Shown in pieces: positions 1 through 64,000 of a DNA stretch of 64,000 nt. The notes beneath the pieces were generated by a model. It did not search any database. It worked only from the letters and a program-made list of their open reading frames with translations, and was not told the DNA's origin. The position numbers and the translations under genes were made by a program. The DNA comes from Afipia sp. (GTDB taxonomy: Bacteria > Pseudomonadota > Alphaproteobacteria > Rhizobiales > Xanthobacteraceae). The stretch spans positions 1 through 64,000 of the forward strand of contig JAFVHU010000155.1 of assembly GCA_017474385.1 (NCBI GenBank). Reading direction: 5' to 3'. Every line of letters begins with the position of its first letter. Position 1 is the stretch's first letter.

Positions 1-840
1 ACCGCGCTGCTGCTCGGCGCAGCGCGCTATCTCGCAGAGACGCGGAATTTCGCGGGCGATGCCGGGATGATCTTTCAGCCTGCCGAAGAGGGCGGCGCGG
101 GCGCCGAAGCGATGATCAAGGACGGCCTGATGGACCGTTTCAAGATCGAGCAGGTCTACGGCATGCACAACTCGCCGGGCATGCCGATCGGGACGTTTGC
201 CACGCGCGTTGGTCCTGCGATGGCGGCGACCGACCACATCAATATTCACATCGAAGGTCTGGGCGGACATGCCGCGCGCCCACACAAGAGCATCGACTCG
301 GTATTGGTCGGAGCACAATTGATCACCGCCTTGCAATCGATCGTCTCCCGCAGCGTCGATCCGCTGGATGCCGCGGTGATTTCGATCTGCGAGTTCCATG
401 CCGGTAACGCCCGCAACGTCATCCCGCAAACGGCAGAACTGTTTGGCACGGCACGCACGCTAACCCCCGAGGTGCGGGATCTGATCGAGCAGCGGGTACG
501 GGAGGTCGTGAACGGGGTCGCGCAGCTCTCGGGCGCGAAGATCACGCTCGATTACGAGCGCAGCTATCCGGTGCTGGTCAACCACGCCGCCGAGACCGGG
601 ATCGCCGCGCGGGTCGCGGCTGACGTCGCCGGTGAGGGCAATGTCAGTTCCGAGATTCCGCCGGTCATGGGCGCGGAAGACTTCGCCTATATGCTGGAAG
701 CGCGGCCGGGCGCCTTCATCTTTATCGGCAACGGCGACAGCGCGGGACTGCATCATCCTGCCTACAATTTTAACGACGACGCCATCGTCTACGGCTCATC
801 CTACTGGATCAAGCTGGTGGAATCCCAACTCGCAGGCTGA
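1..840 (+). CDS. M20-family amidohydrolase (hippurate hydrolase/IAA-amino acid hydrolase type), 3' part
   Basis: The reading frame is open from the first base, so the start lies upstream of the window. The visible 279 residues carry the family's landmarks: the metal-site motif FQPAEEGGAGA, a VYGMHN histidine motif, the dimerisation (lid) domain after GHAARPH, and the C-terminal metal ligands in MGAEDFAYML and LHHPAYNF. Members hydrolyse N-acyl or N-aroyl amino acids (hippurate, indole-acetyl amino acids) in the cytoplasm with two metal ions. The true substrate cannot be told from the sequence. The protein ends at the usual family position, so only the N-terminal part (about 100 residues) is missing. 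Confidence 0.9.
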   Translation, partial: TALLLGAARYLAETRNFAGDAGMIFQPAEEGGAGAEAMIKDGLMDRFKIEQVYGMHNSPGMPIGTFATRVGPAMAATDHINIHIEGLGGHAARPHKSIDSVLVGAQLITALQSIVSRSVDPLDAAVISICEFHAGNARNVIPQTAELFGTARTLTPEVRDLIEQRVREVVNGVAQLSGAKITLDYERSYPVLVNHAAETGIAARVAADVAGEGNVSSEIPPVMGAEDFAYMLEARPGAFIFIGNGDSAGLHHPAYNFNDDAIVYGSSYWIKLVESQLAG

Positions 841-885
841 CCCAGCGAGCGGAGGCGGAAACTGCTTCACGCTGTTTACGCCGTA

Positions 886-910
886 GGAACGAAGCGCATC
901 ACCTCGCGTT
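886..910 (+). promoter_or_regulatory. EcfG-type general stress promoter (GGAAC-N16-CGTT)
   Basis: GGAAC at 886-890 and CGTT at 907-910 are separated by exactly 16 bases, which is the consensus for the alphaproteobacterial general stress sigma factor EcfG. The -10 element lies about 45 bases upstream of the DUF892 start codon. Genes of this ferritin-like family are often stress-inducible, so site and target fit. Seen in sequence: both boxes and the spacing. Inferred: that EcfG uses it. Confidence 0.7.
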
Positions 911-954
911 GAGAGGCGGGAACATCCCGTCACCATCAACCGAGCGAGGACGTC

Positions 955-1458
955 ATGGTCGCTGCAAAGGAAAAAGACCTCAATGATCTGTTCCTTGACA
1001 CCCTCAAGGACATCTATTTTGCCGAGAAGCATATTCTCAAGGCGCTGCCGAAGATGGCCAAGGCCGCGCACTCCGACAAGTTGCGCGCCGCCTTCGAGAA
1101 GCATGAGGGCGAGACAGAAGGCCACGTGGAAAGGCTCGAGAAGGTTTTCGACCTGCTCGACAAGCCAGCGCGCAGCAAGACCTGCGATGCCATCGTCGGC
1201 ATTCTCGACGAGGGCAAGGAAATCATGGCCGAGTACAAGGGAACCGAGGCGCTCGACGCCGGACTACTGGCGGCGGCTCAGGCGGTCGAACACTACGAAA
1301 TCGCGCGCTACGGAACTCTGAAAGCATGGGCGACCAAGCTCGGCATGACTGAAGCGGTGCGCCTGCTCGACGAAACGCTGCAGCAGGAACACAAGACCGA
1401 CGAGGCATTGACGACGCTTGCTCTTGGTACGGTGAATTCCGAAGCGCTGGCGGCGTAA
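955..1458 (+). CDS. DUF892 / YciE-YciF ferritin-like protein
   Basis: This 167-residue protein is almost entirely helical and has the spaced Glu/His residues of the ferritin-like DUF892 family (FAEKHIL, FEKHEGETEGHVERLEKVF, EHYEIARYGTLKAWA, QQEHKTDEAL). Relatives such as YciE/YciF form four-helix bundles with a di-metal site, and several are induced by osmotic, oxidative or general stress. The start is supported by CGAGCGAGGACGTC just upstream of the ATG. It appears monocistronic, with an EcfG-type promoter in front and a hairpin plus T-run behind. Its exact biochemical role is unknown; iron or peroxide handling is the usual suggestion. Confidence 0.88.
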   Translation: MVAAKEKDLNDLFLDTLKDIYFAEKHILKALPKMAKAAHSDKLRAAFEKHEGETEGHVERLEKVFDLLDKPARSKTCDAIVGILDEGKEIMAEYKGTEALDAGLLAAAQAVEHYEIARYGTLKAWATKLGMTEAVRLLDETLQQEHKTDEALTTLALGTVNSEALAA

Positions 1459-1482
1459 GGAAATCGGGTGATTTTAGACATG

Positions 1483-1521
1483 CCATCGGGCTGCGGGTGC
1501 ACCCGATGGGCGTCCATTTTT
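1483..1521 (+). terminator. Probable intrinsic terminator of the DUF892 gene
   Basis: CCATCGGG at 1483-1490 pairs with CCCGATGG at 1502-1509, and five T follow at 1517-1521. The gap between stem and T-run is seven bases, longer than ideal, so efficiency is uncertain. Confidence 0.45.
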
Positions 1522-1620
1522 CGAAACTGGACTGCTTACCCGTGCCAGCGGGGAGAGCATGGTTCTGGTGCGCTGAATATCATTGATTTTGCTTGAGAAA
1601 ACCGGCCACCAAAAGTCTGG

Positions 1621-1649
1621 TTGACTCTCCATGCGCTCTTAGCTTTATA
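1621..1649 (+). promoter_or_regulatory. Candidate sigma-70 promoter of imuA-imuB-dnaE2
   Basis: TTGACT at 1621-1626 and TTTATA at 1644-1649 are spaced by 17 bases. The SOS box begins four bases after the -10, so LexA bound there would cover the transcription start. The -10 is only a fair match. Confidence 0.5.
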
Positions 1650-1652
1650 TTA

Positions 1653-1667
1653 GAACATATCATGAAC
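1653..1667 (+). promoter_or_regulatory. LexA/SOS box of alphaproteobacterial type (GAAC-N7-GAAC)
   Basis: GAAC at 1653-1656 and GAAC at 1664-1667 with a 7-base spacer match the direct-repeat SOS operator known for alphaproteobacterial LexA. It lies about 60 bases upstream of imuA, a classical SOS target in Caulobacter and rhizobia. The three-gene cassette is therefore expected to be repressed by LexA and induced by DNA damage. Confidence 0.85.
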
Positions 1668-1727
1668 AAATAAGTCCGTTATTCGTTCAATCCACGGACA
1701 ATGGACCAGACACTCCAGGAGCGGCGC

Positions 1728-2513
1728 ATGACCGGCGCGCGCACGAGCACACTTGCGTCCCTGCGAGGGACCATCGGCCGCCTTGAGGGCGAGGCCGGTG
1801 GGCTTGCGCGCGTGGCGCTCGGACATGCGGATGCGGACGCCGTGTTGCAGGGCGGGCTAGTGCGCGGCGCGCTGCATGAGGTGTTCGCCGAGGGCGGCCG
1901 TCATGGCGCGGCGGCGACAGGTTTCATCGCGGGCCTTGCGCATCGCCTCGCCGGGCGGCGGCCGCTGGTGTGGGTGAGACAGGATTTCACGGAACTTGAA
2001 TCCGGCGTGCTGTCGATGAGCGGCCTCAATGAACTCGGGCCCGATCCGCGTCTCTTGGTGACGGTGCGGGCAGCGGATGCCGAGACGGCGCTGCGTGCGG
2101 CGGCCGACGCGATCGCCTGCGATGCGTTGGGTGCCGTGGTGCTGGATGTGTGGGGCGAGGTGCGTGCGCTCGATCTGGTCGCGAGCCGCAGGCTGACGCT
2201 GGCCGCGCGCGCCTCGAATGTCACGTGTCTGGTGCTGCGCACGGCGGCGGCGCCGTCGGCCAGCACGGCGGAAACCCGCTGGGTGGTGCGCGCTGCGCCT
2301 TCATCTCCCGCAATGGAGGCGTGGGGCGCGCCGATGCTCGACGCGCAACTTGTTCGCAACCGTCACGGCCAGACCGGACAATGGATCATGGAGTGGAAAT
2401 GTGATGAGGGTCTCTTCCGTGAAGGCGCGGCGTATCCTCAGCCTGTGGCTGCCGCGCCTGCCGACCGACCGATTGAAGCGCCAGCTTTCGGGGCAAGACG
2501 CCGCGCCGGATGA
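1728..2513 (+). CDS. imuA: ImuA, SOS mutagenesis accessory protein (RecA/SulA-like)
   Basis: About 261 residues with the degenerate RecA-like fold of ImuA. The region around GLVRGALHEVFAEGG resembles a Walker A strand-loop but lacks the lysine of a working P-loop. ImuA works with ImuB and DnaE2 in error-prone translesion synthesis after DNA damage. The ATG at 1728 is chosen because AGGAG lies at 1717-1721, six bases upstream; an in-frame ATG at 1701 has no such site. The 3' end overlaps imuB by about 110 bases, which indicates translational coupling. A GAAC-N7-GAAC box lies upstream. Confidence 0.88.
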   Translation: MTGARTSTLASLRGTIGRLEGEAGGLARVALGHADADAVLQGGLVRGALHEVFAEGGRHGAAATGFIAGLAHRLAGRRPLVWVRQDFTELESGVLSMSGLNELGPDPRLLVTVRAADAETALRAAADAIACDALGAVVLDVWGEVRALDLVASRRLTLAARASNVTCLVLRTAAAPSASTAETRWVVRAAPSSPAMEAWGAPMLDAQLVRNRHGQTGQWIMEWKCDEGLFREGAAYPQPVAAAPADRPIEAPAFGARRRAG

Positions 2514-3999
2514 TACGCGTCCGTGCGTCGTCGTCTCCAAGCTGAACAACGCGCTTCAAATCTCGGCGCTGAACGACGCCGCTGCCGATATCGACCTCGA
2601 GATTGGACTGCCGCTGGCGAACGCGCGCGCAGTCTGTCCCGATGTGGAAGTGTTCGACGCCGACGAGGCCGCCGATGCGAAATTGCTGGAAGCCATCGCC
2701 GACTGGTGTGACCGCTTTACGCCGCTGGTGGCGCTTGATCCGCCTCATGGATTGCTGCTCGATATCAGCGGTTGCGCGCATCTGTTCGGCGGCGAGGCTA
2801 CGATGTTGCGCAGCGTTTGCGCATCGCTGGCGCGGCAAGGCTTTATTATCAACGCGGCGATTGCCAGCACACCGGTCTGCGCGCGCACCGTGGCGCGCGC
2901 CGCGCGAAGCTGCATCGTTCCCGATGGAGAGGAAGCGCGTGCCGTCGCACCTCTGCCGGTGTACGCACTCGGCGCGGACGATACGATCACACGCGGACTG
3001 CGCCGCGCAGGACTGAAGACCATTGGCGATGTGGCGGCGCGCGCGCCGCATGAACTCGCCGCACGCTTCGGCGCGGCGTTCGTGAACTTGTTGCAGCAGG
3101 CACTGGGGCAGGCCGATGCGCCGATCTCGCCCCGAAAACCGCTACCGGATTTCATGGTGGAGAAGCGTTTCGCCGAACCGGTCGCGACCGACAATGTGAT
3201 TGCGGCTATCCTTTCCGGTTTGGCGCAAATGCTGGTCGCGGCGATGGACAAGCAGGGCAAGGGCGCGCGGCGGCTGGAAGCGAGTTTCTTCCGCACCGAC
3301 GGCGCGGTGCGCACCATCACGGTGGAGACCGGACAGCCCGTCACCAGGGTCAATGTGGTCGATCGTCTGTTTCGCGAACGGCTGGATGCGCTGGCCGATC
3401 CGCTCGATCCCGGCTTCGGGTTCGATCTGATCCGGCTCTCCGCCAGCCGCGTTGAGGTCGTCGTGCAGGAGCAGCGTGATTTCGATACCCGCACCCGGGA
3501 TAATGATGAGGTAGCGGCACTGATCGACCGCATCGCCGCGCGTATCGGCGGCAAGCGCGTCGTGGTGCATCTGCCGCAGGACACGCACATTCCTGAGCGC
3601 GCAGTCATCGCGGCGTCTGCGCAGCAGTATCTTGCCGCGGCTGCAATTGCTGAATGGCCCGCGCGCGTCGAAGCTGAACCGCCACTGCGCCCGCTGCGGC
3701 TGTTCGAGCGGCCGGAAGAAATCAAGGTCACTGCTGCTGCGGTGCCTGACGGGCCTCCGCCCCGGTTCACATGGCGGCGCGCGACCCATGCGGTGGTGCG
3801 GGTAGAAGGACCCGAGCGCATCGCCATGGAGTGGTGGAGACACAAGGATGAAGCGCTGACGCGTGATTATTTCCGTGTCGAGGATGCGGAGGGGATGCGC
3901 TTCTGGATCTATCGTGACGGTCTCTACGGCAGCGAACTTGTCACCGAAGAGGGCGAACCGCTCCCTCCCAAATGGTTCGTGCATGGGCTGTTCGCATGA
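2404..3999 (+). CDS. imuB: ImuB, catalytically dead Y-family polymerase homologue
   Basis: 531 residues with Y-family polymerase architecture. The N-terminal strand reads ILSLWLPRLPTDRL where active enzymes have the first catalytic Asp, and LLDISGCAHLFGG replaces the second acidic cluster. ImuB is known as an inactive hub that links DnaE2 to the beta clamp and to ImuA. Little-finger and C-terminal ImuB-specific regions follow (to WFVHGLFA). The start is placed at ATG 2404 because similarity begins at ARRILSLWLPR; a GTG at 2419 is an alternative. The stop overlaps the dnaE2 start in an ATGA. Confidence 0.9.
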   Translation: MRVSSVKARRILSLWLPRLPTDRLKRQLSGQDAAPDDTRPCVVVSKLNNALQISALNDAAADIDLEIGLPLANARAVCPDVEVFDADEAADAKLLEAIADWCDRFTPLVALDPPHGLLLDISGCAHLFGGEATMLRSVCASLARQGFIINAAIASTPVCARTVARAARSCIVPDGEEARAVAPLPVYALGADDTITRGLRRAGLKTIGDVAARAPHELAARFGAAFVNLLQQALGQADAPISPRKPLPDFMVEKRFAEPVATDNVIAAILSGLAQMLVAAMDKQGKGARRLEASFFRTDGAVRTITVETGQPVTRVNVVDRLFRERLDALADPLDPGFGFDLIRLSASRVEVVVQEQRDFDTRTRDNDEVAALIDRIAARIGGKRVVVHLPQDTHIPERAVIAASAQQYLAAAAIAEWPARVEAEPPLRPLRLFERPEEIKVTAAAVPDGPPPRFTWRRATHAVVRVEGPERIAMEWWRHKDEALTRDYFRVEDAEGMRFWIYRDGLYGSELVTEEGEPLPPKWFVHGLFA

Positions 4000-6900
4000 A
4001 AGCCACCGACTATGCGGAAATCGGGATCACGACGAATTTCTCGTTCCTGCGCGGCGGATCGCAGCCGCAGGAGTATGTGCATCAGGCCAGCGAGTTTCTT
4101 TTGCCAGCTATCGGCATCGCCGACCGCAACACACTGGCCGGCGTGGTGCGCGCTTACAAGGAACTCGAGAACCCCGATGTCAAATTCAGACCCAGGCTGC
4201 TGATTGGCGCGCGCATCGTATTCATGGACGGGACGCCGGACATTCTGGCCTATCCGCGCGACCGCGCCGCCTATGGCCGGCTGTGCCAGTTACTGACGCG
4301 CGGCAAGCTCAAAGCGGAGAAGGGCGAGTGTCATCTCACGCTCGACGATCTGCTGGATTTCTCCGAAGGCCAGTTGCTGGTTTTGACGCTGCCGCATCGC
4401 TTTGAAGCTGCAACGGCTCTGAAGGTTCTCGATCGATTGAAACGCAGCCGCGCCGACGGCGCAAAAGATATATGGTTCGCGGCGAGCCTGTTGTATCGCG
4501 GCGACGACAGGCGGCGTCTTGGCAGGCTTCAGCGTCTTGCCGCGTCGGCCCGCGTGCCGCTGCTGGCGACCAATGAGGTGCTTTATCATCACCCGGCACG
4601 CCGGCCCTTGCAGGATGTCCTGACCTGTATCCGGGAAAAGACGACGATCATGCGTGCCGGCAGATGCCTCGAAGCCAATGCCGAGCGGCACCTGAAGCCC
4701 GGCTTCGAGATGGCGCGGCTATTTCGCGATCTGCCCGAGGCGATTGCGGAAACGATGCGTTTCGCCGATCGCATCACCTTCACGCTCGACGAACTCAAAT
4801 ATCAGTATCCGGATGAACCTGTCCCACCGGGCAAGACCGCGCAGCAGCATCTTGAAGATATGACATGGGCAGGCGTCGCCAAATATTTCCCCAACGGAAT
4901 CGATGACAAGCTGCGCGGTACGCTGAACAAGGAGCTCAGGCTGATCGAAAAGCTCGACTACGCGCATTATTTTCTGACGGTGCACGACATCGTGCACTAC
5001 GCGCGCTCGCAAAATATTTTGTGTCAGGGCCGAGGCTCGGCGGCCAATTCCGCGGTCTGCTTTGTGCTCGGCGTCACGTCCGTCAATCCGGTCGATGTCG
5101 ACCTGTTGTTCGAGCGGTTTCTCTCTCAGGAGCGCCGCGAGCCGCCGGACATCGACGTCGATTTCGAGCATTCTCGGCGCGAAGAGGTGATGCAGTATGT
5201 CTATCGGCGTTACGGCCGTCATCGCGCGGCGATTGTCGCGACCGTCATTCACTATCGCCCGCGCAGCGCCATCCGCGATGTCGGCAAGGCACTTGGACTG
5301 ACGGAAGACGTCACGGCCGCGCTGGCCGATACGGTGTGGGGAAGCTGGGGCGACGGTGTCAGCGACATGCAGATCCGGCAGGCGGGTTTCGATCCGGGCA
5401 ATCCGATGATCCGCCGCGCCGTTGAACTGGCCACCGAACTGATCGAATTTCCGCGCCATCTGTCGCAGCATGTCGGCGGCTATGTGCTGACGCAGGATCG
5501 GCTCGACACCTATGTGCCCATCGGCAACGCCGCGATGGACGACCGGACCTTCATTGAATGGGACAAGGACGACATCGATACACTGAAAATGATGAAGGTC
5601 GATGTGCTGGCACTAGGCATGCTGATCTGCATCCGTAAATGTTTCGATTTGATCGCGGATCATAAGGGGACGCGATACGAACTTGCCGACATCAAATCGG
5701 GAGACAAAGACAGTAGTGAAGTCTTCGACATGTTGTGCAGGGGCGAATCCCTCGGCGTGTTTCAGGTCGAAAGCCGGGCGCAGATGAACATGCTGCCGCG
5801 CCTGAAACCGCGCAATTTCTACGATCTCGTGATCGAGGTCGCCATCGTGAGGCCAGGGCCGATTCAGGGCGACATGGTGCATCCGTATCTGCGGCGAAGA
5901 AATGGGCAGGAAAAAGTCGACTATCCGTCGCCTGCTCCTGAGCATGGCGACAAGGACGAATTGAAAAACGTCTTGCATAAGACCCTTGGCGTGCCGCTGT
6001 TTCAGGAGCAGGCGATGCGGATCGCCATCGAAGCTGCGAAATTCACGGCAGACGAGGCCAACGGATTACGCCGCGCCATGGCGACGTTTCGGAATGTCGG
6101 CACCATTCACAAGTTTGAAGACAAGATGGTGAATAACCTGATCAGCCGCGGCTACCCCCGGCAATTCGCGGAAAATTGTTTCGAGCAGATCAAGGGTTTT
6201 GGCAGCTACGGGTTCCCCGAGAGCCATGCAGCCAGCTTCGCGCAGCTTGTCTATGTCTCGTCATGGCTCAAGCACTATCATCCCGATGTATTCTGCTGCG
6301 GATTATTAAACTCGCAGCCGATGGGATTCTATGCCCCGGCGCAGATCGTCGGCGATGCGCGCAAAAATGGGGTCGAGGTGCGCGAGATCGACGTGTCGTT
6401 CAGCTTTGGCCAAAACACGCTGGAAGAACGAAGCGGTCAGTATCACGCGATGCGGCTCGGATTCCGCCAGATCGATGGTTTCGAAATATTCGATGTCGAT
6501 GACAGGCTGGCCGAAAAGTTCGGCAAGCCGCTCAGGAAGCCGCGCCAGGATTACTGGGATCAGCGCATCGTCGCCGCGCGATTACGGAAACCATTCACCT
6601 CACTGGAAGACTTCGCCCGCGAGACGCGATTGCCGAAGCGCGCGCTGATCCTGCTGGCAGATGCCGACGCGTTCCGCTCGCTCGGTCTCGACCGCCGCGA
6701 AGCTTTGTGGACGGTGCGGCGATTGCCGGACGATATTCCGTTGCCGTTATTCGAGAGCACGGCAGCGCGCGAGCAACCCGATGAAGCCGCTCAGCCGTTG
6801 CCCGAGATGCCGCTGCCGGAGCAGGTGGTGGCCGACTATCAGACCATCAGATTGTCATTGAAGGGGCATCCGATGGAATTCCTGCGGCCGAAGTTTGCGG

Positions 6901-7364
6901 AAGAGGGGGGGGTAGCGTGCGAAGATGTCGCTCATGCCCATGACAAGCAGCGGGTGCGCTGTGCCGGCGTGGTGCTGGTCCGTCAGCGGCCCGGCAGCGC
7001 CAAGGGCGTCGTCTTCATGACGCTGGAAGATGAGACCGGCATTGCCAACATCGTGGTGTGGCCGAAAGTGATGGAAAAATTCCGCAAGGAAGTGATGGGC
7101 GCGCGGCTAATCGAGGTGCAGGGGACCATTCAGAGCAGCCCGGACAAGGTGGTCCATCTGGTGGCCGAGCGTCTGTTCGACCGCTCACACGACCTGATGA
7201 ATCTCGCCAACGACGCGCTTGGACGGAAACATCCGATCCCTGCCGGTGCGGATATCATCGAGCCACTGGAAGAAGAACAGAAGGCGCATTCGGACAGCCC
7301 TGTTCACAAAATACGCCATCCGCGCAATGTCCGTATTCTTCCACGCTCGCGGGATTTTCACTGA
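3996..7364 (+). CDS. dnaE2: Error-prone DNA polymerase DnaE2 (ImuC)
   Basis: 1122 residues, a full-length C-family polymerase. An N-terminal PHP domain (from YAEIGITTNFSFL) is followed by the polymerase core. Catalytic aspartates lie in PDIDVDF near residues 385-389 and in MKVDVLALG near residue 536. A helix-hairpin-helix region and a C-terminal OB fold (VRCAGVVLVRQRPGS...) follow. DnaE2 carries out mutagenic bypass of lesions together with ImuA and ImuB. The ATG at 3996 overlaps the imuB stop (ATGA), so coupling decides the start over an in-frame ATG at 3972. Transcription is expected from the SOS promoter 2.3 kb upstream. Confidence 0.96.
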   Translation: MKATDYAEIGITTNFSFLRGGSQPQEYVHQASEFLLPAIGIADRNTLAGVVRAYKELENPDVKFRPRLLIGARIVFMDGTPDILAYPRDRAAYGRLCQLLTRGKLKAEKGECHLTLDDLLDFSEGQLLVLTLPHRFEAATALKVLDRLKRSRADGAKDIWFAASLLYRGDDRRRLGRLQRLAASARVPLLATNEVLYHHPARRPLQDVLTCIREKTTIMRAGRCLEANAERHLKPGFEMARLFRDLPEAIAETMRFADRITFTLDELKYQYPDEPVPPGKTAQQHLEDMTWAGVAKYFPNGIDDKLRGTLNKELRLIEKLDYAHYFLTVHDIVHYARSQNILCQGRGSAANSAVCFVLGVTSVNPVDVDLLFERFLSQERREPPDIDVDFEHSRREEVMQYVYRRYGRHRAAIVATVIHYRPRSAIRDVGKALGLTEDVTAALADTVWGSWGDGVSDMQIRQAGFDPGNPMIRRAVELATELIEFPRHLSQHVGGYVLTQDRLDTYVPIGNAAMDDRTFIEWDKDDIDTLKMMKVDVLALGMLICIRKCFDLIADHKGTRYELADIKSGDKDSSEVFDMLCRGESLGVFQVESRAQMNMLPRLKPRNFYDLVIEVAIVRPGPIQGDMVHPYLRRRNGQEKVDYPSPAPEHGDKDELKNVLHKTLGVPLFQEQAMRIAIEAAKFTADEANGLRRAMATFRNVGTIHKFEDKMVNNLISRGYPRQFAENCFEQIKGFGSYGFPESHAASFAQLVYVSSWLKHYHPDVFCCGLLNSQPMGFYAPAQIVGDARKNGVEVREIDVSFSFGQNTLEERSGQYHAMRLGFRQIDGFEIFDVDDRLAEKFGKPLRKPRQDYWDQRIVAARLRKPFTSLEDFARETRLPKRALILLADADAFRSLGLDRREALWTVRRLPDDIPLPLFESTAAREQPDEAAQPLPEMPLPEQVVADYQTIRLSLKGHPMEFLRPKFAEEGGVACEDVAHAHDKQRVRCAGVVLVRQRPGSAKGVVFMTLEDETGIANIVVWPKVMEKFRKEVMGARLIEVQGTIQSSPDKVVHLVAERLFDRSHDLMNLANDALGRKHPIPAGADIIEPLEEEQKAHSDSPVHKIRHPRNVRILPRSRDFH

Positions 7365-7432
7365 TACGATTTGTGAATTGTGCTGGCCTCCATCATCCGC
7401 ATCAATGATGCTGCTGATGCTGGAGCCCTGTC

Positions 7433-8830
7433 ATGAAGACCGTCCACGATATCCTGTCTGACCTCTGGGCACTCGGCGGCGGCGAACCTTCCGCGCTCGA
7501 TGCGGTCACGCTGACGGGACGCGAGCCTATGCTGCCGTCGTCATTCCGCGTGGGCGCCGCGTCGCAGGTCACGATTGCCGTCGCCGGACTTGCCGCCGCG
7601 GAAATATGGAAAGCCCGCAGCGGCGAGGCGCAGGGCATCTCCGTCGACATGATGCATGCGACCGTCGAGTGCCGCAGCGAACGCTATCTGCGCGTTGACG
7701 ACAAACCGCCGCCACCCGCCTGGGACGCCATCGCTGGCGTTTACAAAACCGGCGACGGACGCTTCGTGCGTCTCCACACCAACTTCCCGCATCACCGTGA
7801 CAATGTCTGCAAGGTGCTGGCCTGCAAGCCGGAGCGCGACGATGTGCAGCGCGCCTTGATGCAATGGAAAGCCGAGGCATTCGAGACCGCCGCCTATGCG
7901 GGTGGATGTGTCGTCTCGATGATGCGGTCGCATGACGAATGGCTGGCAACGTCCCAGGCGCAGGCGCTCGACCAACTGCCGCTGATTCAGATCGAGAAGA
8001 TCGGCGAAGCTGCACCGCGTCCATGGCCTGCCGGTGATCGTCCGCTGGCGGGTTTACGCGTGCTCGATCTGTCGCGTGTCATCGCTGGCCCGGTCGCGGG
8101 GCGGACATGGGCCGCCCACGGCGCAGACGTCATGCTGATTTCCTCACCTAACCTGCCGTCGATCCCGTGGCTTGTCATCGATACCGGTCGCGGCAAGCTG
8201 ACGAGCTTCGCCGACCTCAAGACGGAGCAGGGGCGGGATGCGCTCCATGGTCTGCTGGCGTCGGCCGATATTTTCTCTCAAGGTTACCGGCCACAATCGA
8301 TCGCCGCGCTCGGCTTTTCGCCGGAAGACGCGGCGCGGATCAGTCCGGGCATCGTTTACGTGTCGATGTGTGCCTATGGCCACGCCGGCCCCTGGGCGGG
8401 CCGTCGCGGTTTCGACTCGCTGGTCCAGACCTCGACGGGTTTTAACCACGCCGAGGGCAAGGCCGCCGGCGTCGATCGGCCGAAGGAGTTGCCGATGCAG
8501 ATTCTCGACCACACCACCGGATATCTGATGGCGTTCGGCGCTATGATGGCGCGTCTGCGGCAGGTGCGGGAGGGCGGAAGCTGGCATGTGAAGGTTTCGC
8601 TGGCGCAGACCGGGTGCTGGCTGTGGAACCTTGGCTGTCTGGACAACGGTCTGGCAGTTGGAGACCTTACGGCGGACGAAATTCTGCCGTTTATCGAGCA
8701 AAGTCCATCGGGTTTTGGTGCACTGCGGGGTGTTCGTCACGCTGCTGTAATGTCGGCGACTCCTGCTTTTTGGCAGCGCCCCGCAATACCTCTCGGTTCC
8801 CACGAGCCCGTGTGGCCATCATCAGGCTGA
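7433..8830 (+). CDS. CoA transferase family III protein
   Basis: 465 residues. The C-terminal half is a clear class III CoA transferase: LAGLRVLDLSRVIAGPVAGRTWA, GIVYVSMCAYGHAGPWAGRRGFDSL, an Asp in QILDHTTGYL that fits the nucleophile position, and the family ending RHAA..S.TPAFW..P..PLGSH. The N-terminal half is a second, more degenerate copy of the same fold (ASQVTIAVAGLAAAEIW). Enzymes of this family move CoA between carboxylic acids; the substrate here is unknown. A GGAG seven bases upstream supports the start. It stands alone between dnaE2 and an efflux system, so context gives no substrate hint. Confidence 0.85.
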   Translation: MKTVHDILSDLWALGGGEPSALDAVTLTGREPMLPSSFRVGAASQVTIAVAGLAAAEIWKARSGEAQGISVDMMHATVECRSERYLRVDDKPPPPAWDAIAGVYKTGDGRFVRLHTNFPHHRDNVCKVLACKPERDDVQRALMQWKAEAFETAAYAGGCVVSMMRSHDEWLATSQAQALDQLPLIQIEKIGEAAPRPWPAGDRPLAGLRVLDLSRVIAGPVAGRTWAAHGADVMLISSPNLPSIPWLVIDTGRGKLTSFADLKTEQGRDALHGLLASADIFSQGYRPQSIAALGFSPEDAARISPGIVYVSMCAYGHAGPWAGRRGFDSLVQTSTGFNHAEGKAAGVDRPKELPMQILDHTTGYLMAFGAMMARLRQVREGGSWHVKVSLAQTGCWLWNLGCLDNGLAVGDLTADEILPFIEQSPSGFGALRGVRHAAVMSATPAFWQRPAIPLGSHEPVWPSSG

Positions 8831-8945
8831 CGTTAACCGAAAATAATGTCCATCCCGTCGGTTTTTGATTGTCCTGAGTAGGAAAGTGGAACTATTAGCC
8901 TGACAGGCTGCGGCGTCAGTTCGCCGCAGAACCACGGATTTTCGA

Positions 8946-10208
8946 ATGACCGAAAAGACCAACAGACCAAGTGCTCTGATTGCCCGGATTCAGGCCATCC
9001 CCCGGCAACGGCTGGCTGTGGGCGCGGGCGTGGCTGTGATCGCGGGCCTGGCAGCCTTCGGCCTGACGTTTGTCGGGGCTTCGCCCAAAAACCATTCCGA
9101 CGTCTCGAGCCAGTCGCGGAAGGGTCTGCTGCGCTACACGCCGACGGCAGCGGAATGGGCCAGCCTGACCGTTCAGCCGGTGGTTGAACGCGCGTTCCGT
9201 GCCGAGCATGTCACAGAAGGCAAGATCGCGGTCGATGAGGACCGCTCCACGCCGGTGTTCTCGCCCTATGCCGGCCGCGTCACCAAGCTGTTGGCTCGGC
9301 CCGGCGACAAGGTCACGCAGGGCCAGTCGCTGTTCGTGATCGAGGCTGCCGACAATGTTCAGGCGCAAAACGATTTCATCACGGCGGCGACTGCGCTGAA
9401 CAAGGCGAAGTCACAGCTCGACCTGGCGCAGATCCAGGACAAGCGCGCCCATGACCTTTATGAAGGCAAGGCCGCGCCGCTGAAGGACTATCAGCAATCG
9501 CAGGCGGCGCTGGTGTCGGCGCAGAATGACATGCGCTCGAGCGAGACGGCGCTGGAAGCCGCGCGCAGCCGGCTGCGCATGCTCGGGCTGACCGACGATG
9601 CCATTGCAGCCTTTCAGGACAAGGGCCGCATCAATCGCGAGACGACGATTTTCTCGCCGATCGCCGGCACGGTCGTGCAGCGCAAGGTCGGCCCCGGACA
9701 ATACGTCAATGCGGGTGCGAGCGATCCGGTGTTCGTTGTCGGCGATCTATCGACCGTCTGGCTGACAGCGTTCGTGCGCGAGACCGAGGCGCCGGCCATT
9801 GAGGTCGGACAGGAGGTCGCGTTCAGCGTGCTCGCATTTCCGGGGCGTGTGCTGAATGCACGCATCAACTATGTCTCGGCGGCGATCGACCCTGCCTCGC
9901 GCCGCCTGACAGTGCGGGCGACGATCGACAACCCGGACGGATTGCTGAAGCCGGAAATGTTCGCCAACGTAACGATCTATTCCGCGGGCGATCGGTCCGC
10001 TGTTGGGGTGCCTAAACAGGCGCTGATCTATGAAGGTGATCAGGTCCGGGTCTGGGTTGTGCGCGATGACAAGTCCATTGAGCTGCGCCAGATCAAGGTG
10101 GGACTTGCCAACGGCGATCTCGTCGAGGCGAAGGGCAATCTGTCGCCCGGCGAGCAGATCGTCACCAAGGGCAGCCTGTTCATCGACCGCGCGGCATCCG
10201 GAAGCTAG
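8946..10208 (+). CDS. Periplasmic adaptor (membrane fusion) subunit of a heavy-metal RND pump
   Basis: 420 residues with one N-terminal membrane anchor (about residues 23-45). The layout is that of CzcB/CusB/CzcB-like adaptors: a lipoyl half-motif (GRVTKLLARPGDKVTQGQSLFVIE), a helical hairpin (about 140-215), the second lipoyl half (IFSPIAGTVVQRKVGPGQYV), a beta-barrel and a membrane-proximal domain ending GEQIVTKGSLFID. It lies 55 bp upstream of the pump gene and is surely co-transcribed. It bridges the inner-membrane pump and an outer-membrane channel. There is no His/Met-rich extension that would reveal the metal. Confidence 0.9.
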   Translation: MTEKTNRPSALIARIQAIPRQRLAVGAGVAVIAGLAAFGLTFVGASPKNHSDVSSQSRKGLLRYTPTAAEWASLTVQPVVERAFRAEHVTEGKIAVDEDRSTPVFSPYAGRVTKLLARPGDKVTQGQSLFVIEAADNVQAQNDFITAATALNKAKSQLDLAQIQDKRAHDLYEGKAAPLKDYQQSQAALVSAQNDMRSSETALEAARSRLRMLGLTDDAIAAFQDKGRINRETTIFSPIAGTVVQRKVGPGQYVNAGASDPVFVVGDLSTVWLTAFVRETEAPAIEVGQEVAFSVLAFPGRVLNARINYVSAAIDPASRRLTVRATIDNPDGLLKPEMFANVTIYSAGDRSAVGVPKQALIYEGDQVRVWVVRDDKSIELRQIKVGLANGDLVEAKGNLSPGEQIVTKGSLFIDRAASGS

Positions 10209-10263
10209 TTCGATCCGTGTCTTTCCCTGACGTCATCCGCTCTCGCTGAAAGACCCGGTCTCG

Positions 10264-13200
10264 ATGGATCGTCTCGTTGCTCTCGCCGTCCACCGTCGCT
10301 TCCTTATGGTGGCGCTGTTCGTAATGACGCTGATCGGCGGTGTGATCGCTTTTCAGCAGCTTAACATCGAAGCCTATCCCGATCCGACCCCGCCGATGGT
10401 CAATATCGTGACGCAAAGCCCCGGTCTGTCGGCCGAGGAGATCGAGCGTTACATCACCATCCCGATCGAGACGCAGGTCGCGGGCCTCAAGAACCTGCGC
10501 ACCATCCGCACCATCTCGCTCTACGGCCTTTCGGACGTCAAACTTCAGTTCTCGTTCGACTACACCTACAACGAAGCCTTGCAGCAGGTGCTCAACCGTC
10601 TGTCGCAGTTGAGCCCGCTGCCGGGCAACGTGCAGCCGCAGATCTCGCCGCTCAGCCCGATTGGCGAAATTTTCCGCTATCGGCTTGTCGGGCCGCCGAA
10701 TTACAGCGTGCTCGATCTGAAGACATTGCAGGACTGGGTGCTGCAGCGGCGTTTCCGCAGCGTACCCGGCGTGATCGACGTCACAAGCTGGGGCGGCAAG
10801 ACTAAGACCTATGAGCTTCAGGTCGATTTCAACAAGCTGATTGCCTATGGGCTGACACTCCCGCAACTGTTGCAGGCCGTTGGCAACGCCAACATCAATG
10901 TCGGCGGCAATACGGTGAACATCGGCGCGCAGTCCGCGGTGGTGCGCGGTGTCGGTCTCATTCGCTCGATTGACGATCTCGCAACCACCATGATCGCGCA
11001 GAGCGGCGGAAACCCGGTTCTGGTCCGGGACGTCGCCAATGTCACCGTCGGCGAGAAGCCGCGCCTCGGCATCGCCGGCATGAACACGGATGACGACATC
11101 GTTCAGGGTATCGTACTGATGCGCCGGGGCGAGCAGAGCTCGCCTACCATCGCGCGGGTCGAACAATTGGTCACCTCGATCAACAAGTCGAGCATCCTGC
11201 CGCCTGGCGTGCGGATCGAGCGCATCTATGACCGCAAGGATCTGATCGACACCACGACTCACACTGTGCTGCACAACATGGTGGTTGGCATGATCCTGAT
11301 CGTGCTGTTGCAGTGGCTGTTTTTGGGTAACTTGCGGAGTGCCATTATTGTTGGCGCGACGATTCCGTTCGCGCTGTTCTTCGCCGTCATCATCATGGTG
11401 CTGCGGGGCGAATCCGCGAATCTCCTTTCCGTGGGCGCAATCGATTTCGGCCTGATCGTCGATGGCACTGTCATCATGGTGGAGGCGATCTTCCGCAGGC
11501 TTTCGCAGACCACCGCGCTCTCTGCGTCTGAGGAGAGCGCGATCTCGCCCGATACCATCATGGGTATGAAGACCCACGCGATCCTCAGCGCCGCTGCCGA
11601 CGTCTCACGTTCGATCTTCTTCGCGGCGGCGATCATCATTGCGGCGTTCCTGCCGCTGTTCACGCTGAGCGGTGTCGAAGGCCACATCTTCGGCCCGATG
11701 GCCAAGACCTATGCCTATGCCCTGGCGGGTGGGCTGCTCGCGACCTTTACGGTTACTCCGGCGCTGAGCGCGATCATTCTTCCCGCGCACATCCAGGAAA
11801 CCGAAACCCGGATAATGCGGTGGCTGCATCACATTTATATGCCGCTGCTCCGCTGGGCCATCCGGAACCGAGGGGTCGTGATGGCGTCGGCGGGTGGACT
11901 CGTCGTTCTGACGTTTATCGGAATCCGCCTGCTTGGGCTTGAGTTCCTGCCGAAGCTCGAAGAGGGCAACCTCTGGATTCGCGCCACGCTGCCGCCGACT
12001 ATTTCGCTTGAGGAGGGTAATACCTACGTCAACGAAATGCGCAAAATCATTCGAGCGCGACCGGAGGTGGAATCGGTGGTGTCGCAGCATGGCCGGCCCG
12101 ACGACGGCACTGATGCCGCGGGATTGTTCAACGCGGAATTCTTCGCTCCGCTGAAGCCGGTCAGCGAATGGCCCGGCTCGCGCGACAAGGACGAACTGAC
12201 GGGCGAACTGCTCGCGCAGTTGCAGAAGAAATTTCCCGGCGTGGAGTTCAATTTCTCGCAATACCTGCAGGACAACGTTGCCGAAGCCGTATCAGGCGTG
12301 AAGGGCGAGAACTCGATCAAGCTTTTCGGCAACGATCTCGTCGAACTGACCAAAACGGCCAACAAGATCAAATCCGTCCTCTCGACTGTGAGGGGCGTAA
12401 CCGACCTGTCGGTGTTCACCTCGCTCGGCCAGCCGACGATCCAGATCGATATCGATCGCGCTCGGGCGGCTCGCTATGGCCTTTCGCCCGGGGACATCAA
12501 CGCAACCATTCGCGTTGCCATCGGCGGCGACAGCGCCGGCGACCTGTATGAACCGGGCAGCGATCGTCATTTCCCAATCATCGTCCGTCTTGCGCCCGAG
12601 TATCGCAGGAGCGCCGAGGCGATCCACAATCTCCGCATTGGAGCGCAGGGGCCGAGTGGAATTCAGCAAATTCCGTTGTCCGAAGTGGCGTCGATCAAGC
12701 TCGTGTCAGGTGCGGCCTACATCTACCGCGAACAGCAGGAGCGCTATCTCCCGATCAAGTTCTCCGTGTGCGAGCGCGATCTCGGCGGCGCTATCAAGGA
12801 AGCGCAGGACAAGGTCGCGGCGCAGGTCCAGCTTCCACCTGGCTCGCGAGCCGAGTGGGTCGGCGAATTCGGCAATCTGCAGGACGCGATCAAGCGGCTG
12901 TCCATTGTCGTTCCAATCAGCCTCGCCCTCATAGGAATCCTGCTGTGGTTCAATTTTGGATCGATGGCGGACACGCTGCTCGCCATGAGTGTTATCCCGA
13001 TGGCTGTGTTCGGCGGCGTGCTCGGGCTGGTGGTCAGCGGCATTCCGTTCAGTGTGTCGGCCGCGATCGGTTTTATCGCTCTGTTCGGCATTGCCGTGAT
13101 GGACGGCATCATCATCCTGTCGCAGTACAATCAGTTGATCGACGAGGGTTATGATCGCATCAAGGCCGTGATCCGCACCGGCGAGTTGCAGCTTCGTCCG

Positions 13201-13383
13201 GTGCTGATGACCTGTATTGTCGCGGGCATTGGATTGCTTCCGGCCGCGATGTCGTCGGGCATCGGATCTCAGGTGCAGAAGCCACTCGCGGTGGTGGTGG
13301 TGACCGGCATGATGCTTGCGCCGCTGGTCATCCTGATCACGCTACCGGTGCTGATCTCGATCTTCTCGCGCCGGACGCGCTGA
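10264..13383 (+). CDS. CusA/CzcA-family heavy-metal efflux RND pump
   Basis: 1039 residues with twelve membrane segments and two large periplasmic loops, a typical length for HME-RND proteins. The proton-relay signature of the CzcA group is present in TM4: Asp394, Asp400 and Glu407 in DFGLIVDGTVIMVE, with spacing identical to CzcA. The N-terminus (QQLNIEAYPDPTPPMV) is also characteristic. The pump exports divalent (Zn/Co/Cd/Ni) or monovalent (Cu/Ag) metal ions by proton antiport; the ion cannot be decided here. It forms an operon with the adaptor, and a TolC-type gene lies 5 bp away tail-to-tail on the other strand. Confidence 0.92.
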   Translation: MDRLVALAVHRRFLMVALFVMTLIGGVIAFQQLNIEAYPDPTPPMVNIVTQSPGLSAEEIERYITIPIETQVAGLKNLRTIRTISLYGLSDVKLQFSFDYTYNEALQQVLNRLSQLSPLPGNVQPQISPLSPIGEIFRYRLVGPPNYSVLDLKTLQDWVLQRRFRSVPGVIDVTSWGGKTKTYELQVDFNKLIAYGLTLPQLLQAVGNANINVGGNTVNIGAQSAVVRGVGLIRSIDDLATTMIAQSGGNPVLVRDVANVTVGEKPRLGIAGMNTDDDIVQGIVLMRRGEQSSPTIARVEQLVTSINKSSILPPGVRIERIYDRKDLIDTTTHTVLHNMVVGMILIVLLQWLFLGNLRSAIIVGATIPFALFFAVIIMVLRGESANLLSVGAIDFGLIVDGTVIMVEAIFRRLSQTTALSASEESAISPDTIMGMKTHAILSAAADVSRSIFFAAAIIIAAFLPLFTLSGVEGHIFGPMAKTYAYALAGGLLATFTVTPALSAIILPAHIQETETRIMRWLHHIYMPLLRWAIRNRGVVMASAGGLVVLTFIGIRLLGLEFLPKLEEGNLWIRATLPPTISLEEGNTYVNEMRKIIRARPEVESVVSQHGRPDDGTDAAGLFNAEFFAPLKPVSEWPGSRDKDELTGELLAQLQKKFPGVEFNFSQYLQDNVAEAVSGVKGENSIKLFGNDLVELTKTANKIKSVLSTVRGVTDLSVFTSLGQPTIQIDIDRARAARYGLSPGDINATIRVAIGGDSAGDLYEPGSDRHFPIIVRLAPEYRRSAEAIHNLRIGAQGPSGIQQIPLSEVASIKLVSGAAYIYREQQERYLPIKFSVCERDLGGAIKEAQDKVAAQVQLPPGSRAEWVGEFGNLQDAIKRLSIVVPISLALIGILLWFNFGSMADTLLAMSVIPMAVFGGVLGLVVSGIPFSVSAAIGFIALFGIAVMDGIIILSQYNQLIDEGYDRIKAVIRTGELQLRPVLMTCIVAGIGLLPAAMSSGIGSQVQKPLAVVVVTGMMLAPLVILITLPVLISIFSRRTR

Positions 13384-13388
13384 GCGCA

Positions 13389-14804
13389 CTACCGTCCCGA
13401 CGGAATGCGCAGGCCGTGCCAGGCGTCGCGAACCTGATGATAGTGGACCGCTGGCAGATAGTCCGGCGTATTGAGGCCGAGTGTTCTGACGTCGAGGCGG
13501 CCGATTGCACTCAGCAGGGTGTAGGACGCGATCACGCGATCGCGCTGCGCCAGAATCTGGCGGGACCGGGCGGCCGTGAGATCCTGCTGTGAATTGAGTA
13601 CATCGATGGTGGTGCGCTGTCCGGCCTGTGCCTCGCGCCGAACGCCTTGCAAAGCGATGTTTGCCGATTTCACCTCGGCTTCGGCGGCGGCAAGGGCGAC
13701 CTTGGTGCCTTCGCTGCTGATCCAGGCACTGATCGCCGCGGTGCGGGCCTGATTTCTCACCTGTTCCAGCACAAGGCGGCTTTGCACAGCTGTTTCCTTC
13801 GCCTGACGCGTTTGCGAGGCGGCGGTGCCGCCGTCGTAAATCGGCAAGGTGAGGGCGCCGACCACGGACGCCTGATCGGCACGCTTGGTGCCTAGGTTAG
13901 GATCGCTGTCGGCGCTGCGGTTGACGTTGCCCTGCACGTTGACCTGCGGCAGCAGGCTGCTCTCGGCGACGCTGATGGTCGTGGTGGCGACATCGACGTC
14001 ATACGTCGCCGCGATGACCGCGGGATTTTCGCGAATTGAGCTGTCGATGGCGTCCTGCCGGCTCTGCGGAACGAAGCGGTCGACCGTCTGTGCGGGCGCT
14101 AGTGCGCCGGGCATGTTGCCGATCACCTGCGCATAGATGGCGCGGCTGGTCTCCAGCGCGACCTCGGCGGCGTTGAGATCGGCAAGACCACGGCTCAGCC
14201 GCGCTTCCGCTTGAGCGGTGTCCGTCGGCGTAACGTCGCCGGCATCGAGGCGCTTCTTGGTGGTGCCGAGCGTCTCGCGCAGAAATGCGACGTTGCCGCG
14301 CTGGGTTTCGACCAGTGCCTGATTGGAGATCACGTTCATGTAGGCGGTGACGGCATCGAGCAGGACGCCCTGACCGGTATTGCGCAAAGCCTCCCGGCCC
14401 GACAGCACCTGAAATTCCGCAACACGGACGCTGTTCGAGGTCTTGAAGCCGTTAAACAGGTTTTGCGTGACCGTGACGCCAATGGTCCATGGCTTCAGCG
14501 TCGCAGTCTGGATGGTGTTATCCAGAAGCAGATTGCGAACCGGCTGCAATCCGGCGCTGAGGCTCGCGACGATTTGCGGACGATAGCCGGCCAGCGCCTG
14601 CGGCACGCTTTCGTCGGTGACGCGCTGCCGGGCGCGGCTGGCATTGAGCTGCGGATTGGACTGATAGGCTTTGACCAGGGCTTCGCTCAGCGTCTCGGCC
14701 CGCGCCTGTGCTCCGAACCCGGCAGACAGCGCGAGACCGATAGCGACGCCCGACACACCGAAGCGCCAGCCTACGCCACCAAACCCTGAAGCACGCCGAG
14801 CCAT
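13389..14804 (-). CDS. TolC-family outer-membrane efflux protein
   Basis: 471 residues with a signal peptide ending ARA (about residue 36), then the duplicated helical hairpins of TolC (ETLSEALVKAYQSNPQLNASRARQRVTDE, LFNGFKTSNSVRVAE, GQRTTIDVLNSQQDL). The general type is nearer to TolC/BepC than to the CzcC group, so it may serve several pumps. The start at 14804 is chosen because the signal peptide begins there; 33 further in-frame codons upstream look non-coding. It converges on the RND pump gene with only 5 bp between stops, so it is not in the pump operon although it may supply the channel. Confidence 0.9.
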   Translation of the reverse strand: MARRASGFGGVGWRFGVSGVAIGLALSAGFGAQARAETLSEALVKAYQSNPQLNASRARQRVTDESVPQALAGYRPQIVASLSAGLQPVRNLLLDNTIQTATLKPWTIGVTVTQNLFNGFKTSNSVRVAEFQVLSGREALRNTGQGVLLDAVTAYMNVISNQALVETQRGNVAFLRETLGTTKKRLDAGDVTPTDTAQAEARLSRGLADLNAAEVALETSRAIYAQVIGNMPGALAPAQTVDRFVPQSRQDAIDSSIRENPAVIAATYDVDVATTTISVAESSLLPQVNVQGNVNRSADSDPNLGTKRADQASVVGALTLPIYDGGTAASQTRQAKETAVQSRLVLEQVRNQARTAAISAWISSEGTKVALAAAEAEVKSANIALQGVRREAQAGQRTTIDVLNSQQDLTAARSRQILAQRDRVIASYTLLSAIGRLDVRTLGLNTPDYLPAVHYHQVRDAWHGLRIPSGR

Positions 14805-15080
14805 CGTTTTCCGTAACAATCCAGATTCACAGCAGCGGTGGGATTGCACCATCCGGCACGCTTCATTCGTACACTGTTTAGAGGCCGATGTTGGCGGGGG
14901 CAAACCTCAGAACACAGAAAATCGTCGACTGTGACAATGTACACCGGTTTGTTATCGCCCCGGGCGGTATTATCTTGACCAATCAATGCCCTACGGTGAA
15001 ATTGCGGGCAAACGGTGCCTAAGCGCGTCCCTCGCGCGATGACGGTGGCCTGTCCGGCGCAGTGGATCAGCAGACATCCG

Positions 15081-16937
15081 ATGCCAAGAATCTTCTCCGA
15101 CCCCGAGGCGATCGCGGACGATATCATTCGCGCGGTCGGAACGAAGCTGGTGGTCGGTCTGCCACTGGGTCTCGGTAAAGCGAATCACATCGTCAATGCG
15201 CTGTTTCGGCGTGCCCTCAATGACCGCTCGATCCATCTGACCGTTTTCACGGCGTTGACGCTTGAGAAGCCGACGCCATCGGCCGATCTCGAACGGCGAT
15301 TTATCGGACCCGTCATAGACCGGCTGTTCGGGGGGTACCCCGATCTGGATTACGCCAAGGCGCTGCATGCCAAGACGCTGCCGCCGAATATCGAGATCGT
15401 CGAATTCTTCTTCCTCGCGGGCAAATGGCTCGGCAATGCCTATCCGCAGCAGCACTACATCTCCGCGAATTACACCCACGCCTCCTCATATCTGCTGACG
15501 CGCGGCGTCAACGTCATCGCGCAACTGGTGGCCAAACGCGTCGTCGATGGTCAGACCAGATACAGCCTGAGCGGCAACACCGATACCACGCTCGATTTGA
15601 TGCGGGCACGTGCCGAAGGCCGGATCGCGTTCAAGATTGTGGGGCAGGTGAACTCCGAACTCCCGTTCATGCCGGGTCAAGGCGATCTGGCCGGGGATGA
15701 ATTTCATGCAGTGCTGGACAGCCCGGAAACGGACTTCCCGCTGTTCGCACCGCCGTCAGAACCCGTCTCGGACACGAAGTACGCGATCGGGCTGCATTCC
15801 GCAGGATTGGTGCGCGATGGCGGCACCTTGCAGATCGGAATCGGGCAGGTTGGTGACGCGCTCGCGCAAGGGCTGATTGTTCGTCACCGCGACAATGCCG
15901 CCTATTGCGAAGTCATGTCGCGGCTGGCTCCTGGACAGCCACCGCGCGAGGCAGCGCCATTCACGGCTGGTCTTTACGGCGTCAGTGAAATGTTTTTCGA
16001 GGCGTTTCTCGCGCTCATCGATGCCGGTGTGCTGAAGCGCGAGGTCGACGGGGCATTGCTGCACGCCGCGTTCTTCCTCGGGCCGAAATCCTTCTACCGC
16101 GCCTTGCGTGAAATGACGCCCGAGCAGATCGCGCGCATCCAGATGGTGCCGGTCTCGTTCACCAACCAGCTCTACGGCGATGAGGACGCCAAGCGGCACG
16201 CGCGCGTCGATGCGCGGTTCGTCAACAACGCGATGATGGCCACGCTGATGGGGGCCGTGGTCTCCGACGGTCTCGATAGCGGTCAGGTCGTGAGCGGCGT
16301 CGGCGGACAGTATAATTTCGTGGCGCAGGCATTTGCGCTCGAGGGCGCGCGCTCCATGCTGACGCTGGAATCGACCCGAGGCTCCGGAAAGAAGGTCGCG
16401 TCCAACGTTCGCTGGGCCTACGGCCACACCACGATCCCGCGTCACTTGCGTGATGTCATTGTCACCGAGTACGGCATCGCCGATCTGTGGGGCAAATCAG
16501 ACGCCGACGTGATCGCGGCCATGCTCTGCGTGACGGATTCGCTATTTCAGGCCGAACTGATGCGGCAGGCAAAGGACGCGGGCAAACTTCCAAAGGGGTA
16601 TGAAATCCCCGCCGCTCACCGCGAGAATTTTCCGGATCGGATCGCCGCGGCCTTGAAGCCGTCACGTGATGCCGGATTGCTGCCGGCGTTTCCGTTTGGC
16701 AGCGACTTCACGGACGTTGAACAGCGGCTGATACCGGCCTTGCAGATTCTCAAGGAAGCCACCGCCAGCAAGCTCAGCTTGCTTGAGCTTGCGTGGCATG
16801 GCTTTCGTGCCGGTCCGCCGGATGCGGACACGGCTGCCAGTCTCGCGCGATTGCAACTAGACCGGCCTGCATCATTCACCGATCGGCTTTACCGATCGCT
16901 GGTCAGTGCCGCGCTGGCGCGGAGTGCGAAGAACTAG
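15081..16937 (+). CDS. Acetyl-CoA hydrolase/transferase family protein
   Basis: About 618 residues of the acetyl-CoA hydrolase/transferase family. The N-terminal domain starts at the [14 protein letters not shown] region. The C-terminal domain contains the [13 protein letters not shown] glycine loop and the [16 protein letters not shown]-type segment of CoA transferases. Such enzymes move CoA between acyl-CoA and acetate or related acids, or hydrolyse acyl-CoA. ATG 15081 is preferred because similarity begins right after it; a GTG at 15015 would add 22 unconvincing residues, and neither start has a good ribosome site. The stop shares a CTAG with the convergent enoyl-CoA hydratase gene. Confidence 0.82.
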
Positions 16938-17713
16938 CGGTTCTTGAAGTTCGGTTTCCGCTTCTCGATGAAGGCGGCCATACCCTCGGCGCGGTCTGCG
17001 AGCGCAAAGGTCGCGTGGAAGAGATCGCCTTCGACATTCATGCCTTCGGCGAGCGTTGTTTCCAGCGCGCGGTTGACGGCGCTCTTGGCCATCGCGGCTG
17101 CTGGCTGTGACATCGATGCGATCTTCTCCGCGATCGCAAGAACTTCTTCCATCAACTTGTCGACCGGGAAAATACGGCTGACGAGACCTGAGCGTTCGGC
17201 TTCCGCCGCATCCATCATCCGGCCGGTCAGGCACAGATCCATCGCCTTGGATTTGCCGACCGCGCGCGTGAGCCGCTGTGTACCACCAAGGCCCGGAATG
17301 GTGCCGAGCGTGATCTCGGGTTGACCGAATTTGGCGGTATCGGAGGCGATGATGATGTCGCACATCATGGCAAGCTCGCAGCCGCCGCCGAGCGCATAGC
17401 CGCTGACTGCGGCGATGGTCGGCTTCTTGCAGGTCGCGACGCGGTCGCCGCCGATATCCATGAAGTCCTGGCTGAACATGTCGATGAACTGCTTCGGCTG
17501 CATTTCCTTGATGTCGGCACCAGCGGCGAATGCCTTTTCGTTGCCGGTGATGACAATGCAACCGATGGCATCGTCTTCTTCGAGGTCGTCGATGGCCGAG
17601 GCGATTTCGCTGAAGACATCGAAGGAGAGGGCATTGAGCATTTTGGGCCGGTTGATCCGCACGATGCCGACCGCGCCCTTGTTCTCAACGATGATGTGTT
17701 CGAATGCCGTCAT
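16934..17713 (-). CDS. Enoyl-CoA hydratase
   Basis: 259 residues, the normal crotonase length. Both catalytic glutamates of true hydratases are visible (GGGCELAM and FGQPEITLG), together with the oxyanion-hole segment [11 protein letters not shown]. The protein should hydrate short-chain 2-enoyl-CoA in beta-oxidation. The start at 17713 has AAGGGGCG eight bases upstream; the longer in-frame extension lacks similarity. Its stop overlaps that of the acetyl-CoA hydrolase/transferase gene in CTAG. Both genes concern acyl-CoA metabolism but are transcribed towards each other. Confidence 0.95.
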
Positions 17714-17833
17714 GTTTCGCCCCTTGGATGATGTCGGAAAATCAGCGTGTCTGACGCCGTTGGCCGCAATGTGCCTTCCAGGGCGGGGCTCTGCAAGACC
17801 GCGGATGTCAGGGCTGGCCATCACGTGTGCAAC

Positions 17834-17869
17834 AAAAACGCCGGTTCGCAAGGCTGCGGACCGGCGTTT
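17834..17869 (-). terminator. Intrinsic terminator behind the 17895-18593 gene
   Basis: AAACGCCGGT (17836-17845) and ACCGGCGTTT (17860-17869) form a 10-bp stem. Read on the minus strand the stem is followed by a T-run (the A-run at 17834-17838). It lies 25 bases after the stop codon. Confidence 0.75.
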
Positions 17870-17894
17870 GCGTCTGATGCAGACGGTGTTTGCG

Positions 17895-18593
17895 TCAGGT
17901 GATCAGCAGGCGGGCCGCTGATGCCAGCGTCAGCAGGCTTCCAAAGGCGATGAAGATCTTGCCGATCAGCGAGGTCTTGCTCCAGGGGTCCCCGTCGTCA
18001 GTTTTGAACACCGGCTTTTCTGATGCCGATACCGCCCGGATGATCTTGCCGCTTGGGACCGGTGCGGGCTCGGACGCTGCGGGGGCGGTCGGAGTGCTGG
18101 AATCCTGTGCCGCTTCGGTGGTGGCCGTCGCGGCACGGTCTGCATCGGTCAACTGATCAGCGGCAGCAAGCTGCACGCCATCCACGATCGGAACATCGGT
18201 GCTGTCGAGGGCGGCGAAATTCCTTGCCTGATCCTCCGCCAATGCCTGAGCACGTGCATTTGCGACGGTTGCCGGCAATTCACTCTTGGCCGCGTCAGCC
18301 CCGCTCTTCTTTTCGGCCACGACCAGCTTTTCAGCAGGCTTTTCTGCAGGGGTTTTGGACGACGTCTTCAACGCGGCCTTTTTCACATGCCGCGCTTGAG
18401 CCGTCCGGGATTTCTTCGCGGTCTGAGCCGCCCGCCGCTTCTTGAATTTAGAGAGGACGATTGGACGATCTGCCGAGGCTACGCTGGTCTTCGCAACTGA
18501 CTTGGGGGCCGCCGTTGCCGGCTCGCCCGAAAAGCTCATCCAGATTCCGGCGGCAGCGACCAGCGCCGCTAATCCTGCTCTCCTAATCCGCAT
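17895..18593 (-). CDS. Exported Lys/Ala-rich protein of unknown function
   Basis: 232 residues without a family I recognise. It starts with a signal-like segment ([18 protein letters not shown], then EPATAA). A long basic Lys/Ala-rich stretch follows (about residues 45-100), then an acidic Ala/Asp/Thr-rich linker, and a hydrophobic C-terminal segment ([23 protein letters not shown]) that could be a membrane anchor. GGGGAAA upstream of ATG 18593 supports the start over a longer frame. Possible topology: anchored at both ends with a low-complexity periplasmic part. A strong terminator follows, so it is probably a single-gene unit. Confidence 0.6.
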
Positions 18594-18783
18594 GGCAATT
18601 TCCCCTTTTTGCCAAAGCCTCCAGCAAAGGGAACAGACCGGTGCGGAATGGCCACAGGACGGCAGAAAAAGGGAATCTTGTGATCTTTTGCCTTGAAAAA
18701 GGCCGAGAGCGGGTGCCGCCGAATAAGGCCGTTCATGGCCGGAAACCGCCCCATTCACGATTGCGTGATTGCAATTCCTCCCC

Positions 18784-18808
18784 GTAACACTTTAGGAACA
18801 GGAGCGAA
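18784..18808 (+). promoter_or_regulatory. Candidate sigma-F-type autoregulatory promoter (GTAACA-N15-CGAA)
   Basis: GTAACA (18784-18789) and CGAA (18805-18808) closely resemble the Caulobacter SigF promoter GTAACC-N16-CGAA, with one base different and the spacer one shorter. It lies directly before the sigma factor gene. Transcription would start near 18815, which favours the GTG start at 18829. Confidence 0.45.
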
Positions 18809-18828
18809 TTGCCTTGATAGGAGCGCGC

Positions 18829-19374
18829 GTGCGCGGACGTGAGGACGAGTGGACCGATCTGATGCGATCGGCCAATGCCGGAGACAACGCCGCATATCAT
18901 CGCCTCCTCAAGGCCGTGACGCCGGTCCTGAGAGCAGGGGCGCGCCGCGGTCTGGCGAGAGCCGGTCAGCCGGTCGACCAATCCGAGGACATCGTGCAGG
19001 ACATCTTGTTAGCGGTGCATTTGAAGCGGCACACTTGGGACGCCAACGCCCCGTTCGCGCCGTGGCTGTTCGCGATTGCCCGCAACAAACTGATCGACGC
19101 CCTGCGCCGTCGCGGTCGCCGGGTCTTCGTCAACATCGACGATTTTTCGGAGACGCTGGCAGGCGCGCCGGTCGAGGAAAGCGTTCCGCCGAGCGAAGTC
19201 ACGACGCATCTCAACGGATTGCCGAAGCGGCAGCGGGATGTGCTGCAATCGATTGCCGTCGACAGTGCGTCGATCAAGGAAACGGCGGCTAAACTTTCGA
19301 TGACCGAGGGCGCCGTGCGCGTGGCGCTTCATCGGGGGCTGACGGGTCTGGCAAGCAAACTGCGGAAAGAATGA
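18829..19374 (+). CDS. Sigma-70 family (ECF-type, SigF-like) sigma factor
   Basis: About 181 residues with regions 2 and 4 only. Region 2 holds EDIVQDILLAVHLKRHTWD and FAPWLFAIARNKLIDALRRRGRR. Region 4 holds LPKRQRDVLQSIAVDSASIKETAAKLSMTEGAVRVALHRGLTGL. It overlaps by 4 bp (ATGA) with an NrsF-family gene, the arrangement of Caulobacter SigF-NrsF, which responds to chromate and cadmium. GTG 18829 has AGGAG five bases upstream; a TTG at 18814 with GGAG nine bases upstream is the alternative. In this family the sigma factor is held inactive at the membrane and often activates its own promoter. Confidence 0.88.
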   Translation: MRGREDEWTDLMRSANAGDNAAYHRLLKAVTPVLRAGARRGLARAGQPVDQSEDIVQDILLAVHLKRHTWDANAPFAPWLFAIARNKLIDALRRRGRRVFVNIDDFSETLAGAPVEESVPPSEVTTHLNGLPKRQRDVLQSIAVDSASIKETAAKLSMTEGAVRVALHRGLTGLASKLRKE

Positions 19375-20018
19375 CCATGGACACCAACGATCTCATCCGC
19401 ACCCTCGCCGCCGACAACGACACGCACGAGCGCTCTGTCGGACATCTGCTACTGGCCGCGCTGGTGCTCGCGGTGCCGGTATCGACCGCGCTGTTCCTGA
19501 CCGGACTTGGTGTGCGCTCCGACGTTATGACGGCCGTGCGCAATCCGATGTTCGATTTGAAGTTTGCCGTCACGCTCGCGCTGGCCGCGGGCGCTATCGT
19601 CATCAGCCTGCATCTCTCACGGCCTGAAGCTTCGCTTGGGCGCTGGGCCTGGCTGCTGGCGGTCCCGGTCGGATTGCTCGGAATCGGCATGGCCGGTGAA
19701 ATGACGATGATGCCGCATCGCGCGCCGATGTCGGTGCGAATGATGGGCTCCAATTCCAGGCTTTGCCTGGTTGCCATTCCGATGCTGTCACTGCCGTTGC
19801 TGGCGGCGGCTCTGATTGCCTTGCGCCGTGGCGCACCGTCGCGGCCGGCTGTTACCGGAGCGTTCGCCGGGTTGCTGTCAGCCGGGCTGGCGGCAACGCT
19901 TTACGCTGCGCATTGCACCGACGATTCACCGATGTTCGTGGCTACGTGGTACTCGATCGCGGCTGCAATCGTTGCGGCGATCGGCGCGCTCGCAGGTTCG
20001 CGCGTCTTGAGATTCTAG
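19371..20018 (+). CDS. nrsF: NrsF family (DUF1109) membrane anti-sigma factor
   Basis: 215 residues with six predicted membrane helices, the DUF1109/NrsF pattern. Two single cysteines, Cys132 (NSRLCLVA) and Cys182 (AAHCTDD), sit at positions that match the conserved pair known to be needed for metal sensing in Caulobacter NrsF. The protein should bind the adjacent sigma factor at the inner membrane and release it on heavy-metal or thiol stress. The start overlaps the sigma stop in ATGA; an ATG six bases on is possible. The nearby heavy-metal RND pump is a tempting but untested target. Confidence 0.85.
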   Translation: MTMDTNDLIRTLAADNDTHERSVGHLLLAALVLAVPVSTALFLTGLGVRSDVMTAVRNPMFDLKFAVTLALAAGAIVISLHLSRPEASLGRWAWLLAVPVGLLGIGMAGEMTMMPHRAPMSVRMMGSNSRLCLVAIPMLSLPLLAAALIALRRGAPSRPAVTGAFAGLLSAGLAATLYAAHCTDDSPMFVATWYSIAAAIVAAIGALAGSRVLRF

Positions 20019-20060
20019 ATTCGCGTGACGGCCGCGCTGAATCTCGCGCCGCCATCGTCC

Positions 20061-21176
20061 TCATAGAGCAGGTTCGGTCTGCGCGGTGTCCTGCCGCATC
20101 CGGTAGAAGCGCAGCACCTGTTGCGCGGTTGAAGGGCGCAACATGTCGTAGCTAGACTTGTGATCGTCGATGTTCTCGATCTCGGTTCCGGACGTGTTGC
20201 CGCACATTTCAAGAACAAGCTTGAGCGACATCCACGATAGTCCCGCGACCTTGGCGAGGACCAGCAATCCCTCTGAGCGCGACTCGATCATCATGTTTTC
20301 GACGGTCGCGACCGGAACGTTAGCGCATACAGCAATAGCAGCACTGGTTTCCTCGAAGCGCCCGGACGCCGCGAACTCGGCGATCTGCCTTTCGTCGAGA
20401 CGTCCGTCTTCGAAGAGGGATTTGACGAGACGCATCGCCGGGGATGTTTCGCCGCGCGCGGATGCTCCGTGGCCGGCGTTGAATGCCGCTTCCTTGACGG
20501 CGGCCGAGATATCGTCCGCGGCGCGGGGGTTTGCAGCCTGGAGGCGCGCTCGTACAGAGTCCGACGCTCTCGCAATGAGCTTGAGATAGTGAGGTCTTGG
20601 AATTCCTCGCCGTGCTCCGAGACAAGTGGCGAGATTATCATTGCCCTCGGCGCGGGAGACCAACTCCGTAAAGCCTTTGTCGGAGAATTCTGCGCCTGGA
20701 TTGTTGACGGCGCTCTCAACGACGTCGTTGTTGCCGCATTCGACCAGAACGTCGGTGACGGCGTCGCTCAGGACTTTTCGTTTTGAAATCGCGAGCAAAT
20801 GACCCTGGCTTTTGCTGCGCGCGTTTTTGATCAGCATGTCGTCGTTCAGCCGTTCCGAGAGCGACAGCACCGGTGCGGCGACCTCGATCTCGTCGTCGAA
20901 GGCAAGCGTGTAGATCAGGCGCGGCGGCGCTTTCGGTACTGGCGCCATGCGTTTCGCCAGCAGGGCCTTGGCGGAGATCTCGATTTCCTCGATCAGACAA
21001 TGAAAGACGTCATCGAAGACATTGATCTGCTCGTCGGAGTAATCCGCCACACCATACAGAAAGAGATCGGTGACCCGGCGCAGCGTTTCCACGCGGCGCG
21101 CTACGGTGCCATGTGCGAGAGCGTTCTGCAGTTCATCGAGAAGATTGGCCGGCCGTGCTGTTGGTCTCGAACTCAT
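20061..21176 (-). CDS. DUF2336 domain protein
   Basis: 371 residues of the DUF2336 family, which is largely restricted to alphaproteobacteria. The sequence is a series of helical HEAT-like repeats (LLDELQNALAHGTVARRVETLRRVTDLFL, LSDAVTDVLVECGNNDVVESAVNNPGAEFSD). No catalytic residues or membrane segments are visible. Members are often linked to signalling or motility genes. Here it follows a diguanylate cyclase gene by 67 bp on the same strand. A second member is at 60247-61245. The start at 21176 is chosen because the in-frame extension upstream is not family-like. Function unknown. Confidence 0.8.
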   Translation of the reverse strand: MSSRPTARPANLLDELQNALAHGTVARRVETLRRVTDLFLYGVADYSDEQINVFDDVFHCLIEEIEISAKALLAKRMAPVPKAPPRLIYTLAFDDEIEVAAPVLSLSERLNDDMLIKNARSKSQGHLLAISKRKVLSDAVTDVLVECGNNDVVESAVNNPGAEFSDKGFTELVSRAEGNDNLATCLGARRGIPRPHYLKLIARASDSVRARLQAANPRAADDISAAVKEAAFNAGHGASARGETSPAMRLVKSLFEDGRLDERQIAEFAASGRFEETSAAIAVCANVPVATVENMMIESRSEGLLVLAKVAGLSWMSLKLVLEMCGNTSGTEIENIDDHKSSYDMLRPSTAQQVLRFYRMRQDTAQTEPAL

Positions 21177-21243
21177 GACTTTCTGTCCTGGAAACACCGA
21201 AGCGAGAAATGCCAGCCAGGTTCTTGGCCGGCGTAAATGGAAG

Positions 21244-22404
21244 CTAGGCTGAGACAACCCGATTCCGCCCTAGGTCTTTGGCTTGATAAAGAAGTTGATC
21301 GGCGCGGGCGAGAATGCTGTCCGCAGTATCGTCCGCTCGCAACATGGCCACACCGGCCGACATTGTGACACTCATCTCCTGCGAAATCGCGCTCCAGTCG
21401 AGAGCGCCCACGATGGCGCGCAGCCGATCGACAGTCCGCAGCGCTGCGCCATCGGACGTTTCCGGGAGAATGAGCAGGAATTCCTCGCCGCCATAGCGGC
21501 CGAATTTGTCGATGCTGCGGATATTGGCGAACACGGTGATCGCAAAGGCCCGCAGCGCTTCGTCGCCGACGGGATGTCCGAACCGGTCGTTAATGCGCTT
21601 GAACCAGTCGAGATCGATCAACGCGACAGCACAGGGCGTTTTGCCGCGCCGGGAGCGGGCGATCTCTTCGTCGAGCGTCTGCATGATGCTGCGCCGGTTG
21701 AGCGATCCGGTGAGTTCGTCAAGCTCGGCGAGTTCTTCGATGCGCTGGTAGGCTTCTTTCAGCTCGACGCCGCGCCTGTAGAGAGATTCGTGCAGCGAAC
21801 TGCTGAACAGTCCGACGACCATGCCGCGGCCGAGCACCAGAATGAAAACCAGCATGGTCGCGAAGCGCTCCAGCGGCGTGCTGGTCGGCATTCCGATGGG
21901 TCTATCCGAGAGAAGAAACAGGACTGTCAGGCCGATGGCGGCGGCCGTCCATCCGATGATGGTCTGGCGGGGCGTCGATCGCAACGCCGCGAAGGTAAAG
22001 ACGAGGAAGATGGAGCAAAGGAACAGGCAGCCGACTTCGGGCGCCAGGTAGATGAACAGCAGCATGATCCCCAGGCTGGTGCCGGTTTGCTGCGAGATGA
22101 AGTAGTGGTCTCTAAACTTGTCGTTGACCTTGGCTTCCGAGATCGCAATGTAGGCCGCTACGGACAGCAGGCCGGCGGCTGCGTAGGCCGGCGCAACCAT
22201 GAAGCTGGTGGCGCCCGCATAGGCGTAGATCAGCAGAATTCCGGCATCGATCATGTAGCTGACGCCGACCATGTCGAGCATCTGCCGGTGCTGCCTTGCA
22301 CGTCGCGCAACAATCTCCGGCGACAATTCGTTCTCGACGGCGGAATGCCTCCGGCCGAGAGCGCCTGTCAGGGATCCGGGGGCCGATGAAGCTGCGCCGC
22401 GCAT
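21244..22404 (-). CDS. Membrane diguanylate cyclase (GGDEF domain)
   Basis: 386 residues. Six hydrophobic segments (about residues 40-200) are followed by a short coiled linker and a GGDEF domain. The active-site loop is RYGGEEFLLILPE, so cyclase activity is expected. An inhibitory RxxD site (RSID) lies exactly five residues before GGEEF, which predicts product inhibition by c-di-GMP. No EAL domain is present. The N-terminal membrane part has no recognised sensor family. The start at 22404 fits GGCGAG upstream; 35 more in-frame codons appear non-coding. It is divergent from an ECF sigma gene and may be co-transcribed with the DUF2336 gene. Confidence 0.9.
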   Translation of the reverse strand: MRGAASSAPGSLTGALGRRHSAVENELSPEIVARRARQHRQMLDMVGVSYMIDAGILLIYAYAGATSFMVAPAYAAAGLLSVAAYIAISEAKVNDKFRDHYFISQQTGTSLGIMLLFIYLAPEVGCLFLCSIFLVFTFAALRSTPRQTIIGWTAAAIGLTVLFLLSDRPIGMPTSTPLERFATMLVFILVLGRGMVVGLFSSSLHESLYRRGVELKEAYQRIEELAELDELTGSLNRRSIMQTLDEEIARSRRGKTPCAVALIDLDWFKRINDRFGHPVGDEALRAFAITVFANIRSIDKFGRYGGEEFLLILPETSDGAALRTVDRLRAIVGALDWSAISQEMSVTMSAGVAMLRADDTADSILARADQLLYQAKDLGRNRVVSA

Positions 22405-22535
22405 GAACTCGCCGTTAAGGAAAAGCAATGCGGGACTGTAGGCGGGAAAGCCTTTAGGTTTGGTATCATTGGAGTGGCTTGTGGAACTGGTGGGCTCCCC
22501 GAACCACAATAATCACCTGTCGGGATGATCCAGAT

Positions 22536-22553
22536 GAGGTAATGAAATACCTC
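22536..22553. promoter_or_regulatory. Inverted repeat GAGGTA-N6-TACCTC between divergent genes
   Basis: GAGGTA (22536-22541) and TACCTC (22548-22553) form a perfect 6-bp inverted repeat in the 201-bp region between the diguanylate cyclase and the ECF sigma gene. It could be an operator for either. No known regulator is matched. Confidence 0.35.
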
Positions 22554-22605
22554 CATCTCTCTGCAGGTCTTGATCACTTGCCCTTGTTCATGATTCAGGG
22601 GCATT

Positions 22606-23277
22606 TTGCGCTTCGCTAATCCGGCAGTTTCCGGAAATCGCGAAGATTTTCACGGATTTGATCGAACCTTTTTCCAGTCGCGTGCGACCAACCTTGCGAG
22701 ACGGCCATTGAGTGCAACCCACGCGACGTCGGACGAGGTTCTGATCGGTCGCATCGCCCAAGGTGACCGGCTCGCGATGCAGGTGCTTTACGGGAGGCAC
22801 CATGTACGGGTGTTTCGCTTCTCGCTGCGGCTCGTGCGGAACGAGTCCATCGCGGAAGATCTCATCAGTGAGGTTTTCCTCGATGTGTGGCGTCAGGCCG
22901 GCAAGTTTGAAGGCCGGTCTGCTGTCTCTACGTGGCTGCTGGCGATCACCCGGTTCAAGGCCCTGTCCGCCCTCCGCAAGAGGAAGGACGCGGAACTGGA
23001 CGACGAAACGGCTGCCGCGATCGAGGATACGTCCGACAATCCGGAAGTCGCCGTCGCCAAGAAGGATACGAGTAACGCATTGCGGAATTGCCTGACCGCA
23101 CTTTCGCCAGAACATCGGGAGATCGTCGATCTCGTCTACTACCACGAGAAGTCCGTGGAAGAGGTGGCCGAAATCGTGGGCATCCCGGAGAATACGGTGA
23201 AGACGCGCCTGTTTTACGCGCGGAAGAAATTAGCCGAACTGCTGAAGGCAGCCGGCATAGAGCGAGGTTGGCCATGA
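22606..23277 (+). CDS. ECF sigma factor of the protease/OmpA/cytochrome locus
   Basis: 223 residues with sigma region 2 (FRFSLRLVRNESIAEDLISEVFLDVWRQAGKF, STWLLAITRFKALSALRKRK) and region 4 (LTALSPEHREIVDLVYYHEKSVEEVAEIVGIPENTVKTRLFYARKKL). The predicted start is a TTG at 22606; the first 35 residues are not conserved-looking, and an in-frame TTG at 22708 is an alternative. The stop overlaps the anti-sigma gene in ATGA. The four genes that follow are all exported or membrane proteins, so this factor probably controls an envelope function. Confidence 0.88.
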   Translation: MRFANPAVSGNREDFHGFDRTFFQSRATNLARRPLSATHATSDEVLIGRIAQGDRLAMQVLYGRHHVRVFRFSLRLVRNESIAEDLISEVFLDVWRQAGKFEGRSAVSTWLLAITRFKALSALRKRKDAELDDETAAAIEDTSDNPEVAVAKKDTSNALRNCLTALSPEHREIVDLVYYHEKSVEEVAEIVGIPENTVKTRLFYARKKLAELLKAAGIERGWP

Positions 23278-23948
23278 CTGCCACGAGCAAGCAAACCGCC
23301 GATCGGGAGCCCACGGAGCTTGAGGCTCTGTTGCCGTTCCATGCGGCGGGCACGCTCAACCTGCGTGATGCCCGCCGCGTCGATGAGGCGCTCGCCAGCG
23401 ATCCCGATCTGGCGCGCCAGTATGCGGCGATCCAGGACGAATATGCCGAAACGATTTTGCTGAACGAGAGCCTCGGCGCGCCGTCTTCGCGGGCCATGCA
23501 GAAGCTGTTTGCGGCCATTGACGCCGAGCCTGCGCGCAAGAGCGCGTCGTTTAACCCGCTGATGCGGATTGTCGGGTTCTTCTCCAGTCTGTCGCCACGC
23601 ACGCTGGCTTATGCAGGTGTCGCCGGTGCGGTGCTGGTTCTGTTGCAGGCGGGTGTTATCGGAACCGTGCTGGTCAAGGATCGCGCGGGCGGCAACTTCC
23701 AGACGGCCGCGTTCCCGGCCCAGTCGACCGGGGGCACGTTCGGCTTGCTTCGGTTTACGCCGGACGCAAAGGCTGACGAGATCACGCAGTTGCTAAACAC
23801 CTACAACGCGTCCATCGTTTCGGGTCCGAAGGCCGGTATGTTCCGCGTCCGGTTCGGCGACAAAGTCTTGTCGAAGCAGGACGCGGCGCAGCTTATGACG
23901 CGCCTCCAGGCCGAAAAGATTGTCAGCCTCGTGGTGAGCGCCGACTGA
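23274..23948 (+). CDS. Membrane anti-sigma factor with a propeptide-like periplasmic domain
   Basis: 224 residues. A cytoplasmic helical part (LEALLPFHAAGTLNLRDARRVDEAL) resembles anti-sigma domains without a zinc motif. One membrane helix lies at about 111-134. The periplasmic domain (about 150-224) reads as beta-alpha-beta-alpha-beta: GLLRFTP, DEITQLLNTYNASIV, MFRVRFG, QDAAQLMTRLQAEK, IVSLVVS. That order matches the inhibitor-I9-like propeptide of the downstream subtilase. Role by family and position: sequesters the ECF sigma factor whose gene it overlaps by 4 bp. Inferred: the periplasmic domain may dock to the protease. Confidence 0.8.
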   Translation: MTATSKQTADREPTELEALLPFHAAGTLNLRDARRVDEALASDPDLARQYAAIQDEYAETILLNESLGAPSSRAMQKLFAAIDAEPARKSASFNPLMRIVGFFSSLSPRTLAYAGVAGAVLVLLQAGVIGTVLVKDRAGGNFQTAAFPAQSTGGTFGLLRFTPDAKADEITQLLNTYNASIVSGPKAGMFRVRFGDKVLSKQDAAQLMTRLQAEKIVSLVVSAD

Positions 23949-24046
23949 CCTGGGCTTGGCCGACAACCACGGCGTCAAGCCTCGGGCGGAGAGGGACCTG
24001 ACCCGCGCGCCGCGCTGGCGCATCCATGAATGTGCGAGGACGTCAG

Positions 24047-25531
24047 ATGACCGAGACAGGCAAGAGCAAGCGGGGCTTCATCCGAAGGGCACGTCTGATC
24101 CGGCCCGTGCGGCTAGTCGCCGTCTTCGCGGTCTCTCTTTGCCTCACATCTCCGCAGGCCTTCGCGCAGTACAACGGCATGAGCATGCGCACGGGACCCA
24201 GCATGAATGTTGGTCCGCGCATCAACATCAATCCGACGATCCGCTATTCGCCGAACCTCCGGTATGACGGATACGACGATCCCGGGCCGCGTCCGCGCAT
24301 CATGCGGAATCTGGATCAGGGGGCGCCCGATGACATTTCGCCTCGCAAACGCCCCGGCAAAGCGAAGTCCACGCCAGCTACTACCGAAAATACGTACGTC
24401 GCGAAGGAAGTGTTGATCGAGATCGCGGGTAATCCGACCGATGCGCAGGCCGACGACATCGCGCGGCGCCATCGCCTGACGCGCGTTCAGTCGCAGAGTT
24501 TCGCACTAACCAACAGCACATTCTTCCGCTGGCGGATAACCGACGGGCGCTCGGTCGATGCCGTGGTGCGCGAGCTGGTCGCCGGCGGCAACGTCAAGGC
24601 GGCGCAGCGCAACAACATCTTTAAGCTGCAACAAAATGCAACGCCGGGAGCCGCCAAACCCGAGGGCGACCCTGTGCAATATGCGCTCGCCAAGATGCGG
24701 CTGCCCGAGGCACACGCGCTCTCGGTCGGCGCGGACGTGACGGTTGCCGTGATCGATTCAGGGATCGATGTGACCCATCCCGAACTGGCCGGTGTGATCA
24801 CCGGGACGTTCGACGCGCTCAACAACGGCGAAGGACCGCACCCCCACGGCACCAGCATTGCAGGCGTTATCGCCGCGCACGCGCGCCTGATGGGAACGGC
24901 GCCGTCCTCGCATCTGCTGGCGATCCGGGCGTTTGGCAATCAGAAGAGCGGCGCTGAAAGCACCTCGTTCCTGATTCTCAAGAGTCTCAACTATGCGCTC
25001 GCGAAAAATGCGCGGATCATCAACATGAGCTTTGCCGGTCCGCACGATCCTGCCATGGAGCGCGGTCTTGCCGCCGCCGCGGCCAAGGGCGTCGTTCTGG
25101 TGGCTGCTGCCGGCAACGCCGGCGCGAAGTCTCCGCCGCTCTATCCGGCAGCCGATCGCAATGTAATCGCGGTGACGGCTATCGATCAGTCCGACAAGCT
25201 GTTTGCTCAATCGAACCGCGGCAGTTATGTCGCGATCTCTGCGCCTGGCGTCGATATTCTGTCACCGGCACCCGACGGCAAATATCAGATGTCGTCCGGC
25301 ACTTCGCTGTCCGCGGCTTATGTCAGCGGCGTGGCGGCGCTGATGATCGCGCGCAACCCCGGAATTTCCCCTGCCGACGTTCGCGCCACATTGATATCGA
25401 CCGCGCGTGATCTTGGACCCAAGGGCCGCGACGATCAGTTCGGGGCAGGGCAGGCTGACGCCTTTAGCGCGGTTTCAGCGGTCGCCCCGGCTCCAGTGGC
25501 TGCGGCATCCGATAACGGTGACAAACGCTGA
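24047..25531 (+). CDS. S8 family serine protease (subtilisin-like), secreted
   Basis: 494 residues. A basic N-terminus and signal peptide end at QAFAQ (about residue 40). A low-complexity Met/Asn/Arg-rich stretch follows, then an I9-like propeptide (about 115-200, VLIEIAGNPTDAQADDIARRH...). The peptidase domain has the full triad: Asp237 in VIDSGID, His267 in HGTSIAG, Ser420 in GTSLSAAY. It should be secreted to the periplasm or outer surface. ATG 24047 has GAGGA seven bases upstream; ATG 24026 lacks one. It is the third gene of the sigma/anti-sigma block and could be both a regulon member and a regulator of the anti-sigma factor. Confidence 0.9.
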   Translation: MTETGKSKRGFIRRARLIRPVRLVAVFAVSLCLTSPQAFAQYNGMSMRTGPSMNVGPRININPTIRYSPNLRYDGYDDPGPRPRIMRNLDQGAPDDISPRKRPGKAKSTPATTENTYVAKEVLIEIAGNPTDAQADDIARRHRLTRVQSQSFALTNSTFFRWRITDGRSVDAVVRELVAGGNVKAAQRNNIFKLQQNATPGAAKPEGDPVQYALAKMRLPEAHALSVGADVTVAVIDSGIDVTHPELAGVITGTFDALNNGEGPHPHGTSIAGVIAAHARLMGTAPSSHLLAIRAFGNQKSGAESTSFLILKSLNYALAKNARIINMSFAGPHDPAMERGLAAAAAKGVVLVAAAGNAGAKSPPLYPAADRNVIAVTAIDQSDKLFAQSNRGSYVAISAPGVDILSPAPDGKYQMSSGTSLSAAYVSGVAALMIARNPGISPADVRATLISTARDLGPKGRDDQFGAGQADAFSAVSAVAPAPVAAASDNGDKR

Positions 25532-25780
25532 CGAACGCGCCGGCTGAACCCGGCACATCTTTCCTGCGACCAACTCTTGCCGGTGACGAATTCCTCGTTT
25601 CCAGCAGCCTGAATGGTGCGGGCGCCCATCCACCCTCGCGCCGCTCTGGTTTGGCCCGTCCGGTCGTCCCCCCGGGCGGGCCGTCATATTGGGCGGCGGG
25701 TTTTCATACGAATTTTGCTGCGCAATGCATTTTTGTGAAAGACACTGCGGCATGCAGAATCAATTTGCGGGAATGGAATT

Positions 25781-26404
25781 GTGACGCGAACGGCCCTGAT
25801 TTTGACGCTGGCCTTCGCCGTCTGTCCCGCGTCGCTTCACGCTCAGTCGCTCGAGGACAATATTGGCTCGGCGCTGCAAGCGAAGCAGCCGCTGACGCGC
25901 AGTCTTACGGCGACGCAGGATTCCAAGGCAGCTGCGGAGAAGCAAATAATCGATCGTTTGCGAACGCGCTCGATCAGTGTCGAAGCTGTTCAGGCGCCAA
26001 CCGCGGACGAACGGACGCAGATTGCGGAAATCGCGCGTGACAAGCCGGCGATCGATCTCGAAATCCTGTTTGAATACAATTCAGCCGATATCAGTCCGAA
26101 GGCGATGCCCGCGCTGGCCGCGCTCGGCAAGGCGTTGTCGCGGCAGGATCTGAAAGGCTCAGTGTTTTTTATCAATGGCCACACCGATGCGGCAGGCGGC
26201 GCGGACTACAATCAGTTGCTGTCGCAACGCCGTGCCAATTCGGTGCGGCGCGTTCTGGTCGAGCAATACAGGCTCGTACCCGATACCCTGATCGCGGCAG
26301 GTTTTGGCAAGGAGCAGTTGAAAAATCCGGCCAATCCGCTTGGCCAGGAAAACCGCCGCGTGCAGATCGTGAATACCACCGTACAGGCTGCGGCGAAGCG
26401 ATGA
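25781..26404 (+). CDS. OmpA-family protein (peptidoglycan-binding C-terminal domain)
   Basis: 207 residues with a signal peptide ending LHAQ (about residue 22). A short charged helical region and a complete OmpA-like domain (about 88-200) follow: LEILFEYNSADISPKAMPAL, INGHTDAAGGADYNQLLSQRRANSVRRVL and NRRVQI. The Asp and Arg of the peptidoglycan-binding site (GHTDAAG, SQRRANSV) are present. There is no beta-barrel and no lipobox, so it is a soluble or peripheral periplasmic protein. The GTG start follows GCGGGAATGGAATT. The 249 bp before it contain a GC-rich hairpin (25653-25682), so a separate promoter is possible. Confidence 0.88.
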   Translation: MTRTALILTLAFAVCPASLHAQSLEDNIGSALQAKQPLTRSLTATQDSKAAAEKQIIDRLRTRSISVEAVQAPTADERTQIAEIARDKPAIDLEILFEYNSADISPKAMPALAALGKALSRQDLKGSVFFINGHTDAAGGADYNQLLSQRRANSVRRVLVEQYRLVPDTLIAAGFGKEQLKNPANPLGQENRRVQIVNTTVQAAAKR

Positions 26405-26469
26405 CCGCCTGAACGCGCCGGGACGTTGATGCGACCAATACAAGGCGTTGCCAGTCTTGAGGGGACGAT

Positions 26470-28764
26470 ATGAACGGGTTTCCGGTGTTTGGTCCACGCG
26501 CGATCGGCTTGATGGTTGCGGCGGGGCTAACGTTCGGTGTGACGGACGCGTCGCTGGCGCAGGATGCGAAGGCGCCGGGTGCAGCCCCCATGGAAGCGCT
26601 CGTGTCGCCCTCCGATCCGACCGCCAAAGCAGCGTTCGATGTTCTCGACAAGCACTGCGCGCGTTGCCATCAAACCGGCAAGCTCGTGGATCGCGAGCGG
26701 CCCGCAAAGAACTTCGGCAACATCCTCAAACTCGATGAAATCGCCGTCAATCCGCATTACGTTTTGCCGGGCAACCCGCTGGGCTCGAAACTGTTCCGGC
26801 AGATTGCCGACAAGGAAATGCCTTACGACATCTATTACGAAGGCTCGTCGCATGCGCCCCCTTCGGAAACCGACCTTAAGGCGCTTGAAAATTGGGTCGC
26901 AGCGCTCGGCACAAAAGCGGTCGCCAGTTGTGAAAGCCACAAATTCGTCGAGCCCGAGGACATGGTGTCCTTGATGGTGTCGGACCTCGACAAGCAGCGG
27001 CCGCGGCGTCGGGCGACAACCCGCTATCTGACGCTGACGCATCTCACCAACATCTGCGTCGATCCGGCGGCGATGAAGGTCTACCAGCAGGGCGCGGTGA
27101 AGTTTCTGAATTCGCTGAGCCGCTCGTCTGACGTGGTGAAGCTTGAGACTGTCGATTCCGAGGGAAGCATCCTGCGCTTCAATCTGCTCGACCTCGGCTG
27201 GAAGGCTGCCGACTGGGATAACGTGATCGCGGTGTATCCCTACAATGTCGTGCCGGACAATGAATTCAGCCGCACGCTCGCGTCCGGCGCGGGGACGCCG
27301 ATACCGTATGTGCGCGCCGACTGGTTCGTGTTCACAGCGTCGCAGCCGCCGCTTTACGACGTCCTGCTGCGGCTGCCGAACGCCTTCCAGCAGCTTGCGC
27401 GGGAGCAGGGCATCGACGTCGAGGGCAATATCCGCAACTTCGTCGCGCAGCGTGCGGCGTTCCAGCGTTCCGGCGTCAGCCAGAACAACCGTCTGATCGA
27501 GCGCCATCCCTCGCGCAACGGATTTTTCTGGACCTCGTACGACTTCGCCGGCAACCGCGACCGTCAGAGCCTGTTCAGCTTTCCGCTGGGCCCGACCGGC
27601 CCGGACGCGTTTCATCATGACGGCGGCGAGACCATCTTCAGCCTGCCGAACGGTTTTCAGGCGTATTACCTGAACACGGCCAAGGGTGATCGGCTGGACA
27701 AGGGGCCGACGGCTATCGTGCGCGATCCGTCGCGCAAGGATTTCGCTGTGACCAACGGCATCTCATGCATGGGGTGCCACGACCAAGGCATGCGCAAAGC
27801 CAAAGACGAAGTCCGCGAACTGGTGCTGAAGGGGCGGACCTTCCCGAAGGATGTGCGCGACGCGGTCGAAGGACTGTATCCTCCGCACGACAAGATGGAT
27901 GCGCTGATCGAAGACGATGCGAAGCGGTTCGCGGACGCGATGAAGCGGGCGGGGCTCGATTCAACGCTGAAGCTGAACGGTATCGAGATGATCAACGCGC
28001 TTGCCAAGCGTTACGAGGACGACCTCGACCTGACGCTCGCCGCCTCCGAGCTCGGTCTCAAAAAGTCCGAATTCAATGAGGGCGTCGCGGATGTCGATCA
28101 GAAATTCCGGCCGCTTGTCCGGCGCCTCGCGCAGGGCGCTGTTCCCCGCGATCAGTTCGAAGCGGCATTTCGTGAAATCGCACCGGATCTGACCGATCTG
28201 AAGGTCGTCGCGGTCAGGAACGCGCGTCAGCCCGAACAGGTGACGAAACCGATCATCGTCAACAGGGACGACCTTTCCCTGACCTCGGATCAGGACAGCT
28301 ATCGTCTCGGCGATACCCCGGTCTTTACCATCGTGTCGCCGCGCGACTGCTTCCTGACCCTGACCGACATCGATGAACGGGGTGAGGGCACCGTATTGCT
28401 GCCGAACACTTTCCAGCGCGATAACTTCATCAAGGCGGGGGTACCGATCCGCTTTCCGGGCGCTGGTGCGCCGTTCCAATTCCGCATGAAGGACAAGGGC
28501 ATCGAGACGGTGACGGCCGTGTGCGCGACGCAGGCCAGCGGCGGCGACCGTATCCAGCACGACTTCCAGAAGAACCAGTTTACCCCGGTACCGAATTACA
28601 CCTCGGCCTTGGCCCGCTCGATTGCGGTGGAAGCGGTCAGGCCAGGCACGCCCTCGGTCGCAGGGACCACCAACGCCGGTGCCACCGCCGTTTCCGGCCG
28701 CGAACCACCGCCGGCAGGGTCGCGGCAGTCGCTTCGGGCCGCGATCAGGCTGCAGGTGCGTTGA
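26470..28764 (+). CDS. Secreted di-haem c-type cytochrome fused to a DUF4384 domain
   Basis: 764 residues. A signal peptide (cleavage near residue 30, SLAQDA) leads a cytochrome c-like domain with CARCH at 63-67 and the usual ending LENWVAALG. A long middle region (about 165-430) without a family I know follows, then a second haem motif CMGCH at 433-437. The C-terminal DUF4384 domain (about 595-690) contains SYRLGDTPVFTIVSPRDCFLTLTDIDERGEGTVLLPN. DUF4384 domains are usually joined to caspase-like or kinase domains in envelope systems. Joined to two haem motifs it suggests a redox-sensing or electron-transfer part. It closes the sigma/protease/OmpA block. Confidence 0.8.
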   Translation: MNGFPVFGPRAIGLMVAAGLTFGVTDASLAQDAKAPGAAPMEALVSPSDPTAKAAFDVLDKHCARCHQTGKLVDRERPAKNFGNILKLDEIAVNPHYVLPGNPLGSKLFRQIADKEMPYDIYYEGSSHAPPSETDLKALENWVAALGTKAVASCESHKFVEPEDMVSLMVSDLDKQRPRRRATTRYLTLTHLTNICVDPAAMKVYQQGAVKFLNSLSRSSDVVKLETVDSEGSILRFNLLDLGWKAADWDNVIAVYPYNVVPDNEFSRTLASGAGTPIPYVRADWFVFTASQPPLYDVLLRLPNAFQQLAREQGIDVEGNIRNFVAQRAAFQRSGVSQNNRLIERHPSRNGFFWTSYDFAGNRDRQSLFSFPLGPTGPDAFHHDGGETIFSLPNGFQAYYLNTAKGDRLDKGPTAIVRDPSRKDFAVTNGISCMGCHDQGMRKAKDEVRELVLKGRTFPKDVRDAVEGLYPPHDKMDALIEDDAKRFADAMKRAGLDSTLKLNGIEMINALAKRYEDDLDLTLAASELGLKKSEFNEGVADVDQKFRPLVRRLAQGAVPRDQFEAAFREIAPDLTDLKVVAVRNARQPEQVTKPIIVNRDDLSLTSDQDSYRLGDTPVFTIVSPRDCFLTLTDIDERGEGTVLLPNTFQRDNFIKAGVPIRFPGAGAPFQFRMKDKGIETVTAVCATQASGGDRIQHDFQKNQFTPVPNYTSALARSIAVEAVRPGTPSVAGTTNAGATAVSGREPPPAGSRQSLRAAIRLQVR

Positions 28765-28925
28765 CGCTTGCGTGTTTCGTGACCTGTGCAAATGCCTGTC
28801 ACGAAAGTTGCATGTATGTATGGCACGGGTTGAGCTATCTCTTGCTCGTTGTTTCGGTGCTGCGTGAGTCGTGGCGTTGCTTGATGTTTGTTCAGAAGTG
28901 ATTTTCAGAATTTTCCGGATTCGAA

Positions 28926-29255
28926 ATGACCACCCCTGGCAATGCCCAACATGGGCGAAGTGTCGTAACGCGCTGGCGCATGCTCGCGGAGCGACGGCTC
29001 AACTACCTGGTTGAGCTTTACGAGACCGGCCGCTGGAAGGCCTATTACAGCGAGCCGGAATTCCTGAAGGTCATTCAGGAAGCCCGGGCGGCACTGAAAA
29101 CGTGGGAGCAGCTTGCTCCGCCTGATCCGGTTCAGGACAAGCCGGTCGAGGTAGCGATGGCGCAGGCCGCGAACTCCGCCATTCCCGCATCGCCTTTCGC
29201 AGATATTGCGTCAGCGCACGGCGTTAAGGCCAAGGACAATCTGCGCAAAGCGTGA
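28926..29255 (+). CDS. TIGR03809 family small protein
   Basis: 109 residues. The core WRMLAERRLNYLVELYETGRWKAYYSEPEFLKVIQEARAALKTWEQLAP matches, from memory, the TIGR03809 family of Bradyrhizobium-type bacteria, whose genes typically sit next to a TIGR03808 gene, as here. It is soluble with no signal peptide. The function is unknown. The C-terminal 30 residues are Ala-rich and variable. Its 3' end overlaps the convergent TIGR03808 gene by 45 bp. Confidence 0.75.
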   Translation: MTTPGNAQHGRSVVTRWRMLAERRLNYLVELYETGRWKAYYSEPEFLKVIQEARAALKTWEQLAPPDPVQDKPVEVAMAQAANSAIPASPFADIASAHGVKAKDNLRKA

Positions 29256-30581
29256 GGTTCCGTCTGCGCCGAGATCGTTGGTTACCGCCTTGGCATGATC
29301 CAATCCGACGATCGCGCCGCCCCTCGATCCTGAAATCAGGTTGTTGCTGACCAGCGCGGTGCCGGCCCCCGGCACCACCGACACCCCGATGCCGACGAAG
29401 GAATTGCGCAGGACGTTGCCGGTGATGGTCACATCGCGGAGGTATTTTCCCCAGCCGGCCATGATCCCGAACGAGGGGGCATTCTCGATCACATTGCTGG
29501 TGACGGCGGCGTCCGCCTCCACCACGATGCCGATACCGGCGTCGTCGTCCGGCGCTGTCCCGATCGGGCGCTTTGGCAGGATGTTCCGGATGACGTTGCC
29601 GTGGACGGTCACCATGCGGCCGCCCTCGTTGAAATTCGCGACCGACACGCCGACCGCGCAGACATCGACAGTATTGTTGGCGATCACCGCACCTTCGAAT
29701 GCGAATTCCGAATAAAGCGCGACTTCGCGAACGTTGCTGACGCTGTTGCCGGTGATCTGGATGTTCGAAGCGGAGTTGCCGCGTACGGCGGAATAATCGC
29801 AGTTGCGGATGCGGTTGCCGCTCACAATGACATTGCCCGCGCGGAAGGCGTTGATGGCATTGCCGTGCTGGCCGGAGCCGCCGGGACCAGCCTTGATATC
29901 GTCGATGCGGTTATTGACGACGATGGTGCCGTCATCACCCATCGTATGGCGGAGGATTTCGATGCCGTTGTCGGACGCGTCCTGAATTGTGTTCTGTGCA
30001 ACGAGCAGTCCAAGCGCATCGAACGAGGTGAACGCGGTGTTTGCGGTCTTGCGGATGGTGTTGCCGCTGACTTCGCCCGCAATGCTTTCGAACCAGATGC
30101 CGTATCCACCGCTGCCGACGATGTCGCAATCCTGCACGCGAACATCGAGGCCGTTCTGAAAATGAACAAGTCCGCGCCGGTCGGCGAGCTTGATGCCGGC
30201 ACCATCAAGCGCGAGGCCGGTGAGGGTGATGCCGCTTGCACCTTCGCTAGCTATAAGCGACGCGCCACCTGTAAACTTCAGGACTGTTGCACCGCGCACA
30301 CCGACAAGCTGGCCGCCGTTCGGCAATCGCAATGCGCCGGTGCGATAGGCGCCCGGCGGCAGCGCCAGCGGCATCTGCGCGCTGGCGGCCGCATCGATGG
30401 CGCGCTGGAGCACTTTCGTTTGATCGTCGGGACTGTTTGGCCGCACGCCGTACTGCGTGGCGTCGCGTCCGAGCGTCGATGTAAGGGGAGCCGCGCGCGC
30501 AGGCTCAGGCGTAGCCGCCAGCGCACCTGCTGCCGCACCGGCGGCGGTGGCGTTGATGAGGCTGCGGCGGCTGATATCCAT
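29211..30581 (-). CDS. Tat-exported beta-helix repeat protein (TIGR03808-like)
   Basis: 456 residues. The N-terminus MDISRRSLINATAAGAAAGALAA is a twin-arginine signal. The mature part starts like a pectate-lyase-type right-handed beta-helix (GVRPNSPDDQTKVLQRAIDAA, PPGAYRTGALRLPNGGQLVGV). Many parallel coils with repeated N-x-I/V segments follow (GNTIRKT, NNRIDDI, GNRIRNC, GNSVSNV, NNTVDVC). This matches TIGR03808, known as a Tat-exported repeat protein of Bradyrhizobiaceae. No catalytic residues are assigned. A role in polysaccharide binding or cleavage is only an inference from the fold. Confidence 0.82.
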   Translation of the reverse strand: MDISRRSLINATAAGAAAGALAATPEPARAAPLTSTLGRDATQYGVRPNSPDDQTKVLQRAIDAAASAQMPLALPPGAYRTGALRLPNGGQLVGVRGATVLKFTGGASLIASEGASGITLTGLALDGAGIKLADRRGLVHFQNGLDVRVQDCDIVGSGGYGIWFESIAGEVSGNTIRKTANTAFTSFDALGLLVAQNTIQDASDNGIEILRHTMGDDGTIVVNNRIDDIKAGPGGSGQHGNAINAFRAGNVIVSGNRIRNCDYSAVRGNSASNIQITGNSVSNVREVALYSEFAFEGAVIANNTVDVCAVGVSVANFNEGGRMVTVHGNVIRNILPKRPIGTAPDDDAGIGIVVEADAAVTSNVIENAPSFGIMAGWGKYLRDVTITGNVLRNSFVGIGVSVVPGAGTALVSNNLISGSRGGAIVGLDHAKAVTNDLGADGTSRFAQIVLGLNAVR

Positions 30582-30741
30582 GCGGTGCTCGATCTGACCG
30601 CGTCTCGAAAGCGATGCCGTTCAGGCTCGTCCGAAACGCACAGTAAGACCTAATGCAGGAATGCAGCGAACGATGCCCACCAGCTTGCGTTTGCGCACGA
30701 TTGTCGATGGTAGGGTTAATGGAATGGAGCCGCAGGAACCG

Positions 30742-31989
30742 TCAAATTGGTGTGTTGTGCGGCGTGAACAGGCGGCCCTTCTCGACCGCGATCACCACAA
30801 CGAGCGCGATCACCGAACTCAGCACACCACCAATCGCCAGCGGCACGAGGGTGCCGTCATAGGTCTGTCCGATCGCTGTGCCGACTGCAATGCCGATCAG
30901 CGTCGTGATCGATCCGAACAGCGACGAGGCGGTTCCGGCGATATGTCCCTGAGGCTCCATCGCGAGCGCGGAGAAATTGGAGAACATCAGCCCGAACGAA
31001 AACAGGCTGGCGGTGGACAGGATCATGAACAGGGTCAGGGGCAGCCACCCGGCGAGGGCCGCAGCCAGCATCACGATGGCTACGGCCAACTGGCCGACAA
31101 GGGCGATATGCGAGATCATGCGCATGCCGTAGCGGCCGACGATGCGCGAATTGAGGAAACCGGCGACGGCGATACCGATGGCGATGGCGGCGAAGGCCAG
31201 CGGGAAATAATGGCCGAGCCCGTAGATGCCCGTGAAGATCTGCTGCGAAGACAGAACATAGCCGAACAGAATTCCCTGTATGCTGCCGGCCGCCAATGCG
31301 TAACCGAAGGTCTGCCGGTTCATCAGGGCATGAAGGAAGTTCTTCGCTACTTCGCCGGGGGCAAGCGACTTGCGCTCGGTAAGCGGTAACGTCTCCGGAA
31401 GGCGAATGACAATCCAGGTCAGCGTCAGCAAACCGTAAATCAGCAGCACAATGAAAATGCCGTGCCATTCGGCCAGCAGCATGATGGCCTGGCCGAACGA
31501 CGGGGCGATCACCGGGACCGAAATGAAAATCATCATCGCAAGCGACATCACGCTCGCCATCCGGCGGCCGCTGTAACAGTCCCGCACGATGGAGGTGGCG
31601 ATCACGCGCGAAGCGGCGGTGCCGAGGCCCTGCAACGCGCGCGCGAGCAACAGCGTCTCGAACGATGGCGCGACGATCGCGAGCAGACTGGCGATGCCGT
31701 AGACGATCAGCCCGCCGAGCAGGATCGGTCGCCGGCCGAAACGGTCAGACAGCGGCCCCATGATGAACTGCCCGGCGCCAAAGCCGGTCAGGAACACCGA
31801 CAGGACGGCTTGCGCGTGGTTGACGTTGCTGAGGTGGAACGCCGAGGCCACGTTGGGGAGGGCCGGCAGCATCAGGTCCAGAGCGAGCGGATTGAGCGCC
31901 ATGATCGCAGCCACGATGGCGACGAACTCACGAAAGCCCATCGGGCGATGGGTCGATGAAACCCAGGCGTTGGCACTGGTGTCGGTCAT
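30742..31989 (-). CDS. MFS transporter of the Bcr/CflA drug-resistance group
   Basis: 415 residues with twelve membrane segments. Family marks are the TM1 segment MALNPLALDLMLPALP, the motif-A loop GPLSDRFGRRPILLGG and LLLARALQGLGTAASRVIATSIVRD of Bcr/CflA proteins. It should export small hydrophobic compounds or drugs by proton antiport. The start at 31989 is chosen because the 41 codons upstream in frame are not transporter-like. It is divergent from the low-GC toxin-like gene. The palindromic element at 32138-32165 lies about 150 bp upstream of its start. Confidence 0.9.
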   Translation of the reverse strand: MTDTSANAWVSSTHRPMGFREFVAIVAAIMALNPLALDLMLPALPNVASAFHLSNVNHAQAVLSVFLTGFGAGQFIMGPLSDRFGRRPILLGGLIVYGIASLLAIVAPSFETLLLARALQGLGTAASRVIATSIVRDCYSGRRMASVMSLAMMIFISVPVIAPSFGQAIMLLAEWHGIFIVLLIYGLLTLTWIVIRLPETLPLTERKSLAPGEVAKNFLHALMNRQTFGYALAAGSIQGILFGYVLSSQQIFTGIYGLGHYFPLAFAAIAIGIAVAGFLNSRIVGRYGMRMISHIALVGQLAVAIVMLAAALAGWLPLTLFMILSTASLFSFGLMFSNFSALAMEPQGHIAGTASSLFGSITTLIGIAVGTAIGQTYDGTLVPLAIGGVLSSVIALVVVIAVEKGRLFTPHNTPI

Positions 31990-32137
31990 GAAAACGGCTC
32001 GCGCTTGATAAGTAATCACTCTATGTCGCGATGTTGCGTCGCACAACGCAGCTTCCAGTATGGCTGCCAGACGGATTTGAGAAGTGAGGGGTTCGCCCTG
32101 ATAAGCAGGCATCCCGCCAGCCGTCTTCTTGATTCTA

Positions 32138-32165
32138 AGAATATATTCCTATAAGGGTATATTCT
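32138..32165. promoter_or_regulatory. AT-rich inverted repeat (AGAATATA-N12-TATATTCT)
   Basis: Arms at 32138-32145 and 32158-32165 are perfect. The left part also contains a self-complementary decamer, GAATATATTC (32139-32148). It lies 25 bases before the ATG of the toxin-like gene in the divergent region shared with the MFS gene. It looks like a regulator-binding site overlapping a promoter; the regulator is unknown. Confidence 0.5.
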
Positions 32166-32189
32166 GAGAGTTGGGATGACGAGGGATCG

Positions 32190-32791
32190 ATGATGGTGTT
32201 GAGCGATGAGAGGGTACTTCTTGCTGACTTGAAATTTCATCTCGCTGGCATCGCCGCGGAGTTAAAATTTCGCATGTTGATGCGGGCCTTGAAAGCCAAC
32301 TTCAATCCGGCTCAGCCGCGGGATGCGCGTGGCTGGTGGACGGTTCAAAACGGGCGCCAGCTTGCTCAGGGCGAAAGCATCAATGACCCTCGCGTTATAT
32401 CGGACGCGACACCAGATAGCTGGATACTTGGTGAGGACTATGCCGCGGACGGGCATCACTTTGTATCACGTGGTGTCTTCACGAACGAAAAGTATGATTT
32501 TTCGCCGGAAACAATGAAGGTCTTTGAGACCGAAACCACGGGACGCTTGAAGGATCCAACAAGCAACCGTTACGATGACATGCATCGACAGTACAACAAA
32601 GCGGTAGGGAAAAACTCGACCAATTCCTTGAAAGAAATAATGTCACGTCGCGCGAGATGACTCCCGACCAAGCAAAGTCTTTCTCGGACGAGATTAAAAA
32701 ATCGAGCGATCCGCGAATACGCCAATTTAACCAGCGAATTTATATGCGGGAGATCTTGCGCAGCCTTCGTCTCTTTCGTGGCCGGGAATAG
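32190..32791 (+). pseudogene. Polymorphic-toxin-like gene, split by a -1 frameshift
   Basis: The first frame gives 156 residues and stops at 32660. From about 32609 the next frame continues the protein: EKLDQFLERNNVTSREMTPD and so on to RLFRGRE, stop at 32791. One missing base in the run GGGAAAAAC (32607-32615) explains the break; with it restored the protein would be about 200 residues. FNPAQPRDARGWWT near residue 38 is the kind of linker seen before toxin domains in Rhizobiales, and DGHHFVSRGVF may belong to the toxin active site. Base composition is far lower in GC than the flanks (24 of 60 G/C in 32461-32520). A probable immunity gene follows. I cannot name the toxin family. Confidence 0.6.
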
Positions 32792-32800
32792 GTGTAGATC

Positions 32801-33199
32801 ATGGCAACTAACGAAGAAATTCAGGATCAAATCTGGAGTGGTCTCTATCGCGCGATAGTGGATTTTCTGAAGCTATATGGAAAAGAAGATGCATGTGGTG
32901 AGGGAGATTACTGGGTTGTCGACGACAACTATGGTTGGCGACGTCACACGATCGATGTGTTCGATCTTAAGATGTTCGACGTTGACATCGTGAAAGGTCT
33001 TCGGCGCCTCCTGCAAAACATTCCAAACTGGGAGATCGTTCTTGTCCTCGATACTCCGGGTGTTGGAGAAACAATCCCACCCATGGGTGTGACTATCCGC
33101 AGGAACGAAATCATTGACGGGCTACAACGGCAGTATCTACCGGCGCGATTTCAGGATCTCAAAATCCCCGGAAGCCGGCCGGGGACTGGCCATGACTAG
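32801..33199 (+). CDS. Hypothetical protein, candidate immunity protein
   Basis: 132 residues, acidic, soluble, no signal peptide, with many aromatic residues (EGDYWVVDDNYGWRRHTIDVF). I recognise no family by name, but size, acidity and the position 9 bp behind a toxin-like gene fit an immunity protein. GC content is low like that of its neighbour, so both were probably acquired together. Its stop overlaps the convergent pcp stop in CTAG. If the toxin is dead through the frameshift, the immunity gene would be a relic or could protect against incoming toxins. Confidence 0.6.
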   Translation: MATNEEIQDQIWSGLYRAIVDFLKLYGKEDACGEGDYWVVDDNYGWRRHTIDVFDLKMFDVDIVKGLRRLLQNIPNWEIVLVLDTPGVGETIPPMGVTIRRNEIIDGLQRQYLPARFQDLKIPGSRPGTGHD

Positions 33200-33885
33200 T
33201 TACGAAGCCCCGCGCGCGAGGCAAGCGCCGCTATTTCCACCAGCATCGCTTCGCCGGCGTCGACCAGTTGCTCGAACGTCACCCGGCTCGGTGAACCCGC
33301 GCGGCGTTCCGCCGTTCCGCGTGGCACCAGCGGCACGTGAACGAAACTGGCGATGCGAGGGCCGACTTTCGTTGGTTCCCGCCTTTCGGAATCATGCCGT
33401 GCCCGCGTGGCCTCGATGGCGCGCCAGCTCAGATAGTTGCAGAGGTAGTATCCAGCGCTCAACGAGGCGCGGGCATCTATCCCGGTCTGTTGGGCGGCGC
33501 GCAGCAGCTTGAAGGTGTGCGGTCCGAAACGGCGCGTCGAATCCGAGCCCGCAACGATAGTCCGGCTGCGAACCTGTGCGTGTTCGGCGTCCGGCCAGAG
33601 TTGTGTGACGGTGTTGCGCGCGCGCGTCTCGATGCGCACGAACGGCGTGCGGGTGGCGAGGCCGAACATCAGCAGCGCATCGGGACGATGGCTGGCGATC
33701 AAGGCAGGCAGTTCCCGATCGACCGCCGTGTATGTCACCGGGAAAATGTGTCCGATACACTCGATATCGTCGAACATGGGGCGGCGCAGGCGAAGCAGCC
33801 GATCGACAAGTTTTTCAGTTGGATTGTAGGGCGCGCCCGGGAAGGGCCGGAAGCCGGTGATCAGGATACGCGGCTTGTCACCCAT
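33196..33885 (-). CDS. pcp: Pyroglutamyl-peptidase I (peptidase C15)
   Basis: 229 residues. The start region ILITGFRPFPGAPYNPTEKLV is typical of C15 peptidases. The Glu-Cys-His triad is seen in VRIETRARN, YYLCNYLSW and ASFVHVP. The enzyme removes N-terminal pyroglutamate from peptides in the cytoplasm. The start at 33885 overlaps the meaB stop (TGATG), so translation is coupled. It is the last gene of the methylmalonyl-CoA mutase operon, with no evident metabolic link. The C-terminal region (RREPTKVGPR, TAERRAG) is somewhat longer than in the classical enzyme. Confidence 0.88.
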   Translation of the reverse strand: MGDKPRILITGFRPFPGAPYNPTEKLVDRLLRLRRPMFDDIECIGHIFPVTYTAVDRELPALIASHRPDALLMFGLATRTPFVRIETRARNTVTQLWPDAEHAQVRSRTIVAGSDSTRRFGPHTFKLLRAAQQTGIDARASLSAGYYLCNYLSWRAIEATRARHDSERREPTKVGPRIASFVHVPLVPRGTAERRAGSPSRVTFEQLVDAGEAMLVEIAALASRAGLRN

Positions 33886-34880
33886 CACCGCTCCAACAAT
33901 GCAGCGACCGTCTCGGCCGCGACCGCGGGCGTCATGTGGCCGTTCGCAACAGCGGCTTCGGTTTGCTTCACCTTGGCGCGGATGACCGGATCGGAGCGCA
34001 GCCGCGCGTGGAGCCGGTCTTCGAGGATGGTCCACATCCATTTGACCTGCTGGTGACGCCGCCGGGTCTCGAAATCGCCGGACGCGATCATCGCGGTGCG
34101 ATGTGCGAGAACTTTCTCCCACACGGCCCCGATCCCATCGCCGGTTAGCGCAGAATAGGTGAGAACCGGCGGAAACCAGTACTCCGAGCGCGGCGTGAGA
34201 ATATGAAGCGCGGCGTTATACTCGGCGGCGGCGGCTTTGGCGCGCTTGAGGTTATCGCCGTCGGCCTTGTTGACGGCGATCATGTCGGCAAGCTCAACGA
34301 GGCCTTTCTTGATGCCTTGCAGTTCGTCACCCGCACCCGGCAGCATCAGCGCCAGGAAGAAATCCGTCATGTCGCAGACCGCCGTTTCCGACTGGCCGAT
34401 GCCGACCGTCTCCACCAGCACCACATCGAAACCGGCTGCTTCGCATAACAGCATCGCCTCGCGCGTTTTCGCAGCGACGCCGCCGAGCGTGCCCGATGAC
34501 GGGGAAGGGCGGATGAAGGCATTGTCTTCGGCGGAAAGCCGCGCCATCCGCGTCTTGTCGCCGAGGATCGAGCCACCGGTGCGCGCCGATGACGGATCGA
34601 CCGCCAGCACCGCGACCTTGTGGCCCTTTGCGATCAGCGCCATTCCGAGTGCATCGATGGTGGTGGATTTGCCGACGCCCGGCGAACCGGTGATGCCGAC
34701 GCGAACTGCGTTGCCGGTCAGCGGCAGCAAGACCTGCACGAGATCGCGCGCCTGCGCCTGATGGTCGGCGCGGCGGCTTTCGATCAACGTGATCGCGCGT
34801 GCCAGCGCGGCGCGGTCACCGGCGCGAAGGGCGTCGGCGAGCTGGAGCGAGGCTTTCTCGGAAGCTGTCACCGGGGCCAT
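33885..34880 (-). CDS. meaB: Methylmalonyl-CoA mutase-associated GTPase MeaB
   Basis: 331 residues of the MeaB/ArgK family. Walker A is GSPGVGKST (about 64-72), switch regions are VLAVDPSS and VETVGIGQSE, and the base-specificity motif is NKAD. MeaB binds methylmalonyl-CoA mutase, gates cobalamin loading and protects or re-activates the enzyme. It lies 24 bp downstream of scpA and overlaps pcp, so all are one transcript. Its presence beside both mutase subunits is the normal arrangement. Confidence 0.95.
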   Translation of the reverse strand: MAPVTASEKASLQLADALRAGDRAALARAITLIESRRADHQAQARDLVQVLLPLTGNAVRVGITGSPGVGKSTTIDALGMALIAKGHKVAVLAVDPSSARTGGSILGDKTRMARLSAEDNAFIRPSPSSGTLGGVAAKTREAMLLCEAAGFDVVLVETVGIGQSETAVCDMTDFFLALMLPGAGDELQGIKKGLVELADMIAVNKADGDNLKRAKAAAAEYNAALHILTPRSEYWFPPVLTYSALTGDGIGAVWEKVLAHRTAMIASGDFETRRRHQQVKWMWTILEDRLHARLRSDPVIRAKVKQTEAAVANGHMTPAVAAETVAALLER

Positions 34881-34904
34881 ACGCGGTGTTGTTTCAATCG
34901 CCGC

Positions 34905-37064
<2,160 letters not shown>

Positions 37065-37105
37065 TCTGTTGTCTCGATTTCTGCGCGGTATCAGGCAACG
37101 CGCAT

Positions 37106-37570
37106 CTACGTATTATGATCCGGATGCTGATAGCTGACAATGCTGCCAGCCTTAGCAGAACCGGCGGCTTCCGAGGTCGTCTTGCCGGGAAGGTTATGCA
37201 GATGGCTGATCCAGGCGAGCTTCGATTCAACGCCGATTTGGTAGGTCGGAACGACATAATCCGGCCGATCGAAAGCACCGGTCAGCAGTTCGATCGCCGT
37301 ACCGTCAACCTTGCGATAGCTCAGCGGCGTTCCGCAGGCCGCGCAAAAATCGCGTTCCGCCATCGATGACGAGCGAAACGTTGCCGGCATGCCGCGAGTC
37401 CATGCGAAGTCGCCGTGAGGAATTTCAACGAAACAGGCGAACGGGCCCGCTACCGCCTTCTGACACATCCGGCAGTGACAGACGCTGATCCGCCCCGCTT
37501 TTGTGTAGGACGCAAAGCGCACAGCGCCACATTGGCAACCGCCGGTCAGAACGGGAACTCGTTCCTTCAT
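37106..37570 (-). CDS. GFA family (glutathione-dependent formaldehyde-activating enzyme-like) protein
   Basis: 154 residues with the GFA/CENP-V fold. All zinc-binding cysteines are present: [19 protein letters not shown] and [10 protein letters not shown]. Such proteins bind zinc and some react with glutathione or its adducts, but most have no proven activity. It sits between mutA (3-bp gap) and scpA (41-bp gap), which is odd because these subunit genes usually adjoin. A role in the propionate pathway is not evident, and insertion into the operon is the simpler reading. Confidence 0.88.
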
Positions 37571-37573
37571 GCT

Positions 37574-39439
37574 TCACCCAATACGTTCGTAGGCCGCCTT
37601 GAGCATCGCGAGGGCATCGCCTCCTGCGAAGATGAATTCGCCGACGCCAGCAGCACGCAGCGCTGTTTCGAGTTCTCCGGGCCGGCCTGCCAGATAGATA
37701 TGCTTTGCGCCGGCGTCGTGAAGGGCTTTCGCGACAGCCTCGGCACGCGCGGCATAGACCTTGTCGGACGAGCAGAGGCAGACGAGGGCTGCGCCGGACG
37801 ATTTGAAAGCTGTGGCGAGCGCTGCCGGATCGGAGAAGCCTTCGGTATCGATGGCCTCGATACCGCCGGTCTCGAAAAAGCTTTTCGCAAACGTCGCCCG
37901 CGCGGTGAAATCGGCAGCAGTGCCGAGATTGGCAAGAAATACCCTCGGGCGTTTGCCGGATGTGTTCAAGATCTGATCGGAGACGTCGCGCAGCGCCTCG
38001 AAAGGTGCTGCCAGACGAATGGGCGCAAGCGGGTCAAACCGGATAACGACTTCATCAGGCGACAGCCCCGTCACCGGCTTTGCATCAAGCACGGCCGACG
38101 TCTTCTCATGAAGGTTGGGAAACTCACTGGCTCCGGTCAGCACGTCCTTGCGTTTCGCGATGTTGACGTCGCGCGCGGCGCGGACCGCGGCCACCTTGGT
38201 CTGGATGATGTTCGTTTCAAGTGCCGCGAACGGGCCTCCGGCCTTTTCGATGTCCTGAAACTGCGCCCATGCGGCTTCGCAAAGCTGCTTGGTGAGTGTT
38301 TCGATGCCGCCCGATCCAGCGGCTGGATCGGAGACCTTGTCGAGATTGGATTCTTCCAGCAGCACCAGTTGGGTGTTGCGCGCAATGCGGCGGGCAAACG
38401 CATCCGGCAATCCGAGCGCCAGCGTGTGCGGCAGAACATTGATGCTGTTCGCGCCGCCAAGGCCAGCCGAGAATGCTGCGATGGTCGCGCGCAGCATGTT
38501 CACGTCGGGATCGCGCTGGGTGAGCATTCGCCACGCGGTGTCTGCGGCAATGTAAAGCGGCTGCGGCGCAAGCCCGCAGCTTTGTTCGACCCGCGCCCAG
38601 AGCAGACGCAATGCGCGGAATTTCGCCATGGTGAGGAACTGATCGGCGTCGGCGCTGAGGCGGGCGTAAATCATCCGCCGTGCATCATCGAGCGCAATGC
38701 CGGCAGCTTCCAGCGCACGCAGGTAAGTGACACCCACCGCGAGGACGTAAGCCAGTTCCTGTGCTTCCGAGCCGCCCGCATCGTGGATGACCCGGCCATC
38801 AGCCGGAGCGAAGGGACCGCGAAAGCCGAGCTTCGCAAGCTGCGCGATCTTACCGCCAAAAACCTTGGCGATGGATTCCCACGGACCGTGACTGCTGCCG
38901 CGTACGCCGCCTCCGCCGATAGGATCGAGACCGAAGCGGACGTTGACGGCCGCAGGGGAGATCTTGCGTGCTGCAAGCAACTCGGCGAGGTGCTGTCCCA
39001 TGTCGCGCGACTGCGGGCCAATCTCGAATTCAATGCCGATGCCTGCGTCGAGGTACACACCGTCGAGCGCACGCGTCAGCGCCTCCTTGGTTGGCGGCAG
39101 ACCGTAGTCGCGCGCGCCATTGGCTCCGGCGAAGACGAGCGTCAGACCGGTGGCGCCATTCTCGAGATCATGCAGCGCCTGCGCGTTCGCGATCGCTGCG
39201 TCGGGATGATCCACCCGCTGCATGATCTGCCAGGGGCTGCCTGCCGTGCGCGCGGGAATGGCCGTCGCATCGCGGGCGCGCTCATAGATCGGATCGATCC
39301 GCAGCCCGTCATAGGTCTTGCCCACCAGCTTCTCGAATGGAGCGCCTTTCAGAACCCCATCGGCCAGCTTCCGCCAGTCATCGCGAGTGGCAGGGGCGAA
39401 ATCGGCCGCCAGCGGCAGGTCGTCGGTTTCAGCGGACAT
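37574..39439 (-). CDS. mutA: Methylmalonyl-CoA mutase small (non-catalytic) subunit
   Basis: 621 residues, similar throughout to the large subunit but degenerate. The barrel is preserved ([30 protein letters not shown]), while the cobalamin motif DxHxxG of the large subunit is absent; at that place it reads VFLANLGTAADFTARATF. This is the known pattern of the MutA partner in heterodimeric mutases. It is the first gene of the operon, so the promoter should lie in 39440-39580. A complete 678-codon frame on the opposite strand here is an artefact of GC bias. Confidence 0.93.
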   Translation of the reverse strand: MSAETDDLPLAADFAPATRDDWRKLADGVLKGAPFEKLVGKTYDGLRIDPIYERARDATAIPARTAGSPWQIMQRVDHPDAAIANAQALHDLENGATGLTLVFAGANGARDYGLPPTKEALTRALDGVYLDAGIGIEFEIGPQSRDMGQHLAELLAARKISPAAVNVRFGLDPIGGGGVRGSSHGPWESIAKVFGGKIAQLAKLGFRGPFAPADGRVIHDAGGSEAQELAYVLAVGVTYLRALEAAGIALDDARRMIYARLSADADQFLTMAKFRALRLLWARVEQSCGLAPQPLYIAADTAWRMLTQRDPDVNMLRATIAAFSAGLGGANSINVLPHTLALGLPDAFARRIARNTQLVLLEESNLDKVSDPAAGSGGIETLTKQLCEAAWAQFQDIEKAGGPFAALETNIIQTKVAAVRAARDVNIAKRKDVLTGASEFPNLHEKTSAVLDAKPVTGLSPDEVVIRFDPLAPIRLAAPFEALRDVSDQILNTSGKRPRVFLANLGTAADFTARATFAKSFFETGGIEAIDTEGFSDPAALATAFKSSGAALVCLCSSDKVYAARAEAVAKALHDAGAKHIYLAGRPGELETALRAAGVGEFIFAGGDALAMLKAAYERIG

Positions 39440-39580
39440 TCAGAAGGTTAGCTCCCGGACACGTATAATAATAGACGCGTTTTCTTCACGCGAACCGGTG
39501 TCCACTTCGCTTGAAAACGCTATTGGTTGCCCGGAAAATGCCACGCGGCGCGGCGCAAGCCAAATGGTTGTTTCAGGCGT

Positions 39581-40072
39581 TTACTGCAAATCAGGCAGGC
39601 GTTCGATGCCATCGGCCGAGAGCAGTGCGAGGGCCTGACGCGGGGTCTGCCCCGCGATCAGGCGATCCGGTGCGATTTCGGTCAGCGGCACCAGCACGAA
39701 GGCCCGTTCGAACAGGCGAGGGTGCGGCAGCGTCAGTTCGGGCTTGTCGAGGCGGACGTCGTCATAGGCGATGATGTCGAGGTCCAGCGTGCGCGGCCCC
39801 CAGCGCCGTTCGTTGGCCCGATCGCGGCCGAATTTCTTCTCGATCTTGTGCAGCGTGAAAAGCAGCGCATGCGGATCGAGGCTGGTCTCGATTTCGATAC
39901 AGGCGTTGACGAACGGCTCCTGCTGTTCGTCGCCCCATGGCGGCGTCGTGTAATCCGACGAGCGTGCGACCAGCGCTGCCTGCGTCATGCCGCAGATATT
40001 GGCGATGGCCTTGACGAAGGTGGCACGGACATCGCCGACATTGCCACCGAGAGCGATCAGGACACTCGCCAT
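39581..40072 (-). CDS. folK: 2-amino-4-hydroxy-6-hydroxymethyldihydropteridine pyrophosphokinase
   Basis: 163 residues with the HPPK signature RRWGPRTLDLDIIAYDD, whose two aspartates bind magnesium, and the N-terminal ALGGNVGD. It transfers pyrophosphate from ATP to 6-hydroxymethyl-dihydropterin in folate synthesis. It is the last gene of folP-folB-folK, six bases behind folB. Confidence 0.96.
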   Translation of the reverse strand: MASVLIALGGNVGDVRATFVKAIANICGMTQAALVARSSDYTTPPWGDEQQEPFVNACIEIETSLDPHALLFTLHKIEKKFGRDRANERRWGPRTLDLDIIAYDDVRLDKPELTLPHPRLFERAFVLVPLTEIAPDRLIAGQTPRQALALLSADGIERLPDLQ

Positions 40073-40078
40073 ATCAGG

Positions 40079-40444
40079 TCATGACCGCGAGCGTGTGATG
40101 ACGACGCCGACGTCGTCGAAGATCGCGGCGATCGGTGCGTGCGGCTTATGGACTGTCACCTTCACCGCGCTGATGCGGGTGAAGGCGGCAAGGATCGATT
40201 CAGCCACCGCGCCGGCTGCGCGTTCCAGCAGATAGTAGTTGTGGCCCTTGAAGGCCGCGCTCGCGGTAGCGACCACATCCGAATAGGACACCGTGTCGGC
40301 AAGCTTGTCGGTGCGGGAGGATTCCGCGAGATCGATGGACAGCTCAAGGTCGATCACGAACCGCTGGCCGACTTCGGCCTCGTGGTCCATGACGCCGTGA
40401 CGGGCATGGATCAAAAGTCCCTTGATGAAAATCACGTCGCTCAT
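40079..40444 (-). CDS. folB: Dihydroneopterin aldolase
   Basis: 121 residues of the DHNA family: IFIKGLLIHARHGVMDHEAEVGQRFVIDLEL with the Glu of the active site, DTVSYSDVV and VKVTVHKPHAPI. It converts 7,8-dihydroneopterin to 6-hydroxymethyl-dihydropterin. The start overlaps the folP stop by 4 bp, so the order of genes follows the pathway enzymes closely. Confidence 0.95.
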   Translation of the reverse strand: MSDVIFIKGLLIHARHGVMDHEAEVGQRFVIDLELSIDLAESSRTDKLADTVSYSDVVATASAAFKGHNYYLLERAAGAVAESILAAFTRISAVKVTVHKPHAPIAAIFDDVGVVITRSRS

Positions 40445-41295
40445 CGCTTGTCCTCGATTGCCGATGCCACGCGCAGGGCCTGTACCGTTTCCGCCACGTC
40501 ATGCGCACGGATGACTTTAGCGCCGCGCTGTGCCGCCAGCAGGTGCGCCGCAATGGACCCGCCGAGCCGCTGATCCGGTTCGGACGGGGTGACCGACGCG
40601 ATGAATCGCTTTCGCGACGCGCCGACCAGCAATGGAAGGCCGAACCGGCTCAAATCATCGAGTCGCGCCAGCGCGGTCATGCTTTGCTCCGGCGTTTTGC
40701 CGAAACCTATGCCGGGGTCGAGCAAGATATTCCCCTGCGGAATATTCGCATTAGCGGCAATGTCGAGCGAACGCGCGAAGAACGCCACCATGTCGGCAAC
40801 AATATCGATAGCGGGATCGACGCTGTCGCGATTGTGCATGACGATCACCGGAGCACCGTGATCCGCGATCACCCGCGCCATGTCGGGATCGCGTTGCAGA
40901 CCCCACACATCGTTGGCGATGACCGCGCCGTTGCCGAGCGCCCATGCGGCCACCGATGCCTTCATGGTGTCGATCGAGACCGGACTCCCCAAGCCGGCAA
41001 CCGCGGGCAGGATATCCCGTAACCGCTGCAATTCCTCGTCGGCGGTCACCGGCTTCGAGCCATAGGGGCGGGTGGATTCCGCACCGATATCGAGGATATC
41101 CGCGCCCTCGGCGATCATGCGTTTCGCCTGTGCGAGGGCCAGTTCGGGTTCGATGAATCGGCCGCCGTCGGAGAAGGAGTCCGGCGTGATGTTGAGCACG
41201 CCCATTACCGCCGGATAGGGCCGTACGAAGAGGGCCCGCAGCACCGGATGATACTGCGAGGCAGCCGGATTCGATCGGGACGGGGCAGCCATCAT
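40441..41295 (-). CDS. folP: Dihydropteroate synthase
   Basis: 284 residues with both DHPS signatures: MGVLNITPDSFSDGGRF and ILDIGAESTRP, and further GNILLDPGIGFGKTPEQS. It condenses p-aminobenzoate with the pterin pyrophosphate and is the sulfonamide target. First gene of the folate operon. Two adjacent ATGs (41295, 41292) are possible starts. Confidence 0.96.
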   Translation of the reverse strand: MMAAPSRSNPAASQYHPVLRALFVRPYPAVMGVLNITPDSFSDGGRFIEPELALAQAKRMIAEGADILDIGAESTRPYGSKPVTADEELQRLRDILPAVAGLGSPVSIDTMKASVAAWALGNGAVIANDVWGLQRDPDMARVIADHGAPVIVMHNRDSVDPAIDIVADMVAFFARSLDIAANANIPQGNILLDPGIGFGKTPEQSMTALARLDDLSRFGLPLLVGASRKRFIASVTPSEPDQRLGGSIAAHLLAAQRGAKVIRAHDVAETVQALRVASAIEDKR

Positions 41296-41402
41296 GCGGT
41301 GGCTTTGCGCGGTCCCCGCTGACGAGTCAAGCGATGGCGGAGGGGATATGGCCCAAGGTGTCCGGATCTGCCGGGGCAGCCCGGACCGTGGGCCGGTCGG
41401 CC

Positions 41403-41825
41403 TCAGTAGGTAATCTTCAGCGGCAGCTTGCGGGCGCGCTGGATCAGCTCCGCGACGGACCTGTCCGACGGCAGAACCTGAACCAGTTTGCGCTTGTCGT
41501 TGGCTTCCTTCATTGCCTGCGCCAGCCGCTGGGGATTGCGTTGCACGAACTCGCGCACGGTGACCACGCCCGCCGCCCGCAGCAGTTCGGCCTTGGCCTT
41601 GCCCATCCCCTTGATGCGCATGCAGTCGGCAATATTCGCCCAGGCCAGCAACTGCTGCTCGCTGAGACCGGTCTTGGCAGCGAGCGCCTTGCGGCCCTTC
41701 GGCGTGCTGGCGCTGTCGAGCAGCGCAGCCGTCGTGCGAATGCCTTGAGCCTTGAGTTTGGCCTGGGCATGCGGACCCAGGCCGTCAATTTTGGAGAGGG
41801 GATACGCTGCAAGCGGATTGGACAT
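41403..41825 (-). CDS. DUF4332-type helix-hairpin-helix protein
   Basis: 140 residues with two helix-hairpin-helix motifs, SKIDGLGPHAQAKLKAQGI and MRIKGMGKAKAELLRAAGV. This resembles DUF4332 proteins, which may bind DNA without sequence specificity or act as protein-protein modules. No catalytic residues are visible. It is separated from its neighbours by small gaps on the same strand, so regulation is unclear. Confidence 0.75.
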   Translation of the reverse strand: MSNPLAAYPLSKIDGLGPHAQAKLKAQGIRTTAALLDSASTPKGRKALAAKTGLSEQQLLAWANIADCMRIKGMGKAKAELLRAAGVVTVREFVQRNPQRLAQAMKEANDKRKLVQVLPSDRSVAELIQRARKLPLKITY

Positions 41826-41848
41826 GAGACTCGAACTTGGAAATGAAT

Positions 41849-42214
41849 TTACGCGAATTTGGAAAGGCCTGGGGTCTCGGCAATGATTGTGCCCATCCCG
41901 TCCGCGCCAATTTTGTCGCGGCCAAACCGGAAGAGTTCACGTCCGAGACTTTGAATCTCGTTCATGCCAAGACCGAAGCCCATCAGTTTGGCGCCAAGCG
42001 CCATCACACCGCCGCCCAGCATGCTCGCAAGACCACCTGTGGAACCAGCAGCTTCGATCGCGGATTCAGCGCCCGGAATCTTTTCGATCAGCGCACGCAC
42101 CTGATCAATTGGCCCCTCCTTACGAAGGAACCCCAGGATCGCACCGACGGCTTTTTCAGCCACAGCTTTATCGATGCCGGCTTTTGCAGCCAGAGCGTCA
42201 ACGAGTTCGTCCAT
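41849..42214 (-). CDS. Small conserved protein (DUF2267/DUF2780-like)
   Basis: 121 residues, small and helical: DALAAKAGIDKAVAEKAVGAILGFLRKEGP, then IPGAESAI and a Gly-rich amphipathic stretch GLASMLGGGVMALGAKLMGFGLG. This layout is that of the small DUF2267/DUF2780 group. No signal peptide. Function unknown. It is 23 bp upstream of the DUF4332 gene on the same strand and may share its transcript. Confidence 0.65.
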   Translation of the reverse strand: MDELVDALAAKAGIDKAVAEKAVGAILGFLRKEGPIDQVRALIEKIPGAESAIEAAGSTGGLASMLGGGVMALGAKLMGFGLGMNEIQSLGRELFRFGRDKIGADGMGTIIAETPGLSKFA

Positions 42215-42712
42215 TAAAATGCCCCGTGCCCACCGGTTGATTGCCGGATATTTTGTTTGTGATTTTATCTTGAGCGCGTGCGTTGCGAATTACAAGCTAT
42301 GCCGCTTTTGGAAACCGCAGTTTGGTCGCAATCGATCGTGAAGTGTTGCAGCCATGCAAGACTATCATTCATTTTACGACATTTGCGGTGCTGAAAGCGA
42401 CAATCCGGGTTATCGCGGCTTCAAATTACGCAGTGAGGCCGTATTGGTTTCAATGCGTTGTCCGATTTTGTGCGATCCGCATTGTCAGGACGTCAAGGAA
42501 CGCAAGCAAACGCGCGGTAAGTGTTCACTCATTCGTAGCGGCTGGACGCCATATATGTAGTGGCTGGACGCCATATATAATGCGTCGCGGTATCGGCTTG
42601 TGCGAAGAGGCGCATTCTGCGGGTTGACCGGCGGGTTCCGTCCTGCAAGATCACGCATGACGCGCTGCTTCGAGGCAGACGCACGGAATCGCATGCCTGT
42701 GAGAGGCGAGAC
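42215..42712. other. 498-bp intergenic region with a tandem repeat
   Basis: Divergent region between the 41849-42214 gene and the HerA-like gene. Open frames inside are short, have atypical codon use and overlap each other, so I call no gene. Its base composition is lower in GC than the neighbours around 42240-42480. The only clear structure is the duplicated 22-mer at 42535-42578. Confidence 0.6.
42535..42578 (+). repeat. Two tandem copies of a 22-bp unit
   Basis: 42535-42556 and 42557-42578 differ at one position only. The core is GGCTGGACGCCATATAT. It lies 135 bp upstream of the HerA-like gene. Either slippage or a doubled binding site. Confidence 0.85.
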
Positions 42713-44422
42713 ATGGCTAAGAAGACGTCCAAGGCCGTTTCTGACAAGGCTGTTTCCAGCAAGAGCGTTTCCGCCTCAAAGGCCGCCCCGGCTGCAACCC
42801 CCGCCAGCGGCGGAAGCGTTGCATCCGCCGACACCGACAAGACGATCTTCATCGGAAAGGGCGATCAATCCGCGTTTTTGACGCTCGGGCTTGCGAACCG
42901 GCATGGCCTCGTCACCGGCGCAACCGGCACCGGCAAGACCGTGACGCTTCAGGTGATGGCCGAAGGTTTCGCCCGCGCGGGCGTGCCGGTGTTCGCAGCC
43001 GACATCAAGGGCGATCTTTCCGGTATCACGGAGGTGGGAGAGGCCAAGGACTTCATTCTCAGCCGTGCCAAGGAGATGGGCCTTCAGTTTCAGCCGGATC
43101 AGTTTTCGACCGTCTTCTGGGACGTGTTCGGCGAGCAGGGCCACCCGGTTCGCGCCACCGTTACTGAAATGGGGCCGTTGCTGCTGTCGCAGATGCTCCA
43201 GCTCAACGACGTGCAGGAAGGCGTCCTCAACGTCGCGTTCCGCGTTGCCGACGAGCATGGTCTTGCTTTGGTCGACATGAAGGATCTGCGCGCCTTGCTT
43301 GACGCCATCGTGCCCGGTTCGGCCAAGGACGCCGATCTTGATCCCTTGCAGGACATCCGCAAGGCCGCGCAGTCCTTCGGCAATGTCAGCAAGGCGACAG
43401 TCGGCACCATCCAGCGCCAGTTGCTGGTGCTGGAAAATCAGGGTGCGGACAAATTTTTCGGCGAACCCGCGCTGCAGTTGAAGGACTTCATGCGGACGGA
43501 CTCCAGTGGCCGCGGCATGGTCAACATTCTTGTGGCCGACAAGCTGATGTCGAGCCCGAAATTGTATTCGACATTCCTGCTCTGGATGCTCTCGGAACTG
43601 TTTGAAGAACTGCCTGAAGTTGGCGATCCGGCAAAGCCCAAACTGGTATTCTTCTTCGATGAAGCACATCTCCTGTTTAACGATGCGCCCAAGCCCCTGA
43701 TGGACAAGATCGAGCAGGTCGTCCGTCTGATCCGGTCGAAGGGTGTTGGCGTCTACTTCGTGACCCAAAATCCTATCGACGTTCCGGACAAAATCCTCGC
43801 CCAGCTTGGCAACCGTGTGCAGCACGCACTGCGCGCCTTTACGCCGCGTGACCAAAAGGCGGTGCAGGCAGCAGCGCAAACCTTCCGGCCAAATCCCAAT
43901 CTCGATACCGCGCAGGTCATCACGGAACTGGGCAAGGGCGAGGCGCTGGTATCGTTCCTGGAGGGCAACGGCACGCCCGCGATGGTCGAACGCGTGATGA
44001 TCCGTCCGCCAACGGCGCGGATCGGGCCGATCACGCCGGACGAACGCAAGGCCATCATCGCGGCAAGCCCGGTGAAGGGAAAATACGACACGGCCATCGA
44101 CGCGGAAACGGCATTCGAGATTTTACAGAAGCGCCTGTCGAACACCGCCGCGCCGGTCGGCACGCCCAGTGCTGACGGATCGGAAGGTGGCGGCGTGCTC
44201 GGCCAGATCGGCTCGATCGTCGGAACGGTGTTCGGCACCAACACGCCGCGCGGAAAGATGTCGACCGGCCAGGTGATCGCGCGCAGTGTGACGCGTTCGG
44301 TGACCAACAAGGTTGCGGGCGACGTTGCCGCCAGCCTCGGCAAATCGGTCGGCGGTTCACTTGGCGGGTCGATTGGCCGTTCCATCGTAAGGAACGTGCT
44401 GGGCAGTTTGCTGCGGCGCTGA
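42713..44422 (+). CDS. HerA-like ATPase, DUF853 family
   Basis: 569 residues. A Lys/Ser/Ala-rich N-terminus precedes a RecA-like ATPase of the HerA/FtsK type with Walker A GATGTGKTVTLQ (about 69-80), Walker B KLVFFFDEAHLLF and the sensor segment VYFVTQNPIDVPDKILAQLGNRVQHAL. The C-terminus is Gly/Ser-rich (VGGSLGGSIGRSIVRNVLGSLLRR). Family members are widespread in bacteria and usually act alone, without the NurA nuclease of archaeal HerA; their job is unknown. No nuclease gene is adjacent here. The stop directly abuts that of the convergent AlgX-like gene. Confidence 0.88.
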   Translation: MAKKTSKAVSDKAVSSKSVSASKAAPAATPASGGSVASADTDKTIFIGKGDQSAFLTLGLANRHGLVTGATGTGKTVTLQVMAEGFARAGVPVFAADIKGDLSGITEVGEAKDFILSRAKEMGLQFQPDQFSTVFWDVFGEQGHPVRATVTEMGPLLLSQMLQLNDVQEGVLNVAFRVADEHGLALVDMKDLRALLDAIVPGSAKDADLDPLQDIRKAAQSFGNVSKATVGTIQRQLLVLENQGADKFFGEPALQLKDFMRTDSSGRGMVNILVADKLMSSPKLYSTFLLWMLSELFEELPEVGDPAKPKLVFFFDEAHLLFNDAPKPLMDKIEQVVRLIRSKGVGVYFVTQNPIDVPDKILAQLGNRVQHALRAFTPRDQKAVQAAAQTFRPNPNLDTAQVITELGKGEALVSFLEGNGTPAMVERVMIRPPTARIGPITPDERKAIIAASPVKGKYDTAIDAETAFEILQKRLSNTAAPVGTPSADGSEGGGVLGQIGSIVGTVFGTNTPRGKMSTGQVIARSVTRSVTNKVAGDVAASLGKSVGGSLGGSIGRSIVRNVLGSLLRR

Positions 44423-45616
44423 TTATTGCGCCGGGCTCACGATTTTGCGCAGCCTGTCTATGTAGCCGGCGGTTCCTGCGAAGGATTCGTTTTCCTCGAC
44501 GATCATGATCTTCGCGTCGCGCAAACGTGTCAGATCGCTATCGGGGAGATCAGCCTGAAGCTTTCGATATGGCTCTCCACCGAAACGGCTGAGCGAAAGA
44601 TAGAAGTACGTGTTGAGCGCGGTGAGGCAATTGTCCCGCATCAGGATTTCAGCCGGAAGATGGCTGAAACTGCTGCCGACGAAGGCAGTTTCGATTGTCC
44701 GCGATGGATAAGTTGCGCAGGAGACTGACGGCTGGAATTTCACCTTCGGCGTGAGATAGGCCATCGTCGGGAAGAACGTGTTCAAGAGATCGGCTAGCTC
44801 GCGATCGACCCCGCTTGTCGCGCCGGAAATGGTGTAGGTGAACGTAAAGGGCGGAGCCAGCACCTTGCCGGCCTGCCGATTGATCTCCTCGGCGATCAGC
44901 GTCGCCACACGCGCTCCGCCGATATCATTCCAGTGCGATCCGCCCTGTGGAAACAGATCGACTTCGTACGTGCCTTTCAATCCATGAATGAAGGTTGCCA
45001 GATCCAGCACATGGATACCCGATTGCTTCAGCAGATTTGCATATTGCGGAATGAACTGCGTACGGGCGGCAATCGTGCTCGGGCAGGCGGCGCCGGTCAG
45101 GAAATGTTCCGGCATGTGCGCGACTTTGGACGGGCTGATCAGGTAGATGAACACTGCGCCCCGGGAGCGATAGTAATCCTGAATGTCCTTGAGCTTCGAA
45201 ATGACTGAACGGGAGCGGGTCTCGGCCAGGCCCTCGGTGCGGCTGCAGTACTCGTCGAAATAGAGTTGTTCGATCAATTGCCCGCCGGCGCCCTGAATAA
45301 CGCCAGGTAATGTCAACTCACCGAACAATTCGAATTTCAGTTCGTTGTTGAAACGCACCAGCAGCGGGCGGATCGGCAGCGCCTGGGTCACGCGTTCGGT
45401 AATGGCTTTCTGCAGGCTGCCGTCGATCAGCGATGACAGCGACCAGTTCAGCGGCAACTGCCGTGTGACACCGGCCAGTTTCGGCCCGATCTTGATTTCA
45501 AGTTTCGGATGATCCGGCGCAACGACGAGGTTCCATGCGGTCAGCAGCGGCAGCAGCACGAGGAAAATGCAGAAGGCGGCGCGGACAGCAGGGTGTGAGA
45601 ATGACAGCCGGTTCAT
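44423..45616 (-). CDS. AlgX/AlgJ-like SGNH-type protein, partner of the MBOAT acyltransferase
   Basis: 397 residues with one N-terminal membrane anchor (about 12-32) and a periplasmic SGNH-like domain. AlgX/AlgJ landmarks are VFIYLISPSKVAHMPE, the histidine motif GGSHWNDIGGARV and the candidate nucleophile serine in FVGSSFSHLPAEI. In AlgX the His is preceded by Asp two residues before; here that place is Gly, so the triad may be incomplete. Such proteins O-acetylate exopolysaccharide in the periplasm with acetyl groups supplied by the MBOAT protein encoded 4 bp upstream. The polysaccharide is unknown. Confidence 0.8.
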   Translation of the reverse strand: MNRLSFSHPAVRAAFCIFLVLLPLLTAWNLVVAPDHPKLEIKIGPKLAGVTRQLPLNWSLSSLIDGSLQKAITERVTQALPIRPLLVRFNNELKFELFGELTLPGVIQGAGGQLIEQLYFDEYCSRTEGLAETRSRSVISKLKDIQDYYRSRGAVFIYLISPSKVAHMPEHFLTGAACPSTIAARTQFIPQYANLLKQSGIHVLDLATFIHGLKGTYEVDLFPQGGSHWNDIGGARVATLIAEEINRQAGKVLAPPFTFTYTISGATSGVDRELADLLNTFFPTMAYLTPKVKFQPSVSCATYPSRTIETAFVGSSFSHLPAEILMRDNCLTALNTYFYLSLSRFGGEPYRKLQADLPDSDLTRLRDAKIMIVEENESFAGTAGYIDRLRKIVSPAQ

Positions 45617-45620
45617 CGCG

Positions 45621-47033
45621 TCAGAACCTGAAATAGATGAACGGCTGGAACGGCACCGTCACCGAGCGGGCGATGGCAAAAACGTACAGCATCACAAGGG
45701 CCAGCGCCGTCGCAAGTCGCAGCCAGCCGTGTGTCTTGTACGCATTCCTGAGCGGCTCGAAAAGCATCGTTGCCGGGAACAGCGAAATGACTATCCCGAG
45801 CGCCAGCGTGAACGGCACCTCAGCCAGAATAGAGACCGCCGTGTGGGCGGAAGATGAGCCAAACAGCGCAGCGAGGAAAGGCCCGAGATGCGCGGGCGAT
45901 TCCGAACGGAAGATCGCCCAGCCGATCATGACAATAAACAAGGTCGCCGCCGTCGCTATGAGCGCACCGCAGCGCTCGAGAAGCCTCCGCAGGAACATCC
46001 GATCGAGGGTCAGAAACAATCCGTTGTATGCACCCCAGAGCACGAAGTTCCAGCTTGCCCCATGCCAAAGGCCGGAGAGCAGGAAGCAGATCCACAGATT
46101 GAGATAAGTGCGGGCCTCACCCTGGCGATTTCCGCCGAGCGGAACATAGAGGTAATCGCGGATCCAGGTGGTGAGCGAAATATGCCAGCGCTGCCAGAAC
46201 TCGGTGATCGAGCGCGAGGCATAAGGCGAATTGAAATTTTCCCTGAGTGGAATGCCGAACATGCGGGCGAGGCCGATTGCCATGTCGGAATAGCCCGCGA
46301 AATCGAAGTAAATCTGGACCGTAAAACACGCCAGCCCGAGCCAGGCTGTGCCAGGACCGAGCGTTGAAGGATCTGCGGCAAATATCTGCGTGGCGAAATT
46401 GCCGAGCGGATCGGCAATGAAAAGTTTTCTGCCCAGCCCGCGCGCGAAGCGCAGAAACCCTTCCTGAAAATCGGTCCAGACCACAGGCGGGGGATACGCG
46501 ATTGCGTCGCGCATCTCATGATATTTGAGAATCGGTCCGGCGAGCAGTTTGGGAAAGAACAGCACGAACAGGCAGTAGTCTGAAAACCGCTCCGCCGGTT
46601 TCGAGACGCCGCGGTAGGTATCCACGAGATAGGTGATCTTCTCGAACACGACGAAAGACACGCCGATCGGCAGCGCGATGTGAAGCAATGGAATGCGGGC
46701 AGCCGCAAACGGCGACAGGATGAGGTTGATATTCGTCGCAAGAAAATCGGCATATTTGTAGAAGATGAGAACGCCCAGATTGGCGGCAATACCGGCGGCC
46801 AATGCCAGCTTCCGCGTCCGAACCGGGTTTCTTTCGACAAGATGAAATGACAGTGCGTAGTCAATGGCAGTCGAGAGGAACAACACCAGCACGAAGACGG
46901 GTTCGCCCCAGATGTAGAACAGCGTACTGGCAATCAGCAGCGTCCACTTCTTGGCCGATGCGCCGGTGAGAAGCAGATAGAACGCGTAGAGCGCCGGAAA
47001 GATTGTCAGAAAGAGCGGTTCGTAGAAAAGCAT
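45621..47033 (-). CDS. MBOAT family O-acyltransferase (AlgI-like)
   Basis: 470 residues with about eleven membrane segments. Diagnostic segments are FDFAGYSDMAIGLARMFGI, NSPYASRSITEFWQRWHISLTTWIRDYLYVPLGGNR and the catalytic His in LLSGLWHGASWNFVLWG. It should pass acetyl groups across the inner membrane for polysaccharide O-acetylation. The start at 47033 fits the AlgI N-terminus (MLFYEPLFLTIFPALY); the longer frame adds 28 unrelated codons. No polymerase genes are nearby, so substrate supply is encoded elsewhere. Confidence 0.9.
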   Translation of the reverse strand: MLFYEPLFLTIFPALYAFYLLLTGASAKKWTLLIASTLFYIWGEPVFVLVLFLSTAIDYALSFHLVERNPVRTRKLALAAGIAANLGVLIFYKYADFLATNINLILSPFAAARIPLLHIALPIGVSFVVFEKITYLVDTYRGVSKPAERFSDYCLFVLFFPKLLAGPILKYHEMRDAIAYPPPVVWTDFQEGFLRFARGLGRKLFIADPLGNFATQIFAADPSTLGPGTAWLGLACFTVQIYFDFAGYSDMAIGLARMFGIPLRENFNSPYASRSITEFWQRWHISLTTWIRDYLYVPLGGNRQGEARTYLNLWICFLLSGLWHGASWNFVLWGAYNGLFLTLDRMFLRRLLERCGALIATAATLFIVMIGWAIFRSESPAHLGPFLAALFGSSSAHTAVSILAEVPFTLALGIVISLFPATMLFEPLRNAYKTHGWLRLATALALVMLYVFAIARSVTVPFQPFIYFRF

Positions 47034-47169
47034 ATGTGGTCGATGCTTGAGGGCACAAAAAGCCACGAGAAGCGTGATAAAAGATGATAGAGGGTGAAAG
47101 CAGAAATCGCCCGGCAAGTCCAGTTAACCGGTAATGCCGGCGCATCCTGACCGAGAGGATCAATCGAAT

Positions 47170-48570
47170 ATGTCAGCCACACCGCAACTCGCAGCCGTTC
47201 TCGACCATATCGACAAGGATTTCGACAAGAGTCTCGAGCGGCTGTTCACGCTGCTCCGGATCAAGTCGATTTCGGCCGATCCGGCGTTTGCGGACGATTG
47301 CAAGAAGGCGGCGGATCATCTCGCCGCGGACATCGCCTCCATCGGTTTCGCGACCGATGTTCGCCCGACCGCCGGGCATCCCGCGATCGTCGGCAAGAGC
47401 AACGGTCACAGCGGCGCTCATGTCCTGTTCTACGGCCACTACGACGTGCAGCCGGTCGATCCGCTTGATCTGTGGCACCGGCCACCGTTCGAGCCTATCG
47501 TCACCAATCACGCCGACGGCCGGAAGATCATCGTGGCGCGGGGCGCCGAAGACGACAAGGGTCAGTTGATGACCTTCGTCGAGGCCTGCCGCGCCTGGAA
47601 AAATGTCACGGGCTCGTTGCCGCTCAACGTGACGATCCTGATTGAAGGCGAGGAGGAGATCGGATCGAAGAATTTCGGGCCGTTTCTCGACAAGCACAAG
47701 AAGGACCTCGCGGCCGACTTCGTGCTGGTCTGCGATACCGGCATGTGGGATCAGAACACGCCGGCGATCACGACCTCGCTGCGCGGCCTCGTCTACGACG
47801 AGGTCAAGATCAAGGCGGCGAACCGCGATCTGCACTCCGGCATCTTCGGCGGCGGCGCGCAGAATCCGATCCGTGTGCTGACCCGCATTCTCGGCAGCAT
47901 TCACGACGACAACGGCCACATCACCATTCCGGGATTCTATGATGGCGTGAAAGACCTTCCGCCGGACATTCTCGCGCAATGGAAAAATCTCAATCTGTCG
48001 CCGGAGACATTCCTCAAGCCGATCGGGCTGTCGGTCCCTGCCGGTGAGAAGGACCGGTTGCTGATCGAGCAGATCTCGTCGCGTCCGACTTGCGACATCA
48101 ACGGAATCTTCGGCGGCTACACAGGCGAGGGCTCCAAGACCGTCATCCCTGCGCACGCATCGGCGAAAGTGTCGTTCCGTCTGGTGGAGGGGCAGGACCC
48201 TTCGAGGATCCGGAAAGCCTTCCGGGATTTCGTCACATCGCGTCTGCCTGCGGACTGCACGGCGGAGTTCATCGATCACGCCGGTGCGCCGGCGATCGCG
48301 CTCGACTGGGGCATGAAGCCGCTGGCGGCGGCGAAGCACGCGCTGACCGACGAGTGGGGCAAGGACGCGCTGCTGATCGGGTCCGGTGCATCGATTCCGA
48401 TTGTCGCGGACTTCAAGAAGACGCTGGGGCTGGACACTGTGCTGATCGGGTTCGGCCTCGAGGACGACAACATCCACTCGCCGAATGAGAAGTATGATCT
48501 GAAGAGTTTCCACAAGGGCATCCGCTCGTGGGCGCGGATTCTTGCCGCGTTCGCGGACACGCCGCGCTGA
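47170..48570 (+). CDS. M20-family dipeptidase
   Basis: 466 residues of the M20 dipeptidase (carnosinase-like) group. Metal ligands are seen in FYGHYDVQPVD, ARGAEDDKGQ, EGEEEIGSKN and DTGMWD, and the dimerisation-domain His in NRDLHSGIFGG. It should cleave dipeptides with broad specificity in the cytoplasm. The ATG at 47170 follows GAGAGGATC; an upstream in-frame start at 47134 adds 12 unsupported residues. It is divergent from the MBOAT gene and followed by a repeat field. Confidence 0.92.
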   Translation: MSATPQLAAVLDHIDKDFDKSLERLFTLLRIKSISADPAFADDCKKAADHLAADIASIGFATDVRPTAGHPAIVGKSNGHSGAHVLFYGHYDVQPVDPLDLWHRPPFEPIVTNHADGRKIIVARGAEDDKGQLMTFVEACRAWKNVTGSLPLNVTILIEGEEEIGSKNFGPFLDKHKKDLAADFVLVCDTGMWDQNTPAITTSLRGLVYDEVKIKAANRDLHSGIFGGGAQNPIRVLTRILGSIHDDNGHITIPGFYDGVKDLPPDILAQWKNLNLSPETFLKPIGLSVPAGEKDRLLIEQISSRPTCDINGIFGGYTGEGSKTVIPAHASAKVSFRLVEGQDPSRIRKAFRDFVTSRLPADCTAEFIDHAGAPAIALDWGMKPLAAAKHALTDEWGKDALLIGSGASIPIVADFKKTLGLDTVLIGFGLEDDNIHSPNEKYDLKSFHKGIRSWARILAAFADTPR

Positions 48571-48582
48571 GGTCGTCTCCAC

Positions 48583-48707
48583 GTCGTCCCCGCGAAGGCG
48601 GGGACCCATACTCCCCGAGTCATCGACTCGAGGGAGGTGTTGGAGCGTTCTTCTCTCTATCACCACGACGTTCTGTGGTTATGGGTCCCCGCCTTCGCTG
48701 GGACGAC
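48583..48707. repeat. Inverted repeat with 28-bp arms (REP-like)
   Basis: The arms 48583-48610 and 48680-48707 are reverse complements with one mismatch; the core is CCCCGCGAAGGCGGGGA. The 69 bp between them hold a further small palindrome (CGAGTCATCGACTCG). The left arm starts 12 bases after the dipeptidase stop, so the RNA hairpin may also act as its 3' end. Confidence 0.85.
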
Positions 48708-48748
48708 ATCGTATGTGTGGCCAAGGTCTCGCGCCATTCACAGTTGTC

Positions 48749-48771
48749 ATCACCGGGCTTGTCCCGGTGAT
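48749..48771. repeat. Hairpin ATCACCGGG-N5-CCCGGTGAT
   Basis: A perfect 9-bp stem with loop CTTGT. Together with the similar hairpin at 48807-48829 it looks like half of a bipartite REP element. Confidence 0.8.
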
Positions 48772-48806
48772 CCCGTTCAGGTGAGCACAGTGCTTCGACA
48801 ATCGGG

Positions 48807-48829
48807 ATGGCCGGAACAAATCCGGCCAT
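48807..48829. repeat. Hairpin ATGGCCGGA-N5-TCCGGCCAT
   Basis: A perfect 9-bp stem with a 5-base loop, 35 bases behind the previous hairpin and with the same geometry. Confidence 0.8.
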
Positions 48830-48940
48830 GACATTGGTTATGTCGATGCTCAAATGGCTAATGTCACATCTTCCAGATTCAATTTTCAAACAGCCAAGCG
48901 TGATTACTCTCGCGCATTGCGCGAGGTGAGCTTCTCATTC

Positions 48941-49034
48941 TGCCCCTAACAGCGAGGGGCATGGAGCGCCGCGAGGCGCAAATGTGTTGTCTCGCTTCCT
49001 TTGCGAAAGGAAGCGCATCGCCTCACGGCGCTCC
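48941..49034. repeat. Nested hairpins in candidate dispersed element
   Basis: TGCCCCT/AGGGGCA (48941-48961) is followed by a 16-bp stem with one mismatch between 48963-48978 and 49019-49034. Inside it GCTTCCTTT (48994-49002) pairs with AAAGGAAGC (49006-49014). Such nesting suggests a structured RNA or a mobile REP-type element. Confidence 0.65.
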
Positions 49035-49363
49035 ACTGCGGCGATTTTGGGCGAGGGGACCATGCTTCCGGGACAGGACAAGCGCGACACGCGCCCCGAT
49101 CCGGCTGGCTTTCGCCGGCCTTCATCCTGTCCGCGTCCAGCCGCGAACGGCGGAGCCACGTAGTTGGCCCGGACGGTGACCCCAGCCTCCCGGACGACAC
49201 GGGTGCGAACCGTGCGCGCGGGCGCCGCATCCTGCTCCGCTCTCTGACGCCTCTAGAAAGCGCCCCTCACGAACAAGACACGCCGAACTTAAGAGAGGTT
49301 CAGAGCGCGGGGATTTGTATCCCCATCACGAAATGTTTCGGCGGACCCTTCGCGCGGATGAAG

Positions 49364-49472
49364 CGTCATCCTGAGGTGCGAGCCGCGCTTGCGGCGAGCC
49401 TCGAAGGATGCGCGCCATGCGTCACTGCCGTCATCCTTCGAGGCTCGCAAGTGCTCGCACCTCAGGATGACG
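49364..49472. repeat. Long two-part palindrome
   Basis: Outer arms of 20 bp (49364-49383 and 49453-49472) and inner arms of 17 bp (49394-49410 and 49432-49448) are both perfect reverse complements. The motif CGTCATCCTGAGGTGCGAGC is of the kind repeated many times in Bradyrhizobiaceae genomes. Confidence 0.88.
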
Positions 49473-49526
49473 GCGATCTGTTCTCATGTTCGGTGGTTAT
49501 AGGTCTCCGCTCGCGCACGCCCTGAC

Positions 49527-50042
49527 CTAGCTGCGCTGACCTTTCTTGATCTGGTCGATGTAGGCCGTCGTCTCCGGCGGCAGTGACTTGAGACCGCGCT
49601 GTCCCGCCTGCGACAGGATCGGCCGCAGTTTCGAGCCGACGAGATAGCCGGGATCACGTCCGGGCGGGATGATGCGGTCGAAAACGAGCACGACCGTCAC
49701 GGCGACAAGGCCGGTGCGGATGATGCCGAGGGCCGAACCTGCGATGCGGTCGGCGAGGCTGCGGACAGGTCCGACCGTTTCATCGACGGCAAGCCGGAGC
49801 AGCGATCCAAAGGCGGCTCCCGCGGCAAGAAAGACACAAAAGAACACAAGGGAATTCTGTGCCGCAGACGGAGCGGTCTGACCGGCGAGCATCGGGGAAA
49901 GCCATGACGTTCCGGCGACGGCGAGCGGTGCGGCTGTGATGTAACCGAGGATCGTCGCGGCGCTGCGAATGAGGCCGACCTTGAATCCGGCGATCATGGC
50001 GACAAGCGCCACGACTAGGACCGCAACATCGAAGGGGTTCAT
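49527..50042 (-). CDS. cvpA: CvpA family membrane protein
   Basis: 171 residues with four membrane helices and the CvpA start MNPFDVAVLVVALVAMIAGFKVGLIRSAATILGYITA. CvpA was found through colicin V production in E. coli, and homologues influence envelope stress tolerance. The C-terminus is a short basic tail. In many alphaproteobacteria the gene stands next to purF or radA; neither is in sight here. A terminator at 50147-50178 separates it from the aldolase gene. Confidence 0.88.
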   Translation of the reverse strand: MNPFDVAVLVVALVAMIAGFKVGLIRSAATILGYITAAPLAVAGTSWLSPMLAGQTAPSAAQNSLVFFCVFLAAGAAFGSLLRLAVDETVGPVRSLADRIAGSALGIIRTGLVAVTVVLVFDRIIPPGRDPGYLVGSKLRPILSQAGQRGLKSLPPETTAYIDQIKKGQRS

Positions 50043-50146
50043 CGGCCAGGTTCTCTGGAAGCGTGTCGGACAGCCAGCCGTAGCCGGTCCGGATTAGTAA
50101 ACCCTTGATGCGTTCGTCTAAAACCCGGGCAATCTGTGCCGAACGC

Positions 50147-50178
50147 AAAAACGCCGCCCGGAATTGGGCGGCGTTTTT
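50147..50178 (-). terminator. Intrinsic terminator (bidirectional) of the class II aldolase gene
   Basis: ACGCCGCCC (50151-50159) and GGGCGGCGT (50166-50174) form a 9-bp GC-rich stem with A-run before and T-run after, so it works on either strand. It lies about 55 bases after the stop of the aldolase-family gene. Confidence 0.85.
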
Positions 50179-50233
50179 ATTCCGGGTCAGTGTAGAGGCT
50201 GACGATCGATATCTAGAGCCGGGATCGATCCTG

Positions 50234-51013
50234 TCAAGTCTTGTAGCTGGGATCGAGCCTGTCGAGCTTGCGCAGCAGCGGCGGCCAGACGAGCTTGGTC
50301 GAGCGCAGATCCGAACGATCCGGATCGCTCACCAGCTTTTCGTTTTTTTCGATGACAAGCTTTTCGACCGGATAGGCGGTCGGGCCGAGCATGCGGGTGC
50401 GGACCTGCATCGTGCAGGCGCGCTCAAGATGAAACATGCGCTCGAACGCGGAGGCGACCGAACGGCCGACTGTCAGCGTACCGTGATTGCGCAGCAAGAG
50501 ATGGTTCTTGGTGCCAAGGTCTTTCTGGATGCGCGGACGCTCGTCATGGTCGAGCGCAATGCCTTCGTAATCGTGATAGGCGAGGTCGCCGGTGACAAGC
50601 TGCGCGGTCTGGTTCAGCGGGAGCAGGCCTTCCATGCAGCTCGCGACCGCAGTGCCGTCAGGCGTGTGAAGATGCAGGACGCAGCCGGCATCCTCGCGAA
50701 CTTCATGGATGGCCGAATGGATGGTGAAGCCGGCCGGGTTGATGCTGTATTCGCTCTCGGTCAACTGGTTGCCGGCGAGATCGACCTTCACGAGGCTCGA
50801 TGCGGTGATCTCGTCGAACATCAGGCCGTAGGGATTGATCAGGAAGTGATGCTCGGGGCCGGGCACCCGCGCCGAGATGTGGGTATCGACCAGATCGTCC
50901 CAGCCATAATACGCAACAAGACGATAGGCGGCTGCGAGATTGACCCGCTGCTCCCATTCTCCGGGAACCATGTTGGATTGAACTTCCTTGAGGCGTGCTT
51001 CGGCTGGCGACAT
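50234..51013 (-). CDS. Class II aldolase/adducin family protein
   Basis: 259 residues with the aldolase class II fold. Zinc ligands are in VLHLHTPDG (two His) and LLLRNHGTLTVG (one His); the early segment THISARVPGPEHHFLINPYGL fits the phosphate-loop region. Members cleave phosphorylated sugars, decarboxylate, or are non-enzymatic adducin-like proteins; this branch has no proven substrate. It is followed by a strong terminator and is probably monocistronic. A long open frame on the plus strand (50105-52783) covers it but is an artefact. Confidence 0.88.
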   Translation of the reverse strand: MSPAEARLKEVQSNMVPGEWEQRVNLAAAYRLVAYYGWDDLVDTHISARVPGPEHHFLINPYGLMFDEITASSLVKVDLAGNQLTESEYSINPAGFTIHSAIHEVREDAGCVLHLHTPDGTAVASCMEGLLPLNQTAQLVTGDLAYHDYEGIALDHDERPRIQKDLGTKNHLLLRNHGTLTVGRSVASAFERMFHLERACTMQVRTRMLGPTAYPVEKLVIEKNEKLVSDPDRSDLRSTKLVWPPLLRKLDRLDPSYKT

Positions 51014-51136
51014 GGCGATTTTCTCCCGCGATTTATTTTGATCTTGCTCGGGCAGAAGCCTAGTCCCGCGATACCGCTATCGCAACATGCGGCGTCCGCA
51101 GAGGCGCCATGCCGCGAACCTAAAAGGGGGGAGGGA

Positions 51137-52786
51137 TCAGGGTGCCGGAATGGCGAGCAGGCTGGCGATGCTCTTGCCGCGGATGTCGTAGACCCGTGCG
51201 AACACCACGTCGTCACGCTTGATCTCGACCACAACCGGCGCGTTCAAGCCCTTGCAGTAGAACTCGCCGAGCGTCATGGCGAAGTCCGCAGCCTGGCTGT
51301 CCCAGCCGATGGTGAAATCGGGGCCGAGTGCGACTTGCGCCGGGCGCTGCGGACCGCACACCGCGACACGCCACTTGCGGTTCCGGGGCGCAGGCTCCTG
51401 ACGTTCCTCGATCTCCTGCCGCAGCCCTTCGGACGCCTGTTTGAGCGCGAGCCCCCAGTAGTCGAGCATGTAGCGGTCGTCGGCGGCGCGGACTGTCCCG
51501 GCGATATGGTTGAAGTGCGTGTACTGATAGGGATGCAGCCGGATCATTTCATTAAGCGGCAGCATCAGCCCCAGCAGAAATATCGCGGCAAACACGGCCT
51601 GCGCGGGGCGGCTGCGTTCCTTGAGCCAGCCAATGATCGCTGCAAAGGCAGCGCCCGCGAGAACGGCCATCGGCGGGATGACGAAGATGAAATGGCGAAT
51701 GCCGTTGTAAAGCGCCGGGCGCTTCACCATCGCGATGACAAGCGGAAGCGTCGCAGCCAGCGTCAGCATCAGCAGAATGCTTTTGCGCCTGGTGTCGACA
51801 TTCGAGCGCATCAGCGCAACGAACGTGCCGGCGACGCCTGCGCCGAGCAGGCCGAGCATGACTTCCGGAAGCTGCAATGCGAACAGCGTCGGCAGATACG
51901 ACCACGGCATGTCCGGCACGGAGACGATCGCGCCGTTGAACAATTCCTTCCACGGCTTCTCGAAGAAATGCGAGAAATACGTCAGCGCGTGGAACGGATT
52001 GGCGGGATTGATGATCGACCAGGGCCACACCAGGCCCATGATCAGATAGCCCAGCAGCACGCCGGGCAGCAGAACGTAAACGACATGACCGAGCCGATGC
52101 GCGGCCTCGCGCAGGCCATGGGTGCGGATGTCGGAAATCCAGATCGGCAGAAATCCGACCGCGGCGTAGATCAGCGCCAGTCCGCCAAGGATACGGCAAC
52201 CGATCGACAGACCCGCACCGAGACCGATGATCAGGATCGTGTGTGGTTTTGGCGAGGGATATTCCTGCGCCAGCCTCACCAGCCCGAGCATCAGGATCAC
52301 CATCGCCACGGCAAAAGGCGCATCCTTCGGGTTCATGAACATGTGTCCGTAGAACGTCGGACACAGTGCGAGCAGCACGATCGCCGCAAGACCGGCCACC
52401 GGTCCGCCGACGCGCCGTGCGAGCCGCCATGTCACGCCGATGCCGATCAGGCCCACGATGGCGCCGAGAAGGCGTCGCGTCTCGAACAGTTCGAGCGGAA
52501 TGATCTTGTGCAGCAGCGCGGCCGCCATGTCGAAGCCGCCGCCATACATGTAGAGGTTGGCGAACGACAGCGCGCTGGTGTCGGTGAAGCCGCTGCCGAA
52601 CATCTTCAGCAGCAGATCGGCGTATTCCGCGTGAGTGTAGTCATCCCAGCCGAGACCGTAGTCCTTGAAGGTCAGGCCCGCGACGACCGTGACAACTGCC
52701 AGCACGGCAAGCGCAAGATCGTCACAAGTCTGTTCGATCGAGCGCCCGGCCGGCGTGTCGAGCGCCGATGTTGTAATCGATGACAT
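51137..52786 (-). CDS. Glycosyltransferase family 39 (ArnT/PMT-like) membrane protein
   Basis: 549 residues with about eleven membrane helices. The first periplasmic loop has the acidic pair in GLGWDDYTHAEYADLLLK, the position of the catalytic Asp in GT39/GT-C enzymes. NPKDAPFAVAMVILML in a later loop is also typical. A soluble C-terminal domain (about 430-549) follows. Such enzymes use polyprenyl-phosphate sugars to modify lipids or proteins in the periplasm. The start at 52786 is chosen because the 41 upstream codons are not family-like. Acceptor and sugar are unknown. Confidence 0.82.
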   Translation of the reverse strand: MSSITTSALDTPAGRSIEQTCDDLALAVLAVVTVVAGLTFKDYGLGWDDYTHAEYADLLLKMFGSGFTDTSALSFANLYMYGGGFDMAAALLHKIIPLELFETRRLLGAIVGLIGIGVTWRLARRVGGPVAGLAAIVLLALCPTFYGHMFMNPKDAPFAVAMVILMLGLVRLAQEYPSPKPHTILIIGLGAGLSIGCRILGGLALIYAAVGFLPIWISDIRTHGLREAAHRLGHVVYVLLPGVLLGYLIMGLVWPWSIINPANPFHALTYFSHFFEKPWKELFNGAIVSVPDMPWSYLPTLFALQLPEVMLGLLGAGVAGTFVALMRSNVDTRRKSILLMLTLAATLPLVIAMVKRPALYNGIRHFIFVIPPMAVLAGAAFAAIIGWLKERSRPAQAVFAAIFLLGLMLPLNEMIRLHPYQYTHFNHIAGTVRAADDRYMLDYWGLALKQASEGLRQEIEERQEPAPRNRKWRVAVCGPQRPAQVALGPDFTIGWDSQAADFAMTLGEFYCKGLNAPVVVEIKRDDVVFARVYDIRGKSIASLLAIPAP

Positions 52787-53116
52787 CTCAGCTAATGAAC
52801 CCAGCCGTTCCCGCGCCTGCGTGTCTTCCGGCAGGCGTTCCCGGGAACTTTGTATCCCAGTTCGGTGTTCAGGTAATTGCCAAATGTGGCGCATTTTCTC
52901 TAATTGCAATGCAACATTGCGGTCAGGGTAAAATTACAACCACGCTCCGAACGCCGTTTGCACGCTGGGTAGATTAGGCCTCGGAATCTGAACGGCGTCT
53001 GACCAACGGGGCATCTTTCATCGAAAAAGCGCCAATTACCAATTGGTAATGGGCTGACTTGAAACTATTATGGAACTCACCCTGTTGAGTCCGCTGGCGC
53101 GGGTTTGGAGCTTGTA
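52787..53116. other. 330-bp divergent intergenic region
   Basis: Lies between the GT39 gene and a membrane-protein gene. It holds the palindrome described next and an AT-richer stretch at 52880-52960 suited to promoters. No convincing gene is seen. Confidence 0.6.
53035..53050. promoter_or_regulatory. Perfect 16-bp palindrome ATTACCAATTGGTAAT
   Basis: A fully symmetric 16-mer 67 bases upstream of the ATG at 53117. Size and symmetry fit an operator for a dimeric regulator. I know no matching consensus, and no regulator gene adjoins. Confidence 0.55.
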
Positions 53117-54115
53117 ATGATTGCGCTATTGATCGGCGGAACGGTTGTCCTCTGCATTGGCCTTCTGACGGTCGTGTTCGGGATCCCGATCAAGGAATTC
53201 AGTTTCGGCAACACGATGATCCTGGCCGGAGCCGTGGTGTCCTGCACCGGGCTGATCCTGATCGGGCTGTATTTCGTCGGCCGGGAATTTCGGAACCTGG
53301 CGCGCCGTCTGGAAACCGGTCTGCCGGCGCCAGTCGGATTGCCGCATGAGCCATCGCCGCGTGAGCTTGCGGCTGAGGCCCCGCCGCCAATTCGTCCGGC
53401 GCGAACCCTGCCTGAAACGCCGCTGGCGCCGCGTCCGATTCCTCCAAGGCCGGGCCGCGAAGACACGCTGTTCACCCGCGATCAGCCGCAAGATTTGGAG
53501 CAGGACCGGGACGATTTCGCCGCCGACGCCCGAGACGATCGTGGTCGGGGCCCGTTGAGCACATCAGAGCCGGCTCCCTGGCCGGAACATCCGGTCACCC
53601 GCGCGCGCAACCCTGCGCCTGCCACGGAATCATTCGAGCCTCCCGCAGAACCCGCTGAACGCCAGCGGCGCAACATCATGTTTTCGTCGCACCGCCGCGA
53701 CAAGGCCCGCGAGTTGCCGCCGCGCGATCCGCCACTGAGCGACAGCACTGACCGGCCTGCGGCGGAGGATTTCGGACATCGCGAGCCTGAACCGGAGCCC
53801 CGGGGCACATTCGACAGCGCGTGGCCCAGCTCGCGGCCTGAATCCAACAAGGGGCGGCAGGATTCTCCCTTGCCTCGAAATGAGCGGAGCGCGCCATCGT
53901 CTGCCTCCGATCATGACGCCCCCGAGCCTGTCCGCGAACGGTTTCCGCCGCGCCGGTCGGATGCTTCGTCGGTCACCATCGTGAAGTCCGGGGTCGTCGA
54001 TTCGATGGCGTATTCGCTGTATTCCGACGGATCGATCGAGGCGCAGATGCCTGAAGGCATGGTGCGGTTTGCGTCGATTGACGAACTGCGCGCGCATCTG
54101 GATCAGCGCGGCTGA
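53117..54115 (+). CDS. Membrane-anchored protein with a long disordered region, unknown function
   Basis: 332 residues. Two N-terminal membrane helices (about 3-22 and 32-53) are followed by a very Pro/Arg/Glu-rich, probably disordered region (about 60-270). A short conserved-looking C-terminal domain begins near residue 280 (VTIVKSGVVDSMAYSLYSDGSIEAQMPEGMVRFASIDELRAHL). That last part resembles small domains found at the end of several Bradyrhizobium membrane proteins. GGAG ten bases before ATG 53117 fixes the start; an in-frame TTG at 53105 is less likely. No catalytic motif. A single-gene unit by context. Confidence 0.7.
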   Translation: MIALLIGGTVVLCIGLLTVVFGIPIKEFSFGNTMILAGAVVSCTGLILIGLYFVGREFRNLARRLETGLPAPVGLPHEPSPRELAAEAPPPIRPARTLPETPLAPRPIPPRPGREDTLFTRDQPQDLEQDRDDFAADARDDRGRGPLSTSEPAPWPEHPVTRARNPAPATESFEPPAEPAERQRRNIMFSSHRRDKARELPPRDPPLSDSTDRPAAEDFGHREPEPEPRGTFDSAWPSSRPESNKGRQDSPLPRNERSAPSSASDHDAPEPVRERFPPRRSDASSVTIVKSGVVDSMAYSLYSDGSIEAQMPEGMVRFASIDELRAHLDQRG

Positions 54116-54121
54116 TCCCGG

Positions 54122-54143
54122 CCCGACCTGCTTTCAAGTCGGG
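54122..54143 (+). terminator. Weak hairpin behind the 53117-54115 gene
   Basis: CCCGACCTG pairs with CAAGTCGGG with one mismatch and a 4-base loop, six bases after the stop codon. No clear T-run follows. Confidence 0.35.
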
Positions 54144-54159
54144 TCGGGTCGTTTCCAAG

Positions 54160-54174
54160 TTTAAATAAATATAC
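54160..54174. promoter_or_regulatory. AT-rich tract upstream of mucR
   Basis: TTTAAATAAATATAC is a tract rich in T-A steps in otherwise GC-rich DNA, 150 bp before mucR. MucR/Ros proteins bind such tracts and many repress their own gene, so autoregulation is plausible. Confidence 0.4.
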
Positions 54175-54323
54175 GCCGGTATTCTTGTTTTGCTTGTCAG
54201 TCCGGCAGCACTTCTCTCATACTCGCAAGTATAGATGGCGTCGAAACTGTCGCCGGCGGCCCATTTGCTTGGTTCGCCGCCTGTTTCGACTGGAATCTGA
54301 TTGCGGCTTTGAAAGACCTCACG

Positions 54324-54737
54324 ATGAGCGAAACCACTCACAAGGGATTCGTCGACCTGACCGCGTCGATCGTTTCCGCCTATGTCAGCAACAACGCGAC
54401 GACCGCTGCTGAAATCCCGGCTCTCATCAGTCAGATTCACGCGGCGCTTGTGCGGGTCTCAACCGGCGGCACCGAAGCTGCGGCGGAGCCGGCCAAGCCG
54501 GCGGTTTCCGTCAAAAAGTCGATGACCTCGGACTATCTTGTATGTCTGGAAGACGGAAAACGCTTCAAGTCTCTGAAGCGGCATCTGCGCTCGCAGTACA
54601 ATATGAGCCCCGAGCAGTACCGCGAGAAATGGGGTCTTCCGGCCGACTATCCGATGGTCGCGCCGAACTATGCCGTGGCGCGCTCCCAGTTGGCCAAGAA
54701 GATGGGCCTTGGCCAGCAGCGCCGGCGCCGGAAATAA
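54324..54737 (+). CDS. mucR: MucR/Ros family transcriptional regulator
   Basis: 137 residues of the Ros/MucR family, an H-NS-like gene silencer of alphaproteobacteria that controls exopolysaccharide, motility and virulence or symbiosis genes. An N-terminal oligomerisation part (LTASIVSAYVSNNATTAAEIPALISQIHAAL) is followed by the zinc-finger region CLEDGKRFKSLKRHLRSQY and the signature YREKWGLPADYPMVAPNYA. The Ros zinc ligands C-C-H-H are here Cys-Asp-His-Tyr, a variant known in this family, some members of which do without zinc. ATG 54324 is preferred over TTG 54309. Confidence 0.93.
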   Translation: MSETTHKGFVDLTASIVSAYVSNNATTAAEIPALISQIHAALVRVSTGGTEAAAEPAKPAVSVKKSMTSDYLVCLEDGKRFKSLKRHLRSQYNMSPEQYREKWGLPADYPMVAPNYAVARSQLAKKMGLGQQRRRRK

Positions 54738-54908
54738 CCGGTCTGGAAACAGGTCTGAAAATAACGGACTTGCCGTGACTTAGGAATAATTCCACATTGG
54801 GGGCTTCCGGAGTCAAGTCCGGACGGCCTCTATATTTTTTCGGGGATCGCTATCCCCGTTGTTTGCATCGCCTCTAGGATATAGGTATAAATTCCTAGTG
54901 AGGTTTCG

Positions 54909-55283
54909 ATGCTTGAAGTCCAGCCGCCTGCTCCCGTTTTTTCCCCGTCGCAATCCAGCACCACTGAACCGCATCCGGATGAGATCTGCCGTCTGGTTGC
55001 TGGCTGTGTCGCGTTCGATTTTGGTCTCGACGCAGCCGCTCTTGAAACCGGTCTGCGCGGTTCGCAGCGCATGGCCTTCGCGCGGCAGATCGCGATGTAC
55101 CTTGCCCATGTCGGTTTTGGGCTCAGTTTTGAGATCATCGGACACGCCTTCGGACGCGACCGGACCACTGTCGCCCATGCGTGCCGTGTCGTGGAAGATG
55201 GCCGCGACGACATCTGGTTCGACTGCCGTGTCGCGACGCTTGAACTGATCTGCCGGGCGGCAGCCGGTGGAGACGTCCGATGA
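54909..55283 (+). CDS. DnaA domain IV-like helix-turn-helix protein
   Basis: 124 residues. The core RQIAMYLAHVGFGLSFEIIGHAFGRDRTTVAHACRVVEDGR is a close relative of DnaA domain IV, which binds DnaA boxes (compare the DnaA signature with the DHTTVLHA stretch; here DRTTVAHA). There is no ATPase domain, so it cannot initiate replication alone. It could bind DnaA-box-like sites as a regulator or competitor. The ATG at 54909 is the first in frame. It overlaps the DUF6456 gene by 4 bp (ATGA), so the two probably work together. Confidence 0.8.
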   Translation: MLEVQPPAPVFSPSQSSTTEPHPDEICRLVAGCVAFDFGLDAAALETGLRGSQRMAFARQIAMYLAHVGFGLSFEIIGHAFGRDRTTVAHACRVVEDGRDDIWFDCRVATLELICRAAAGGDVR

Positions 55284-55885
55284 AGCGGCAGGACAGCAAG
55301 ACCCGGCAACCGGCCACGCAGATTCCCGCCGACGCGGTCGACGCATTCCGCGCACAGCATCTCGATCTTGCAACGCGCGATCTCATGACGGAAACCGGTG
55401 TGATGCAGGTGGTTGTGAACGATAGCGAAAGTCCGCTGGCGTGGCTGGCGCGCCGCAAAGGACGCGACGGCCGCGCCATGATCGGACCGGATCAGTTCAT
55501 CGCGGGTGAACGCCTGCGTGCGGATTTCACCCGCGGACACATGACGCCGCGAGTGACCTCGAGTTGGTCCGGTATCGGCCGAACGCGCGGCAGCGGCGGT
55601 GGCGGTGACATGACGGATCTGATCGTTGCGTCACGCCAGCGCGTGCGCCTGGCGCTGGAGGCCTGCGGTCCCGAATTTTCCGGGCTTCTGCTCGATGTCT
55701 GCTGTTTTTTGCGGGGTCTGGAAGACGTCGAGCGCGAGCGCGGCTGGCCGTCACGTTCGGCCAAAGTCGTGCTGCAACTGGCGCTTGATCGGCTGGCACG
55801 TCATTACGGCTTGCGCAGCGATGCGCGCGGTGGCGGCGGGGCGATCAGGACCTGGCTTGCGGACGATGCGGCCTTTACGCCGTAA
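55280..55885 (+). CDS. DUF6456 domain protein
   Basis: 201 residues. Segments ESPLAWLARRKGRDGRAMIGPDQFIAGERLRADFTRGHMTPRVTSSW and GWPSRSAKVVLQLALDRLARHYGL are typical of DUF6456 proteins of Rhizobiales. The C-terminal part looks like a helix-turn-helix, suggesting DNA binding. It is translated by ATGA coupling with the DnaA-like gene. The stop lies 4 bp from that of the convergent sufE gene. Function unknown; a regulatory pair with its upstream neighbour is inferred. Confidence 0.78.
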   Translation: MKRQDSKTRQPATQIPADAVDAFRAQHLDLATRDLMTETGVMQVVVNDSESPLAWLARRKGRDGRAMIGPDQFIAGERLRADFTRGHMTPRVTSSWSGIGRTRGSGGGGDMTDLIVASRQRVRLALEACGPEFSGLLLDVCCFLRGLEDVERERGWPSRSAKVVLQLALDRLARHYGLRSDARGGGGAIRTWLADDAAFTP

Positions 55886-55889
55886 GAAT

Positions 55890-56318
55890 TCAGGATGCCG
55901 ACGCCAGCGTTTCGCGGGCGTCGTTCTTGATCCGCTCCGCCATGGCCCGCAGGCCGTTGGAACGCTGCGGCGTCAGGTGTTCGCGAAATCCGAACTCGTC
56001 GAAGATCGAGATCGGATCGGCGGCCAGGATTTCGCGCGCCGTCTTGCCGGACTGGATTGTCAGCAGGATCGCGATCAGCCCGCGCACGATATGGGCGTCG
56101 CTGTCGCCCTTGAAATTCAGCACGGGCTCGCCGCCGTTGCGATCGATGGCGCGCGACAGCCAGACCTGACTGGCGCAGCCTTGAACCTTGTTTTGGGCGG
56201 AATGTTCGGCATCGGACATCGGGGCCAGCGTACGGCCAAGCTCGATGACATAGCGGTAGCGGTCGTCCCACTCCTCGAGCAGTTCGAAATTGTCCCTGAT
56301 TTCGTCGATGGTCGTCAT
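55890..56318 (-). CDS. sufE: SufE family sulfur-acceptor protein
   Basis: 142 residues of the SufE fold, with the acceptor Cys in KVQGCASQVWL and the segments FELLEEWDDRYRYVIELGR and HLTPQRSNGLRAMAERIK. SufE takes persulfide from the cysteine desulfurase SufS for Fe-S cluster assembly. The start at 56318 is the first codon with similarity; the in-frame extension upstream is not conserved. No other suf genes are near, as is common for stand-alone SufE in this group. Confidence 0.93.
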   Translation of the reverse strand: MTTIDEIRDNFELLEEWDDRYRYVIELGRTLAPMSDAEHSAQNKVQGCASQVWLSRAIDRNGGEPVLNFKGDSDAHIVRGLIAILLTIQSGKTAREILAADPISIFDEFGFREHLTPQRSNGLRAMAERIKNDARETLASAS

Positions 56319-56395
56319 AGTGGCCCGTATACTCATATCCAAAGGTCTCATCCGAGCCTTATATGAGATCGCGGGGCATCGATAGCCATAAGTTC

Positions 56396-56412
56396 CGGGC
56401 CTTTTCGGCCCG
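56396..56412 (-). terminator. Hairpin behind the DUF5330 gene
   Basis: CGGGCC (56396-56401) pairs with GGCCCG (56407-56412), about 25 bases after the stop of the minus-strand gene at 56437. There is no strong T-run, so termination strength is uncertain. Confidence 0.35.
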
Positions 56413-56436
56413 AAATATCGCTCGTTCTGGACGTGT

Positions 56437-56907
56437 TTATGGCCCCGCTGTCGTTTCCCCGGCCGGTGGCTGCCAGTCGATCGCAAGGTCGTCCTGCGTC
56501 AACGTCTGACGGACGACCACAGCGATTTCCGGTTCGGTCGCGCGGTCATCCGGCGTCCCGATGGAGCCGGTGTGATCCGGTGCCTTCTTGCCGGCCTTCT
56601 CGGCAGGCTCAACCGCCTTCTTCTCGTTCTTTTCGTTCTTCTCGGCCTTGTCCGTGATGAACTGATAAACCTTCTTGGCGCCGGACTGCGCGCGCTCGCC
56701 GATCACAGTCGCCGCCTGTCCGCCCACGACGCACGCCGTTGGCTGACGATTGCAGAACTGGCTCATGTCGGACACGGCTGCGGTGGCTGCCGAAATAGCT
56801 TCCGACGCGCCGATCTGCGGACCCTTGTCCGAATCGGGCGTCTTGTCGGTCGGGAGCAGCACAAGCACCAGCCCCAGCCAGAACGCCATGCGAAGGAGGA
56901 AAAACAT
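56437..56907 (-). CDS. DUF5330-type membrane protein
   Basis: 156 residues. One N-terminal membrane helix or signal (MFFLLRMAFWLGLVLVLLPT) is followed by the DUF5330 core with two cysteines (ISAATAAVSDMSQFCNRQPTACVVGGQAA) and a charged Lys/Glu-rich tail. The cysteines, 7 residues apart in the periplasm, may form a disulfide. Function unknown. It is divergent from the histidine-kinase region and probably monocistronic. Confidence 0.8.
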   Translation of the reverse strand: MFFLLRMAFWLGLVLVLLPTDKTPDSDKGPQIGASEAISAATAAVSDMSQFCNRQPTACVVGGQAATVIGERAQSGAKKVYQFITDKAEKNEKNEKKAVEPAEKAGKKAPDHTGSIGTPDDRATEPEIAVVVRQTLTQDDLAIDWQPPAGETTAGP

Positions 56908-57348
56908 CTCACACCCCGTTAGTCGCTTTCACCGGAATGACTTCACGCGATGAAGCACTCCGCCCCGTTGCGATTGATCTCGCAATCATCCCGTGTCGTA
57001 TCAGACGCGGATAAATCTCCGGTTCTTGCGCTGTCTAAAATTTGAATGGTTTGATTTGGCGTAAATTTTCGATTGATAAGAGCGATATTTCGCTGCGAAT
57101 GACGCGGCGGTGGCCGCCAGCCGTGCACGATTTCGAAACCATAACGGCGCGGCATGGAAACTTCGCGTTCACCATTCGGCCGAATGAAATCGCCGATTGT
57201 CCGCGAAAACAGCGCATTCGACCGGCGTAACTTGCAATCGGATGCGTGCCTTAGCGTTCGCTTAAGTTCACTCTGACACCATCAGCCAAACGAAAAACGG
57301 GGGCGTTCCGGCCGTCGACATGACGACCGGCCGAACGGTGAGAACAAC
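56908..57348. other. 441-bp intergenic region before the sensor kinase
   Basis: Divergent region with reduced GC in 57030-57090. Short frames are present on both strands but none has convincing codon use. A near-match to a CtrA box, TTAG-N7-TTAA, lies at 57251-57265, about 85 bases before the kinase start. Confidence 0.55.
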
Positions 57349-59178
57349 GTGAGATTGTCCGGCATCATACGCGATCATCTGGACTCGCTGCTGCATCCAT
57401 CGGCGCGAGGGGATTTGATGACGAAAGCCCGTCACCGCGCCTTCATCGGGCCGCGGCTGCTCGGCGGCCTTGCGGCGCTTGCTTCGCTTCCGCTTTATCT
57501 TGCGGTTCGCGGCGCTCCGCAGGAAGTCGAGGTCATGGTGTTCGCGTGGCTGATCGCGCCCATTCTCGTCTCTTATTACCTGTCGCGCACAGGTCACTAT
57601 GAGCGCGCACACATTCTGTCGTCGACCGCGCTGGCGGCGGTGGTCATGGCGGTCTGTATCAATACCGGAGGAATTTCATCGTTCGCGGCGATCTGGCTGG
57701 TGGCCGTTCCGCTCGATGCGGCGCTGTCCGCGTCGCGGCGTGCCGTTATCATCGCCGTCGTGCTGGCGCTCGGTTGCGCGCTGGGTCTTGTCATGATCGA
57801 CGCTTTCGGCGCGCTTCCGGTTTCGAGGGTGCCTGCGTCCTACAGTTCGCTGTTCGAGGCGCTCGGCATTGCCTCCGCGACGATCTATGCGTCGGCTCTC
57901 GCGTTCAGCGCGGAATCGCTGGCCCGGATGAGCAGAAAACTGCTGATGGTCGAAGAAGAGCGCTACCGGCTGCTCGCGCACAACATCAGCGACGTGATTT
58001 CGCGGCATAGCCGCAACGGCGCAATCCGGTTCATTTCGCCGGCGGCGGAAGCCCTTCTGGGCACGCCGGCCGCATTGCTTCAGGAGCACGGTCTGTTCGA
58101 CCGCGTTCATGTGGCCGACCGGCCGGCCTATCTGACTGCGCTCTCTGAGGCCGCGCGCAGCGGCGACGAGCGCAGCGTCGAGTTTCGCGTGAAGCGGGAT
58201 GCCGCGCGCGGCTCCGAATACGAACGTACACCGGCTGCCGAATTCATCTGGATCGAAATGCGTTGCCGGCCGATCGATGCGACGTCGCGGTCGCTGGGCG
58301 ATCCGGGCGTCGAAGTGGTTGCGGTGATGCGCGATGTGACCGAGCGCAAGCTTCAGGAGCAGGCGCTGGAAGACGCTCACATGGAAGCGGAGCGCGCAGG
58401 TGCGTCCAAGTCGCGCTTCCTTGCCACGATGAGCCATGAGCTGCGTACCCCGCTGAATGCCATCATCGGATTTTCTGAGATGATCGTCCGCGAGAACGAG
58501 ATGATGATCGACGCCGCTCGGCGGCAGGAATACGCCAAGCTGATCAACGAATCCGGCCTGCACCTGCTGTCGGTGGTCAATGGCATTCTCGACATGTCGA
58601 AGATGGAAAGCGGCAACTTCGAGATTCTCCCCGAATTGTTCTCGCCGCGCGAATCCCTCATCAGTTGCTGCAACCTGATGGTTCTGAAAGCACGCGAAAA
58701 CGGCATCGATGTCGTGACGCGTGCGCCGGCGGACCTGCCGCAGATCACCGGAGATCCGCGCGCCTTCAAGCAGATGATTCTGAACTTGCTCTCAAATGCG
58801 ATCAAGTTTTCCGAGCGCGGCGGCACGGTCACCGTCGCCGCGGGCGTCGAAGGATCGCGCTTGCTGGTTCGCGTGATCGACAGCGGCGTCGGGATCGGAG
58901 CCGAGGATCTGAAGCGGATTGGCGATCCATTCTTTCAGGCCGGGAAAACCTATCAGCGCCGCCACGAAGGCACCGGACTTGGGCTCTCCATCGTCAAGAG
59001 CCTGGTCGCGATGCATGGCGGCGAGATGACTGTGCAAAGCCAGATCGATGAAGGCACGACGGTTACCGTGGCGCTGCCGATGGTGTTTACGCCGCCGGCC
59101 GAGAAATCCAGCAACATCGCAAAACTCGCGCCCGTGCGCGCGGAACCTCAAGATTATCAGGTGAAGAAAAGTGCCTAG
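57349..59178 (+). CDS. Membrane-bound PAS sensor histidine kinase
   Basis: 609 residues. Five to six membrane helices (about 30-195), a PAS domain (about 205-330, ISDVISRHSRNGAIRFISPAAEALLG), a dimerisation domain with His363 in SHELRTPLNAIIGFSEM, and an HATPase domain (about 480-585) with N-, G1- and G2-boxes (NLLSNAIKFS, IDSGVGIG, GTGLGLSIVKSLV). There is no receiver domain and no adjacent response regulator, so it is an orphan kinase. DHp similarity to PleC/DivJ-type cell-cycle kinases is an impression only. GTG start at 57349 preceded by GGTGAGA. The stop overlaps the next gene by 8 bp. Confidence 0.9.
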   Translation: MRLSGIIRDHLDSLLHPSARGDLMTKARHRAFIGPRLLGGLAALASLPLYLAVRGAPQEVEVMVFAWLIAPILVSYYLSRTGHYERAHILSSTALAAVVMAVCINTGGISSFAAIWLVAVPLDAALSASRRAVIIAVVLALGCALGLVMIDAFGALPVSRVPASYSSLFEALGIASATIYASALAFSAESLARMSRKLLMVEEERYRLLAHNISDVISRHSRNGAIRFISPAAEALLGTPAALLQEHGLFDRVHVADRPAYLTALSEAARSGDERSVEFRVKRDAARGSEYERTPAAEFIWIEMRCRPIDATSRSLGDPGVEVVAVMRDVTERKLQEQALEDAHMEAERAGASKSRFLATMSHELRTPLNAIIGFSEMIVRENEMMIDAARRQEYAKLINESGLHLLSVVNGILDMSKMESGNFEILPELFSPRESLISCCNLMVLKARENGIDVVTRAPADLPQITGDPRAFKQMILNLLSNAIKFSERGGTVTVAAGVEGSRLLVRVIDSGVGIGAEDLKRIGDPFFQAGKTYQRRHEGTGLGLSIVKSLVAMHGGEMTVQSQIDEGTTVTVALPMVFTPPAEKSSNIAKLAPVRAEPQDYQVKKSA

Positions 59179-59800
59179 ACAGATCGCAGAAGATGACGAG
59201 AAACCACGCCGCCGCCGTCGCGCCGCTGCGGTTGCGGCGGTTGAGCCGGAGCGAGGCCTGATCATGCGCGTCCTGCTGCACAGCCCGAAGGATACACTGG
59301 CGGCAACGGCGGCACTCGCGGCTGTGATCGCCATTGTCACCAATGCGATGTTCCTGCAGGCCGGGCGTCATCCATCGCCGATGTTCAGCACTGCCGCCGT
59401 TTCGTCATCGCCGGTTGCGGCTTCGGTTCCCGCACCATTGCCGCGGGTCCGCCCGCCTGAAGCCGAAGCGCGTGTTGTCGAGAAGCCTTTGGAATCGGCG
59501 GCGCTTGCGCCGGCGAAGCAGGCTGTAACGCCTGCCGTGCCGCGGCCTCCGGCCCCCGTTCACGCAGCAAAAAGCGACCCGGTTGGCGATCTGATCGTGT
59601 CGACGCGGCGCATCGCCGCCGTCCAGCGCGCTCTGACCGAATATGGCTATGGCCAGCTCAAGCCGACCGGCGTTGTCGGCACCGACACGCAGGCCGCGAT
59701 CCAGAAATTCGAGCGCGATCGCAAGATGCCGGTTACGGGCCAGTTGTCCGACCGCCTGATCCGCGATCTGACCGTCCTGACGGGGCGGCCGATCGAATAG
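59171..59800 (+). CDS. Membrane-anchored peptidoglycan-binding domain protein
   Basis: 209 residues. A basic cytoplasmic start (KPRRRRRAAAV), one membrane helix (about 42-65), a Pro/Ala-rich linker and a C-terminal peptidoglycan-binding type 1 domain (about 140-205, IAAVQRALTEYGYGQLKPTGVVGTDTQAAIQKFERDRKMPVTGQL). It overlaps the kinase gene by 8 bp and is certainly co-transcribed, suggesting that the kinase and a cell-wall contact protein act in one pathway. GTG start. Confidence 0.85.
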   Translation: MPRQIAEDDEKPRRRRRAAAVAAVEPERGLIMRVLLHSPKDTLAATAALAAVIAIVTNAMFLQAGRHPSPMFSTAAVSSSPVAASVPAPLPRVRPPEAEARVVEKPLESAALAPAKQAVTPAVPRPPAPVHAAKSDPVGDLIVSTRRIAAVQRALTEYGYGQLKPTGVVGTDTQAAIQKFERDRKMPVTGQLSDRLIRDLTVLTGRPIE

Positions 59801-59902
59801 GCGGCCTCTACCGCTAGTGGATAGATGGGCTGCTAACATCGTCGGCTCCGACTGTGGTAGCACCTCCCTGTCTTTCCATTTCGCCCGATCGGTTCAATCT
59901 CC

Positions 59903-60250
59903 ATGTCTCGCCTGAAATCATCCATCTGGGTCGCGGGTTATCTGCGGCGATGCCAGGGCGCCGGCATGTTCGGCGCGGTCCGGCGGCGCGGCGCGGAAGA
60001 GGCGGGCGCGGTATTCGTCAAGATCGCCTTGATGGACGGCACGGCGATACTGTTCGTTCCGGCGCCGCAAACCGCCTATGACGACAGCCGGCCTGTCGAG
60101 CGAGTCTTCATCCAGTCGCCGCCGCAAGCTGTTGAAGAGCAGGTTGTCGAAGCGCGCCTTGCGAAGGAAATCGGTTTCGATCCGGATGTCTGGATTGTCG
60201 AAGTCGAGGACAGGGAAGGGCGTCACTTCCTCGATCTGGCTAAGACTTAA
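59903..60250 (+). CDS. DUF1491 family protein
   Basis: 115 residues: SRLKSSIWVAGYLRRCQGAGMFGAVRRRGAEEAGAVFVKIALMDGTAILFVPAP is the DUF1491 signature, known mainly from alphaproteobacteria. Soluble, no catalytic residues identified. The stop TAA shares a TTAA with the stop of the convergent DUF2336 gene. Function unknown. Confidence 0.88.
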   Translation: MSRLKSSIWVAGYLRRCQGAGMFGAVRRRGAEEAGAVFVKIALMDGTAILFVPAPQTAYDDSRPVERVFIQSPPQAVEEQVVEARLAKEIGFDPDVWIVEVEDREGRHFLDLAKT

Positions 60251-61245
60251 CCGCGCGACGTGTTGCGGGTTGCGACGTGCGTGCCGGGCTGGGCTGCGGG
60301 GCGCGATTGCACGGACGTTGAACGGGCGCGCTGGCGCTCGTCATCGTAGAGAGCAGGACGGTATTTTGCCCGCGTGGCGGCGAGTGCCGAGCCGCGCCAC
60401 GCGGCGAGCATGATCAGGGCGGTCCGCAGTTCGATGACCTCATAGAGCCGCGCCAGCCGGTAGACATCCATCACCGATGCGCCGAGCGACGGATTCAGGA
60501 ACAGCAGCACGCGCTGATACGATTCGCCCGGCATGCCGAGCGCCTTGAGCGCGCAGGCGAGCGGCTCGCCGCCCGGTTCGTTGACGATCTGGGTCGCGAC
60601 CTTTGAGGTCAGGATCAGCGCGTCGGCGAGCTCGGCCGCGAAGCCGGCGGAATCGACCGCCAGCGCGGCCTGCTCGAGGGCTGTCACCGCGCGCGCGGCG
60701 CGGCGCGGATCGACCGGTGTGGACGGCTTCAGCGGCGTATCCGTCAGGCCGCGCAGCATCTGGGCGCGGTGGCTTTTGTCGGCAGCCAGAAACATCTCGA
60801 TCAGTTTCGCCGCATCGTCCGGCTGCATCGACAGGGTCGGCGCAGGCATGGCGGGAGCCATAGGCGCTTCGGGCTCTGACACGATCTCAATATCCGCAGC
60901 GGGATCGATGAACGTGTCATCCAGCAGGACATGTTCATCATCTTCAAGGACGGCCGGCTGTTTGTTCGCCGTGTACTTCAGTTGCAGTTTCCAGGCGATT
61001 TCGCGCGGCGTGTTCGGATAGATCGCAAGACGCGCACGCACGGCAGCGCGCGTGGCATCGTCGACCTCGTCGATCAGGCGCGTGGCCAGTTCGGCGAATT
61101 GCCGTTCCTCGTCGAGGGTGTGGTCGCTGGTCTGGACATAGAGATCTGTCAGCACGCGAAGCAGCGTCGGGCGAATGTCGACGCCCTCGCGCCGGGACAG
61201 TGTCATCAGGCCATCGAAGCCGTGAAACATCGGAGGTGTCGTCAT
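60247..61245 (-). CDS. DUF2336 domain protein (second copy)
   Basis: 332 residues with the same helical-repeat character as the protein at 20061-21176: LIDEVDDATRAAVRARLAIYPNTPREIAWKL at the start, RAVTALEQAALAVDSAGFAAELADALILTSKVATQIV and FLNPSLGASVMDVYRLARLYEVIELRTALIMLAAW. Overall identity to the first copy looks low, so they are old paralogues. A CtrA box lies 49 bases upstream of its start. Function unknown. Confidence 0.8.
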   Translation of the reverse strand: MTTPPMFHGFDGLMTLSRREGVDIRPTLLRVLTDLYVQTSDHTLDEERQFAELATRLIDEVDDATRAAVRARLAIYPNTPREIAWKLQLKYTANKQPAVLEDDEHVLLDDTFIDPAADIEIVSEPEAPMAPAMPAPTLSMQPDDAAKLIEMFLAADKSHRAQMLRGLTDTPLKPSTPVDPRRAARAVTALEQAALAVDSAGFAAELADALILTSKVATQIVNEPGGEPLACALKALGMPGESYQRVLLFLNPSLGASVMDVYRLARLYEVIELRTALIMLAAWRGSALAATRAKYRPALYDDERQRARSTSVQSRPAAQPGTHVATRNTSRG

Positions 61246-61293
61246 GCCGGATACGCGGGGTTTAGGTCACGGCCTGACGTTATCGGGCGCCTG

Positions 61294-61308
61294 TTAACAA
61301 GCCATTAA
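61294..61308. promoter_or_regulatory. CtrA box (TTAA-N7-TTAA)
   Basis: TTAA at 61294-61297 and TTAA at 61305-61308 with a 7-base spacer; the second half extends to TTAACC. This is the full consensus of the cell-cycle regulator CtrA. It lies in the 128-bp divergent region between the DUF2336 gene and the small gene at 61374, close enough to control either. Confidence 0.65.
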
Positions 61309-61373
61309 CCATGCTCACTCTTAATGACCCGGTGCCGCCGGCGCAGGAAGCAGGGCGGTCAGGAGAGATCGAT

Positions 61374-61577
61374 ATGGGCATCATTGTTGAATTTCCGGCG
61401 GAAGCGGCGCGGCGCGCCGGGCCGGACATGAACATGGTCCCGCGCGAGGGAACGGCAACGATCCTGATTCTCCCTGCTATCCGGATCGAGCGCTACGCTG
61501 ACGAAACCAGCGATGGAGTCGGACCGGGAGAGGGAACGGCTCCGGGACGCCGTCGCAAGCGCAGGGCGCGTTCCTGA
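61374..61577 (+). CDS. Small conserved protein of unknown function
   Basis: 67 residues: MGIIVEFPAEAARR, then an ILILPAIRIERYA strand and a basic tail (GRRRKRRARS). I recall similar short proteins in Bradyrhizobium without function. ATG 61374 has AGGAG eight bases upstream (61361-61365), which decides against the longer frame from 61311. A CtrA box lies 66 bases upstream. No signal peptide or membrane segment. Confidence 0.7.
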   Translation: MGIIVEFPAEAARRAGPDMNMVPREGTATILILPAIRIERYADETSDGVGPGEGTAPGRRRKRRARS

Positions 61578-61634
61578 ACAGGTTCTCCCGGCGAAAGACG
61601 CGCCGGATCGGCAACGCTTTCAGACCGGACCGCG

Positions 61635-62363
61635 ATGTGTAATCCGCTCTATCTTTTGCCATTCGTTGCGAGCCTCGCTTGCCCGAGCGATGATTTCGGC
61701 CGCACCCGCTCGACGTTCTATCATGAGGACATGCACAGGTGGGTCGGCGCGGAGGCCACCAAGAGTCTGGGCGGCCAGCCGTCGCAATTCCAGTTGACCG
61801 ATCTGGAACGGTCGCTGCGCGATCTTGCCTACTACTTCATCGAGCCGCCGCATTCGCATCCGGCCTGGAAAGCGGTGTTCGGCGATTACGAAAAGATACC
61901 CGCGCCGTGGCGGCAGTCGGTCGTCTTCGACCGGACGCTTTATGGCCGGCGCATGATCGACGAGCCGCACCGGTCACAGACCGCTGCCTATGCAGGGTTG
62001 ATCGAAGATGTGCGCAACGACGGCATCATGCTCGACCAGTTCATTCCGGTCGCCGTGAAGGTCAACGATCTCGATATCAAGCGCAACAAGGCGCTCGGAA
62101 TTGTCGCCGAGCTTTCGCCGCGCGAATACGACGATGCGCAGGCGCGCATGCGTGAAAACGTTCTGGTCGTGCAGTGGGTGCAGCAGTGTCTGCAACAGCG
62201 CGTCGCGTCGTATCGTTGGGCGCTGGACCGGCTGGTGATTCACGCGCCCGATACCATGGCCGCGGATGCCGATCGTTTGATCGTTCAATTGTCCCAGCGC
62301 GCATCGGACGTGTGGATCAAGGCGACGCCTGTTGTCGGCCGCGCGCTGCGCGTCGGCGGATAA
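61635..62363 (+). CDS. Conserved hypothetical protein
   Basis: Up to 242 residues, soluble, helical and rich in Arg/Asp (LTDLERSLRDLAYYFIEPP, IKRNKALGIVAELSPREYDDAQARMRENVLVVQWVQQCLQQRVASYRWALDRLVIHAPD). No family or catalytic site recognised. Codon use is atypical over the first 30 codons, so the real start may be ATG 61731 (MHRWVGAEATKSLGG). It follows the 61374 gene on the same strand and may share its transcript. Confidence 0.65.
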   Translation: MCNPLYLLPFVASLACPSDDFGRTRSTFYHEDMHRWVGAEATKSLGGQPSQFQLTDLERSLRDLAYYFIEPPHSHPAWKAVFGDYEKIPAPWRQSVVFDRTLYGRRMIDEPHRSQTAAYAGLIEDVRNDGIMLDQFIPVAVKVNDLDIKRNKALGIVAELSPREYDDAQARMRENVLVVQWVQQCLQQRVASYRWALDRLVIHAPDTMAADADRLIVQLSQRASDVWIKATPVVGRALRVGG

Positions 62364-62396
62364 ATCAAAGTTCCGAATCTCTGCGACCTTCGGACA

Positions 62397-62428
62397 CGCG
62401 ACGTTCCGACACGCGGCGGAACGTCGCG
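62397..62428 (+). terminator. Strong hairpin behind the 61635-62363 gene
   Basis: CGCGACGTTCCG (62397-62408) and CGGAACGTCGCG (62417-62428) form a perfect 12-bp stem, 34 bases after the stop codon. No T-run follows, so it may be an RNA-stabilising 3' end rather than an intrinsic terminator. Confidence 0.5.
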
Positions 62429-62508
62429 TTGAGTCCGTCAGCAATCGGTTGTTTGCTTTTTCAAGACATCGAACCAACTGATTTGTCATGAGATGAATGG
62501 GGGATGGA

Positions 62509-62850
62509 ATGACAGGTTCCCCAGTCGAAAGATTGTTTCTTCTCGGGAGATCTTTTGGAACTCTGATTGCGCTGAGTATCGCCGTTGCTGTGCCTGCGTT
62601 TTTCATTGTCTACACGCTGGAACCGCATCTGGTACTTCCCGCGCTCAGTGTGCTGTTTTTTGCGGCAGCAGCTCTCGCCGCTATCACAGCGCTTTCGGTC
62701 AAGACCAACAAAAACACGGAGAATTTGAATCTCTGGGATGTCGCCGGCGGCCTTGTCATCACCGGTTGCGCAGCATCAGTGCTGGGTGAACCGGAGCAGG
62801 TCGCACAACTGTTCGAGCATCTGTTCGAACGCGGAACTAACACGCAGTAA
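62509..62850 (+). CDS. Small membrane protein of unknown function
   Basis: 113 residues with three hydrophobic segments (about 12-35, 40-58 and 76-95). A central soluble loop reads VKTNKNTENLNLWD. No family recognised. ATG 62509 follows GGGGGATGGA; an ATG at 62497 in frame would add four residues. The gene is isolated by a hairpin on one side and a 222-bp gap on the other. Confidence 0.6.
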   Translation: MTGSPVERLFLLGRSFGTLIALSIAVAVPAFFIVYTLEPHLVLPALSVLFFAAAALAAITALSVKTNKNTENLNLWDVAGGLVITGCAASVLGEPEQVAQLFEHLFERGTNTQ

Positions 62851-63072
62851 CAGGAGAAGTTTTAGAAGTTAGACGACCAGGCCGGGCCCCTCTGGCAGCC
62901 GTGAGGTTGCGATGTCGGACTGGAATTCCAATTGGAGTGGCCCTTTAGACTATGCGGCAGTTGTCCAGCAGCGTGATTCACTGACTAAAAGTCGGTGCGT
63001 GATGCTTGTTGTGACACGTCGTATTCGCCTGTGACAGGGGCCGCTCTTCCACAAAATAGGGAAGCCCGGCTC

Positions 63073-63690
63073 ATGTTTGAATTGTTCACTCCAGAAGCTT
63101 TAACTGCACTCGTTCAGGTCATCCTCATCGACCTTGTTCTTGCCGGTGACAATGCGATTGTCATCGGTCTTGCCGCTGCGGGTCTGCCAAAAGGGCAACG
63201 CAACAAGGCAATCTTGATCGGCGTTGGCGCCGCGACACTTCTGCGAATTATCTTCGCGGCTCTTACAACCCAGCTTTTGGCCATTGTCGGACTGTTGCTC
63301 GCGGGCGGCCTCCTGCTGCTGTGGGTCTGCTGGAAGATGTGGCGTGAGCTGAGCGCCGGGCATGAACAACATGTCGTGGCTTCTGACGGCGAGGCGAAAT
63401 GTGCCCCGACCAAGACGCTGGCCCAGGCTACATGGCAGATCATTGTCGCCGACGTGTCGATGTCGCTCGACAACGTGCTCGCGGTCGCCGGTGCGGCGCG
63501 TGAGCATCCCATGGTGCTGGTTTTCGGACTGGCTCTGTCGATCGCAATGATGGGTGTTGCCGCGTCGTTCATTGCGAAGCTGCTTCAGAAGCATCGCTGG
63601 ATCGCCTATGTCGGCCTCGCGGTTATTCTCTATGTCGCCGGCGAGATGGTCTATCGCGGTGCGCTGGAGATCTGGCCACGCCTGAAGTGA
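63073..63690 (+). CDS. TerC family membrane protein (YjbE/YkoY type)
   Basis: 205 residues with seven membrane helices. The two Asp motifs of TerC proteins are present: DLVLAGDNAIVIGLAAAGL and DVSMSLDNVLAVAGAA. Bacterial members of this size export manganese or calcium, sometimes in tellurite resistance or Mn homeostasis. The start at 63073 fits the family N-terminus (MFELFTPEALTALVQVILIDL); 26 further upstream codons are not conserved. The 222-bp leader (62851-63072) could hold a regulatory element, but I could not recognise a Mn riboswitch in it. Confidence 0.9.
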   Translation: MFELFTPEALTALVQVILIDLVLAGDNAIVIGLAAAGLPKGQRNKAILIGVGAATLLRIIFAALTTQLLAIVGLLLAGGLLLLWVCWKMWRELSAGHEQHVVASDGEAKCAPTKTLAQATWQIIVADVSMSLDNVLAVAGAAREHPMVLVFGLALSIAMMGVAASFIAKLLQKHRWIAYVGLAVILYVAGEMVYRGALEIWPRLK

Positions 63691-63701
63691 GTCGTGTTGA
63701 T

Positions 63702-63732
63702 AGCGCCGCCCGCAGCATTTGCGGGCGGCGCT
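63702..63732. terminator. GC-rich hairpin between convergent genes
   Basis: A perfect 13-bp stem with loop GCATT: arms 63702-63714 and 63720-63732. It follows the TerC gene by 12 bases and lies 9 bases from the stop of the convergent gene, so it can end both transcripts. There is no T-run. Confidence 0.6.
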
Positions 63733-63741
63733 GTCGTGCGT

Positions 63742-64000
63742 TCAGGCGACCTTGACCAGATTGTGCACCGGCAGCGGACCGCCAGGAAACTGGACAAGTT
63801 TTCCGCCAACGGCGAGCGACCCAAGATCAATGCCGAAGAAGCCGAGCTGATCGATCAGCGCTTGGCTGGCGGCGTCTCGGTTTGCAGGCGGCAAGTCGCA
63901 GCCGCCAGTGACGCCTGCGCTTGCGGCATCAGGCCAGGCTCCGCGGCGAGCGCTTTGAGCACGATAAGGCCGGTCGTGGTCGGCGAGTCGATGATGAGGC
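63742..64000 (-). CDS. NAD(P)-binding oxidoreductase (F420-dependent reductase-like), 3' end
   Basis: Only the C-terminal part is in the window. The last 50 residues (ANRDAASQALIDQLGFFGIDLGSLA, VQFPGGPLPVHNLVKVA) match the end of dinucleotide-binding proteins of the NADP oxidoreductase/F420-dependent family. Upstream of about 63920 the frame with better codon use is a different one, which stops at 63861-63863 in the middle of the visible part. So a frameshift or a second overlapping gene is possible. The start lies beyond the window. Confidence 0.55.
   Translation of the reverse strand, partial: PHHRLADHDRPYRAQSARRGAWPDAASAGVTGGCDLPPANRDAASQALIDQLGFFGIDLGSLAVGGKLVQFPGGPLPVHNLVKVA

What the first reader, a model, noticed from the sequence alone, without database searches (positions are those of the whole stretch)
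22606..28764. Envelope-stress-like block: ECF sigma, anti-sigma, subtilase, OmpA protein and di-haem/DUF4384 protein
Five collinear genes, the first two coupled by ATGA, join a sigma/anti-sigma pair to three exported proteins that normally do not occur together. The last protein joins two CxxCH haem sites to a DUF4384 domain. The set looks like a self-contained system: sigma switch, protease, peptidoglycan anchor and a redox-capable sensor or effector.
Basis: partly seen in the sequence, partly recalled or inferred. Interest (0 to 1): 0.75.

Follow-up and report, generated by a model that had tools for sequence, protein, structure and literature searches.

The report
Subtilase-linked sigma switch with small RNA
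A bacterial stress switch pairs a gene-activating sigma factor and its membrane-bound inhibitor with a neighbouring protease; the inhibitor's outer end resembles the protease's own prodomain, and the switch probably controls a small RNA of unknown function and, in this genus, a haem protein.

Summary
The five genes are real, but they are not one conserved system. The conserved unit is ECF sigma, membrane anti-sigma and S8 subtilase: 49 of 51 genomes of the order with the anti-sigma have the subtilase beside it, as do 11 of 11 loci read outside the order. OmpA and the di-haem/DUF4384 gene are a genus-level (Afipia) addition.

Two things were missed. First, the periplasmic end of the anti-sigma resembles a subtilase prodomain (profile match to the neighbour's own prodomain, 88%; Pfam Fervidolysin prodomain in 9 of 33 members). 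A conserved [FY]xTA[SA] motif lies between it and the membrane helix. Second, GAAC-N18-GACYAA occurs exactly three times in the 64 kb: before sigma, before an sRNA after the subtilase (Rfam Rhizobiales-2), and before the haem gene.

Best reading: the subtilase docks on its prodomain-like mimic and makes the first cut in the anti-sigma, freeing a sigma that amplifies its own operon and drives the sRNA and, in Afipia, the haem gene. Module, promoter set and prodomain resemblance rest on sequence; docking and cleavage are inferred. New variant of a known kind.

The parts
22662..22691 (+). Promoter P1 of the sigma operon, TCGAACC-N16-CGACCAA
   Evidence: Exact spacing and halves in 77 of 80 named loci, one-base variants in the other 3; 0 mismatches in the window
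22708..23277 (+). ECF sigma factor, start TTG 22708 (not 22606)
23274..23948 (+). Membrane anti-sigma factor, ATGA-coupled to sigma
23616..23675 (+). Predicted membrane helix of the anti-sigma (most hydrophobic 20 residues)
23697..23711 (+). Motif FQTAA (family motif [FY]xTA[SA]) just outside the membrane; candidate first cleavage site (inferred)
   Evidence: 72 of 73 named loci with subtilase; position
23733..23945 (+). Prodomain-like periplasmic domain at the C-terminus of the anti-sigma
24047..25531 (+). Exported S8 subtilase (reading frame open from ATG 24026)
24398..24628 (+). Subtilase prodomain
   Evidence: Pfam PF22148 in 17 of 30 relatives
24728..25450 (+). Peptidase S8 catalytic domain
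25544..25573 (+). Promoter-like site P2, about 10 nt before the Rfam sRNA start
25583..25682 (+). Rhizobiales-2 sRNA (RF01723), ending in a terminator-like hairpin
   Evidence: 67.7 bits, gathering 40; fold of 23 relatives
25781..26404 (+). OmpA-domain protein (genus-level addition)
26409..26438 (+). Promoter-like site P3 of the haem/DUF4384 gene
26470..28764 (+). Exported di-haem/DUF4384 protein (genus-level addition)
26656..26670 (+). First CxxCH site
   Evidence: invariant in 12 aligned relatives
27766..27780 (+). Second CxxCH site
   Evidence: invariant in 12 aligned relatives
28297..28533 (+). DUF4384 domain

Best explanation
A protease-gated ECF sigma switch. At rest the membrane anti-sigma holds the sigma factor. 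Its periplasmic end is a prodomain-like domain onto which the exported subtilase encoded next door docks, as it would on its own prodomain. When envelope damage frees, matures or repositions the subtilase, the protease makes the first cut in the anti-sigma at the conserved [FY]xTA[SA] motif just outside the membrane; a general intramembrane protease completes release. Free sigma transcribes its own operon, subtilase included (positive loop), the Rhizobiales-2 sRNA in the family Nitrobacteraceae, and the di-haem/DUF4384 gene in Afipia. Supported by sequence: the conserved trio, the promoter set, the sRNA, the prodomain resemblance, the motif. Inferred: docking, which bond is cut, the intramembrane step, the signal, the sRNA targets.
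For: Subtilase beside the anti-sigma in 49 of 51 genomes of the order (by eye), in 73 of 80 named loci and in 11 of 11 loci read outside the order. Anti-sigma C-terminus against the neighbour's prodomain: 88%, score 33.3 over 64 columns in register; best of 300 column shuffles 18.9. Pfam PF22148 in 9 of 33 anti-sigma C-termini, best E 6.2e-5, and above its cut-off in one full-length anti-sigma from outside the order (21.7 against 21). Motif [FY]xTA[SA] in 72 of 73 loci with subtilase; of three loci that lost the subtilase one keeps it strictly. Same promoter type before sigma, sRNA and haem gene.
Against: Three loci lost the subtilase but keep the anti-sigma domain. The window's own domain alone matches SPOR (E 0.0085) and not the prodomain. 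Only 3 of 10 full-length anti-sigmas scanned show PF22148 at E up to 1, one of them above cut-off. The SPOR comparison (24.2) also exceeds its own shuffles (20.8) and rises to 26.3 and 55% with more sequences. A profile search of solved structures found no prodomain. No structure prediction, no experiment. In a sister arrangement the protease is a known sigma target without proof that it acts on the anti-sigma (PMC6180224).
Confidence: 0.45

Rival explanations
1. The subtilase is only an output of the sigma (an envelope quality-control protease); the anti-sigma is opened by another signal or protease, and its C-terminal domain senses something else.
For: Subtilase lies in the sigma operon; in S. 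meliloti the serine protease SMa0142 is a target of RpoE6 (PMC6180224, section 7). The anti-sigma survives without subtilase in three loci.
Against: The prodomain resemblance to the neighbour and the motif between membrane and domain would be coincidences.
Confidence: 0.27
2. Opposite polarity: bound subtilase keeps the anti-sigma locked, as a prodomain-enzyme pair; damaged envelope proteins draw the protease away and the anti-sigma is then opened by a different protease.
For: Prodomains are tight inhibitors of their enzymes (general knowledge); the anti-sigma ends a few residues after the last predicted strand, near where a prodomain tail enters the active site (alignments; inference).
Against: Does not explain the conserved motif; with the subtilase gone the switch should be always on, yet three loci live without it.
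Confidence: 0.15
3. The C-terminal domain is a SPOR-like peptidoglycan sensor.
For: Pfam SPOR matches 5 of 33 members, best E 9e-5, including the window's own domain at 0.0085; profile score 24.2 against a shuffle maximum of 20.8, 26.3 with more sequences.
Against: Only 27 columns align, and the second half of the domain meets the first half of SPOR; the prodomain aligns over 64 columns in register.
Confidence: 0.08
4. The reader's five-part self-contained system, with OmpA anchor and haem sensor as working parts of the switch.
For: 16 of 17 genus genomes with the haem gene have it at this locus; sigma-type promoter before it in 11 of 15 loci examined.
Against: Ten genus genomes have the anti-sigma and no haem match; none of the 74 named loci not titled Afipia shows OmpA or haem beside the trio (some are cut by contig ends); elsewhere the haem protein has other neighbours.
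Confidence: 0.05

Closest known systems
RpoE6-EcfR6 and serine protease SMa0142 of Sinorhizobium meliloti, group ECF26 (PMC6180224, passages and section 7)
   Same: ECF sigma, membrane anti-sigma with periplasmic domain, neighbouring serine protease that is a sigma target; on Sinorhizobium and Agrobacterium plasmids an S8 peptidase lies divergent from a sigma gene
   Different: Protease is divergent, not downstream; published promoter GGAATA/GT, here TGAACC/CGAC; the Agrobacterium anti-sigma has a different outer domain with no prodomain match. That these plasmid genes are RpoE6/SMa0142 relatives was judged by arrangement, not tested
RseA/RpoE with site-1 protease DegS (PMC8103513, passage)
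   Same: Works like it in the proposed reading: first periplasmic cut of a membrane anti-sigma frees an ECF sigma
   Different: Protease is a subtilase encoded in the sigma operon; docking through a prodomain-like domain; cleavage not shown here
ECF54 sigma factors with subtilase in context (PMC8999054, passages)
   Same: ECF sigma with subtilase neighbour
   Different: ECF54 is described without anti-sigma; here the anti-sigma is constant
Rhizobiales-2 RNA, RF01723 (PMC2864571, table passage)
   Same: The sRNA after the subtilase is a member above the gathering score
   Different: Listed in 2010 as a candidate motif with a '?' in the table column I take for cis-regulation; here it gets a sigma-type promoter of its own and a genetic home
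Fervidolysin-type subtilase prodomain, PF22148
   Same: Anti-sigma C-terminus and the neighbouring subtilase's prodomain both match it in part of their members
   Different: In the anti-sigma it sits at the C-terminus of a membrane protein with no protease attached

Membership tests
ECF sigma / membrane anti-sigma pair | Sigma with regions 2 and 4 only, coupled to a gene with cytoplasmic N-terminus, one membrane helix and periplasmic C-terminus | tested here: met
ECF sigma / membrane anti-sigma pair | Anti-sigma binds and inhibits the sigma | not testable with these tools
   Needs a binding or reporter test
ECF sigma / membrane anti-sigma pair | Autoregulated ECF-type promoter | tested here: inconclusive
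   Conserved site before sigma in 77 of 80 loci, variants in 3, and with a loose pattern in 18 of 20 loci of other families; sigma dependence not shown
Peptidase S8 (subtilase) | S8 domain with Asp-His-Ser triad | tested here: met
Fervidolysin-type prodomain (PF22148), anti-sigma C-terminus | Score above the curated cut-off | tested here: inconclusive
   Not met by the window's own domain; met by one full-length relative, 3 of 10 scanned match at E up to 1; Sphingobium 20.4 against 21; 9 of 33 members match at E up to 10
Fervidolysin-type prodomain (PF22148), anti-sigma C-terminus | Prodomain fold | not testable with these tools
   Structure prediction switched off; profile match 88% to the neighbour's prodomain
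SPOR (PF05036) | Score above cut-off and full-length match | tested here: not met
   Window domain 16.8 bits against 21; 27 columns only in profile comparison
Group ECF26 (RpoE6 type) | -35 GGAATA promoter and ECF26-type anti-sigma C-terminus | tested here: not met
   Promoter here TGAACC/CGAC; C-terminus unlike the Agrobacterium protein. Formal ECF group assignment was not run
Rhizobiales-2 RNA (RF01723) | Score above the gathering threshold, full model | tested here: met
   67.7 bits against 40, model 1-103 of 103
Regulated intramembrane proteolysis of anti-sigma (RseA type) | Site-1 then site-2 cleavage | not testable with these tools
   Only a candidate motif

The most novel reading that the evidence does not exclude
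A class-wide alphaproteobacterial signalling family in which the anti-sigma's sensor is a tethered subtilase prodomain: the protease recognises, is held by and finally cuts a mimic of its own prodomain, converting protease state directly into transcription, with the orphan Rhizobiales-2 RNA as the sRNA arm in Nitrobacteraceae.
Probability: 0.4. Interest if true: 0.78.

Novelty: new variant of a known kind. Interest (0 to 1): 0.62.

Why it matters
If true, a common alphaproteobacterial stress switch uses a prodomain placed on an anti-sigma factor as its periplasmic sensor, a new way of coupling protease state to transcription. It also gives an RNA family listed in 2010 a likely promoter, a likely regulator and a place in a pathway. 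Both can be tested with single-gene deletions in a laboratory Bradyrhizobium.

Tried and rejected
Five-gene block as a conserved unit: rejected. Nine genomes of the 199 besides the own one have both the anti-sigma and a haem or DUF4384 match, none at the same place (read).

SPOR sensor: considered seriously and disfavoured, not excluded.

Solved-structure searches: the anti-sigma C-terminal profile gave four hits, best E 0.16, unrelated; the haem protein two hits, best E 0.099, unrelated.

Larger regulon: TCGAAC-N18-GACCAA with up to one mismatch in the own genome gave 18 matches against 16 for the backwards control; four were exact, the sigma promoter and three others, none of which I could read as a clear promoter. 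My genus-wide pattern search was set one base off in spacing by mistake, so it says nothing about the true regulon; it found nothing in the own genome and 36 scattered matches in 29 genomes. No search was left to repeat it.

Pattern controls that are weak: the pattern taken from the sigma promoter alone, with up to 3 mismatches, gave 9 matches in the window against 8.5 expected; the sites before sRNA and haem gene are among them at 2 and 3 mismatches. In a weight-matrix scan built on the sigma promoters the sRNA site scores 13.0 and the haem site falls below 9, while 6 of 20 mononucleotide shuffles of the window hold some site of 9 or more, up to 20.4. The stricter GAAC-N18-GACYAA was chosen after seeing the sites.

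Adding class-level rows did not raise the prodomain score (31.7 and 83%, against 33.3 and 88%). On rechecking, the full-length Pfam result (3 of 10) and the SPOR score above its shuffles made me lower the novel case from 0.45 to 0.40 and the prodomain resemblance from about 0.8 to 0.75.

Literature: searches of an open library showed me no report of a prodomain-like anti-sigma domain or of a regulator of Rhizobiales-2. I read passages or one section, no whole paper; most subscription papers are not held.
Full report
WHAT IS THERE. The five reading frames are real and collinear. Pfam and NCBIfam give an ECF sigma factor (NF009168, 346.5 bits, cut-off 236), an anti-sigma-like protein with no Pfam match, an S8 subtilase, an OmpA-domain protein and a protein with DUF4384. 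The last has CxxCH at residues 63 and 433, both invariant in the 12 proteins aligned. The window is Afipia or very close: the nearest named loci are Afipia.

WHICH GENES BELONG TOGETHER. In 199 genomes of the order 51 have the anti-sigma, 117 some relative of the subtilase and 33 some match to the haem/DUF4384 protein, several of these to DUF4384 only. Comparing positions by eye, 49 of the 51 genomes have the subtilase within about 2.5 kb of the anti-sigma; in the other two (G101, G167) the anti-sigma lies near a contig end. The anti-sigma follows in 80, the subtilase in 73, the haem gene in 5 and OmpA in 4, the last two only in loci titled Afipia. Of the 7 without subtilase, L100, L139, L151 and L168 end near the contig edge. 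In L109, L125 and L134 the next conserved gene follows directly, and their genomes hold no comparable subtilase (no match in two, E 2.9e-7 elsewhere in the third; the genomes are MAGs and may be incomplete). In the class search 13 of 289 genomes had a match, the own genome included. I read the neighbourhood of 11 of the other 12, leaving out the weakest (G295); all 11 carry sigma, anti-sigma and subtilase, in L268 with the anti-sigma on the other strand. In the genus (29 genomes) 26 have the anti-sigma and 17 the haem gene; in 16 of the 17 the haem gene lies at this locus, and the 17th (G211) shows no anti-sigma match. Ten have the anti-sigma and no haem match. So the widespread unit is a trio, and OmpA and haem genes are a genus-level addition.

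THE ANTI-SIGMA'S OUTER DOMAIN. After the membrane helix comes a motif [FY]xTA[SA], a variable linker, and about 70 residues that end the protein. Their pattern suggests beta-alpha-beta-beta-alpha-beta, as in a subtilase prodomain (my reading, not a prediction). The profile of 33 such C-termini (A5) against the prodomains of 30 subtilases (A6) gives 88.0% and score 33.3 over 64 columns in register. A first version with 30 and 30 sequences gave 90.7% and 34.9, with 200 column shuffles reaching at most 18.8; the anti-sigma N-terminus and the catalytic domain aligned over only 14 and 20 columns (their scores were not printed), and a reversed profile gave 0.4%. 300 shuffles of A6 reach at most 18.9 (one shuffled run of that script stopped with an error). 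Independently, Pfam's Fervidolysin prodomain (PF22148) is the family with most matching members in A5 (9 of 33, best E 6.2e-5) and in A6 (17 of 30, best E 1.4e-6). Among 10 full-length anti-sigmas it appears at E up to 1 in 3, one above its cut-off (L261, outside the order, 21.7 against 21); Sphingobium reaches 20.4. SPOR domains of related genomes (27 of 30 fetched loci used) score 24.2, above their shuffle maximum of 20.8, but over 27 columns and out of register; the subtilase prodomains do not resemble SPOR at all (0.3%). With 12 more sequences the prodomain gives 31.7 and 83%, SPOR 26.3 and 55%, shuffles at most 17.3. I rate prodomain-like at about 0.75.

THE MOTIF. [FYW]xTA[SAT] was scored in 78 of the 80 named loci (two truncated ones dropped): present in 72 of 73 with subtilase (L153 reads YQVAS) and 3 of 5 without. 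Of the three real losses L109 keeps FDTAA, L134 reads FKIAS and L125 has no such motif. In 26 diverse anti-sigmas of the order a looser form (any residue for T) is present in 24, the strict one in 23 by my reading; in 11 class-level ones the strict form is in 7 (read). By alignment to subtilisin and by counting from the last prodomain strand, the self-processing site of the window subtilase could be FKLQ|Q (position), which shares the aromatic residue four before the cut. This is suggestive only; the true site is unknown.

PROMOTERS AND THE sRNA. The sigma promoter TCGAACC-N16-CGACCAA is exact in its halves and spacing in 77 of 80 loci; the other 3 differ by one base. A loose TGAACC..CG[AT]C version precedes sigma in 18 of 20 loci of other families. 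In the window GAAC-N18-GACYAA occurs three times, at 22664, 25546 and 26411; 100 shuffles averaged 0.15 and none reached 3. The pattern was chosen after seeing the sites; the sigma-derived pattern with up to 3 mismatches gave 9 matches against 8.5 expected, so the count alone proves little and conservation carries the argument. The site lies 67 to 95 bases before the haem match in 11 of 15 further genus loci, once at 243 before a partial match (L285), and is missing in 3. Spacers 14 to 22 give 0,0,0,0,18,0,1,0,0 matches in 16 genus loci and 0,3,4,34,97,0,1,0,0 in the 80 loci; these genomes are related, so the matches are not independent. Of the 97, 79 are sigma promoters; 32 of the 34 at spacer 17 lie within 300 nt after the subtilase, and 42 of 70 loci have a site there at spacer 17 or 18. 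That second site led to a conserved unit after the subtilase: Rfam Rhizobiales-2 (window 67.7 bits, gathering 40). It is above gathering in 7 of 7 loci, 3 of 20 (only those of the window's own family) and 6 of 13 (not in L094, L095, L096, L102, L125, L260, L261). An exact core was found in 64 of 80 loci and the window, and 65 of 65 have a promoter-like site just upstream under a relaxed pattern. The Rfam start lies about 10 nt after the window's GACCAA. The fold of 23 sequences has 29 pairs, 10 with changes on both sides in at least one sequence (covariation term only -1.65), and an unpaired, invariant C-rich stretch CAUCCACCC, which could pair with ribosome-binding sites (inference). The RNA was listed as a candidate in 2010 (PMC2864571, table passage) and later reported from one Herbaspirillum genome by prediction (PMC6337395, table passage). 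Because the sRNA ends in a terminator-like hairpin, P2 is best read as its promoter. OmpA may be reached by read-through, or from the sigma operon as in L095 and L096, where OmpA follows the subtilase closely and P2 and sRNA were not found.

THE HAEM/DUF4384 PROTEIN ELSEWHERE. Of 16 loci of the order fetched, 15 could be placed (L225 gave no row). The haem gene lies within six genes of cluster c1 (caspase domain plus DUF4384) in L224, L226, L227, L229, L230 and L238, and of OmpA-like proteins in L224, L230, L236, L237, L238 and L239. Family names were tested on representatives (c1 in L224, L226 twice and L230; c3 = OmpA in L224) and carried over by cluster. So haem plus OmpA is a recurrent pair that in Afipia seems to have come under this sigma.

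MECHANISM. From sequence: module, promoter set, sRNA, motif, prodomain resemblance. Inferred: the subtilase docks on the domain and cuts at the motif, a general site-2 protease finishes, sigma amplifies the operon. Three loci keep the domain without the protease, the main observation against a strict lock-and-key view.

COMPARISON. Closest is S. meliloti RpoE6-EcfR6 with its protease target SMa0142 (PMC6180224, section 7 read). Sinorhizobium and Agrobacterium plasmids have an S8 peptidase divergent from a sigma gene, but the Agrobacterium anti-sigma has another outer domain and the published ECF26 promoter differs. ECF54 has subtilases in context without anti-sigma (PMC8999054, passages). RseA/DegS works by a first cut with another protease (PMC8103513, passage). 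I therefore call this a new variant of a known kind.

Noticed in passing
   Followed up: partly
L109, L125, L134 (after the anti-sigma): Three Nitrobacteraceae MAG loci have lost the subtilase; the anti-sigma domain stays, the [FY]xTA[SA] motif is changed in two; Rhizobiales-2 is above gathering in L109 and L134, not in L125.
   Followed up: partly
window 23263-23274: The sigma ends in RGWP, invariant in 21 sigmas aligned from different families; role unknown.
   Followed up: no
L135: A record titled Frankia sp. RB7 has the Bradyrhizobium-type gene order and an 89% identical sigma; probably a misnamed or mixed assembly.
   Followed up: no
G211, G213, G514 (genus genomes): A second, 56-59% identical haem-protein paralogue lies at another place.
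   Followed up: no
L243 3195-5032: A Sphingobium plasmid carries sigma, anti-sigma with zf-HC2 plus a near-cut-off prodomain match, and an S8 protease in a row.
   Followed up: partly
window 20061-22509 and 28926-30581: The trio sits in a stable frame: a DUF2336 protein and a GGDEF protein upstream, TIGR03809 and TIGR03808 proteins downstream, kept in most of the 80 named loci.
   Followed up: no
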